Below are positions 1-36,718 of a DNA stretch of 36,718 nucleotides, piece by piece. Each line of letters opens with the position of its first letter. The stretch's first letter is position 1. A model generated the notes under the pieces. The model worked only from the letters and a program-made list of their open reading frames with translations. It was not told where the DNA came from and ran no database searches. Location of the stretch: the NCBI GenBank assembly GCA_022616315.1, contig JAKEEX010000562.1, positions 1-36,718 on the forward strand, given 5' to 3'. Origin of the DNA: Myxococcaceae bacterium. Lineage in GTDB: Bacteria > Myxococcota > Myxococcia > Myxococcales > Myxococcaceae. Made by a program: the position numbers and the translations under genes.

Positions 1-150
1 CACCCACAGCAGCGCCTCCCGCTCGAGCGGGTAGACGGCCCCTTCGAGAGCGCGCACCACCTGCCTCGCGAGGCGTGAGCCCGCAGCCACGGTATCCCCG
101 GAGGCCGGGGCGCTGCGCAGCGGTTGCTCCATGCGTGGTTCGTCCGCCAT
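1..150 (-). CDS. Unknown protein, N-terminal fragment (cut by window edge)
   Basis: An ATG at 148-150 on the minus strand opens a frame of 50 codons that runs off the left edge. It begins MADEPRMEQPLRSAP and continues to a stretch reading VVRALEGAVYPLEREALLWV. The codons are GC-rich at third positions like the neighbouring genes, which supports real coding. The segment ALEGAVYPLEREALLWV loosely resembles the start of DUF2795-type small proteins (pattern LKGIDYPASKEELV), but this is a recollection of the family and too short to be firm. The gene is divergent from the small plus-strand gene at 341, and the 190 nt between them could hold both promoters. No function can be given. Confidence 0.5.
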   Translation of the reverse strand, partial: MADEPRMEQPLRSAPASGDTVAAGSRLARQVVRALEGAVYPLEREALLWV

Positions 151-340
151 GGCTCGTGAAGACGTTAACCACCCGGAAGGGCACCGGTGGGTGCGGGCTC
201 CAGCCTCCCACGCCCACCTTCCCTGCGGCCCACCGGGCGGCACTGGCACCTCCACACGCGGGTGTGCATGGCCGCCGGCGCCCACGGGTGCCACCGTAAA
301 GGCAGGGATCGGTCCACTTCTGTCCGAAAGGGGCGCCGCC

Positions 341-556
341 ATGAGGGACTGGCGCAAGCTGATACAAGACCACATGCCCGGCAGACGCAGCTCGAGCCGG
401 ACGCCACACTGGCCTCCCATTCCCGGACGTTCGGCCGAGCATGACGGGCCCACGCCCACCGGGACGCCACCCGAGGAGCAGGCCCGGGTGACGGCGGCCC
501 AGCGGGAGCTGGAGCGGCAGATCGTCGACGATCCGCTCATCCCCCACTCCCGCTGA
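341..556 (+). CDS. Small hypothetical protein (71 aa)
   Basis: ATG at 341 is preceded by the purine-rich AAAGGGG about 9 nt upstream, which makes it a better start than upstream in-frame ATGs. The product starts MRDWRKLIQDHMPGRR, has a proline/threonine-rich middle (GPTPTGTPPEEQ) and ends in a short charged segment (ARVTAAQRELERQIVDDP) that could be helical. There is no signal peptide, membrane segment or cysteine. I do not recognise the family. It is followed by a strong hairpin (588-612) shared with the convergent pdhC. Length, start site and context support a real small gene, but homology was not tested. Confidence 0.5.
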   Translation: MRDWRKLIQDHMPGRRSSSRTPHWPPIPGRSAEHDGPTPTGTPPEEQARVTAAQRELERQIVDDPLIPHSR

Positions 557-587
557 GCGTGCGGGAGGCGTCGGTGGAGTCACGGGG

Positions 588-612
588 CCCGGCGGGATTC
601 GCCCCCGCCGGG
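588..612. terminator. Bidirectional terminator-like hairpin
   Basis: A perfect 9-bp inverted repeat, CCCGGCGGG (588-596) and CCCGCCGGG (604-612), encloses a 7-nt loop. It lies exactly between the stop codons of two convergent genes (556 and 617). There is no T-tract, as is usual at such GC content, so termination in both directions is inferred from structure and position. Confidence 0.6.
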
Positions 613-616
613 GACG

Positions 617-1933
617 CTAGAAGAGCAGCCGCATGGGGTGCTCGAGCAGCGCCTTGAGCTCGCGCAGGTACTCGGCCCCCACCGCGCCGTCGATCACGCG
701 GTGGTCCCCGGAGAGGGTGACGCTCATCATCTTGCGGACGACCATTTGCCCGTCGCGGACCACCACCTTGTCCGTCACGGCCCCCACCGCGAGGATGCCC
801 GCGTGTGGCGGGTTGATGACCGCGATGAACTGGTCGATGCCGTACATGCCCAGGTTGGACACTGTGAGCGTGCCGCCCGTGTACTCCTCGGGGCGCAGCT
901 TGCGGTTGCGCGCACGCTCGGCGAGGTCACGCGCCTCGCCGGAGATCGTGGCCAGCCCCTTCTGGTCCGCGTCCTTGAGGATGGGCGTGATGAGCCCATC
1001 CTCGATGGCCACCGCGATGCCCACGTCCACATTCGAGAACTGGAGGACCTGGTCCCCCTGCAGGGACACGTTCATCTTCGGCGAGCGGCGCAGGGCCACG
1101 GCCGCGGCCTTGATGACGAGGTCGTTCACGCTGACCTTCGCCTCCAGCGCCTTGGCCTCCTCGCGCACCTTCATGGCCGCGTCCATCTCCACCTCGATGG
1201 CGAGGTAGAAGTGCGGCACGCCGGGCTTCACCTCCGCCATGCGCTGGGCGATGACCCGGCGCATCGAGCTGATGGGCTTCGCCACCGGCTCCTGGCGCTC
1301 GGCCCGGAACGGCACGGGGATGAAGGCCGGCTTCTTCGCCGGCGCAGGGACGGCCCTGAGCGCAGGTGCAGCGGGCGCCTCGGCGCGAGGCTGGGCCATC
1401 GCGGCCTCCACGTCACGCTTGACGATGCGACCCTGCGGTCCCGTGCCCTGGAGCTCCGCGAGCTCGAGCCCCTGCTCGCGCGCCATCTTCTTCGCCAGAG
1501 GTGAGGCACGCAGACGTCCCTCGACCTCCTCGCGGCGCGGCGGCGTCGGGACTGCTGCGACGGGCGCGACCGCACGGGGCGCCGGTGCAGGCGCAGCGGC
1601 CGGGGCCATCGGGGCCGGCGCCGGTGTGGCCTTCGGTGCCTCGGCGGAGGTGGCCTTCGGTGCAGGCGCGGCGGCACCGGCCTCCACCTTCTCGCCCTTC
1701 TCGCCGATGAAGGCGATGGGGGCGCCGACCGGTGCCATCTGGTCCTCACCCACCGCAATCTTCAGCAGGTAGCCGTCGTCGTAGGCCTCCACCTCGAGGT
1801 TGGACTTGTCCGTCTCGACCTCGGCGATGGCCTCGCCGGAGGAGATCTTGTCCCCCTCCTTCTTGAGCCACTTGGTGATCTTCCCCTCCTTCATGGTGGG
1901 GGAGAGTGCAGGCATCTGAACTGGGGTCGCCAT
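617..1933 (-). CDS. pdhC: Pyruvate dehydrogenase complex E2, dihydrolipoamide acetyltransferase
   Basis: This 438-aa E2 subunit transfers the acetyl group from the E1 product to CoA through a swinging lipoyl arm in the cytoplasmic PDH core. One lipoyl domain occupies residues 1-80, with the lipoylated lysine at K43 in VETDKSNLEVEA. An Ala/Pro-rich linker (about 85-135) follows, then a peripheral-subunit-binding domain (about 140-180, ASPLAKKMAREQG). The catalytic acyltransferase domain runs from about 215 to the end, with the active-site motif SGDHRVIDG (H411, D415). Only one lipoyl domain is present, whereas enterobacterial E2 has three. It starts 8 bp after the pdhB stop, so it is the last gene of a pdhA-pdhB-pdhC operon. 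A 2-oxoglutarate or branched-chain E2 is less likely because the E1 partners look PDH-type. Confidence 0.93.
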   Translation of the reverse strand: MATPVQMPALSPTMKEGKITKWLKKEGDKISSGEAIAEVETDKSNLEVEAYDDGYLLKIAVGEDQMAPVGAPIAFIGEKGEKVEAGAAAPAPKATSAEAPKATPAPAPMAPAAAPAPAPRAVAPVAAVPTPPRREEVEGRLRASPLAKKMAREQGLELAELQGTGPQGRIVKRDVEAAMAQPRAEAPAAPALRAVPAPAKKPAFIPVPFRAERQEPVAKPISSMRRVIAQRMAEVKPGVPHFYLAIEVEMDAAMKVREEAKALEAKVSVNDLVIKAAAVALRRSPKMNVSLQGDQVLQFSNVDVGIAVAIEDGLITPILKDADQKGLATISGEARDLAERARNRKLRPEEYTGGTLTVSNLGMYGIDQFIAVINPPHAGILAVGAVTDKVVVRDGQMVVRKMMSVTLSGDHRVIDGAVGAEYLRELKALLEHPMRLLF

Positions 1934-1941
1934 GGGGTTCC

Positions 1942-2928
1942 TCAGCCCTCCTCGCGGTAGAGGACCTTCTTGACGGCCGCGATGATCTTCGGCGCGTCCG
2001 GCTGCGCGGCGGCCTCGAGGTTCGCCGCGTAGCTCATGTTGATGTCCAGGCCGGTCACCCGGTGCACCGGGGCGTCCAGGTGGTCGAAGGCCTTGCTCTG
2101 GAGGAGGTCCACCACCGAGGCCCCGACACCGGCCAGCGGCCAGCCCTCCTCCACGATGACCACCCGGTTGGTCTTGCGCACGGTGGCGAGGATCGCCTCC
2201 TCGTCAAGCGGCCGCAGGGTGCGCAGGTCGAGGATCTCCGCGGAGATGCCCTCCTTCTCCAGCTGCTGGGCGGCCTCCTCGCAGAAGTAGTACATGCGCG
2301 ACCAGGTGATGATGGAGACGTCCTTGCCCTCGCGCTTCACGTCCGCCTTGCCGAGCGGCACGACGTGCTCGCCCTCGGGCACCTCGCCCTTGATGGCGTA
2401 GAGGCGCTCGCCCTCGAACATGACCACCGGGTTCTCGTCGCGGATGGCCGCCTTGAGCATCCCCTTGGCGTCCGCGGGGGTGGCCGGGGCGATGACCTTC
2501 AGGCCCGGGAAGTGGGCGTAGTTGGCCTCGAGCGCCTGGCTGTGCTGGCTGGAGAGCCGGCCGCCGGCGCCGCCCGGGCCGCGGAACACGATGGGGCAGC
2601 GCAGCTGGCCGCCGGACATGTGGCGCAGCTTGGCCGCGTTGTTGACGATCTGGTCCATCGCCAGGATGGCGAAGTTCCAGGTCATCATCTCGATGACCGG
2701 GCGCAGGCCCATCATGGCCGCACCCACGCCGAGGCCGGTGAACCCCAGCTCGCTGATGGGGGCGTCCACGACGCGCGCGCTGCCGAAGCGGTCCAGCAGG
2801 CCCTGGGACACCTTGAAGGCGCCGTTGTAGCGACCAACCTCCTCACCCATGAGGAACACCCGGTTGTCGCGCTCCATCTCCTCGGCGAGCGCCTGGTTGA
2901 GCGCCTCGCGGTACATCAGCTCGGGCAT
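1942..2928 (-). CDS. pdhB: Pyruvate dehydrogenase E1 component, beta subunit
   Basis: This 328-aa E1-beta subunit pairs with the alpha subunit encoded just upstream to form the thiamine-diphosphate decarboxylase. The N-terminal transketolase-like pyrimidine-binding domain has MGEEVGRYNGAFKVSQGL at residues 27-44; the Glu pair at 29-30 includes the residue expected to activate the cofactor. The motif DAPISELGFTGLGVGAA and, near the C-terminus, the transketolase C-domain (VVIVEEGWPLAGVGASV) are typical. Start ATG at 2926-2928 lies 47 bp from the pdhA stop. Length matches the family (about 325-330 aa). The subunit feeds acetyl-CoA into the TCA cycle. Confidence 0.93.
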   Translation of the reverse strand: MPELMYREALNQALAEEMERDNRVFLMGEEVGRYNGAFKVSQGLLDRFGSARVVDAPISELGFTGLGVGAAMMGLRPVIEMMTWNFAILAMDQIVNNAAKLRHMSGGQLRCPIVFRGPGGAGGRLSSQHSQALEANYAHFPGLKVIAPATPADAKGMLKAAIRDENPVVMFEGERLYAIKGEVPEGEHVVPLGKADVKREGKDVSIITWSRMYYFCEEAAQQLEKEGISAEILDLRTLRPLDEEAILATVRKTNRVVIVEEGWPLAGVGASVVDLLQSKAFDHLDAPVHRVTGLDINMSYAANLEAAAQPDAPKIIAAVKKVLYREEG

Positions 2929-2975
2929 GACTTGCAGTCTCCAGAAGTCGTGTGTGGGGACAGGGGACGCGCCGC

Positions 2976-4100
2976 TCAGCGCGCCAGGCCTGCCTTCTTC
3001 TCAGCCTTGACCGCCTCCTCGCGCGGCTCGAGGTCCCAGGTGACCTGGAAGTCCTTCGGGCCGGGATAGCGGGGCCAGTTCACCTTCACGCCGAGCACGC
3101 GCTCGCGGGGGCGCACGTCCTCCTCACCCTCCTCCACGATGGTGTCGCGCCACAGCTCGTCGAGCGAAGGCTCCGCGGACCCGTCGGCGAACTTCACCGC
3201 GTCGTCCACCACCTTCTTCACCTCTTCCTCGATGGCGTCGAAGGCGGACTCGGCGAGGCCGGGGATGACCTTGAGCGCGTGGGCCTTGAGGCGCGGGATG
3301 GGGTCGTTGCGCCGCTCGTCCTCCACCTCCTGCTTGGTGCGGTAGGTGGCGGGGTCGGCCATGGAGTGGCCGCGGAAGCGATAGGTGTTGGCCTCGAGCA
3401 GCACCGGGCCCTTGCCGGCGCGGCAGTACTCGGCCGCGTCCTTCACCGCCTCGTACATCGTGAGCACGTCCATGCCGTCCACCGGCTCGCCGCGCATCCC
3501 GTAGGGCTCGGCGCGCCGGTAGATCTCCGTCTGGGCGGTGACGCGCGCGAGCGCGGTGCCCATGCCGTAGCGGTTGTTCTCGCAGATGTAGATGACCGGC
3601 AGCTTCCACTTGGCGGCCATGTTGAAGGTCTCGTGGAACGAGCCCTGGTTGGCCGCCGCGTCCCCGAAGTAGCAGACGGTGACCCGATCCTCGTTGCAGT
3701 ACTTGCTCTTGAAGGCCATGCCGGCGGCGAGCGGGATCTGCCCACCCACGATGCCGTAGCCACCGTAGAAGTGGTGCTCGATGTCGAAGATGTGCATCGA
3801 GCCGCCCTTGCCCTTGCTGTAGCCGTTGCCGCGGCCGAACAGCTCCGCCATCACCATGCCCGCATCCGAGCCACGCGCCAGCGGCTGGCCGTGGTCGCGG
3901 TAGGCGGAGAGCATGTAGTCGTCGGGCCGGATGGCCTCGATCGCACCCACCGCCACGGCCTCCTGGCCGATGTAGAGGTGGCAGAAGCCGGCGATCTTCC
4001 CCAGGCCATACTGCTGGCCCGCCCGCTCCTCGAAGCGGCGGATGAGGTACATCTTCCGGTACATCGTGAGCAGCTGGTCCTTCGTCAGCGAGCTCGCCAC
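2976..4100 (-). CDS. pdhA: Pyruvate dehydrogenase E1 component, alpha subunit
   Basis: This 374-aa E1-alpha subunit starts at GTG 4098-4100, with AGGAGG nine nucleotides upstream. The thiamine-diphosphate motif is seen as GDAAANQGSFHETFNMA (from residue 146) through CENN (about 173-176). The phosphorylation-loop-like segment YRFRGHSMADPATYRT is present, but bacterial enzymes are not generally regulated there. The third residue of the classic GDG motif is Ala (GDA). The other motif residues, including D147 and N175, are present. It is first in the operon, with a promoter-like sequence at 4188-4216. The complex also needs E3 (lipoamide dehydrogenase), which is not in this window and must be supplied from elsewhere. 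Confidence 0.93.
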   Translation of the reverse strand: MASSLTKDQLLTMYRKMYLIRRFEERAGQQYGLGKIAGFCHLYIGQEAVAVGAIEAIRPDDYMLSAYRDHGQPLARGSDAGMVMAELFGRGNGYSKGKGGSMHIFDIEHHFYGGYGIVGGQIPLAAGMAFKSKYCNEDRVTVCYFGDAAANQGSFHETFNMAAKWKLPVIYICENNRYGMGTALARVTAQTEIYRRAEPYGMRGEPVDGMDVLTMYEAVKDAAEYCRAGKGPVLLEANTYRFRGHSMADPATYRTKQEVEDERRNDPIPRLKAHALKVIPGLAESAFDAIEEEVKKVVDDAVKFADGSAEPSLDELWRDTIVEEGEEDVRPRERVLGVKVNWPRYPGPKDFQVTWDLEPREEAVKAEKKAGLAR

Positions 4101-4187
4101 GGTTCCAAGCCTCCTGTGGGGAGCGGAGCCGCCCGGGCCGCGCGGAGTGCACGGACCAGCGGGCGCCCGCCAGACATCACGCGGGGC

Positions 4188-4216
4188 CTTCTAGGACCCC
4201 TCTGGACAAACTTCAA
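4188..4216 (-). promoter_or_regulatory. Candidate sigma-70 promoter for pdhABC
   Basis: On the minus strand TTGAAG (4211-4216) and TAGAAG (4188-4193) are separated by exactly 17 nt. Each matches four of six consensus positions. This would give a leader of roughly 80 nt before the pdhA GTG. The local sequence is AT-richer than its surroundings. No operator was identified. Confidence 0.5.
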
Positions 4217-4314
4217 AGAGATTGTGGGGCGTTCCCGCGCGACGCGCAGCGCCGGTGCGAGAACGTCGGATTCATCACGCAGCGCAGCATCGCGCTGCAG
4301 CACCGCTCGCCTGC

Positions 4315-4998
4315 TCAGCGAGCGTGGCCGAGCCGGTCCAGCAAGCGGCGGATGGCGAGCTCCGTCTTCGCGTCCGGGAGCTCTCCGCGGACGCACGCCG
4401 CGAGCACCTCATCGAGCGGACTCCAGCGCACACGGCAACCCTCCTCCAGCGGTGAGCCGTCGCCCGGCGGCGGATGCTGCGCGCGCCCCGTGACGTCCAC
4501 CTCGGTGAGGAAGATCTTCTCCGAGAGGATTCCAGGGGCGACGAAGAACGCGCCGCCGAGCGGGCGGATGTCACGTGGCGTCACGTGGTAGCCACCCTCC
4601 TCGCGCACCTCCTCCACTGCGCGGTGGAGGAGCCCCGCCTCGCCCACGTCGGTGGGCTCGAGCAGCCCGGCGACGATCTCCTGCGTCTTCAGGTAGCGCG
4701 CTGCGTCGGGGAGCGGTGTCGCGCGGTCCTTGCGGAAGTAGGCCGCGGGGCGGAGGTTCTCGCGCAGGAGCACCTCGAGCCCCTGTTCTCCGCGCCTCCA
4801 CACGAGCACCGCCACCGCGTCCAGCCGCGGCCGGTCGATGACGTCCACGCGGTACATGGCGGAGTGGCTCCCGTCCTCGCGCAGGTTGCGGCAGCGGAGC
4901 CTGCGCACGTGCAGGAAGCCCTCGTCGCAGCGGCCCGTCGCGGTGAAGTCCTCCACCACCTCGATGTCCGTCACGTCCACCTGCGAGCGCTCCGCCAT
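4315..4998 (-). CDS. Nudix-superfamily hydrolase (ADP-ribose pyrophosphatase-like)
   Basis: The 227-aa product has the layout of ADP-sugar Nudix hydrolases: a strand-rich N-terminus (HSAMYRVDVIDRPRLDAVAVLVWRR, split here as HSAMYRVDV and DAVAVLVWRR), then the Nudix helix with EEVREEGGY at residues 129-137. Compared with the consensus G-x5-E-x7-REUxEExGU, the Arg is Glu and the upstream Glu (E120) is one position off, so the box is degenerate although the metal-binding EE pair is kept. Start ATG 4996-4998 has GGGAGG about 9 nt upstream. It is the last gene of the leftward haem/GspE run, 33 bp after the ATPase gene. Small inverted repeats follow its stop (4305-4323 and 4284-4298) and could be a weak terminator. 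The substrate is unknown. Confidence 0.75.
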   Translation of the reverse strand: MAERSQVDVTDIEVVEDFTATGRCDEGFLHVRRLRCRNLREDGSHSAMYRVDVIDRPRLDAVAVLVWRRGEQGLEVLLRENLRPAAYFRKDRATPLPDAARYLKTQEIVAGLLEPTDVGEAGLLHRAVEEVREEGGYHVTPRDIRPLGGAFFVAPGILSEKIFLTEVDVTGRAQHPPPGDGSPLEEGCRVRWSPLDEVLAACVRGELPDAKTELAIRRLLDRLGHAR

Positions 4999-5031
4999 GA
5001 CAGAGTACCTCCCTCGTCCCCGCGTGGGGCT

Positions 5032-6843
5032 TCAGTCGCGCGAGGTCATCCGGACGACCTCCTCGAAGGAGGTCTGGCCCCGCGCGAGCTTCAGCACGCC
5101 GGCCTCACGCAGGGTGCGCATGCCGCCCGCTCGCGCGAGCCCCGCCAGTTCCTCCATGGGGGCGCCCGAGGAGATGCGGCTGCGGAGCGCGGAGGTGACG
5201 TCCACCACCTCGAAGGCGCCGGTGCGGCCGAAGTAGCCGGTGTGACGGCAGCGCACGCACCCTGCTCCCTCCCGCAGCTGGACGCCGCCCGGGAGCAGCG
5301 GCAGCGGTGCGCCGAGCGCGGCCAGCTCCTCCGCGCTGAGGCTGACGGGCGTGCTGCAGTGAGCGCAGATGCGCCGCAGGAGGCGCTGCGCCATCACGCC
5401 GAGCAGGCAGCTGCCGAGCAGGAAGGACGGCACCCCGAGGTCCCGCATGCGGCTCACGGCGCCGAGCGCGTCGTTGGTGTGGAGCGTGGAGAGGACGAGG
5501 TGGCCCGTGAGCGCAGACTGGATGGCGTTCTCCGCAGTCTCCGCGTCGCGGATCTCCCCCACCATGATGACGTCCGGGTCCTGCCGGAGGATGTGGCGGA
5601 GCGCTCCTGCGAAGTCGAGCCCCACCTTGGGCTGCACCTGCACCTGGTTGAACGCCTCCCACACCATCTCGATGGGGTCCTCGATGGTCGTGACGTTCAC
5701 GTCCGGCCCCGCCAGGGCCTTGAGCGCGGAGTAGAGGGTCGTCGTCTTTCCGCTGCCCGTGGGGCCGGTGACGAGGATGAGCCCGTGGGGATTGTCGATC
5801 CAGCCCTCGAACTTCTCACGCTCGTCCGGCTCGAAGCCGAGCTGGGCGATGTCCTGCACCAGCGTCTCCGGGTCGAAGATGCGGATGACCACCTTCTCGC
5901 CGAACGCGCACGGGAGCGTGGACACGCGCAGCTCCACCTCGCGACCCTCGCGCTCCGTCTTGATGCGTCCGTCCTGGGGTCGCCGCTTCTCCGAGATGTC
6001 GATGCGCGAGAGCATCTTCACGCGGCTCACCACCGGCGCGTGGACGCCCGCGGGCAGGGTGTAGACGGGATGCAGCACGCCGTCGATGCGCAGGCGCACG
6101 ACCGACGTCTCCCGCCGCGGCTCGATGTGGATGTCCGAGGCGCGGTTGTCGAACGCGTAGCGCAGGAGGTAGTCCACCGCCTGCACGACGGGCTTGTCGG
6201 ACGCCTCGAGCTCCTGCGTCCCGCTGAGCCGCACCAGCTGCTCGAAGTTGGCGACGGCCGGCCCCGTGGGCGCGAAGTCGTCGGCCGCGCGCGCGAGCGT
6301 CCGGTTGAAGCCATAGATGTCCGTGATGGCGCGGAGGATGTCCGTCCTCGCGGACAGCACCACCTGCACCTGCTGGCCCGTGAGCTGGCGCAGGCTGTCC
6401 ACGAGCTCGCCGTCGAACGGGTTGGCCACCGCCACCAGGAGCCGGGGCCCGGCCTTCTCCAGCGGCAGCAGCGCGTGCCGCTGCGCGAAGGGCCGGCTCA
6501 CCGTGCGTGTGGCGAGCGCCATGTCCAGCTTCAGGGGGTCGATCTTCCGGTACGGCACCCCCGCCGCGTGCGCGACCGCCTCGGTGACGCGGTCCTCGTC
6601 CAGCACGCCGCCCCGCTCGTCGAGGGGCACCTCAAAGGCGGCCACCAGCTCCACCGGGGACACCTCGTCGCGCGCGCTGTCCTTTCCACCGTGCCCCCTC
6701 GAGCGGAGCACGCGTGCACGGGCGGCGGACTCCTGGGCGGAGATGTCGCGGGCCTGGGCCGCTGACAGGAGCCCCCGGGACACCAGGGCCTCGAGGACGA
6801 AGGACAGCGTGAAGTCCGACCGGGAACGGGAGACTGCGCTCAC
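5032..6843 (-). CDS. GspE/PulE/PilB-family secretion ATPase
   Basis: This 603-aa hexameric-type ATPase belongs to the type II secretion/type IV pilus assembly family. An N-terminal MshEN/T2SSE-N-like region spans about 60-175 (AAGVPYRKIDPLKL, NPFDGELVDSLRQLTG). Walker A is GPTGSGKT at 360-367. The Asp box (TTIEDPIE), Walker B DPDVIMVGE (422-430) and His box (STLHTND) follow. A tetracysteine zinc site is formed by CAHC (493-496) and CVRC (529-532), typical of GspE and PilB. It starts at GTG 6841-6843, 29 bp after hemCD. No other secretion or pilus gene is nearby, so its partner machine cannot be named; myxobacteria usually carry several paralogues. Confidence 0.88.
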   Translation of the reverse strand: MSAVSRSRSDFTLSFVLEALVSRGLLSAAQARDISAQESAARARVLRSRGHGGKDSARDEVSPVELVAAFEVPLDERGGVLDEDRVTEAVAHAAGVPYRKIDPLKLDMALATRTVSRPFAQRHALLPLEKAGPRLLVAVANPFDGELVDSLRQLTGQQVQVVLSARTDILRAITDIYGFNRTLARAADDFAPTGPAVANFEQLVRLSGTQELEASDKPVVQAVDYLLRYAFDNRASDIHIEPRRETSVVRLRIDGVLHPVYTLPAGVHAPVVSRVKMLSRIDISEKRRPQDGRIKTEREGREVELRVSTLPCAFGEKVVIRIFDPETLVQDIAQLGFEPDEREKFEGWIDNPHGLILVTGPTGSGKTTTLYSALKALAGPDVNVTTIEDPIEMVWEAFNQVQVQPKVGLDFAGALRHILRQDPDVIMVGEIRDAETAENAIQSALTGHLVLSTLHTNDALGAVSRMRDLGVPSFLLGSCLLGVMAQRLLRRICAHCSTPVSLSAEELAALGAPLPLLPGGVQLREGAGCVRCRHTGYFGRTGAFEVVDVTSALRSRISSGAPMEELAGLARAGGMRTLREAGVLKLARGQTSFEEVVRMTSRD

Positions 6844-6872
6844 CTAGGAGCACCTCATGGGAAGGGAGTCCG

Positions 6873-8606
6873 TCACCGCGCCGCCACCACGGCCTCGAGC
6901 AGGCCCTCCGGCGTCGGCGTGCGCGCCACCGTGGCCACGCGCACACGCAGGGCCGCCAGCGCCGCCGCGGTCGTGGGCCCGATGGCCACGACGTGGGCGC
7001 GCCTGAGGAGCGCCTCGCCCTCGGGCAGCTCCGCCAGCGCCTCGGCGGTCCGCGGTGATGCGAGCACGACGACGTCCGGCGGCTCCCCGGTGAGCCGCGC
7101 ACGCACCTGCGCGTCCAGCGGGAGCTGCTCGGCACGGTAGGCCGCCACCCGGACCACGGGAACGCCGCCCGCCTCCAGCGCCTCCTGCAGCTCGCGCCGG
7201 CCCTCCTCCGCCGCGGGGAGCAGGACCTCCTCGCCTGCCGCGAGGTCCTGCTTCAACGCCTCGGCGAGCCCGAGGCCCGTGGTCCGCTCGGCCACCACCG
7301 TCACCTTCAACCCCAGCGCCTCGATGGCGTGCGCAGTGCGCGGGCCCACCGCGCCCAGCTTGAGCGTGGAGAGCCGCGCCAGGTTCCCCGCTTCGCGCAG
7401 CGCCTCCGCCAGGGCATCCACCGCGGACGGGCTGGAGAAGAGCACCCAGCGGTAGCGCTGGATGTGCTCCGCGGCGGCGCGCAGCGGGGCCGGGTTCGTG
7501 GGCGGCAGGAGCTCGAGCAGCGGCAACGACACGACCTCGGCGCCCTCGTCCTCCAGCAGGAAGCACAGCTCCCGCGCGCGCTCGCGTGGCCGCGTCACGA
7601 GGACGCGCGTTCCGGCGAGGCGCCCTCCGGGGACCGGTGCGGGTGAAGGGGGTTGCGCCGGCGCGTGCTCCGCCGCGGAGGGCGACACGTGCCCGTAGGT
7701 GTGGAGGAGGTCCGCGGCCCCGCGCTCGAGGAGCTCCTCGGCAAGCGCGAGGCCGAGCGTCTCCGCCTCCTCCACCGGGCCCTCCCGCTCGCCTCGCACC
7801 ACCAGCGTTCCGTCCGGCCGTCCCACCAGGCCCCGCATCCGCACCCGCCCACCCTCCACCTCGGCGTATCCTGCCAGGGGCACGGAGCAGCCGCCCTCGA
7901 GGCGCGAGAGGAAGGCGCGCTCGGCCACGACGGCGTGGCGGGTGGCGGCATGTTCCAGCGGCGCGAGGAGCGCGCGCACCCGCGCGTCGTCCTCGCGGCA
8001 CTCGATGGCGAGTACCCCCTGTCCCACCGCGGGGAGCGACACGTCCGTGGACAGCACCTGGGCCACCTTGTCCCCGAGCCCCAGCCGCTTGAGCCCCGCG
8101 TGGGCGAGGAGCAGCGCGTCCAGGCCCTCCGCCTCGAGCTTCCTCAGGCGGGTCTGCACGTTCCCGCGCACGCTCACGACCTGCAGGTCCGGTCGTCGCT
8201 CGCGCAACAGGCAGCTGCGGCGCAGCGACGCGGTGCCCACCTTCGCGCGGTGGGGAAGCGACTCGAGCGAGTGTCCCGCGGGACACACCAGCGCGTCGCG
8301 TGGGTCCTCGCGCTCCGGCACCGCGGCGAGCAGCAGCCCCGGCGGCAGGTGGGACGTCATGTCCTTGAGGCTGTGCACCGCGAGGTCGGCCGTGCCCTCC
8401 AGCAGCGCCTGCTCGATCTCCTTGACGAAGAGCCCCTTGCCACCCACGGCGGCCAGGGGCGCCGCGAGGAAGCGGTCCCCCGCGGTGCTCATCTCCACGA
8501 GCGACACCGTAAGCCCTGGATGCGCCGCCTTGAGGAGCGCCGCCACGTGGTGGGCCTGCCACAGCGCCAGCGGGCTCTTCCGGGTGGCGATGCGGAGGGA
8601 GCTCAC
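6873..8606 (-). CDS. hemCD: Fused porphobilinogen deaminase / uroporphyrinogen-III synthase (HemC-HemD)
   Basis: One uninterrupted 577-aa frame carries two consecutive enzymes of tetrapyrrole synthesis. Residues 1 to about 310 are hydroxymethylbilane synthase: [14 protein letters not shown], catalytic aspartate D82 in VHSLKDM, and the dipyrromethane-cofactor cysteine C240 in [16 protein letters not shown] Pro/Ala-rich linker (about 305-325) leads to a HemD-like domain (about 325-577) beginning [13 protein letters not shown], with [25 protein letters not shown] and a C-terminal [10 protein letters not shown]. Start GTG 8604-8606 overlaps the hemA TGA by 4 bp (GTGA), implying translational coupling. 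The fusion would hand unstable hydroxymethylbilane directly to the cyclase; that benefit is inference. Confidence 0.9.
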
Positions 8607-9916
8607 TGCTTCGCCCCGGAGCGGACTCCCGTGGTGGCGGCTTGCGGGACGTGCACGTCGTCGGCGGCGTCCAGGCCGAACAGCTCGGCCGCGGCGTCCG
8701 CGAGCCTGTTGGGCTCGCTCGCGCTGCCCGTGGCGCGCAGCTTCATGGTGGGCTGGTGCAGCAGCTTGTTGACGATGGCGTTGGCCATGGCCGCGACGCT
8801 CTTGCGCTGCTTGTCGGTGAGCTCCGACCCGAGGAGCGCGAGGGTGCGCTCCACCTCGGCCGAAGCAATCTCCGTGGCGCGGGCCCTCAGCTGCGCCAGC
8901 ACCGGCACCCCGTCGCGCAGCGCGCGTGCCCGGCTGTAGCGCACCACCTCCTCCGCCACGATGACCTGTGCCCGCTCCGCCTCGGCCGCGCGCGCGGCGG
9001 CGTTCTCCGCCACGACCTTCTGGATGTCGTCCACGTCGTAGGCATAGACGCCGTCCAGGCTGTTGACGTCCGGCGCGATGTCCCGCGGAACCGCGAGGTC
9101 CACCATGAAGAGCGGGCGGCCCCGCCGGCCCTTCAGGTACGGCGCCACCGACTCGCGGGTGAAGAGGGGCAGCGGTGACGCCGTGGAGCAGACCACCACG
9201 TCCGCGGCCGCCAGGTGCGCGTGCAGCTGGGCGAAGTCCCGCACCTCGGCGCCCACCTCCGCGGCCAGCCGCTCGGCGCGCTCGCGGGTGCGGTTGCACA
9301 CCAGGAGGCGTCCGGCGCCCGCGTGAGCGAGGTGGCGCGCGGCGAGCTCGCCCATCTCCCCGGCGCCCACGAGCAGCACCACCCTGCCCTCCAGCGAGCC
9401 GAAGATCTTCGCCGCGAGCTCCACCGCGGCGCTGGCCATGGAGGTGGCGGAGCGCCCGATGGCCGTCTCCGTCCGCACCCTCTTGGCCGTGCCGAACGCG
9501 GCCGAGCAGACACGGACGAGCTCGCCCCGCGCTGCTCCCTCACGCTGCGCGAGCTCCAGCGCGTCCTTCACCTGGCCGAGGATCTGCGGCTCCCCGAGCA
9601 CCATGGAGTCCAGCGACGAGGCCACGCGAAAGAGGTGGACCATCGCGGCTTCGCCGCGGTGCTCGTAGAGATGCGACAGGGCCTGCTCACCCCCGGCCGA
9701 GGCGAGCTGCGCGAGGACCCGGGCCCGCGCGACCTCCGCGTCCTCTGCCGCCACGTACACCTCCACCCGGTTGCAGGTGGAGAGCCACAGGGCCTCCATG
9801 CCCGTATGGCGGAGCTCGGCGAGCGCCTCCGTCAGCCGCGTCTCGCCGAAGGCCAGCCGCTCGCGCACCTCCACGGGCGCGCTCTTGTGCGACAGGCCGA
9901 TGCACAAAAGCTCCAT
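8603..9916 (-). CDS. hemA: Glutamyl-tRNA reductase
   Basis: The 437-aa enzyme of the C5 pathway reduces glutamyl-tRNA(Glu) to glutamate-1-semialdehyde with NADPH. The N-terminal catalytic domain shows [14 protein letters not shown] and the nucleophilic cysteine C48 in [29 protein letters not shown] is the conserved central motif, [18 protein letters not shown] is the Rossmann NADPH-binding segment, and the C-terminal helices form the dimerisation domain. The start is ATG 9914-9916, because the conserved N-terminus begins there; an in-frame extension upstream has no conserved content. It lies 5 bp after the ccsA/hemX-type gene and overlaps hemCD by 4 bp. Confidence 0.95.
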
Positions 9917-9921
9917 GGCGC

Positions 9922-10734
9922 TCACCGGAAGGCGCCTCCACCGAGGGGTGCATAGCTCGAGAGGAAGCTCAGCAGGAGGATGCCAAAGCCCGCCATCGTG
10001 AGCAGCGCCACCCGCCGGCCCCGCCAGCCGCCGAACATCCGGGCCTGGAGCGTCGTCCCGAAGACAACCCAGGCGACGAGCGTGGCGACCGTCTTCCACT
10101 CCCACTGCCAGAGGCCGCCAGGGCTCCGGCTGGCGAAGAAGGCCCCCGACACCAGTGTCAGCGAGAGGGCCAGGAAACCCCACAGCACCAGCTTGCGGTG
10201 CAGCTCATCCAGGAACTGCAGCGAGGGCAGGCGCGCGAAGAGCAGCCCGAACTTCTTGCCCTTCACCTGCCGCTCCATCAGCAGGTACATGGCCGCCACC
10301 ATGGCGGCCACCGCGAAGGCCGCGAGCCCGAGCAGCGCCACGGATACGTGGACCGGGAGGAGCGGCTGGCGGCCGTCCACGTCCAGGGGCGAGCTCCCAC
10401 CGCGCAGCAGCACGCCGGGAACCAGCACCGCCACCGCGAGCGGCGTGACGAAGGCCCCCAGCACCGGGCGGCGGTAGGCCACGTCGAGCGCGAGGAAGAT
10501 GGCCAGCGAGAGGAAGGCCACGGTGGAGAAGCCCTGCGCCATGCCCACCGGGAGCGAGCCCTGGTCCGTCCAGAGGAAGGCGAGCGCCACGCCGTGGAGG
10601 AGGAGGCCGCCTCCCACCATCAGGCGCCCCGCCCACGCCAGCGCCTCCACCGGACGCACGAGGAGCGCCAGGTACACGAGCGCCGCCAGACCATACGCGT
10701 GGCAGGCGATGGAGAGGAGTGAGTGGGTCACCAC
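9922..10734 (-). CDS. ccsA: CcsA/HemX-type cytochrome c assembly membrane protein
   Basis: The 270-aa polytopic membrane protein has about eight hydrophobic segments. Residues around GGLWQWEWKTVATL form a tryptophan-rich motif like the WWD-type haem-handling loop of CcsA/CcmC proteins. Proteins of this family encoded next to hemA are often called HemX. The likely role is haem presentation for cytochrome c maturation (system II) or control of HemA; which one cannot be decided from sequence. Two tandem GTG codons (10732-10734 and 10729-10731) are possible starts. GGGAG upstream is spaced better for the second, which would shorten the product by one residue. It precedes hemA by 5 bp. Confidence 0.82.
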   Translation of the reverse strand: MVTHSLLSIACHAYGLAALVYLALLVRPVEALAWAGRLMVGGGLLLHGVALAFLWTDQGSLPVGMAQGFSTVAFLSLAIFLALDVAYRRPVLGAFVTPLAVAVLVPGVLLRGGSSPLDVDGRQPLLPVHVSVALLGLAAFAVAAMVAAMYLLMERQVKGKKFGLLFARLPSLQFLDELHRKLVLWGFLALSLTLVSGAFFASRSPGGLWQWEWKTVATLVAWVVFGTTLQARMFGGWRGRRVALLTMAGFGILLLSFLSSYAPLGGGAFR

Positions 10735-10755
10735 GGGCTCCCGGGGGGCGGGCGG

Positions 10756-11124
10756 TCAGAGTTTGTCCAGCAGAAAGGCCGCGAGCAGGTCCGACTCCGG
10801 ACTGCCCTTCCTGGGGTCACCCGCGGGTGCCTCGTCCGGCAGGGCGGCCACATAACCCGGGACGACCTCGTATGCAGCCTCTCCGAGCACGACGGAGTCG
10901 GCCATCTGCTCCGCCCCCAGGGAGGCGAGCTGGCGCTCGGTCTTCACCCTGGTGACGAGGCCATGGGCGTCCTGGCCGGACACCAGCTTCACGAAGTGCA
11001 CCGCCGGCTCCACCGGCCAGGCGCCGCCCTCACCCGCGACGGTGAGCTTCCCGTCGTGGAGGTCGGCCTTCTCTCCGAGGGCCCACTCCTCGAGTGTCGT
11101 CTGAGGCAGGAAGAGCTTGCTCAC
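10756..11124 (-). CDS. Conserved-looking hypothetical protein, first gene of haem operon
   Basis: The frame from GTG 11122-11124 gives 122 aa, starting [15 protein letters not shown]. It is soluble, has no cysteine, signal or membrane segment, and contains [30 protein letters not shown] and a C-terminal [14 protein letters not shown] longer in-frame ATG at 11289 is possible but would overlap the divergent trxA start and adds low-complexity sequence, so it was rejected. It ends 21 bp before the ccsA start and is the first of a run of leftward genes through hemA and hemCD. I do not recognise the family. A link to haem or cytochrome assembly would rest on position only. Confidence 0.65.
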
Positions 11125-11134
11125 GCCAGGACAC

Positions 11135-11143
11135 CCTATACCA
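11135..11143 (-). promoter_or_regulatory. Possible extended -10 element upstream of the haem operon
   Basis: On the minus strand TGGTATAGG fits the extended -10 pattern TGnTATAAT at four of the six -10 positions, with the TG present. It ends only 10 nt before the GTG at 11124, so a transcript would have almost no leader. The same region (AGGG) could instead be a ribosome binding site. No clear -35 is visible. Confidence 0.3.
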
Positions 11144-11288
11144 CTCAAGGGGGCGCGCCGAAGCGCTCCGCCAGCGCAACGCCCCTTCCGGGTCGGCATC
11201 TGAGGGTGCAGCGTCAAAGGTGTTCCAAGCGGGGGGCCGTCGGCGTATGGAAGGCCGGCCACCCGCCGGGGAGGCACGAGGAGAAACA

Positions 11289-11618
11289 ATGGCGAGCGAG
11301 CATGTGGTGAACGTGGGTGACAGCGAGTTCAAGAAGGTGGTCCTCGACTCCAGCGAGCCGGTGCTCGTGGACTTCTGGGCCACCTGGTGTGCCCCGTGCC
11401 GGGCCATTGCCCCGGCGCTCGACGAGCTCGCCGGTCAGTACCAGGGCCGCCTGAAGGTGGCGAAGGTCAACATCGACGACAACCAGGACGTGCCGCAGCA
11501 GTACGGCATCCGCTCCATCCCCACGCTGCTGCTCTTCAAGGGCGGGCGCGTGGTGGACCAGATCGTCGGTGCGGTGCCGAAGGCAAAGCTGGAGGACGCC
11601 ATCCGGAAGGTGGTGTGA
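11289..11618 (+). CDS. trxA: Thioredoxin
   Basis: This 109-aa cytoplasmic thioredoxin has the motif [20 protein letters not shown], with the redox pair C-A-P-C. Classical thioredoxin has CGPC, so this is a conservative active-site variant. The buried Asp, the cis-proline segment [11 protein letters not shown] and the glycine-rich C-terminal [12 protein letters not shown] are all present, and length is standard. ATG 11289 follows GAGGAGAAACA, a good ribosome binding site, and is chosen over an upstream in-frame start in non-conserved sequence. It reduces protein disulfides with electrons from thioredoxin reductase, which is not in the window. A small zinc-finger gene begins one base after its stop. 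Confidence 0.95.
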
Positions 11619-11619
11619 C

Positions 11620-11931
11620 ATGGCCCGCCCACGTAAGTCCCAGGGCCCTGCACTTCCGCCCCACTTCGCCGTGTGGGCGGAGAGCGTGGGAGAGGCAATC
11701 GGTCGCGGACTGGCCAGGGTTCTCAACGCCTCCCTGAGCCTGCCACAGGGCGCTGCCGCCCCGGTGGCGCGCCGCGGGCCAGGGCGTCCGCGCAAGAGCC
11801 TGAGCGTGTCCTTTGGCGCTGCGTCCGGTGCGCGCAAGTGCAGCGTGGCGGGGTGCCCCAACGCCGTCCGCTCAAAGGGGATGTGCTCGGCCCACTACCA
11901 GGCCGCACGACGCCGCGCGATGAAGGCGTGA
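11620..11931 (+). CDS. Small basic protein with CxxxxC-CxxH zinc-finger motif and AT-hook-like segment
   Basis: ATG 11620 begins one base after the trxA stop, giving a 103-aa basic protein. Residues about 48-57 read RRGPGRPRKS, an AT-hook-like GRPRK core, and the N-terminus MARPRKSQGP is similar in style. The C-terminal 30 residues contain C-x4-C-x9-C-x2-H (KCSVAGCPNAVRSKGMCSAHY), a compact zinc-knuckle pattern also seen near HNH-type and other DNA-binding proteins. A nucleic-acid-binding role is inferred from these motifs. Co-transcription with thioredoxin suggests, without proving, that the cysteines may be redox-sensitive. A strong terminator hairpin begins 9 nt after the stop. Confidence 0.7.
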   Translation: MARPRKSQGPALPPHFAVWAESVGEAIGRGLARVLNASLSLPQGAAAPVARRGPGRPRKSLSVSFGAASGARKCSVAGCPNAVRSKGMCSAHYQAARRRAMKA

Positions 11932-11939
11932 GGCGCGCC

Positions 11940-11961
11940 GGAGGAGAGCCCCCTCTCCTCC
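11940..11961. terminator. Terminator hairpin after trxA operon
   Basis: Perfect 9-bp stem GGAGGAGAG (11940-11948) and CTCTCCTCC (11953-11961) with a CCCC loop, starting 9 nt past the stop at 11931. No T-tract follows. It sits between the convergent trxA unit and PilZ gene. Confidence 0.6.
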
Positions 11962-11968
11962 CCCCACT

Positions 11969-12003
11969 CCCCTCTCCCCCTGGGAGAGGGCCAGGGTGAG
12001 GGG
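11969..12003 (-). repeat. Dispersed 35-nt palindromic element, copy 1
   Basis: Contains a perfect 9-bp hairpin, CCCTCTCCC (11970-11978) and GGGAGAGGG (11982-11990) with a 3-nt loop, followed by CCAGGGTGAGGGG. Read on the minus strand it matches 26011-26045 at 31 of 35 positions. Similar REP-like palindromes occur in many proteobacterial genomes. Here it lies between convergent genes and may also act as a terminator. Confidence 0.7.
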
Positions 12004-12024
12004 AAGCTGGGGTGAGTGGAAGCA

Positions 12025-12708
12025 TCAGCCCCCGCGCCAGGTGTCGCGCGGCTGGGTCACCTTGAGCAGCTCCCACGCCGCCAGCGCGTCCACCATGCGG
12101 TCCAGCTCGCTCGTGAGGGTGCCTGCGCGTGGCGAGCGCAGGTACTCGGTGGCGAAGGTCCTCAGCTGCGTCACGAGGAAGCGCTTCGCCAGCGACACCT
12201 CGGACTGGCCGTAGAACTCCTCGAACCGGATGCCGAAGCCGCTGCGCTCCTCGCTCCGCTCCTCGCGGATGATGACGGCGCGTGCCTCCACCGGCGCCTC
12301 GCCCGTGTCCAGGTCGAAGCGGATGCGGAGCGCGGTTCCCACCGGAAGGAAGAACGTGCTCTCGAGGAACGCGCCGCTGACGCTCAGGTTGTCCGTGAGG
12401 AAGGAGGCGCTGAAGCGTCGCTCCTGCTCGTGGTCCACCCACGCCTCCACGCGCACCTGCACCCGTGCACGCGGGAACTGCCGGTGCTCGGGCCCATCGT
12501 TGTCCCGCTCGTCGAGCGGAACGACGCCCGCTGGAGCAGGCGTCCCCTCCGTGCGCGACGCCGCGCCCGTGAAGCCACCCGTCGCGGACCGGAACACCGG
12601 GTTCGCGCTCGGCCCGCCCCGGAGCGCCTCCTGCGCTTCGCCGGGCGCCTCCTCCAGGCGCTTCTGCTGGACGCTGCGGACCGTCGACCCCACCACTCGC
12701 TTGGCCAT
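12025..12708 (-). CDS. PilZ-domain protein
   Basis: The 227-aa product has a disordered N-terminal half (to about residue 70) and a PilZ domain with the paired motifs RQFPRAR (76-82; RxxxR form) and DNLSVSGAFLE (106-116; D/NxSxxG form). These are the c-di-GMP-contacting motifs of the family. The domain continues through LPVGTALRIRFDL and GFGIRFEEF, and a helical C-terminal segment follows. ATG 12706-12708 is chosen because upstream in-frame sequence runs antisense-like through rodA. It stands alone between the trxA unit and rodA. Many myxobacterial PilZ proteins tune motility or envelope functions; the target here is unknown. Confidence 0.85.
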   Translation of the reverse strand: MAKRVVGSTVRSVQQKRLEEAPGEAQEALRGGPSANPVFRSATGGFTGAASRTEGTPAPAGVVPLDERDNDGPEHRQFPRARVQVRVEAWVDHEQERRFSASFLTDNLSVSGAFLESTFFLPVGTALRIRFDLDTGEAPVEARAVIIREERSEERSGFGIRFEEFYGQSEVSLAKRFLVTQLRTFATEYLRSPRAGTLTSELDRMVDALAAWELLKVTQPRDTWRGG

Positions 12709-12776
12709 GGGCGACGACCTTAGCGTCACCCTTCGTGGGCCGCCAGAAGGGGGCCGCCGCGCGAGGGGCGGAGGTC

Positions 12777-13943
12777 TCAGAACATGTGCCGCCGCATGGC
12801 GATGTTCACGAGGAGGCCCAGGCTCATCATCACGCTCAGCATGGAGGAGCCGCCATAGCTCAACAGCGGCAGGGTGATGCCGGTCACCGGCAACAGCCCG
12901 ATGACCATGCCGATGTTCTCGAACACCTGCCAGAAGAGCATGGCCGTCACGCCCACCGCGATGAACGCACCGAAGCGGTCGCGCGCCTGAGAGGCCACGC
13001 CTAGCGAGTACAGGAGGAGCATGGCGTAGAGCGCGAGGAGCCCCACGCACGCGAGGAAGCCCTGCTCCTCGGCCCATACGGAGAAGATGAAGTCCGTGTG
13101 CTGCTCGGGGAGGAAGGAGAGGCCCGTCTGGGTCCCCTTCTGCCAGCCCTTGCCGGTGAGCCCTCCGCTCCCGACCGCAATCTTCGACTGCGCGGAGTGG
13201 TAGTTGGTGCCGCGCAGGTCCGACTCGGGGTCGAGCCAGCCGGAGATGCGCGCGCTCTGGTGCTTCTTCAGCCGGTGGCGCAGGAGCGTGGCGTGTGGCT
13301 GGTCCGGCGGGGACTTGCGCACGTAGTCGTTCCAGATGACCACGGACACCGTCAGGAGCCCCGTCACCAGCACGACGGCCACCGGCCAGCGCACCCGCGC
13401 GAAGAGGAGGAGGGTGAGCGAGGTGAGGCCGAGCATCATCGCCGTGCCCAGGTCCGGCTGCGCGAGCACGAGGACGGTGGGGACCGCCGCGATGAGTGCG
13501 GGACGCACCAGCCGCAGGAAGCCGTAGCGGTCGTCCGAGGGCCGGAAGTCGTCGTGGAAGAACTTGGCCATCATGAGGATGAGGCCAATCTTCATGAACT
13601 CCGCGGGCTGGATGCGCAGGGGCCCGAGATTGAACCAGCTCTCGGCGCCCTTCGCGGTGTGGCCCACGAAGCGCAGGGCCACGAGCGCCAGGAGATTGAC
13701 GACGTAGAACGGCAGCGCGATGCGCTGGAGGAACTGGAACTTGAGCGCCGCCACCACGCCCATGGCGACCACGCTGATGCCGAGGTAGGCGAGCTGGGCC
13801 TTCCACACCGGCGTGTGGGGTGGGCGCGCCGCGGAGGCGAGGTTCCAGATGCCGATGAGCGCCAGCACCAGGGCGGTCAGCACGACGCCCCAGGGCACGT
13901 GCGGCACCATGCGCCGCTCGACCCGCATCTGCATCAAGTCCAT
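12777..13943 (-). CDS. rodA: Peptidoglycan glycosyltransferase RodA (SEDS family)
   Basis: This 388-aa SEDS membrane protein polymerises lipid II during cell elongation together with PBP2. Around ten transmembrane segments are apparent. Family motifs include GAESWFNLGPLRIQPAEFMK, VLAQPDLGTAMM, a large periplasmic loop ending GTQTGLSFLPEQHTDFIFS, and the C-terminal TGITLPLLSYGGSSML. ATG 13941-13943 lies one base after the mrdA TGA, so the two are coupled. It is the last gene of mreC-mreD-mrdA-rodA. FtsW is the alternative assignment, but neighbourship with PBP2 and MreCD favours RodA. Confidence 0.94.
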   Translation of the reverse strand: MDLMQMRVERRMVPHVPWGVVLTALVLALIGIWNLASAARPPHTPVWKAQLAYLGISVVAMGVVAALKFQFLQRIALPFYVVNLLALVALRFVGHTAKGAESWFNLGPLRIQPAEFMKIGLILMMAKFFHDDFRPSDDRYGFLRLVRPALIAAVPTVLVLAQPDLGTAMMLGLTSLTLLLFARVRWPVAVVLVTGLLTVSVVIWNDYVRKSPPDQPHATLLRHRLKKHQSARISGWLDPESDLRGTNYHSAQSKIAVGSGGLTGKGWQKGTQTGLSFLPEQHTDFIFSVWAEEQGFLACVGLLALYAMLLLYSLGVASQARDRFGAFIAVGVTAMLFWQVFENIGMVIGLLPVTGITLPLLSYGGSSMLSVMMSLGLLVNIAMRRHMF

Positions 13944-13944
13944 G

Positions 13945-16281
13945 TCACTGCCCCTCCTCGGGCAGGGCGAGCGTGGGCTCCGTCTCCTCGGGCGTCTCCG
14001 GCGCGGAGACGTCGCGCGGGCGCACCGGGGAGTCCTGCGTGGCTTCCCGGGCCGTGGGCCCCTCGGGCTGCTCCCCGGAACCGGCCCCGGGCACGACGGG
14101 CTGCGGATCTTGCGTCGTGGGCGCCGCGGATGCGGGTGGCAGGACCGCCACCTTCGGTGCGCGGACGGGGACCCGTGCAGCCGTCTCCACCGGTGCACTG
14201 GCGGGCACCGTCGTCCCGCCGTGCGCAGGGACGAGCACGGCGGCGGGCAGCGTCATCCCGGAGGTCACGAGCTGTGGGGACGCGCGCGGTGCCCGGACCG
14301 GCGCGGGCTGGCCGGAGAGGATGTGCGAGGGCGGCGCGAAGCTCTGTGCGCCCACCGGGACGCCGCCGGTCGGCGCGGCCGCCACGGGGAGCTGGCCCGC
14401 GGCACGCGCGGAGTCCTCGCGCTTGAGGTCGAAGTACTTGCGGAACACCGCCTGCGCCGTGGGCGCCGCGTCCGCGCCGCCGTGGCCTCCGTGCTCGTTG
14501 AGCACCACGATGGCGATCTCCGGGTCCTCTGCAGGCGCGAACGCGGCGAACCAGGCGTGGTCGCGCAGCCAGTAGTCCATCTGGTGCGTCTTGAGGCGCA
14601 CCGCCCCCAGCCGCGCCACCTGCGCGGTGCCCGTCTTGCCAGCCACGGTGACGTCCTCGAGCCTCGCGCGGTAGGCGGTTCCGCCCGGCTCGTTCACCAC
14701 GGACACGAGCGCATCCACGAGCACCTTCCTGTGCTCGGGCTTGAGCTCCACCTGGCGCGCCAGCTTGGGCTCGAAGGAGCGGATCGCCTTCCCTTCCGCA
14801 TCCTCGATGGAGCGCACCAGCTGAGGCACCCACACCTTGCCGCCGTTGGCGATGGCCGCGTACATCAGCGCCAGCTGCAGCGGGGTGACGTTGACGTCGC
14901 CCTGGCCGGTGGAGCTGTTGAGGGCGAAGCCCTTCATGTACCCGCCGTACCGCTTGTGGACGCGGTCGTGGTAGGCCTCGGTGGGCATGATGCCCGGCAC
15001 TTCGCCCACAACGCCGATGCCCGTGGGCTGGCCGAGCCCGAACTCCTCGCCCACCTTGGCGATGGGATCCAGGCCGAGCGTGTCCCCCACCTTGTAGTAC
15101 CAGACGTCACAGGACTTCTGGAGTGCGGTGCGGGCATCCACCACGCCATGGCCGCGGTCCAGGTGGCAGCGCCAGGTCCGCCGGCCGAGCCGGTAGCCGC
15201 CATGACACGTGGCGGTGCTCTGGGGCGAGAACTGGCCGGAGCGGAACGCCGCGATGGACGTGAGCACCTTGAAGGTGGAGCCGGGGCTGTAGTGCTGCGC
15301 CGTTGGGCGGAAGATCATGGGCTGCAACGGGTCCTTCGCCAGCGCCGCCATCTGCGCCGCCGTCACGCGGCCGGTGAGGACATTGGGGTCGAAGCCCGGC
15401 CGGGACACCATGGCGAGGATGAAGCCCGTCTTCACGTCCACCGCCACCACGGCCCCCGCAGTGCCGGGGAAGGCCTGCTCCGCCACCTCCTGCAGGCGCA
15501 TGTCGATGGACAGCACGAGGTTGTTGCCCGGCTTGGGCAGCACCTCGTGCTCGTCGATGAGCCACTGCAGCCCGGCGATGGACTGGCCCCGCGCGTCCAC
15601 CACTGCGCGCGTGACTCCGTCCTCTCCGCGCAGCGTGGCCTCGAAGGAGCGCTCCAGGCCCGCCCGGCCCACGTAGTCCGCCGGCTGGTAGGGGCGCCCG
15701 TCCGGCGGAGGCCTCTCCAGCTCGCGCTCCGAGATCTCGTTCATGTAGCCGAGCACGTGCGCGAGCACCGTGCTGGTGCGGTAGGCGCGGTGGGGTACGG
15801 CCACCACGTCCACGCCGGACAGGCCGCGCAGGTGGGCGCTGAGGATGTCCAGCTCGTCACGCCTCAGGTCGATGCGCACCGCCACCGGGCGGAACGGGGC
15901 CTTGCGGCGGGCCGCCTTCACGTCGTCCACGGCCTTCGTCAGGGTCGCCGCGTCCCAGCCGAGCAGCTGGCCCACGCGCGGCAACACCTCGGTGTCGCAC
16001 CTCTCGCAGAAGGCCGGGGTGACGAAGACGTCGAAGGACGGCCGGTTCTGGACGAGGATCTGGCCGTGGGCGTCCTTGATCATCCCGCGGTCGGCGAGGA
16101 TGCGCGTCTCCTTGACGAAATTGGAGACGCTCTTGGCCGTGTACTCGTCGTGCCGGATGACCTGCAGCCGGTAGAGCTGCACGGCCAGCGCGAGGATGCC
16201 CGCGAGCATGGCCAGGCCCAGCCACAGGTAGCGCACCTTGAGGTCGCGCCCCGGGCTGTTGTGGCCGAGGACCGGGCTCAT
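13945..16281 (-). CDS. mrdA: Penicillin-binding protein 2 with long C-terminal tail
   Basis: This 778-aa elongation-specific transpeptidase has an N-terminal membrane anchor at about residues 17-36. A PBP-dimer domain follows with the ILADRGMI/DAHGQIL signature, then the transpeptidase domain. Catalytic serine S335 sits in SPGSTFKV (SxxK), the second motif is SCD at about 390-392, and KTG is at 549-551 (VAGKTGTAQ). Cysteines at about 359 and 372 flank HGGYRLGRRTWR. After about residue 622 a 155-residue Pro/Ala/Thr-rich tail follows, so the protein is longer than the usual 600-650. Start ATG 16279-16281 overlaps the mreD stop by 4 bp; an in-frame upstream extension lies inside mreD and was rejected. 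It cross-links peptidoglycan made by RodA. Confidence 0.94.
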   Translation of the reverse strand: MSPVLGHNSPGRDLKVRYLWLGLAMLAGILALAVQLYRLQVIRHDEYTAKSVSNFVKETRILADRGMIKDAHGQILVQNRPSFDVFVTPAFCERCDTEVLPRVGQLLGWDAATLTKAVDDVKAARRKAPFRPVAVRIDLRRDELDILSAHLRGLSGVDVVAVPHRAYRTSTVLAHVLGYMNEISERELERPPPDGRPYQPADYVGRAGLERSFEATLRGEDGVTRAVVDARGQSIAGLQWLIDEHEVLPKPGNNLVLSIDMRLQEVAEQAFPGTAGAVVAVDVKTGFILAMVSRPGFDPNVLTGRVTAAQMAALAKDPLQPMIFRPTAQHYSPGSTFKVLTSIAAFRSGQFSPQSTATCHGGYRLGRRTWRCHLDRGHGVVDARTALQKSCDVWYYKVGDTLGLDPIAKVGEEFGLGQPTGIGVVGEVPGIMPTEAYHDRVHKRYGGYMKGFALNSSTGQGDVNVTPLQLALMYAAIANGGKVWVPQLVRSIEDAEGKAIRSFEPKLARQVELKPEHRKVLVDALVSVVNEPGGTAYRARLEDVTVAGKTGTAQVARLGAVRLKTHQMDYWLRDHAWFAAFAPAEDPEIAIVVLNEHGGHGGADAAPTAQAVFRKYFDLKREDSARAAGQLPVAAAPTGGVPVGAQSFAPPSHILSGQPAPVRAPRASPQLVTSGMTLPAAVLVPAHGGTTVPASAPVETAARVPVRAPKVAVLPPASAAPTTQDPQPVVPGAGSGEQPEGPTAREATQDSPVRPRDVSAPETPEETEPTLALPEEGQ

Positions 16282-16781
16282 CGCAGCGCCCCCACCTCGC
16301 GCCGGTCGTTTCCGGGGTCGATCCGGCGCAGCACGGGGTAGAGGGCGAAGGCCGCGAGGGCGGTGAGCAGCACCTGCCAGGGGAGCAGCGGCAGCGCCGA
16401 GGTGGCCGCCGGATTCCGCGACGTCAGCCACGTGAAGAACGCCGCGAGCAGCCCGTGCGTCGCGTCCGTCGCCGCCGCGAAGAGCACGAACGACATGGGC
16501 GTGCGCACGTCCAGCAGCGTGGAGGCGAACTGTCCGAGCAGGAAGCAGCCGACGGCGAGGAACGTGAACAGCCCCGTGGGCCGTCCGCTCACCAGGTCCA
16601 GCAGGTAGCCGAGGGCGAACGCTCCGGCGGCCCCTTCGAGCCTGTTCGCGCGCAGGGCCAGGAAGGCCACGAGGATGACCGTCACGTCCACGCGCAGCGC
16701 GCTGATGCCGAGCGCCTGCAGCGCCACCGACTGCACGGCGAGCAGGAGGAGCGCGAGTCCGAGGGTGAAGAGCAGCCGCAT
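16278..16781 (-). CDS. mreD: Rod shape-determining protein MreD
   Basis: The 167-aa protein is almost entirely hydrophobic, with about five membrane segments starting MRLLFTLGLALLLLAVQSVA. The motifs RVDVTVILVAFLALR and GYLLDLVSGRPTGLFTFLAVG fit MreD, including the conserved D-x-x-S-G-x-P-x-G loop. It sits one base after mreC and overlaps mrdA by 4 bp. MreD links MreC to the RodA-PBP2 synthase at the inner membrane. Size matches the family. Confidence 0.9.
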   Translation of the reverse strand: MRLLFTLGLALLLLAVQSVALQALGISALRVDVTVILVAFLALRANRLEGAAGAFALGYLLDLVSGRPTGLFTFLAVGCFLLGQFASTLLDVRTPMSFVLFAAATDATHGLLAAFFTWLTSRNPAATSALPLLPWQVLLTALAAFALYPVLRRIDPGNDRREVGALR

Positions 16782-16782
16782 G

Positions 16783-17685
16783 TCAGTGGGCCCCCGGGGC
16801 GACCGCGGTGGGGACGGGGACCGTGGGAGGAGGTGGCGGCTCGGGCACGGGCTCGCGCTCGGGGATGATCATCGAGGTGATGACCATCACCTCCTCCAGC
16901 TTGGTCATGTCCACCACCGGCAGGATGTCCGCCACCTGGAACACGCCGTGCTCGGTGCGCGAGAGGTTGGTAACCTTGCCCACCAGGAGCCCCGCAGGGA
17001 AGACACCATCCGCGCCGGAGGTGACGAGCAGGTCGTTCTCCACGATGTCGTCCGTGCGCAGGGCGTTGTCCAGCCGGAGCGGGCGCGAGGCCCCGGCGCC
17101 CGCAACCGTGGCGCGCGCACGGGAGCGCTGCACACGAACGCCCGCGCGCGTCTGGGGATCGGTGAGCAGCGCCACGTCCGCGGTGCCACCGGTGGTCCGG
17201 ATGACCTGCCCCACCACACCGTCCGGCGTCACCACCGCCATCCCTTCGCGGATGCCCTCCGACTCGCCACGGTCGATGCGCACGCTGTGCGGTCCGGCGA
17301 CGGGGTTGAAGCCCACCACCCGGGCGAGCACCTCCGTCTCCTGCTGGCGCTCCGAGTAGGCGAGCGCCCGCCGCAGTCGCTCGTTCTCGGAGCGCAGCTC
17401 TGCGGACTCGACGAGCTGCGCCTTGAGGAGCGTGGTCTCCTGGCGGAGGGCCTGGTTCTCCTCGCGCACGCCCCGGAGCGCCACGTAGGCGTCCAAGGCG
17501 CCAACGGCTCCGTCCACCATCGCGGTCAGGCCTCGCTGCACGGGGGCCATGAGAGCGAGCAGCGCCCGGTCGAGCACGTTCGGCTCCCGTCCGCGGCCAC
17601 CCTGGGTCAGGAACGCTCCAAACGGGTAAATCAGCAGGGTGCTGACCACGAGGAGCTCTCGGTAACGCTTGAGCAGCGACAGCAC
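16783..17685 (-). CDS. mreC: Rod shape-determining protein MreC
   Basis: The 300-aa periplasmic scaffold is anchored by one N-terminal membrane helix (ELLVVSTLLIYPFGAFL, about residues 9-25). A coiled coil follows at about 70-115 (REENQALRQETTLLKAQLVE and following residues). The beta-rich MreC core contains GVVGQVIRTTGGTADVALLT and NDLLVTSGADGVFPAGLLVG. The last 25 residues are proline-rich (VPEPPPPPTVPVP). GTG 17683-17685 is preferred because VLSLLKRYRELL is where similarity-like sequence begins; a longer in-frame start exists at 17808 but runs into the promoter-like region. It is the first gene of the elongation cluster. Confidence 0.9.
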   Translation of the reverse strand: MLSLLKRYRELLVVSTLLIYPFGAFLTQGGRGREPNVLDRALLALMAPVQRGLTAMVDGAVGALDAYVALRGVREENQALRQETTLLKAQLVESAELRSENERLRRALAYSERQQETEVLARVVGFNPVAGPHSVRIDRGESEGIREGMAVVTPDGVVGQVIRTTGGTADVALLTDPQTRAGVRVQRSRARATVAGAGASRPLRLDNALRTDDIVENDLLVTSGADGVFPAGLLVGKVTNLSRTEHGVFQVADILPVVDMTKLEEVMVITSMIIPEREPVPEPPPPPTVPVPTAVAPGAH

Positions 17686-17729
17686 GGGGAAGGAGGCTCC
17701 GACGCGGCTAAAGTCTCTAAATCGCTTGC

Positions 17730-17759
17730 ATTTTTGCGCTCGTTTCTCTAGGGAGTCAA
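17730..17759 (-). promoter_or_regulatory. Candidate promoter for mreC-mreD-mrdA-rodA
   Basis: On the minus strand TTGACT (17754-17759) and AAAAAT (17730-17735) are 18 nt apart, in a locally AT-rich patch unusual for this window. The -35 matches five of six positions and the -10 four of six. It lies about 45 nt upstream of the preferred mreC start. The 17686-17894 gap is shared with the divergent ppiD-like gene, for which I found no convincing promoter. Confidence 0.45.
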
Positions 17760-17894
17760 GCGCTTGCAGGCAGGGGGAGGCACCGAAAGCAGGACCTGTC
17801 GCGGGCACCTCAACAGCCCCACCCCGGCAATTCCTCCCGGCGGAGGAAGCTCGGCTGGTCGGGGGGCAAAGTCCAGAGCGGAAGTGCAGACATC

Positions 17895-19463
17895 ATGAAC
17901 GTAGACAGCACGACGCGCCGAATCACCACGCTGCTCTTCATCGTCGCCATCGCCGTGGTGTTCACCCTCCAGTTCGGTCCCGGGAGCCAGGGCTGCGCGG
18001 TCCGGAAGGACGTGACGGGCTCGGCGGCGGCCGTGGTGAATGGTAGGGAGATTCCCGGGACCGACCTCGCCCGCGCCTACCAGCTCCAGCTGCAGCGCTT
18101 CCAGGGCCAGGGCATCCCCGCGGAGCTCCTGCAGCAGCTCGTCCCTCCGCAGCGCGTGCTGGACTCCATGATCGACAACGAGCTGCTCGCCCAGGCAGCG
18201 GAGCGCCGGGGGATCGTCGCCACGGACGAGGAGATGCGCGAGACGCTCCGCGCCTTCCCGCTCTTCCATGACGAGCAGGGCAGGTTCGACCCCAAGCTCT
18301 ACCGGCAGAACGTCCCGGGCTTCATGGGCAAGAGCGTGGCGGACTTCGAGACCGAGCTGCGACGCGACCTGTCCGCGCAGAAGATGCAGGAGCTCGTCGC
18401 GTCCGGCGCGCTGGTCAGCGACGACGAGGTGAAGGCCCGCTTCCTCAAGGAGGGCAACTCCGCCAACGTCACCTTCGTGCGCTTCCTGCCCGCCATGTTC
18501 GCGGACAAGGTGCCCAACCCGACGCCCGCCCAGCTGGCCGAGTTCCGCAAGGCAAACGAGGCGGCCATCAAGGCGCAATACGAGCAGAACCGGTTCGCCT
18601 ACAGCACCCCCGAGCGCGTGAAGGCGCGACAGATCGTCGTCCAGGTTCCGGCCAACGCCACCGCGGAGCAGAAGGCAGCCGCGATGCAGAAGGCCGAGCA
18701 GCTGCGCAAGGACGTGGTGGACGGCAAGCAGGACTTCGCCCAGGTGGCGAGCGCCAGCAGCGACGACGCGGCCACCCGCGCCAAGGGTGGCGAGCTGGGC
18801 TGGGTGGACCGGGGCGCCTGGGTCCCCGCCGTGGCCGACGCAGCCTTCGCGCTCCAGCCGGGCGAGGTGACGCAGCCGGTGGAGGGGCCGACGGGCATCT
18901 ACCTGGTGAAGGTGGAGGAGAAGAAGCCCGCGGAGACGAAGGCGCTCGAGCAGGTGGCGGACGAGATTGCCACGCAGCTCTACAAGAAGGACAAGGCGCA
19001 GGCCCTGGCGCGCACGGCGGCGGATCAGGCGCTGGCACAGGTGCGGGCGGGCAAGTCGCTGAAGGAGCTTTACCCCGCGCCCACGCCGGCCGAGGGCCAG
19101 CAGCTCCCCGCGTTCGAGACGGAGAACAAGCCCCAGGCGCGCGAGAGCGGTGTCTTCAACGCGGCGACCCCGGCGGTGCCCGGCCTCGGTCCGGCACCGG
19201 AGCTGACGAAGGACGTCTTCGCATCCGAGACCGCGCGGGTCCTCCCCACCGTGTACCCGGTGGGCGAGGCGCTGGTGGTGGCGCAGGTCACCGAGCGCAA
19301 GCGCCCCACGGACGCGGACTTCGAGCAGCAGAAGGAGGCGCTGCGCGCGCAGGCCCGGCAGGCCAAGCAGTTCGAGCTGACCGACACCTTCGTCAAGGAG
19401 CTGCGCAAGGGCGGCAACGTAAAGGTCAACGAGGAAGCGGTGGCGGCTGCCGTCGGTCGCTGA
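17895..19463 (+). CDS. PpiD/SurA-like peptidyl-prolyl isomerase, membrane-anchored
   Basis: The 522-aa protein has one N-terminal membrane helix (residues about 10-26, [17 protein letters not shown]) and a SurA-N/PpiD-like chaperone region (about 40-230, with [17 protein letters not shown] and [13 protein letters not shown]). A parvulin rotamase domain covers about 240-345 ([39 protein letters not shown]). A helical and disordered C-terminal region follows. This is the architecture of PpiD, a periplasm-facing chaperone at the Sec exit; it is shorter than E. coli PpiD (about 620 aa). The ATG at 17895 has GGAAG about 10 nt upstream. maf starts one base after its stop. Confidence 0.85.
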
Positions 19464-19464
19464 C

Positions 19465-20046
19465 GTGGGGCCCACCCTCCTGCTCGCGTCCGCTTCACCG
19501 CGCCGGCGCGAGCTGCTCGGCCAGCTGGGCCTCCCCTTCTCGGTGGAGGCCGCGGACGTGGACGAACGTCCGCTCCCCGGTGAGCCGCCGCGCGCCTACG
19601 TGACGCGCATCGCCCTGGCCAAGGCCGGGGCGCTGGCCGCGCGCCACCCGGGCGTGCTGGTGCTCGCCGCGGACACCACCGTGGTGCGGGACGGCGAGCC
19701 CCTGGGCAAGCCCACGGACGACGCGGAGGCGCTGCGCATGCTGGCGTCGCTCGTGGGGCGCACCCACGAGGTGCTCACCGCGGTGGCGCTGGACGGCGCG
19801 TTCCTCGCGCACCACGTGGAGGAGACGCGGGTGCACATGCGCGCGGCGACTCCGGGCGAGCTCGCCTGGTACGTGGCGACGGGGGAGCCTCGCGACAAGG
19901 CCGGCGCCTATGCCATCCAGGGACGCGGTGGCTTCCTGGTGGATCGCATCGAAGGGAGCTACTCCAACGTCGTGGGGCTGCCGCTCGCGCAGACGGTGCA
20001 GCTGCTGGCGCAGGCGGGCTTCGCGCTTCCCTGGAGGACGCCATGA
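19465..20046 (+). CDS. maf: Maf-family nucleotide pyrophosphatase
   Basis: This 193-aa Maf/YhdE-type protein hydrolyses non-canonical or excess nucleoside triphosphates (dTTP/UTP or m7GTP subgroups) and was first linked to septum inhibition. The signature [18 protein letters not shown] is at residues 5-22, the catalytic aspartate in VLAADTTVV is about D70, and [13 protein letters not shown] and the C-terminal [20 protein letters not shown] are all conserved. GTG 19465 begins one base after the ppiD-like gene stop, and the end overlaps yggS by 4 bp. The subgroup was not resolved. Confidence 0.92.
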
Positions 20047-20705
20047 GCGGGATTGGCGCACGCCTCGAGGCGGTACACGCTCGGATCACAGCGGCGTGCG
20101 CACGCGCGGGCCGCCGGCCCGGGGACGTGACGCTCCTGGCCGTCTCGAAGCTGAAGCCGGCGCAGCTCATCCGCGAGGCCCACGCGCTGGGCCTGAGGGA
20201 CTTCGGCGAGAACTACGCGCAGGAGCTGCGGGACAAGGCCGCGGAGCTCGCGGACCTCGAGGGCCTCCGCTGGCACGCCATCGGACCGCTGCAGACCAAC
20301 AAGGCCAAGTACGTCGCGAAGGTGGCCCACGCCTTCCACGCGCTGGACCGGCTGGAGGTGGCGCAGGAGCTGTCGCGGCGCCGGACGGGCGCACCGCTGA
20401 GGTGCTTCCTCGAGGTGAACGTGGGCGGCGAGGCCACCAAGGGTGGAGTGGCGCCGCAGGAGGCGCGCGCGCTGTTCGAGCAGGTGCGGGCGCTCCCTAA
20501 CCTCGAGCTGGTGGGCCTCATGTGCCTGCCGCCGCCCGGCCCCACCGCCGAGGCGTCCCGCGCGTCCTTCCAGCAGCTCCGGGCGCTCGCGCAGGAGCTC
20601 GGGCTGCCCGGACTGTCCATGGGCACCACTGGCGACTTCGAGGTGGCCATCGAGGAGGGCGCCACGCACGTGCGCGTGGGCACCGCCCTCTTCGGCGAGC
20701 GCTGA
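20043..20705 (+). CDS. yggS: YggS/PLPBP-family pyridoxal-phosphate-binding protein
   Basis: The 220-aa protein is of the PLP homeostasis family and has no known catalysis. The PLP-binding lysine is K36 in [10 protein letters not shown]. Other conserved parts are [51 protein letters not shown] and the phosphate-binding end [27 protein letters not shown] (quoted in pieces [12 protein letters not shown] and [11 protein letters not shown]). ATG overlaps the maf stop (ATGA). It is the last gene of the ppiD-maf-yggS unit and converges on a small zinc-ribbon gene 10 bp away. Confidence 0.93.
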
Positions 20706-20715
20706 CGCCCGGGCA

Positions 20716-20928
20716 TTACAGCTCGCGCAGCTTCAGCCGTCCCTCGGAGCTGATGCGCACCTGGAACTGGCTGCCGCAGTAGTTGCAGAGCACCTCCGCC
20801 CCCTCCGTGAGGGGGTCGTCCACGGGGTTGTGGGCGTTGCACGAGGGGCAGTCGAACTCGGTGGCGCCGCGGCCCGTCCGCCCCGGGCTGTCGCCCACGT
20901 CCTCGTCGTCGTCGTGTTCCATGGACAT
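20716..20928 (-). CDS. Small zinc-ribbon protein (70 aa)
   Basis: The product starts MSMEHDDDEDVGDSP at ATG 20926-20928. After an acidic N-terminus it has a four-cysteine ribbon: CPSC, then CNYC about 20 residues later, followed by a strand-forming C-terminus (QFQVRISSEGRLKLREL). The spacing fits a zinc ribbon of the kind found in many small accessory proteins. No partner domain is present and no function can be assigned. It converges on yggS and diverges from the exported-protein cluster that starts at 21115. The much longer open frame around it continues antisense through other genes and is not believable. Confidence 0.7.
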   Translation of the reverse strand: MSMEHDDDEDVGDSPGRTGRGATEFDCPSCNAHNPVDDPLTEGAEVLCNYCGSQFQVRISSEGRLKLREL

Positions 20929-21114
20929 GACGGGCCAGCCTACCAGCCCCCCGCCTCCCCGACAGTCCCCGGTCTGAATGTGAACGGGGTGTGCCCGTCT
21001 CGATGCGGGCCGGGCGGAAGGAATGCAATACTGCCGGCTGGCTGTTCCGACGCCTGCCGCGTCGCCTGGCCACCGTGAGGGGGCCGGCGGCGCGCTGCTC
21101 GGGGGTTCTCGTCG

Positions 21115-21918
21115 ATGCTCGGACGCAGCAGGGTCGTTCTCACCGCTCTTCTCGCTGGCTGTGTGCTCGTGGCGGCAGAGCCCGCGCGGGCCCAGGCCTC
21201 GGCCTTTGGCCCCGGGGAGCAGTCCACCTACCGGATGCACTGGCTGGGCATCACCGCCGGCACCACGCGCATCACCGTGGGCGCGCAGACCGAGCAGTGG
21301 GGCCGCCCGGTGTGGCCGCTGGTGGCCATTGGACAGACGGAGTCGTTCTTCCGCGTCTACCCCATCCGCGACCGCTTCATCTCCTACTGGGACACGCAGA
21401 CGCAGTCGTCGGTGGGCAGCGAGTTCCACCAGGACGAGAACAAGGTCCGCCGCCGGATGCGCGTCCGATTCAATGCGGCGGAAGGCAAGGCGATGGTCCT
21501 CAAGCAGAAGGAGGGCCAGCCGTCTCACGAGGCCACGGTGGACGTGCCGCCGGGCGTGACGGACGTCGCCGCCGCGACATTCGCCCTGCGCAACAAGCCG
21601 CTCGCGGTGGGCCAGCGCTACGAGATGCCCGTCTTCACGGGCACCCGCGTCATCACCATGCGTGCGGACGTGGTGGGGACGGAGACGCTGGACACCACGC
21701 TCGGTCGGCGCGAGGTCTTCAAGCTCCGGGTGCAGACGGAGTTCACCGGGAGGCTCGCGTCGCGGCGGGACATGCACGTCTATCTGACGATGGACGAGGC
21801 ACGCGTGCCCGTGCGCATCGAGGCGGACCTCGTTCTCGGCAAGGTGGTGGCCGAGCTGAGCGACTACCAGGAGGGGCGCCGCATGGCGGTGGCCCCGCCG
21901 CTCCAGAGCGACAGCTGA
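21115..21918 (+). CDS. Exported DUF3108-family protein
   Basis: The 267-aa protein starts with a signal peptide (MLGRSRVVLTALLAGCVLVA, cleavage likely near ARA-QA around residue 26). The mature part is beta-rich: GEQSTYRMHWLGITAGTTRI, VAIGQTESFFRVYPIRDRF, ALRNKPLAVGQRYEMPVF and DMHVYLTMDEARVPVRIEAD. This is the pattern of DUF3108 proteins: a start with a 'same-fold' ligand-binding-like beta sheet and an end with 'xxPxRIExxL..G'. Function of the family is not established. It is 27 bp upstream of a GH123-like gene, and a second DUF3108-like gene follows that, so the three probably act together in the periplasm or envelope. Confidence 0.75.
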   Translation: MLGRSRVVLTALLAGCVLVAAEPARAQASAFGPGEQSTYRMHWLGITAGTTRITVGAQTEQWGRPVWPLVAIGQTESFFRVYPIRDRFISYWDTQTQSSVGSEFHQDENKVRRRMRVRFNAAEGKAMVLKQKEGQPSHEATVDVPPGVTDVAAATFALRNKPLAVGQRYEMPVFTGTRVITMRADVVGTETLDTTLGRREVFKLRVQTEFTGRLASRRDMHVYLTMDEARVPVRIEADLVLGKVVAELSDYQEGRRMAVAPPLQSDS

Positions 21919-21945
21919 GGAGCGGGAGGACGTCAGGAGGTTGCC

Positions 21946-23607
21946 GTGGCGGCAGCGCTCTTTCTGGCGGCGGTGCTCGCGGCCGGCGCGCCGCACTTCG
22001 TGTCCCCGCTCGTGAAGGTGCGGCCCGGGAAGGCGCCGGCGCACGTGTCGGGGGAGCTTTCCCTGGCGCGCGGCGAGTGCGAGGGCCTGCAGCTCTACGT
22101 GCCACCACCGGCCGAGGAGGTGTGGGTGGAGGCGCAGCCGCTCCGCTCGGGACAGGACACCCTCGCCGTCACTCCGTTCCAGGTGGGCTACGTGCCCGTC
22201 ACCACGCCCTCCAACGCGATGGGTGCCACCGGCGCCTGGCCGGACCCCTTGTTGCCGTTGAGCCGTGACAGGGCCCTGCGCTCCCGGCCCGAGCGCCCTG
22301 CGGTGCTCTACCTGGAGCTGTGTGCGCCGGAGAGGCAGAAGCCAGGCAGGTACCAGGGGACGGTGCGTGTGTACCTGGGTACACGCGCGAAGGAGCTCCC
22401 GCTGCGCGCCACGGTCCACCCCTTCGCGCTTCCTGCCACCTCGTCACTTCCCAACTCGTTCGGCGTCTCGCTCCACAGCATCGCGAAGGGGCACGGCCTG
22501 GATGCGTCCACGCCGGAGGCTCGCGCGCTCCTGCACGCCTACGTCCGCGAGCTCCTCGCGCACCGGGTGACGCCGCACGGGATGAGCATGGAGGCGCCCC
22601 CGGTGCGCTTCGAGTCGGGGCGCGCACGCGTGGACTTCCGCGCCTACGACGAGGAGGTGGGTCCGTACCTGGATGGGACCGCCCTGCCCTCCGGTGCCCG
22701 CTTCACCACGCTCGACGTCCGGGACTCGAAGGAGGCGCGCACGGACGAGGAGAAGGCCGCGTACTACCGCGCCTTCCGGGAGCACGCCCTGGAGAAGGGC
22801 TGGCGTGCGCAGCTCTTCTTCTACGCGAAGGACGAGCCGCGCCCGGAGGACGTCCCGCTCGTGCTCCAGCAGGCAGCGCGGGTGCGCCGGGCGGGAGGAA
22901 TCTCCGTGCTCGTCACGTCGCCGCTCGAGGAATCATTGCGAGAGGCCGCGGACATCCTGACGCCGCCGCTCAACTGCTTCTTCCCGCGCGCGGGTCCTCC
23001 CACCTGCCGCAACCCGATGAGCACGGCCTCGCTGCGTGGCCGACTTCCGAGCGCGACGCGCGTGTTCTGGTACCAGAGCTGTCTCGCCCACGGTTGCACC
23101 GGAGGGCCTGCAGCGGACCCTGCCGTCGAGCGGGCCTTCTCGGGCTGGGCCTCGTACATGGTGGACCACCCTGCCCCGCTCAACCGCGCCATGGGACCGC
23201 TCGCCTGGCGCGCCCAGGTGGACGGAGAGCTCTACTTCGACACCGTCCACGCCTTCGGCACGCAGGACCCATGGGAGGGCGTCTTCGCGTTCGGTGGCAA
23301 CGGCGACGGGACACTCCTCTACCCCGGGACACCGGCGCGGCTGAAGGGCGCGGCGCACCAGCCCGTCGTGTCGCTCCGCCTCAAGCACCTCCGCGATGGG
23401 CTCGAGGACTACGAGTACCTGAGGCTGCTCGCGGAGCTGGGAGACCGGGCAGGGGCGGATGCGCTCGCGGCGCGCCTGGCACCGACCGGCTTCCAGGTGA
23501 GCCAGGACCCGGTGGTCTGGACCCAGGTGCGTGCCGAGGCCACGCGGCGGCTGAATGCCCGCTGGCGTGCCACTGAATCCCGCCGCGGCGCGCCCGTCCC
23601 GAAGTGA
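21946..23607 (+). CDS. Exported putative glycoside hydrolase, GH123/DUF4091-like
   Basis: GTG 21946 has AGGAGG five nucleotides upstream. The 553-aa product has a short signal peptide (MAAALFLAAVLAAGAPHF). An N-terminal beta domain (about 20-160) is followed by a barrel-like catalytic region. The acidic pair D296-E297 in FFYAKDEPRPEDVP corresponds in position and context to the Asp-Glu pair used by GH123 beta-N-acetylgalactosaminidases. The C-terminal signature GTLLYPG then SLRLKHLRDGLEDYEYLRLL is typical of DUF4091 (the GH123 catalytic region). Substrate is not predictable; an amino-sugar glycan is a family-based guess. It overlaps by 4 bp a possible GTG of the next frame. Confidence 0.8.
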   Translation: MAAALFLAAVLAAGAPHFVSPLVKVRPGKAPAHVSGELSLARGECEGLQLYVPPPAEEVWVEAQPLRSGQDTLAVTPFQVGYVPVTTPSNAMGATGAWPDPLLPLSRDRALRSRPERPAVLYLELCAPERQKPGRYQGTVRVYLGTRAKELPLRATVHPFALPATSSLPNSFGVSLHSIAKGHGLDASTPEARALLHAYVRELLAHRVTPHGMSMEAPPVRFESGRARVDFRAYDEEVGPYLDGTALPSGARFTTLDVRDSKEARTDEEKAAYYRAFREHALEKGWRAQLFFYAKDEPRPEDVPLVLQQAARVRRAGGISVLVTSPLEESLREAADILTPPLNCFFPRAGPPTCRNPMSTASLRGRLPSATRVFWYQSCLAHGCTGGPAADPAVERAFSGWASYMVDHPAPLNRAMGPLAWRAQVDGELYFDTVHAFGTQDPWEGVFAFGGNGDGTLLYPGTPARLKGAAHQPVVSLRLKHLRDGLEDYEYLRLLAELGDRAGADALAARLAPTGFQVSQDPVVWTQVRAEATRRLNARWRATESRRGAPVPK

Positions 23608-23654
23608 CGTCAAACGCGGCGACGGAACCTGCGCCGCCGCTCCACGAGGACACG

Positions 23655-24506
23655 ATGCGAACGGCCCTGGCGGCACTGCTCCTTCTGGCGGGTGGACAGG
23701 CCCACACGGCGCCGTCACCGCAGCAGCCGGAGCTTCCACCCGTCCCGTCGGACGCCGAGTGCCGCTCGCTGCCGGGCCCGCTCCTGCCTCCGGCCTTCGC
23801 TCCCGGCGAGACGCTCGAGCTCGACCTGGACGCGATGGGCGCCAACGCGGGGAGCATGACGATGCGCGTGCTGCCCGTGAAGGACGGGCTGCTCCCACTG
23901 CAGGTGGATGCGCGGACCCACACGTTCCTCTCCAAGCTCCGGCGGATTCAGGGGACGGGCACCAGCTTCGTCCACCCGCGCACGCTGCGGCCGCGGCGCT
24001 ACCTGGAGGACTCCGTGGAGAACGAGGTGGCGCGGAGGGTCGAGGTCACCTTCACGCCGAGGAGCCGCCGCGCGTCGGTGTCGTGGCGCTCGGGAGGCCG
24101 CGCCGGGAAGGTGGAGCTGACGTACGGAGGCACCGAGCCCCTGGATATCGCCGGCGCCGTCTACCTCGTGCGGCAGCTGCCGTTGAAGGAGGGCCAGCCC
24201 CTGTGCGTGGACGTCTACGGGGGGCGCCGCATGTGGCGATTGTTCGGGAAGGTGGCGAAGAAGGAGCACGTGAGCCTGCCTGTCGGGGAGTTCGAGGCGT
24301 GGCACCTGGAGGCCACCGCGGCACGACTGGACGCACCGCGGGTGCGACGTGACGTGCACGTGTGGATCTCCGCGGACGACCGCCGTCTCCCGCTGGCCGC
24401 CGTGGGAACCACCGACCTGGGCGTCATGCGCGCCACCCTCACCGCCTACTCGCGTCCCGGAGCGCCCGCCGTGCGCAGCGAGGGCGCAGGCCAGATGAAG
24501 TGGTAG
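23655..24506 (+). CDS. Exported DUF3108-like protein, second copy
   Basis: ATG 23655 with GAGGA six nucleotides upstream gives a 283-aa protein with a clear signal peptide (MRTALAALLLLAGGQAHTA). A GTG at 23604 overlapping the previous stop is in frame, but would put 17 hydrophilic residues before the signal, so the ATG is preferred. The mature protein contains GETLELDLDAMGANAGSMTM, FLSKLRRIQGTGTSFVHP, VYLVRQLPLKEGQPLCVDVY and DVHVWISADDRRLPLAAV. This follows the same order as the DUF3108 protein at 21115, but with low identity. Function unknown. Its stop is 3 bp from that of the convergent repeat-protein gene. Confidence 0.75.
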   Translation: MRTALAALLLLAGGQAHTAPSPQQPELPPVPSDAECRSLPGPLLPPAFAPGETLELDLDAMGANAGSMTMRVLPVKDGLLPLQVDARTHTFLSKLRRIQGTGTSFVHPRTLRPRRYLEDSVENEVARRVEVTFTPRSRRASVSWRSGGRAGKVELTYGGTEPLDIAGAVYLVRQLPLKEGQPLCVDVYGGRRMWRLFGKVAKKEHVSLPVGEFEAWHLEATAARLDAPRVRRDVHVWISADDRRLPLAAVGTTDLGVMRATLTAYSRPGAPAVRSEGAGQMKW

Positions 24507-24509
24507 CGC

Positions 24510-26366
24510 TCAAGGTCCAGGCGCAGGCACGGCGTTGAGAGGCACCACCGGAGGCACACGCGACACGGGCACGACCGGCCGTGCATTGAGCGGCACCACG
24601 ACCGGACTCCCGCTGCCACTGGACGCAAGGCCCATGGAGCTCGCGTGAGCAGCGCCGCTGTTCGACACGCCATCGGACTGCGCCATCTTCGGTGCCGGCA
24701 GCGCGCCAGGGCCGAAGGGCTCGGTATTCACGCCGGGGCCGAACGCAGAGGACGCGGCGACTCCCGGCCCGAATGCGGCGCCGTTCGTCCCCGGGGTCTG
24801 CACGACTCCAACCTCCGCGCGTCGAGGAGCGAGCGTGCCCGCGCCATCCGACAGCGGCCGACCGATTTCGAGCACCGGCCCCGTCTCGAGCACGAGCTTC
24901 GGTCCGAACTGACTGGCGGGCGCACCACTGGCATCGATGCGGAGCACGGGTTCAGCGGAGACCCCAATCGTCGCGCCCACAGGGATGTCGAGCACCGGCG
25001 CCGCTTCGACCGCGCGCACAGCCGTGCCGTCGATGGTGAGCGACGGCTCCGCGGACACATCCAGCAGGGGACCCGGCTCGAACCTCAGCGCCGGTCCACC
25101 GTCCAGGTCGAGCACAGGGCCCGTCTCGAAGCCGAGGTCCCCTCTTCGTAGCGGCACCGGAGGCTCGAGCGGGAGCGCATTGAGCGGCACCGGTCCCCCC
25201 TGCAGCGGCGGTGGACTGCCCTGGAGAGGCACCGGGCCGCCGATGAGCAGGCCTGGACCGTCGAGGATCAGAGCAGGACCTCCCAGGAGCATTGGAGCCC
25301 CGCCGAGGAGCAGGGGCACGCCACCGAAGAGCAGGTCCACTCCGCCGAACAGGGGAGGCACGCCGCCCGCGAGCGGAGGCGGTCCGCCAAAGAGCGGAGG
25401 CGGTCCGCCGAAGAGAGGCTCGGGGCCTCCGAAGAGCGACAGCGGTCCCCGGATGAACGCCTCGAGGCGCGAGCGGGGAGTGGCATCCACCGGCGCCTGG
25501 GGGCCCACGCCCAGGCGCAAGGCGCGCTCATCCCGCGGAAACTCCGGCGCGGGAAGCGTGGGCAGCGGGACGCCCGGGAGCACGTCGAATCTCCGTCGTC
25601 CCGGACGGACCGAGATCATCCACTCCGAGCGCCACTCCTCTCCTGCTGCGTCGTCCTCTCTCGATGCGAGCGACTCCGCATCGTCCCCGGGCGTGGTGCC
25701 CCGCTCGGTCACGAGCGCACCTTCGGGTGCGAGGACGACGCCGTCTTCGAACGTGACGATGAACCCTCTCTCGAACGTGAAGCGGAGCTGTCCCTGCGGG
25801 AACGGAGACCGCGCGAGGCCTTCCACCACCACGTGGAAGCCAGGGTCGTCCTTCATCCACTGCGGAGGGTCCTGAGCTCCGTCGCTTCCCGCCACGACTG
25901 CGACCCGGACGTGGATGACCGCGTCGTCCGTCACGAGCTGGCCGTTGCGGAGCACCCGTCCCCTCCCCGACACCGAGATGCGTGCTGCGGGCGGCGCTCG
26001 GGTGCACAACCCTCTCACCCTGTCCCTATTCCAGGGGGAGAGGGGAGATTGGAGCGGGAGGCAGCGCTCCACGATGGCGTCACCTTCCGCGCGCTGGAGC
26101 TCCACCTCGAGCTCTACTCCCTCGCCCACGAGCACCGCGCGGAACGCCACGGCGTCCCCGGACGAGGAACCCGGAGGCGTCGCGCGGCCCTCGAGCTCGA
26201 GCTGCGCGTCACCGCGCACGCGAGCGGCCTTGCGGGTGAAGCTCCCCGGTCCAACGAGCACCTGCGCAGGAGCGTCCTCCACGCGCGCCGAGACACCCGG
26301 GCCCCCCACCTCCGCGGCCCCGGTCAGCAGGCCCAGCAGCCCGACCCACACCCACCAGGCGCCCAT
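24510..26366 (-). CDS. Exported protein with tandem 7- and 8-residue repeats
   Basis: The 618-aa product begins with a signal peptide (MGAWWVWVGLLGLLTGAAEV). Residues about 25-260 form a beta-rich domain (FRAVLVGEGVELEVELQ, HVVVEGLARSPFPQGQLRF, RGFIVTFEDGVVLAPEGAL) with cysteines C102 and C121. Residues 307-397 are thirteen consecutive heptads of form G-[PVA]-x-x-L-x-G. Residues 408-503 are twelve consecutive octads of form G/E-P-x-L-x-hydrophobic-x-x. The tail has three FGPG motifs and two VVPLNA motifs. Synonymous codons vary between repeats, which argues for selection on the protein. Residues 108-119 are encoded by a dispersed palindromic element. No family is recognised. ATG 26364-26366 follows AGGAGG and GGGAGG. 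A surface or fibrous role is a guess. Confidence 0.72.
   Translation of the reverse strand: MGAWWVWVGLLGLLTGAAEVGGPGVSARVEDAPAQVLVGPGSFTRKAARVRGDAQLELEGRATPPGSSSGDAVAFRAVLVGEGVELEVELQRAEGDAIVERCLPLQSPLSPWNRDRVRGLCTRAPPAARISVSGRGRVLRNGQLVTDDAVIHVRVAVVAGSDGAQDPPQWMKDDPGFHVVVEGLARSPFPQGQLRFTFERGFIVTFEDGVVLAPEGALVTERGTTPGDDAESLASREDDAAGEEWRSEWMISVRPGRRRFDVLPGVPLPTLPAPEFPRDERALRLGVGPQAPVDATPRSRLEAFIRGPLSLFGGPEPLFGGPPPLFGGPPPLAGGVPPLFGGVDLLFGGVPLLLGGAPMLLGGPALILDGPGLLIGGPVPLQGSPPPLQGGPVPLNALPLEPPVPLRRGDLGFETGPVLDLDGGPALRFEPGPLLDVSAEPSLTIDGTAVRAVEAAPVLDIPVGATIGVSAEPVLRIDASGAPASQFGPKLVLETGPVLEIGRPLSDGAGTLAPRRAEVGVVQTPGTNGAAFGPGVAASSAFGPGVNTEPFGPGALPAPKMAQSDGVSNSGAAHASSMGLASSGSGSPVVVPLNARPVVPVSRVPPVVPLNAVPAPGP
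24858..25145 (-). repeat. Twelve tandem 8-residue (24-nt) coding repeats
   Basis: Residues 408-503 keep an 8-residue register without a gap. Clear units are GPVLDLDG, GPALRFEP, GPLLDVSA, EPSLTIDG, APVLDIPV, EPVLRIDA, GPKLVLET and GPVLEIGR. Units at 448-455, 464-471 and 480-487 are degenerate. Alternating hydrophobic residues suggest short beta strands. Confidence 0.75.
25176..25448 (-). repeat. Thirteen tandem 7-residue (21-nt) coding repeats
   Basis: Residues 307-397 read as uninterrupted heptads such as GPEPLFG, GPPPLFG, GVPPLFG, GVDLLFG, GVPLLLG, GAPMLLG, GPGLLIG and GPVPLQG. Leu at position 5 is kept in nearly all units, with Ile once. Gly is at position 1 in all units but one. Codon choices differ between units. 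Confidence 0.85.
26011..26045 (+). repeat. Dispersed 35-nt palindromic element, copy 2 (intragenic)
   Basis: Matches the minus-strand reading of 11969-12003 at 31 of 35 positions; both contain CTCACCCTG and CCAGGGGGAGAGGGG. It lies inside the repeat-protein gene, encoding residues 108-119 (PLSPWNRDRVRG) between its two cysteines, and leaves the frame open. The hairpin arm is weaker here because of substitutions at 26028 and 26030. Confidence 0.7.
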
Positions 26367-26441
26367 CGGCCCTCCCTCCTGCCCGTGCGGGAAGGTGGGT
26401 CCAGGGCCCTCTTCGAACCAGCAACGCGCGGCCGAACGAGA

Positions 26442-26486
26442 GAGGGCCCGGCCGTCCGCACGCTCGGCGGAAGGGACCGGGCCCTC
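26442..26486. terminator. Terminator-like hairpin after the DUF507 gene
   Basis: A perfect 10-bp inverted repeat GAGGGCCCGG (26442-26451) and CCGGGCCCTC (26477-26486) encloses 25 nt that contain a second small stem (TCCGC/GCGGA at 26455-26459 and 26467-26471). It begins 24 nt downstream of the DUF507 gene stop in its direction of transcription and upstream of the repeat-protein gene. No T-tract is visible. Confidence 0.55.
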
Positions 26487-26510
26487 GTGCCCCGCGGGGG
26501 GTGAGCGGCG

Positions 26511-27029
26511 CTAGATGAGGCCGCGCGCGCGGCGAATCTGCTCGACGGTCTTGTTGTACTCGATGTCGAACGCGGAGGTGCCCTCCTGCAGGTGCTTCAG
26601 CCGGGCGCGCGCCTCCTTGTCGATCTCGTCGTCCACGTCCAGGTGCTTCTTCATCACGGCGAAGACCTTCTGACGGATGACGTTGTCCGCTGAGAACACC
26701 TCCTCCACGTTCCGGCTGATGAGGAGGAACTCGATCATCTGGTTGATGACGTACTCGACGCCCTCTTCGCCCATCTTGAAGCCGCGGACGTCCGCCATCT
26801 CGCGCTTCACCTGGTTGAACTTGCTGTAGTCGTAGCCCCGCCGCTCGAGCGCCTCGCGCGTGGCCTGGTTCACGCGCTCCTCGTTGGCCAGGTACTCGCG
26901 CATGATGGCGGACAGGTCCATCTCGGCGTCGGCCACGCGCATGGGCTCCACCTCGATGTCCCCGTCCTTCATCAGGGCCTGGACGCACTCACGCGAAATG
27001 ATGGGGATGACCTTCGGATAGAGCCGCAT
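26511..27029 (-). CDS. DUF507-family protein
   Basis: The 172-aa soluble protein begins MRLYPKVIPIISRECVQALM and continues with DIEVEPMRVADAEMDLSAIM, then a second helical half with FKMGEEGVEYVINQMIEFLL and QKVFAVMKKHLDVDDEID. This is the two-part layout of DUF507, a small family seen in deltaproteobacteria and Aquificae-type bacteria with no assigned function. ATG 27027-27029 is the conserved N-terminus; a longer in-frame start at 27107 would overlap the promoter-like elements. The gene has its own promoter candidate and terminator and lies downstream of uvrC on the same strand. It is mostly helical, with no membrane segment. Confidence 0.82.
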   Translation of the reverse strand: MRLYPKVIPIISRECVQALMKDGDIEVEPMRVADAEMDLSAIMREYLANEERVNQATREALERRGYDYSKFNQVKREMADVRGFKMGEEGVEYVINQMIEFLLISRNVEEVFSADNVIRQKVFAVMKKHLDVDDEIDKEARARLKHLQEGTSAFDIEYNKTVEQIRRARGLI

Positions 27030-27077
27030 GTCGCCGTCCCTCTGGAGGTGCGATGAAACGAGAGCAAAGCTGTGTCC

Positions 27078-27107
27078 GCTATAAATCAGCGGCAAGTGGA
27101 CCGGCAA
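27078..27107 (-). promoter_or_regulatory. Candidate promoter for the DUF507 gene
   Basis: On the minus strand TTGCCG (27102-27107) and TATAGC (27078-27083) are 18 nt apart, in an AT-rich stretch that contrasts with its surroundings. Each hexamer matches four of six consensus positions. A leader of about 45 nt would precede the ATG at 27029. Confidence 0.45.
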
Positions 27108-27109
27108 TC

Positions 27110-27151
27110 AAAAACCCGCGAAGTGACCGGAGGTTATCGCGCTTTTTCGCG
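27110..27151 (-). terminator. Possible terminator after uvrC
   Basis: On the minus strand CGCGAA (27146-27151) can pair with TTCGCG (27117-27122), followed by GG and five T residues (27110-27114). The loop is long (23 nt) and the stem is only 6 bp. The T-run directly after it, rare in this DNA, is the main support. Confidence 0.35.
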
Positions 27152-27168
27152 AGTCCCCGGGCGCGGGC

Positions 27169-29118
27169 TCAGGACTCCGGGGCCGGTTCCGCGGGGTCCT
27201 CCGCGGCGCGCTCGCCGGCGTCCGCTCTCGCATCCTCCAGGGAGGCCTCCCGCACCGCGTCCTCGGTCTCGTCCTCCGCGTCCCCGTGGAGGTGTGCGTG
27301 GACGCGCTCGGCCACGGCGCGGCCCACCCCCTCCACCGCCGCGAGCTCCTCGACGCCCGCCTCGCGCACCCGCTTGAGGCTCCCGAAGTGACGCAGTAGC
27401 GCCTTGCGTCGCGCCTCCCCCACCCCCGGCACCTCGTCGAGCTCGGAGGTGAGCGTGCGTCGGCGCAGCACGCGCTGCTGGAAGGTGATGGCGAAGCGGT
27501 GCGCCTCGTCACGCATGCGCGTCAGCAGGAAGAGCTCGGGGGAGCTCTGTTTGAGCACCACCGGGTCCTTCCGGCCGAGCAGGAAGACGCGCTCGGGGCT
27601 GCGCGCGCTCGTCGCGTCGCGGTCCACCACCTCGAGGTCGCGTGACTTCGCCAGGCCCACCAGGTCCACACCCTCCACGCCCGCGTCCTTCATGGCGGCC
27701 TGCGCGCTCGCCAGCTGTCCCTTGCCGCCGTCGATGACGATGAGGTCCGGCAGGCTCCCCTCGCGCCTGCCCCGCTCGAAGCGGCGCCGGAGCACCTCGT
27801 ACATGGAGGCGAAGTCGTCGTTGCTGGTGACGCTCTTGAGGTGGTAGCGCCGGTAGCGCGACCTGTCCGTCTCGCCGTCGGTGACGGCCACCTGGCTCGC
27901 GACGATGGCGCTCCCCTGGAAGTGCGAGATGTCGAAGCACTCCATCCTGCGCGGCAGGTTGCGCAGGTGCAGCCGCTCCTTGAGCCGGAGGAGGAGTCCC
28001 TCCGTCTCGTCCCGGCTGCGCTTGTGCTCCTGGGACGCCTGCTCCGCGTTGCGTGACGCGAGCTGCACCAGCGCGTGCTTCTCTCCGCGCTGCGGCACCA
28101 GCACCCGCACCCGTGCGCCCCGCCTCTCGCCGAGCATCTCCGCGAACGACTCCTGTCCCTCCACGGCGAGCGGCAGGAGCACCTCCTCGGGCACGAAGGT
28201 GTCGTTCTCGTAGTAGAGGTTGACGAAGCTGCCGAGCAGCTCCTCGTCGGGGAACTCCTGTCCGCTGAAGGGGAAGGCCTGCCCACCACTGAGGCGGCCC
28301 TGACGCACCCAGAGCACGTACACCAGGAGCCGGTCCGCCTCGCGCGCGAAGCCGAAGACGTCCCGGTCCACGAAGTCGGTGGTGGCCACCTTCTGTCGCT
28401 CGAGGCTCCGCTCGATGGCCAGGAGCTGGTCCCGCAGGCGTGCGGCCTCCTCGAACTTCAGCTGCGCCGCGGCGCTCTTCATGCGCCCGCGCAGGCCGTC
28501 CAGCAGCTCCGTGCCCCTCCCCTCCAGGAACAGGAGCACCTCCCGCACGCTCCCGTGGTAGTCCTCGCGCGGCACCTCCAGGACGCACGGCGCCGGGCAG
28601 CGTCCGATCTGGTGCAGCAGGCAGGGCCGGCTCCGGTGGTGCAGCACGTGGTCCGTGCACGTGCGCAGCTGGAAGTAGCGGTTGACGAGGCGCAGCGTCT
28701 CGCGGATGGAGGACGCGCTGCTGAAGGGACCGAAGTAGCGCGCCCCGTCCTTCTGGATGCGCCGCACGACCTCGAGCCGCGGATAGTCCTGCCGCGTGTC
28801 CAGGCGCAGGCAGATGAAGGCCTTGTCGTCGCGCAGCTGGACGTTGAAGCGCGGCTTGTGGAGCTTGATGAGCTGCGCCTCGAGGAGGAGCGCCTCCTTC
28901 TCGGTGCTCACGAGCACCGTCTCGATGTCGCCGAGGAGCTGCTCCAGGAACCCCACGAAGGCGCGCGTGTCCCCGGTCCGTGTGAAGTAGCTGCGCACGC
29001 GGCTGCGCAGGTTCACCGCCTTGCCCACGTAGAGGATGGCCCCCCCGCGGTCCTTCATCAGGTACACGCCGGGCTCGGTGGGCAGCGCCTCGAGCTTCTC
29101 CTGGAGCCACGCCTCCAT
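27169..29118 (-). CDS. uvrC: Excinuclease ABC subunit C
   Basis: The 649-aa nuclease makes the two incisions of nucleotide-excision repair. It has an N-terminal GIY-YIG domain ([19 protein letters not shown], residues about 16-34) and a UVR helical hairpin that binds UvrB ([20 protein letters not shown]). A cysteine cluster lies near residues 154-177 ([19 protein letters not shown]). The C-terminal RNase H-like endonuclease domain ([32 protein letters not shown]) and tandem helix-hairpin-helix motifs ([18 protein letters not shown]) follow. An acidic tail of about 38 residues ([11 protein letters not shown] onward) extends past the HhH. It starts 11 bp after uvrB, so uvrB-uvrC is an operon. 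Confidence 0.95.
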
Positions 29119-29129
29119 GCCGCCCTCCG

Positions 29130-31247
29130 TCAGGCCCTCCCGGACGCCCCGCCCTTCCTGCGGGGTGGTGTGCGGCGCTTGCCCTTCGGCCCACCGGCGA
29201 CGCCACCCGTGGAGTCCGCCTTCGGCCCTCCCGCGAGCAGCGCGCGGCTCGCGGGCTTGAGCCCCAGGTCCATGTCCTTGAGCACGAGGATGCGGTCCCG
29301 GAGCTCCGCGGCGCGCTCGAACTCCATCTCGTCCGCCGCCTGCGTCATCTCCTCGGTGAGGTCGCGGACGAGCCGGGCGATGTCGGCCTTGGAGAGCACG
29401 TCATCCGCAGCGTCGGCGGCCAGGGGCAGCGCGTCCGGCTGCGCGTCGTAGGCGACGGCGGAGAGGTCGTGGATGGCCTTCCTCACCTGGGTGGGGGTGA
29501 TGCCGTGCGCCTCGTTGAAGCTGCGCTGCAGCTCGCGCCGGCGCGCCGTCTCCTCGAGCGCCGTGCGCATGGAGTTCGTCACACCCTCCGCGTACATGAG
29601 GACGCGTCCGTGGACGTGGCGCGCCGCGCGTCCGATGGTCTGGATGAGCGACACGTGGCTGCGCAGGAAGCCCTCCTTGTCCGCGTCCAGGATGGCCACC
29701 AGGGACACCTCGGGGATGTCCAGGCCCTCGCGCAGCAGGTTGATGCCCACGAGCACGTCGAACACGCCCTTGCGCAGGTCCCGGATGATGGCGCTGCGCT
29801 CGATGGCGTCGATGTCCGAGTGCAGGTAGCGCACCTTGACGCCCACGTCCGCGAAGTACTCGGTGAGGTCCTCCGCCATGCGCTTGGTGAGGGTGGTGAC
29901 GAGGACCCGCTCCTGCTTCTCCACCCGCTTGCGCACCTCCTCGAGCAGGTCCTCCACCTGGTTGCGCACCGGGCGCACCTCCACCTCCGGGTCCGTCAGG
30001 CCCGTGGGGCGGATGACCTGCTCCACCACCACGCCGTGGCTCTTCTGCAGCTCGTACTCGGCGGGCGTGGCGGAGACGAAGACGGCCTGCGGCACCAGCT
30101 CCTCGAACTCGGCGAACTTCAGCGGACGGTTGTCCAGCGCGCTCGGCAGACGGAAGCCGAACTCGACGAGCGTCTCCTTGCGCGCGCGGTCGCCCCGGTA
30201 CATCGCGCCGATCTGCGGAACCGTCTGGTGGCTCTCGTCGAGGAGGACGAGCAGGTTGCGGGGGAAGTAGTCGATGAGGCACGGGGGCGGCTCGCCCGGC
30301 GCACGGCCCGAGAGGTGCCGGCTGTAGTTCTCGATGCCGTTGCAGAAGCCCACCTGCTCGATGAGCTCCAGGTCGAACATCGTCCGCTGCTCGAGCCGCT
30401 GCGCCTCCAGGAGCTTGCCCTGGGCGCGCAGCTCGCCGAGCCGCTCGCGCAGCTCGTCCCGGATGGTCTGCAGCGCCTTGTGGCGGGTGTCCTGCTCGGT
30501 GGCGTAGTGGCTCGCCGGGAAGATGACCACCTTCTCGAGGTCCGCCAGGCGGGCGCCGCGCAGCGGGTCGAACTCGGAGATGCGCTCCACCTCGTCTCCG
30601 AAGAACTCGATGCGGACCGCCCGCTCCTCCTCGTACGCGGGGAAGACCTCGAGGGTGTCGCCGCGGACGCGGAACGTGCCGCGGTGGAAGTCGTAGTCGT
30701 TGCGGTCGTACTGGGCGTCCACCAGCTGGCGCATCACCGCGTCACGCCCGGCCTGCTGGCCCTTCGTCACCGTGACGGCGAGCGCCACGTAGCTGCGCGC
30801 GCCGCCGAGGCCGTAGATGCAGGACACGCTCGCAACGATGAGCACGTCCTCGCGCGTGCGCAGGCTGTGCGTCGCCGAGTGGCGCATGCGCTCGATCTCG
30901 TCGTTGATGGAGCTGTCCTTCTCGATGTACGTGTCCGACGAGGGGACGTACGCCTCCGGCTGGTAGTAGTCGAAGTAGGAGACGAAGTACTCCACCGCGT
31001 TGTCGGGGAAGAGCTGCTTGAACTCCCCGTAGAGCTGGGCGGCGAGCGTCTTGTTGTGCGCGATGACCAGGGTGGGCCGCTGCACGCGGGCCACCACGTT
31101 GGCCATCGTGAAGGTCTTGCCGGAGCCGGTGACGCCGAGCAGCGTCTGGTACCGGTCCCCCCGCTGCACGCCATCCACGAGCTCGCCGATGGCGCGCGGC
31201 TGATCCCCCTGGGGCTGGTGCTCACTGACGAGGCGGAAGCCGGGCAT
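29130..31247 (-). CDS. uvrB: Excinuclease ABC subunit B
   Basis: The 705-aa damage-verifying helicase of nucleotide-excision repair has Walker [16 protein letters not shown] near residue 40. The beta-hairpin region is seen as [20 protein letters not shown]. Helicase motifs include [19 protein letters not shown] and [20 protein letters not shown] followed by QTIGRAARH. The C-terminal UVR motif ([13 protein letters not shown]) contacts UvrC, and a basic tail ([13 protein letters not shown]) follows. ATG 31245-31247 ([17 protein letters not shown]) is taken as start; a GTG 18 bp upstream is also possible. No SOS box was recognised upstream. uvrC follows at 11 bp. Confidence 0.96.
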
Positions 31248-31325
31248 ATCCCAGCGACTTAACACCGCCCCGCGGGTGGTGGCGGGCGGAATTCCGGGGA
31301 GGGGGACGTCCGGCGGCCGGTCCGC

Positions 31326-32981
31326 TCAGGGTGCGGCCTTCGTCGCGCGCTCCAGGTCCTTGCGACGCACGTCCTCGAACTCGTCCCCGGGGCGCCACCG
31401 GGGCATCTGCTCCGCCTGGGCCACGCGCAGGCCGAGCAGGAAGGCGAGCCGCGCGTCCTCGACCGCGCCCTCGAGGTTCCACGACGGGGTCAGCTCGTCG
31501 GAGGGCTGGTGGTAGTGCGCCGAGAGCCACGCCTCGTGCTCCTTCTTCCCCCACCCCTCCGGCTTGCCGATGAAGTCCTGGCCGCTGGAGAAGAACGAGG
31601 CGGGGATGCCCAGCCGCGCGAAGTTGAACTGGTCCGAGCGGTAGAAGTGACCCTTGTCGGGCTCCTGGTCCGGCTTCAGCACGCGGCCCTGGGTCCGGGC
31701 CAGCTCGGCGAGCGGCTCGTCCAGGGTGGACTTGCCGAGCCCCACCACGGCCACGTCCCGGGAGCGGCCCCAGATGTTGCCGCTGTCCAGGTTGATGTCG
31801 GCGGCCACGCGGTACGACGGCACGGGCAGGTGCTTGGCCAGGTACTCGGAGCCGAGCAGCCCCGCCTCCTCGGCCGCCACCGCTGCGAAGAGGATGGAGC
31901 GCCGGGGGCGTTCCGGCAGCGCGGTGAAGGCACGGGCGACGTCCAGCATCATCGCGGTGCCGAGCGCGTTGTCCACCGCGCCGTTGTAGATGGGGTCCTG
32001 GCCCGCCGTGGCCCCCGGCTTCATGCCCAGGTGGTCGTGGTGAGCGGTGTACAGCACGGCCTGCTGCGCCAGCTTCGGATCGCTCCCGGGAAGGCGCGCC
32101 ACCACGTTCGCGGTCCGCTTCCTGGTCACCTTGCTGGTGATGCGCGTGGACGCCGCCACACCGAGCGGCACCGGCTTGAAGTCGCGCGCGTTGGCCGCCT
32201 TGACGAGCGCATCCATGTCCTGGCCCGCGAGCTGGAGGACGCGGCGCGCGGCGTCCTCGGTGAGCCAGCCGCGCATCTGCAACATCTGGCGGTCCTCGCC
32301 CGGAAGCTGGAACCGCTCGCCCGTCCAGCCGCTCTGGATGACCTGCCACGGGTAGCCCGCGCTCGGCGTGGTGTGGATGATGAGTGCGCCGGCGGCACCC
32401 GTCTTCGCGGCCTGCAGGTACTTGTAGTCCCAACGGCCGTACCACAGGCGCGTCTTGCCGCCGAAGAGCTTCGGGTCATCCTCGGGGTCGTTGTTGAGGA
32501 TGACCAGCACCTTGCCGCGCAGGTCCATCCCCTTGAAGTCGTCCCACTGGAACTCGGGCGCCTGGATGCCGTAGCCCACGAAGACGAGCTCGGCGTCCTT
32601 GAGGCTCGCGCGCTCGATGGGGCCCCCGGCCACGGCGATGAAGTCCTTCGAGTGCTGGAGCGTGAGGCCCTTGCCGCCCGGCTTGCGGACCTGGAGGGTG
32701 GACGCGTTGCCCGTCACGCCCACGAGGTCGAAGGGCTGCAGGAAGCTGCCGTCGGTCCCCGCAGGCTCCAGACCCAGGGCCTGGAACTGCGCTGCGAGGT
32801 AGGCCTGGGTCAGCGCGTCCCCGCGCGTGGCGGGGCCGCGGCCCTCGAGCAGATCATCCGCGAGGAACGCGGTGTGGGCGCGGATGCTGTCGGCCGTGAT
32901 GGTGGACGCCGCCGCCTTCTCGGCCGGAGAGAGCGCCGGGGAGGCAGCCAGGAGGGAGACGAGGAGGGGGAGCGCGGTCAT
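31326..32981 (-). CDS. Exported M28-family metallopeptidase
   Basis: The 551-aa product starts with a signal peptide (MTALPLLVSLLAASPALS) at ATG 32979-32981; a GTG 18 bp upstream is an alternative. An M28 aminopeptidase-type domain carries the di-zinc ligands in order: His in TAHHDHLGM, Asp in NGAVDNALGTAMM, Glu pair in AVAAEEAGLLGSEYL, Asp in INLDSGNIWG and His in HYHQPSDEL. A protease-associated (PA) insert lies before the zinc core (FVGYGIQAPEF, GKVLVILNNDPE, GAAGALIIHT). Such enzymes remove N-terminal residues from peptides outside the cytoplasm, which fits a predatory or scavenging lifestyle. It lies 37 bp after cysS and 78 bp before uvrB. Confidence 0.88.
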   Translation of the reverse strand: MTALPLLVSLLAASPALSPAEKAAASTITADSIRAHTAFLADDLLEGRGPATRGDALTQAYLAAQFQALGLEPAGTDGSFLQPFDLVGVTGNASTLQVRKPGGKGLTLQHSKDFIAVAGGPIERASLKDAELVFVGYGIQAPEFQWDDFKGMDLRGKVLVILNNDPEDDPKLFGGKTRLWYGRWDYKYLQAAKTGAAGALIIHTTPSAGYPWQVIQSGWTGERFQLPGEDRQMLQMRGWLTEDAARRVLQLAGQDMDALVKAANARDFKPVPLGVAASTRITSKVTRKRTANVVARLPGSDPKLAQQAVLYTAHHDHLGMKPGATAGQDPIYNGAVDNALGTAMMLDVARAFTALPERPRRSILFAAVAAEEAGLLGSEYLAKHLPVPSYRVAADINLDSGNIWGRSRDVAVVGLGKSTLDEPLAELARTQGRVLKPDQEPDKGHFYRSDQFNFARLGIPASFFSSGQDFIGKPEGWGKKEHEAWLSAHYHQPSDELTPSWNLEGAVEDARLAFLLGLRVAQAEQMPRWRPGDEFEDVRRKDLERATKAAP

Positions 32982-33018
32982 GCTCCCGCGCTTTAGCACT
33001 TCCGGGGACCGCTGTGCT

Positions 33019-34482
33019 TCAGGCGGGGGTCACCTTCCAGGTCGTCCCCTGGGCGGTGTCCATGATGTCGACACCCAGGCCCTTCATCTGCACGCGGAGC
33101 TGGTCCGCGCGGGCGAAGTCCTTCGCGGCGCGGGCGGCGTTCCGCTCGCCGATGAGCGCCTCCACCTGCCCCACGTCGATGCCCCGCTCGCGCACCGCAC
33201 GGTCGCGGCGCCGGAGGAGCCAGGCCTCGGGCGCGTCCTCGAAGACGCCGAGCACGCTCGAGATGCGGCGCACGTCCTCGCGCAGGGCCTGGAGAGTGCG
33301 GCCCACGAGGGCCTTGTCCTTCACCGGTGGCTTGTCGGTCAGCTCGTTCATCTCGGCGAAGAGGCCGGACAGCGCGGCCATGCCACCGGGGACGTTGAAG
33401 TCGTCGTCCATGGCCGCCTCGAACTCCGTGCGGAAGCGGCCCGGCTCGCCATGCAGCGGGCCCTTCCCGAAGTCCCGACCGGCGATGCGCGCGTCCACCT
33501 TCGAGAGCGTCTCGTAGAAGTACTCGAGCCGCGCCTCGGCGTCCGCCAGGGACTTGTCGGAGAAGCTGAGCGGGTTGCGGTAGTGCGTGGACAGGAGGAA
33601 GTAGCGCAGCGCCTCGGGGTCCACCCGCTGCAACGCGTCCCGCAACCGCACGACGTTGCCGAGCGACTTGGACATCTTGGCGCCCTCGAGGTCGAGGAAG
33701 CCGCAGTGCATCCAGTACTGCGCGAAGGGCTTGTGGAAGGCCGCCTCGCTCTGCGCAATCTCGTTCTCGTGGTGCGGGAAGATGAGGTCCAGCCCGCCAC
33801 CGTGGACGTCGAAGCTCTCGCCCAGGTAGCGGGCGCTCATCGCGGAGCACTCGATGTGCCAGCCCGGCCGCCCACGTCCCCACGGGCTGTCCCACGCGGG
33901 CTCGCCCGGCTTGGCGGCCTTCCACAGGGCGAAGTCGAGCGGCTCGCGCTTCTGCTCTCCCGGCTGCACGCGCTCTCCGGCGCGCAGCTCGTCCAGGTGG
34001 CGCTTGGAGAGCTTGGCGTACTCGGGGTAGCGGCTCACCTGGAAGTAGACGTCCCCCTGGCTCTCGTAGGCCACGCCGTGCGCCACCAGCTTCCCGATGA
34101 TGGCGATGATGTCCGGGATGTGATCGCTGACCTTCGGTGAGACGTCGGGCTCGAGGAGGTGGAGCGCGCGGGCGTCCTCGCGGAAGGCGTCCACGAAGCG
34201 CGCCGCGAGGTGGATGGGGTCCTCCCCCGTCTCGTGCGCCGCGTGGATGATCTTGTCGTCCACGTCCGTGTAGTTGCGGACGTACGTCACGTCGAGGCCG
34301 CGGTAGCGGAGGTAGCGCACGACCACGTCGAACGAGGTGAACGTCCTCGCGTTGCCGATGTGGACGTAGCTGTAGACGGTGGGCCCGCACACGTAGATGC
34401 CCACCTTCCCCTCGCGCGTGGGCACGAGGGGCTCCTTCTGCATGGTGAGCGTGTTGAAGACCGTGATCCGTGCCGCGGCCAC
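33019..34482 (-). CDS. cysS: Cysteinyl-tRNA synthetase
   Basis: The 487-aa class I synthetase starts at GTG 34480-34482 with AGGAGG seven nucleotides upstream. The HIGH motif is seen as HIGN (residues 41-44) and the KMSKS loop at 269-273. Zinc ligands that recognise the cysteine thiol are C32 (YVCGPT), C212 (HIECSAM), H237 and E241 (PHHENE), spaced as in E. coli CysS. The C-terminal helical/DALR-type domain ([14 protein letters not shown]) and anticodon region follow. It charges tRNA(Cys) in the cytoplasm. It is 66 bp downstream of cdnL, with a hairpin between them. Confidence 0.97.
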
Positions 34483-34514
34483 CGCGTGCCTCCTCTCCGT
34501 CCGTGAGGGGACGG

Positions 34515-34537
34515 GCGGCGCACCTTAGGTGCACCGC
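34515..34537 (-). terminator. Hairpin between cdnL and cysS
   Basis: A 10-bp stem, GCGGTGCACC with GGTGCGCCGC on the minus strand (one G-T pair), has a TAA loop and starts 12 nt after the cdnL stop. There is no T-tract, so it could be a partial terminator or an RNA-processing/stability element that adjusts cysS expression relative to cdnL. Confidence 0.55.
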
Positions 34538-34548
34538 TGCGTGGCGCG

Positions 34549-35043
34549 CTAGGCGAGGTTGAAGATCTTCTTCAGGTCCGACTCGATCTCGTCCTCGGTG
34601 CAGCCCTTGGCGAGCGACAGCTCCTTGATGAGCAGCGAGCGCGCGGTGTCCAGCATCTTGCGCTCACCGAAGGACAGGTCCTTGTCGCCCTTGAGGAGGT
34701 AGAGGTCGCGCAGCACCTCGGCGATCTCGAAGACCGAGCCGGTCTTGATCTTCTCCATGTACTCCCGGTAGCGGCGGTTCCAGGTGGTGGAGTCCACCGA
34801 GATGTCCTTCTCCCGGAGGATGGAGTAGACCTGCTTGACGTCGTCCTCGGAGATGATCTCCCGGAGGCCCACCGAGCCGACCTTGTTGATCGGGATCATG
34901 ATCCGCATCCCGTTCTCGAGGATCCGGAGCACGTAGAACGACTGGCGCTGACCGGCGACCTCCGTGTGCTCGATGCCCATCACCTCGCCGACGCCCTGGC
35001 CGGGGTACACCGCCTTGTCGCCCGTCTTGAAGCTGGTCTGCAC
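34549..35043 (-). CDS. cdnL: CarD-like RNA polymerase-binding regulator CdnL
   Basis: The 164-aa protein begins at GTG 35041-35043 with AAGGAGG eight nucleotides upstream. The N-terminal Tudor-like domain that binds the RNA polymerase beta subunit spans residues about 1-65 (SFKTGDKAVYPGQGVGEVMG, NGMRIMIPINKVGSVGLR). The helical C-terminal domain contains the conserved tryptophan in STTWNRRYREYMEKIKTGS and DLSFGERKMLDTARSLL. Length and sequence match what I recall of M. xanthus CdnL, an essential factor that stabilises open complexes at rRNA and other sigma-A promoters. It lacks the C-terminal AT-hook region of CarD itself. It is divergent from comEC. Confidence 0.94.
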   Translation of the reverse strand: MQTSFKTGDKAVYPGQGVGEVMGIEHTEVAGQRQSFYVLRILENGMRIMIPINKVGSVGLREIISEDDVKQVYSILREKDISVDSTTWNRRYREYMEKIKTGSVFEIAEVLRDLYLLKGDKDLSFGERKMLDTARSLLIKELSLAKGCTEDEIESDLKKIFNLA

Positions 35044-35096
35044 GCGTCTGGCCTCCTTCGTCCGGCCTTACCCTTGCCTGCTGCCTCGCCTGCGCT

Positions 35097-35125
35097 CCCC
35101 TACCACATCCGGCCCTTCCTGACAA
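35097..35125 (-). promoter_or_regulatory. Candidate cdnL promoter
   Basis: On the minus strand TTGTCA (35120-35125) matches five of six -35 positions. TAGGGG (35097-35102) sits 17 nt further on; it keeps only the TA of the -10 consensus and is followed by GC-rich sequence. A leader of about 48 nt would result. The 199-nt gap also must contain the comEC promoter, which I could not place. Confidence 0.35.
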
Positions 35126-35242
35126 TGAGCACGGCTTGACCCCGAGGACGCGACTTCAGTAGCGTCTCGTCTTTCGAGCCGTGGGCGCTGTCGGCGCCCT
35201 GGCGAGGCCTGAAGGTCCGGGCGGCGTGGGCGTGGGGGGGAC

Positions 35243-36718
35243 ATGGATCGTTTCTCGTTGCAGGACCTCGGCGCGCGCCCGCTCGCCTTCCCGGCACTGG
35301 GAATGGGGCTCGGGGCGGCTCTCGGTGGGGAAACTCCACATCGGGCGTGGTTGTTCCTCGGCGTGGGGGCGGGCCTGGCAGCGCTGGCCTGGGTGTTCGC
35401 CCGGCGAACCGGGAGCTGGCTGCTGGTCCTGGGTGCCCTCACGTGCGTCGGTGCGGGGCTCGCGGCCCTCCAGGCCACCTCCGCCCCATCCCCGGAGCTC
35501 CCTCCCGAGGAGGCCCTCCTCGAGGGTCAGGTGGCAGGCGTCGTGCCCTCCCCGGAGGGCAGCCGCGTCACCCTGGAGGTGGCGCGCTGGAACGGCGAGC
35601 CGAGGCGTGCGCGGGTGCGCCTGTCCGCCCGGGGCCCGCTGGAGCCGCTCTCGCCCGGCCAGCGCGTCCAGGTGCGCGCGCGGCTCCGGCGTCTGGAGGC
35701 TCCGGCCAACCCGGGGCAGCCGGACATCGCAGCGCGCCTGCGCCGGGAGGGGGTGAGCCACAGCGGCGGCTTCGAGGCAAGAGCACTCGTGGTGCTCAGC
35801 CCGGAGCCGGGGTGGCGGGTCTGGCTGAGGCGGACCCACGCCGCGCTGGCCGAGCGGACGCGCGCGCTCTCCCCGTCTCCGGAGGCGGCCTCGCTCTTCC
35901 TCACGCTCGCGGCCGGCCAGCGCGCGGGGCTCGGGGAGGAGCTGGAGGAGCTGTTCTCGGCGAGCGGGCTCGCACACGTGCTGAGCGTCAGTGGCCTGCA
36001 CGTGGCCGCGCTCGCGCTGGTCCTCCTGCGAGCGCTCCGCGCGCTCCTGGTGCGAGTGCCGGGCCTCCCGCGCGCCCGCGACGTCCGGAGGATGGCGGCG
36101 CCCCTGGCGGTGCCCTGCGTCTGGGCCTACGTCGCGTTCACCGGCTGGCAGCCACCGGCGGTGCGCTCGGCCGTGATGGCGAGCGCGGTGCTGGCGGGCC
36201 TCATGCTCTGGCGTCGCGCGGATGGGCTCAACGCGCTGGCCCTCGCCGCGCTCGTGTTGCTGTGCGTGGACCCCGCGAGCCTCGTGGACCTGTCCATGCA
36301 GCTGTCCTTCCTCGCGGTGCTGTCGCTCCTGGTGCTGACGCCGGCGCTGAGGGCGGCCGTGCCACTCGGGCGACCGTCGTTCGAGGGCGTCGGCCCCTGG
36401 GGCGTGCGGGCGCTCCGGCTCGGTGAGACCTCCCTGCAGACGCTGTGCGCGAGCGTGGCGGTGACGCTCGCGGGGGCACCGCTCATCGCTTCCACCTTCG
36501 GGCGCCTGAGCCTGGCGGGCCTGGTGTCGAACATCGTCTGCTTGCCGCTCTGCGGACTGCTCACGCTGCTGGCAGCGGGGGGCGCCGCGCTCTTCGTCGT
36601 GACACCCCTCCTCGCGCTCCCGGTGCTGTGGCTCGGCACGGTCTGCTCCCAGGTGCTGCTGTGGCTCGCGGGCCTGTTCGCCGCGCTCCCGCTGGCCACC
36701 CTGGACGTGCCTCCGCCC
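35243..36718 (+). CDS. comEC: ComEC/Rec2-family DNA internalisation protein (5' part, cut by window edge)
   Basis: ATG 35243 opens a frame of 492 codons that stays open to the right edge. The product starts MDRFSLQDLGARPLAFPAL with several membrane helices. A soluble OB-fold-like DUF4131 region follows (LEGQVAGVVPSPEGSRVTLE, LSPGQRVQVRARLR). The competence channel domain then has LAHVLSVSGLHVAALALVLL, GWQPPAVRSAVMA, and LCVDPASLVDLSMQLSFLAV, all hallmark ComEC segments. ComEC moves single-stranded DNA across the inner membrane during natural transformation. The C-terminal metallo-beta-lactamase-like domain found in full-length proteins would lie beyond the window. GGGGGG lies just upstream of the ATG. 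Confidence 0.92.
   Translation, partial: MDRFSLQDLGARPLAFPALGMGLGAALGGETPHRAWLFLGVGAGLAALAWVFARRTGSWLLVLGALTCVGAGLAALQATSAPSPELPPEEALLEGQVAGVVPSPEGSRVTLEVARWNGEPRRARVRLSARGPLEPLSPGQRVQVRARLRRLEAPANPGQPDIAARLRREGVSHSGGFEARALVVLSPEPGWRVWLRRTHAALAERTRALSPSPEAASLFLTLAAGQRAGLGEELEELFSASGLAHVLSVSGLHVAALALVLLRALRALLVRVPGLPRARDVRRMAAPLAVPCVWAYVAFTGWQPPAVRSAVMASAVLAGLMLWRRADGLNALALAALVLLCVDPASLVDLSMQLSFLAVLSLLVLTPALRAAVPLGRPSFEGVGPWGVRALRLGETSLQTLCASVAVTLAGAPLIASTFGRLSLAGLVSNIVCLPLCGLLTLLAAGGAALFVVTPLLALPVLWLGTVCSQVLLWLAGLFAALPLATLDVPPP

Follow-up and report, generated by a model that had tools for sequence, protein, structure and literature searches.

The glycoside hydrolases of family GH123 are linked to glycan degradation and use, and, according to the excerpt of the family survey consulted (PMC11087588), nine residues are invariant across GH123 and the candidate Groups 1-4, which is an observed pattern with no formal definition, at identities of 12-26% between the candidate groups and GH123. 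In the same excerpt (PMC11087588), the NgaCa group is described as oligosaccharide-releasing beta-N-acetylgalactosaminidase with a cleft. For the DUF3108 domain a placement in the YmcC fold is reported (excerpt of PMC4364669), and no tested function was found in the literature searched. Among proteins of comparable fold, YmcC/GfcB belongs to the group 4 capsule system, LolA and LolB are lipoprotein carriers, and EipB (DUF1849) is a spiral beta-barrel whose loss by gene deletion renders the envelope of Brucella sensitive (excerpt of PMC10787603).

In the window, i.e. the whole stretch of 36,718 nucleotides from a Myxococcaceae bacterium that was analysed (GCA_022616315.1, contig JAKEEX010000562.1), two DUF3108 genes, A and B, flank a gene for a GH123-like protein, GH (table 1). 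The original observation of three consecutive plus-strand genes is borne out by the open reading frames (21115-21918, 21946-23607 and 23604-24506 in the window ORF check), by the Pfam matches and by a coding-type GC distribution over the codon positions in all three genes (GC3 of 0.93 for A, 0.89 for GH and 0.90 for B). GH starts with GTG, as does the longest B frame (23604); the signal-peptide-like N-terminus of B is read from the ATG at 23655, which, from the sequence, is likely the true start. As judged by eye, all three N-termini are signal-peptide-like, with a basic n-region in A and B and none in GH, and suggest export. A lipobox-like LAGC is found in the window A N-terminus and was not seen in the other A N-termini inspected. 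The scan for promoters and terminators gave nothing above chance, and in NCBIfam no model reaches E 0.001 with A, B, GH or the repeat protein.

Table 1. Positions of the trio and of associated features in the window.
Feature	Positions	Strand	Evidence
A: probably exported DUF3108 protein, 267 aa	21115..21918	+	PF11306, 150.0 bits vs cut-off 26; signal-peptide-like N-terminus (by eye)
GH: probably exported GH123-like (DUF4091-type) glycosidase, 553 aa	21946..23607	+	PF13320, PDB 8k2f profile match, model
B: probably exported DUF3108 protein, 283 aa from likely ATG	23655..24506	+	PF11306, 73.7 bits (long ORF) vs 26
AGGAGG ribosome-binding site of GH gene	21935..21940	+	5 bases before GTG 21946
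Codons of D296-E297, predicted catalytic DE pair	22831..22836	+	Invariance, 8k2j/8k2h alignment, strand end
Codons of G427-E-L-Y-F431	23224..23238	+	F431 at substrate-site Trp place; E428 invariant in branch
Small protein carrying a double CxxC; serves as synteny marker, no membership of the unit claimed	20719..20931	-	tblastn synteny

With 24.8 bits against a cut-off of 23.1, GH passes the Pfam GH123_cat model (PF13320) narrowly, and profile and structure searches agree on its assignment to the GH123 type. Its profile matches 8k2f at E 1.4e-45; its predicted model (pLDDT 93.8) has the N-terminal beta-sandwich and catalytic barrel of the family, gives VIA Z scores of 26.8-40.1 with 17 solved GH123-family entries (12.4 for the next other fold) and returns GH123-family entries in all of Foldseek rows 1-22. 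The placement of D296-E297 in the barrel had been set beforehand as a test, and the outcome does not refute it: the pair, which aligns with the DE of 8k2j and 8k2h, ends barrel strand 289-296 of the model on its C-terminal side, and the model superposes on GH123-type enzymes. GH sequences were collected from the best 80 of 127 loci and numbered 77, as L153 (unknown bases) and L156, L173 and L191 (too short) were dropped and L192 gave two. The quick tree, computed with no bootstrap, holds 63 of 78 sequences including the window GH, near-copies and one short fragment having been removed by hand. In the structure alignment of 57 rows, D296, E297 and G427 are present in every row and Y376 in 56. 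Judged on Pfam match, fold and DE motif, GH can be regarded as GH123-like if the family is taken broadly, as in CAZy, with Groups 1-4 included.

The best superposition of GH is with NgaCa (8k2f, GH123 Group 1; Z 40.1, 2.8 Å, 444 residues), and the identity of 22% falls inside the range reported between candidate groups and GH123. Common to both are the DE pair and seven of the nine reported invariant residues (D100, D296, E297, Y376, G427, Y459 and R478 in GH); the other two differ, the interface Trp being Y122 and the substrate-site Trp F431. Since only seven of the nine are kept, GH is filed in none of the five named groups, and its activity or specificity may have shifted. The substrate-site Trp of the known groups is replaced throughout the 57 GH rows (by F in 33, Y in 23 and H in 1), and its neighbour E428 is an invariant Glu new in the GH branch, the place being taken by I, F, Y and F in the compared members of Groups 1, 2, 3 and 4, respectively. 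GalNAc specificity is plausible. By analogy with the nearest solved group, the site is probably cleft-shaped, so that GH may cut inside a longer glycan or release oligosaccharides. No paper joining GH123 with Myxococcus or its relatives was found in the literature searched.

In the genome assembly (completeness 93%) DUF3108 was found in two copies only, A and B, which are 26% identical. For both, DUF3108 is the only Pfam domain listed at E values up to 0.1, DUF1849 being absent, and the A/B profile found no match among PDB sequences. The B model (pLDDT 91.8) is a YmcC-like beta-barrel that best matches EipB, then YmcC-like 3fzx, and also LolA, LolB, LppX and RseB. EipB (PDB 6ntr) is its closest bacterial solved fold (Z 15.7, 3.4 Å, 211 residues): both are spiral beta-barrels and both genes lie near conserved envelope genes, but identity is only 10%, B matches DUF3108 and not DUF1849, and the excerpts on EipB mention no glycosidase neighbour. 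YmcC/GfcB (2in5, Z 8.6) and 3fzx (Z 11.1 over 171 residues) also resemble the model; however, no gfcC-/gfcD-like partner or capsule operon was seen among the window genes scanned, and the DUF3108 genes are paired here, with an enzyme gene between them. With LolA and LolB the resemblance is one of general fold (Z about 7-9). Likeness of a model to EipB or LolA demonstrates no function, and A and B may be considered putative ligand-binding proteins. In the A-plus-B alignment of 41 rows, C184 is found in 27/27 B rows and in 0/14 A rows; the literature search returned no paper joining EipB, Brucella and disulfide. Counting against a functional reading of the fold, 9fqr_Xh, a chain of the sperm axoneme, scores level with EipB in the comparison with the B model, and PA1994 (2h1t) comes third.

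That the trio should recur elsewhere was confirmed in the genomes compared. GH has a match in 42 of 60, and, counting the best match per genome only, A-GH-B are found within 1 kb in 24, GH-B in 8, A-GH in 2 and neither DUF3108 gene in 8, where the best match may be a paralogue in some cases (G046, G050; 34% identity); in G023 and G038 GH lies at a contig end, with any A gene beyond the visible sequence. Overall, a same-strand DUF3108 gene lies within 1 kb of the best GH match in 34 of the 42, and the linkage spans eight of the nine families of the order; on these counts and this spread, chance adjacency was rejected. Carriers of the trio include the named genera Myxococcus, Corallococcus and Archangium, as well as two Anaeromyxobacter loci (L189 and L193). 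The conservation of the trio across much of the myxobacterial order suggests joint work on cell-envelope sugars. The enzyme is not the constant centre of the arrangement: 18 of the 60 genomes have DUF3108 and no GH match, and 8 of these keep A and B adjacent. In eight of nine GH-less adjacent cases (seven by script, L080 from the junction) the A and B frames overlap or abut at NTGA, and A-B is a steadier pair than the pairs with GH. Since these 18 genomes have no GH match, and half of the DUF3108 matches (58 of 116) do not lie beside a best GH match, A and B must also have a role that does not need the enzyme.

The surroundings are themselves conserved. Across a large part of the order the mreC-ppiD-maf-yggS-trio-DUF507-uvrC block is stable, in the window the trio keeps company with rodA, PBP2 and mreC genes, and the small CxxC-pair protein is near the trio in many relatives. 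The scanned window neighbours are cell-shape, repair and housekeeping genes, with no polymerase, glycosyltransferase or export gene of an exopolysaccharide cluster and no transporter or sugar-catabolism gene among them. A second GH123-like gene of the genome (C121:21793-23385) sits between molybdopterin-oxidoreductase genes and a helicase, and was rejected as a part of the unit.

Outside the order, five acidobacterial relatives (L159, L162, L165, L169 and L172), which are 34-38% identical to the window GH and are among the 57 rows, share the DE pair and E428, both invariant, and lack Trp at position 431. In each of the five loci tested, a heparinase II/III-like gene and a gene for an Asn-synthase-family amidotransferase precede GH, and in four a glycosyltransferase gene lies immediately upstream of it, so that by gene content these are exopolysaccharide-type clusters. 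They differ from the window in having biosynthetic genes and no DUF3108 neighbour: among the best 80 of 127 loci, some with flanks ending at contig ends, the fetched GH flanks hold DUF3108 in 0/10 Acidobacteria and 0/4 Nitrospirota loci, and a trio outside the phylum was discarded as a candidate. In another class of the phylum, G077 has a GH that is 40% identical and no DUF3108, and that class has weak DUF3108 matches only, in 5/9 genomes. The placement of the acidobacterial relatives beside biosynthetic genes counts for a self-glycan substrate. Thus, the idea of an envelope glycan-processing unit, originally drawn from position, gains ground beyond position from the B fold and from these clusters, and loses the enzyme as its fixed core.

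Our best explanation of the whole, held tentatively, is that an own, HexNAc-containing envelope glycan is trimmed by GH with paired EipB/LolA-like partners. The trio would be an ancient set of envelope genes in the order Myxococcales, passed on at one constant place in the chromosome. D296 and E297 of the putatively exported GH would drive substrate-assisted hydrolysis of beta-linked N-acetylhexosamine, most likely GalNAc; A and B, as putative EipB/YmcC/LolA-like beta-barrels in the periplasm or at the outer membrane, would act as a pair to carry, present or help place a lipid-linked or outer-membrane glycan, which GH would trim or clear. Against this explanation speak the position of the trio outside any polysaccharide cluster in the window, the DUF3108 genes that stand without GH, the best GH matches with no DUF3108 gene nearby, the occurrence of the enzyme without DUF3108 outside the order and the two changed residues of the nine. 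That GH instead digests prey or environmental glycans, A and B merely being on the same transcript, is unlikely, even though many named carriers of the trio, such as Myxococcus, Corallococcus and Archangium, are predators, GH is dispensable, and GH123 enzymes have the degradative ties mentioned above: the location of the trio, next to mreC, maf and uvrC genes, is constant, with no transporter or sugar-catabolism gene among the scanned neighbours, A-B coupling persists without GH, the acidobacterial relatives sit with biosynthetic genes, and the trio is carried by two loci of Anaeromyxobacter, which is not known as a predator.

The stability of the block itself would be expected if A, GH and B were functionally unrelated and kept together by a stable chromosome region, an improbable account given that the trio (G037) or GH-B (G036, G042) is intact in three 15-18 kb loci without the usual flanking genes, that A and B are frame-coupled in the absence of GH, and that additional genes are seen just ahead of A in numerous genera, whereas between A and B a large gene other than GH was found in G046 alone. 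There the slot holds a different exported 495-aa protein (no Pfam or PDB sequence match), like a slot for clients, which, with the loss of the substrate-site Trp in all rows, would fit a GH whose catalysis is lost or changed and which serves as a subunit that binds glycan in an A-B machine for assembly or export. This too has little probability, as the near-complete retention of D296, E297, Y376 and G427 and the replacement of the Trp by Phe or Tyr in 56/57 speak against it. It is conceivable, though doubtful, that A-B is a dedicated EipB/LolA-like lipid-glycan carrier pair whose slot takes a glycan-acting client, usually a cleft-type glycosidase of a new GH123-superfamily branch with a rebuilt substrate site and, in G046, another exported protein; no description of such a myxobacterial envelope device was found in the literature searched.

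The coupling of DUF3108 to an enzyme of predictable chemistry provides a first testable hypothesis for this domain. If GH acts on a polysaccharide of the cell itself, as in the preferred explanation, this would bear on the building of the myxobacterial matrix or spore coat, of which GalNAc is reported as the major sugar (excerpt of PMC3858216). A role in the spore coat only is not claimed, as the two Anaeromyxobacter loci, from a genus not known to form fruiting bodies, carry the trio. Lacking the usual Trp and having an invariant Glu that is new, the GH branch lends itself to finding out which glycan is cut; C379, G383 and C384 are likewise invariant in 57/57 rows.

The original prediction of three consecutive plus-strand genes, in which two DUF3108 proteins (A and B) enclose a GH123-like one (GH), is borne out by agreement between profile matches and codon-position GC, the latter supporting all three as coding (see table). 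A and B share 26% identity, and the assembly yielded no further DUF3108 gene; the signal peptides of the trio proteins were assigned by eye. GH begins 27 bases after A and is preceded by a strong AGGAGG, and the likely ATG of B is found 47 bases past GH; these short gaps and the AGGAGG make a single transcript plausible. The 36.7-kb contig, from a 912-contig assembly, has myxobacteria as its relatives. On one side of the trio lie RodA, PBP2 and MreC (minus strand), followed by genes for a SurA-like isomerase, for Maf and for a YggS-like protein (Pfam Ala_racemase_N), with a small two-CxxC protein (minus strand) between the YggS-like gene and the trio; PpiD, YggS, RodA and PBP2 are names which we take to fit the Pfam families found here. 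On the other side, all on the minus strand, are a repeat protein, DUF507, UvrC and UvrB. The repeat protein matched nothing in Pfam at E 0.1 or in NCBIfam at E 0.001, and partial matches (26-29% identity) are present at the loci of five relatives.

Coordinates of the trio and of other features discussed in the text
Feature	Location	Strand	Description
A	window 21115-21918	+	DUF3108, well above cut-off
GH	window 21946-23607	+	GH123 catalytic model, narrowly above cut-off
B	window 23604-24506, likely start 23655	+	DUF3108, well above cut-off
Repeat protein	window 24510-26366	-	618 aa; hydrophobic N-terminus, long GGPPPLFGG-like repeat runs
Second GH123-like protein	L202:7743-9437 (G000:C121)	+	same genome as the window
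Doubled genes	L112 (G048:C5), ~3.7-10.7 kb	opposite to GH	A-like and small CxxC genes
Protein between A and B	L110:7931-9415 (G046)	-	495 aa, exported
Esterase-matching protein	L072:11161-13383 (G010)	+	740 aa, exported-looking; PF00756

A profile built from 27 trio-type GHs and searched at E 0.01 retrieved nine sequences of solved structures, every one of GH123 type, the best being 8k2f, that of the Group 1 enzyme NgaCa (E 1.4e-45). The AlphaFold2 model of GH (57-row alignment, pLDDT 93.8, pTM 0.93) superposes on NgaCa with a Z of 40.1, on NgaDssm and NgaP2 with 38.1 each, and on NgaAt, BvGH123 and CpNga123 with 31.6, 28.2 and 27.1, respectively, the next other fold reaching 12.4. In this model the barrel strand 289-296 ends at D296-E297, the predicted catalytic pair, whose placement is thereby upheld by structure comparison, and the pair is invariant (57/57 rows). 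DE-dependent, substrate-assisted hydrolysis of beta-HexNAc is established for the GH123 family. Sumida et al. 2024 (PMC11087588) describe nine residues conserved across all groups, two of which, Y392 and W431, caused much loss of activity when replaced by alanine in NgaLy, a cleft in NgaCa that lets oligosaccharides through, identities of 12-26% between the candidate groups and GH123, and the decision of the CAZy team to retain all groups within a large GH123 with subfamilies. The window GH retains seven of the nine residues, as judged from printed alignments and residue order. Y122 occupies the position of the interface Trp (W 26, Y 23, F 6 and L 2 among 57 rows), and F431 that of the substrate-site Trp (F 33, Y 23, H 1, W 0). 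E428 is invariant (57/57), the printed members of Groups 1-4 having I, F, Y and F there, and so are C379, G383 and C384. Since the 22% identity of NgaCa to the window GH falls inside the 12-26% range, the GH branch looks, by pairwise comparison, like an additional lineage close to Group 1 and not like a member of any of the five groups. The genome encodes a second GH123-like protein, which shares 38% identity with the window GH; its gene is flanked by molybdopterin-oxidoreductase genes and a DEAD helicase, and no DUF3108 was seen in the 11 kb around it.

The model of B (41-row alignment, pLDDT 91.8) most closely resembles Brucella EipB (6ntr; E 6.7e-07 in Foldseek; VIA Z 15.7, 3.4 A, 211 residues), which is tied in Z by the sperm axoneme chain 9fqr_Xh; PA1994 (2h1t) scores 11.3, YmcC-like 3fzx 11.1, and LolA, LolB, LppX and RseB about 7-9. 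EipB resides in the periplasm, and Brucella lacking it becomes sensitive to compounds that disrupt the envelope, the exact job of EipB being unknown (PMC10787603); GfcB, the former YmcC, has a LolA-like fold and is predicted to be an outer-membrane lipoprotein that takes part in group 4 capsule export (PMC8592465); and the YmcC fold was previously ascribed to DUF3108 (PMC4364669). All 27 B rows have C184, and the first 16 of them also have C36; both residues are absent from the 14 A rows. The literature search found no paper joining GH123 with Myxococcus or its higher taxa and little naming DUF3108, so any claim of novelty is restricted to the literature searched.

The predicted trio does recur in other genomes. 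Among 60 related genomes (the window's own and 59 from the same family or order, so that counts are not independent events), a GH match was found in 42 and DUF3108 in all. With linkage scored on the best GH match per genome, and a partner defined as a DUF3108 gene on the strand of GH and no more than 1 kb away, DUF3108 lies on both sides of GH in 24/42, downstream only in 8/42 (in two of which, G023 and G038, the contig breaks off at GH, leaving the A position out of view), upstream only in 2/42 and on neither side in 8/42. Linkage extends to 8/9 families of the order (f1-f9), as A-GH-B in f1, f3, f5 and f6 and as GH-B in f1, f2, f3, f4, f7 and f8; f9 has an A-like gene at least 1.4 kb from GH, on the opposite strand. 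DUF3108 matches over cut-off number 116, half of them (58) beside the best GH match and 58 not. The named-collection scan found 127 loci, the best 80 of which, analysed with our own profiles, comprise A-GH-B (34), GH-B (11), A-GH (2) and A on the opposite strand (3), DUF3108 not being found at 30, where some flanks end at contig ends; trio carriers include Myxococcus xanthus, Corallococcus, Archangium, Hyalangium and two Anaeromyxobacter loci. In a phylum-wide sample, GH matched at 1e-10 in 117/193 genomes, only nine of these outside the order, and DUF3108 was not found in the best of the latter (G077, 40% identity). A typical myxobacterial trio is also borne by BNCN01000003.1, labelled Comamonas sp. 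KCTC 72670, probably a wrong label or a contaminated assembly. L112 holds two copies of the A-like gene, in broken frames, and two of the small CxxC gene, ~3.7 kb apart in both cases, through duplication or an assembly fault.

In a quick GH tree drawn from the best 80 of 127 loci, a single branch of 36 rows takes in every one of the 29 with a B neighbour, plus seven that have no B. Beyond the phylum, the best relatives come mostly from Acidobacteria. In 5/5 acidobacterial loci tested, GH comes after a heparinase II/III-like gene and a gene for an Asn-synthase-family amidotransferase, with a glycosyltransferase directly before GH in four and a PHP-domain gene there in the fifth (L165). The amidotransferases of L159, L162, L165 and L172 have as best NCBIfam match, below cut-off, the XrtA/PEP-CTERM exopolysaccharide amidotransferase, and these neighbourhoods look like exopolysaccharide biosynthesis; DUF3108 was found in the fetched flanks of 0/10 Acidobacteria loci among the best 80 of 127. 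To the mechanism proposed below for the trio, the nearest functional analogy is the periplasmic hydrolase or lyase encoded by many exopolysaccharide systems.

The enzyme fold, the DE pair, the altered substrate site, the gene linkage and the fold of B are observed. In the reading we prefer, GH would be exported to the periplasm and act on the cell's own glycan, and A and B would carry lipid-linked glycan; as a whole this reading is held tentatively, as quite possible though short of probable. That GH serves instead in foraging or predation appears rather unlikely, and that it is a non-catalytic client improbable. Equally improbable is that the linkage reflects mere synteny: the gene order flanking the trio is indeed stable in its own right, but the trio of G037 and the GH-B pairs of G036 and G042 stay intact where no usual flanking gene was found in 15-18 kb. 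G036 has a separate A on another contig, ~5.4 kb past YggS and the small CxxC gene.

A adjoins B in eight genomes without a GH match and in a ninth, G039, with GH elsewhere. In 8/9 of these pairs, NTGA links the A stop to a possible B start (seven flagged by script, that of L080 taken from its junction sequence, in frame), several having a further ATG a few bases on, so that the exact overlap is unsure. A and B are therefore the steadier pair, and GH an optional member of the set. The A-B slot of G046 is occupied, instead of GH, by another protein ending in VEVDF, resembling by eye an outer-membrane barrel terminus; neither Pfam nor the PDB sequences gave a match to it, and G046 alone has it among the loci compared. 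In G010 the gene for the esterase-matching protein sits between A and the small CxxC gene, and G040 encodes a similar protein of 710 aa; in several other genera a gap of 2.4-3 kb, absent from the window, separates the same two genes.

Follow-up and report, generated by a model that had tools for sequence, protein, structure and literature searches.

A variant repeat tail in a conserved, uncharacterised Myxococcaceae protein encoded beside uvrC

A gene in a contig of a Myxococcaceae bacterium (JAKEEX010000562.1; the window, meaning the whole stretch of DNA analysed here, comprises 36,718 nucleotides) encodes a protein in which thirteen seven-residue units are followed by a tract of eight-residue units, and the locus raises the question of what kind of protein this is and where its repeats came from. 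The repeat array is real, and what is new is a variant tail within an uncharacterised, conserved family; a conserved domain with a fast-evolving tail of low complexity is an ordinary kind of thing.

The gene and its two repeat tracts

The gene occupies positions 24510..26366, as a sequence-only reading of the window had correctly reported. It lies on the minus strand, and its intact frame encodes 618 amino acids from an ATG start. Both a profile and its match to relatives identify it as an orthologue of a Myxococcaceae family linked to uvrC and a DUF507 gene. These two genes lie upstream on the same strand: the DUF507 gene at 26511..27029, counted from an MRLYPK start within an open frame that continues to 27107, and uvrC at 27169..29118. 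On the other side are two convergent plus-strand genes, one for a DUF3108 protein (23604-24506) and one for a protein with a borderline match to a GH123 catalytic domain (21946-23607). A search for a sigma-70-type promoter or a terminator revealed neither.

The protein begins with a hydrophobic stretch (residues 1-20, 26307..26366), a possible signal peptide that was modelled by AlphaFold2 as a helix at residues 3-14. It contains a hydrophobic core and no basic n-region, a feature missing from most family members as well, and inspection for an AXA-type cleavage site found no clear-cut one. The earlier description of the protein as exported draws on the hydrophobic N-terminus and is weakened by the missing basic residues; export is nonetheless probable. 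Next come a conserved domain (residues 23-215, 25722..26300), predicted to be beta-sandwich-like, and a non-repetitive linker (residues 216-306, 25449..25721) that is predicted to be disordered. The heptads, a ten-residue joint (LPLEPPVPLR, residues 398-407, 25146..25175) and the octads follow, and the C-terminal tail (residues 504-618, 24513..24857) carries three FGPG and two VVPLNA motifs, both of which had been noticed at the protein's end. The shorter PLNA motif occurs three times in the protein (shuffle p 5e-5).

The heptads (G-[PVA]-x-x-L-x-G; residues 307-397, 25176..25448) keep exact register through all 13 units, with glycine in column 1 and leucine in column 5 of 12 units each and glycine in column 7 of 11. 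Identity at lag 7 is 0.643 (z 11.8), against a 99.9th-percentile maximum of 0.364 in shuffled sequences, and none of 2000 shuffles scored as high; the unbroken seven-residue periodicity claimed for this tract is real and far above chance. The consensus is GPxPLxG, with examples such as GPPPLFG and, as the last unit, GPVPLNA, and the tract is 24% proline and 26% glycine (2P+G fraction 0.75). Where two heptads share a residue, the codons differ in 56% of pairs, compared with 61% expected for independent draws. Furthermore, pN/pS between heptads is 0.60 versus 0.96 in codon-shuffled arrays, and the G, L and G columns are the constrained ones. Tandem-repeat detection at the DNA level covers the array only in part (5.5 copies, 73% matches), which fits old units.

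The octads (residues 408-503, 24858..25145) are looser. They have a register, with hydrophobic residues in columns 4 and 6 and often a proline in column 2, and polar and hydrophobic residues alternate in the fashion of beta strands. The sequence-only reading had reported an unbroken eight-residue periodicity, but 4 of the 12 units (RGDLGFET, TAVRAVEA, GATIGVSA and SGAPASQF) fit the register poorly. Because identity is 0.159 at lag 8 (z 2.6) and reaches a clear 0.287 at lag 16 (z 6.7), a 16-residue unit describes the tract better. The tract is poor in proline and glycine (11.5% and 13.5%; 2P+G fraction 0.37), and a pN/pS of 0.98 between units, versus 1.12 in codon-shuffled arrays, indicates little constraint. 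The proposal that the repeats are an old expansion kept by selection therefore fits the heptads, by their codon divergence and lowered pN/pS, but is weakly backed for the octads.

An uncharacterised family downstream of uvrC and DUF507

As had been claimed, no named family matches the protein: searches of Pfam, NCBIfam, PHROGs and PDB sequences all came back blank. A whole-protein search returned two weak N-terminal matches (best E 7.4e-8) from a different Myxococcaceae genus, both immediately 3' of a uvrC-DUF507 gene pair, as in the window. A collection likewise queried with the whole protein returned no relatives because the window member is too divergent; they were found by synteny instead, with DUF507 as anchor, and 22 orthologues (including the window protein) were read. 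The gene order uvrC-DUF507-gene was present in every one, and each of the 22 starts with a hydrophobic stretch, can be aligned over its N-terminal domain and carries a long tail of low complexity. A small gene that lies 3' of the family member in many relatives was not seen in the window.

A profile of the N-terminal domain (the region of residues 1-215), used without the anchor, matched 68 of 96 Myxococcaceae genomes, or about 70%, at positions beside the same DUF507 coordinates, and found nothing convincing among the remaining genomes of the 195 searched in the phylum. The window protein matches this profile with an E value of 2.4e-63, a figure to be read with the fact that the profile includes the window sequence; positions invariant in the alignment likewise include the window protein by definition, as it was among the aligned sequences. 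Among the members it is divergent, sharing about 30% identity with the rest; its version of the motif RNGQLLTD is RNGQLVTD, and EPRGFIQF reads FPQGQLRF. Sequence and synteny together establish the window gene as a fast-evolving orthologue of a single-copy, unstudied Myxococcaceae protein encoded beside the DNA-repair gene uvrC. Its third-position GC is about 0.80, compared with 0.96 in the adjoining uvrC, and is lowered in some orthologues too; this suggests relaxed codon selection or fast evolution.

Named members occur in Myxococcus xanthus (AM003, L073), M. vastator, Pyxidicoccus, Corallococcus, Archangium and Citreicoccus. In M. xanthus uvrC is MXAN_2633 (PMC12288472), and a search of a collected set of papers found no mention of the candidate family tags MXAN_2631 and MXAN_2635. 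One further record, titled Comamonas sp. KCTC 72670 (L070), is probably mislabelled, since its locus is typical of Myxococcus, with 89% identity. On a tree of uvrC and DUF507, presence of the gene requires two changes when genome G024 is scored as lacking it. Downstream of DUF507 in G024 (L053, contig C66, 1-1254) lies a strongly diverged relative or remnant (E 9.8e-14), possibly decaying, with family-like pieces spread over two frames.

Matches to the repeats themselves led to no additional relatives. Comparison of the repeats with phages and plasmids by tblastn gave no match, and matches within the window's own genome were discarded as short low-complexity sequence. Heptad-like matches in a genome from another family of the order (G043) were also rejected as related proteins, being DNA tandem arrays in multiples of 21 bases where examined, with several frames containing stops. 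That genome has many dispersed arrays (loci L010, L013, L015, L017, L021 and L028), heptad-like in some frames (MIGGRAT, SIVGGQR), and the two examined (L013 and L015) have tandem units of 21 or 42 bases; they resemble a satellite spread through the genome rather than a family of proteins.

Origin of the heptads and nature of the tail

Nearly all complete orthologues carry a C-terminal repeat with a period of 15 residues, in two to four copies by eye. The repeat is of the type LLGTPAPLNAGTPAP, as in a tail reading LLGTPAPLNAG TPAPLLGTPAPLNAA, and divides into an 8-residue and a 7-residue half (TPAPLNAG and TPAPLLG). The window protein lacks such an array, its heptads and PLNA motifs resemble the repeat of its relatives, and no other orthologue read carries a comparable heptad array. 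Unit pattern persisting while the tail differs among related myxobacteria had been proposed as a mark of a modular protein, and the orthologue tails follow that pattern. Since the orthologue linkers hold further lineage-specific repeats, everything after the folded domain is hypervariable across the family; of the genomes read, this one alone combines heptads with octads.

The P-x-P-L core is common to the heptads and the 15-residue repeat. Against a profile of orthologue tails the heptads score 33.3 bits, versus 3.2 +/- 2.3 (maximum 10.5) for residue shuffles, and of 5039 column permutations just 13 score as high, several of these being rotations of the true column order; octad scores resemble those of shuffles. 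Unrelated proline-rich frames reach up to 87 bits against the same profile, and descent of the heptads from a multiplied 7-residue half of the repeat is for that reason likely rather than shown. The competing view, that heptads and octads are a new low-complexity insertion in the linker, independent of the 15-residue repeat, with the VVPLNA end as the only counterpart of the family tail, is a minority possibility that deserves some weight. Both tracts precede the C-terminal PLNA motifs, the heptads standing before the extreme C-terminus at which the relatives have their repeats; relatives' linkers bear independent repeats of their own, the octads find no counterpart in the tail profile, and proline-rich low complexity matches that profile easily. 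Against an independent insertion, the last heptad is GPVPLNA, and core and residue order both agree with the family tail. It is highly improbable that frameshift, decay or misassembly in a draft genome explains the tract. The lowered third-position GC would fit such an origin, although some orthologues share it, as would the confinement of the heptad array to one genome; the frame, however, runs open to a single stop with the family motif PLNA in frame at its far end, and the heptad pN/pS, along with nearly saturated synonymous differences, speaks against assembly error or recent slippage.

The remaining alternative concerns structure. The suggestion of a beta-solenoid or fibrous fold, in which the two tracts, folded as a solenoid or beta-roll, would make up a rigid stalk or a fibre on the surface, has in its favour that unit length is constant with a single column kept strictly hydrophobic, as well as the strand-like alternation of the octads and the constrained heptad columns. 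An AlphaFold2 model built with a 23-sequence alignment places a beta domain, confident for the most part, within residues 21-200 (ten-residue strand blocks 71-95, loops weaker), but pLDDT falls below 50 over most of residues 213-608 and is about 33-45 for the bulk of both repeat tracts, a low level that could also stem from a shallow alignment. Folded alone, the tracts gave a mean pLDDT of 43.4 and a pTM of 0.13, so no regular beta coils are predicted with or without an alignment. Foldseek comparison of the model with the PDB yielded no match at E <= 0.001, in a search weakened by the disordered tail. Most units contain proline, the sequence libraries gave no match, and orthologues do without both tracts; a solenoid is accordingly improbable, and the model does not bear out the fold originally proposed.

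The explanation that we favour, with moderate confidence, is a beta domain, probably exported, whose flexible tail is hypervariable and rich in proline and glycine; the heptads of that tail would derive from a reduced family repeat, and the tail would act as a disordered spacer. The protein comprises the hydrophobic N-terminus, a beta domain (predicted fold, about 190 residues) and a long tail rich in P, G, T and A; here the 15-residue array has most likely been reduced to its 7-residue half and multiplied to thirteen copies, which the looser 8/16-residue tract follows. On this view the folded domain would most likely bind something or play a structural part outside the cytoplasm. The predicted disordered tail would be a hydrated spacer that can extend and so determines reach or flexibility, free to drift in length and unit provided that the G, L and G positions keep returning. 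Elastin stays disordered and hydrated through its high content of proline plus glycine (PMC5703643), and by that analogy a flexible spacer is the best reading of the heptads; with their elastin-like composition, weak self-association is also possible. The thirteen-heptad tail, unusual as it is, would then probably be just a stretched spacer. A bolder and improbable idea is that this is an envelope protein whose tail material is swapped between lineages, such that an elastin-like heptad block and then a beta-prone block here replace the 15-residue repeat, and the envelope would bear a naturally occurring polymer of two blocks.

Comparison with known systems

The family, M. xanthus included, is widespread in the Myxococcaceae yet has no Pfam or NCBIfam profile. 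Its conserved position and hypervariable tail make it an easy target for knock-out, and the tail amounts to a small natural experiment on unit-length change in protein spacers.

Short-unit beta-solenoids (pentapeptide, hexapeptide and RTX) resemble the window tracts in having short units of fixed length with one strictly hydrophobic column, but the window tracts are proline-rich, with no library match and no predicted structure. Elastin-like elastomers offer a comparison only for how the tail may work: the heptads likewise consist of short P/G units with aliphatic residues and are high in both P and G. There is no homology, however, and the window protein has a separate folded N-terminal domain and octads poor in P and G. 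The third comparison is the uvrC-DUF507 family of the Myxococcaceae, with which the window protein shares gene order, the N-terminal domain, a proline-rich tail and the P-x-P-L and PLNA motifs; the relatives carry a few C-terminal 15-residue repeats, whereas the window protein, at the low overall identity given above, carries thirteen heptads and a loose octad tract.
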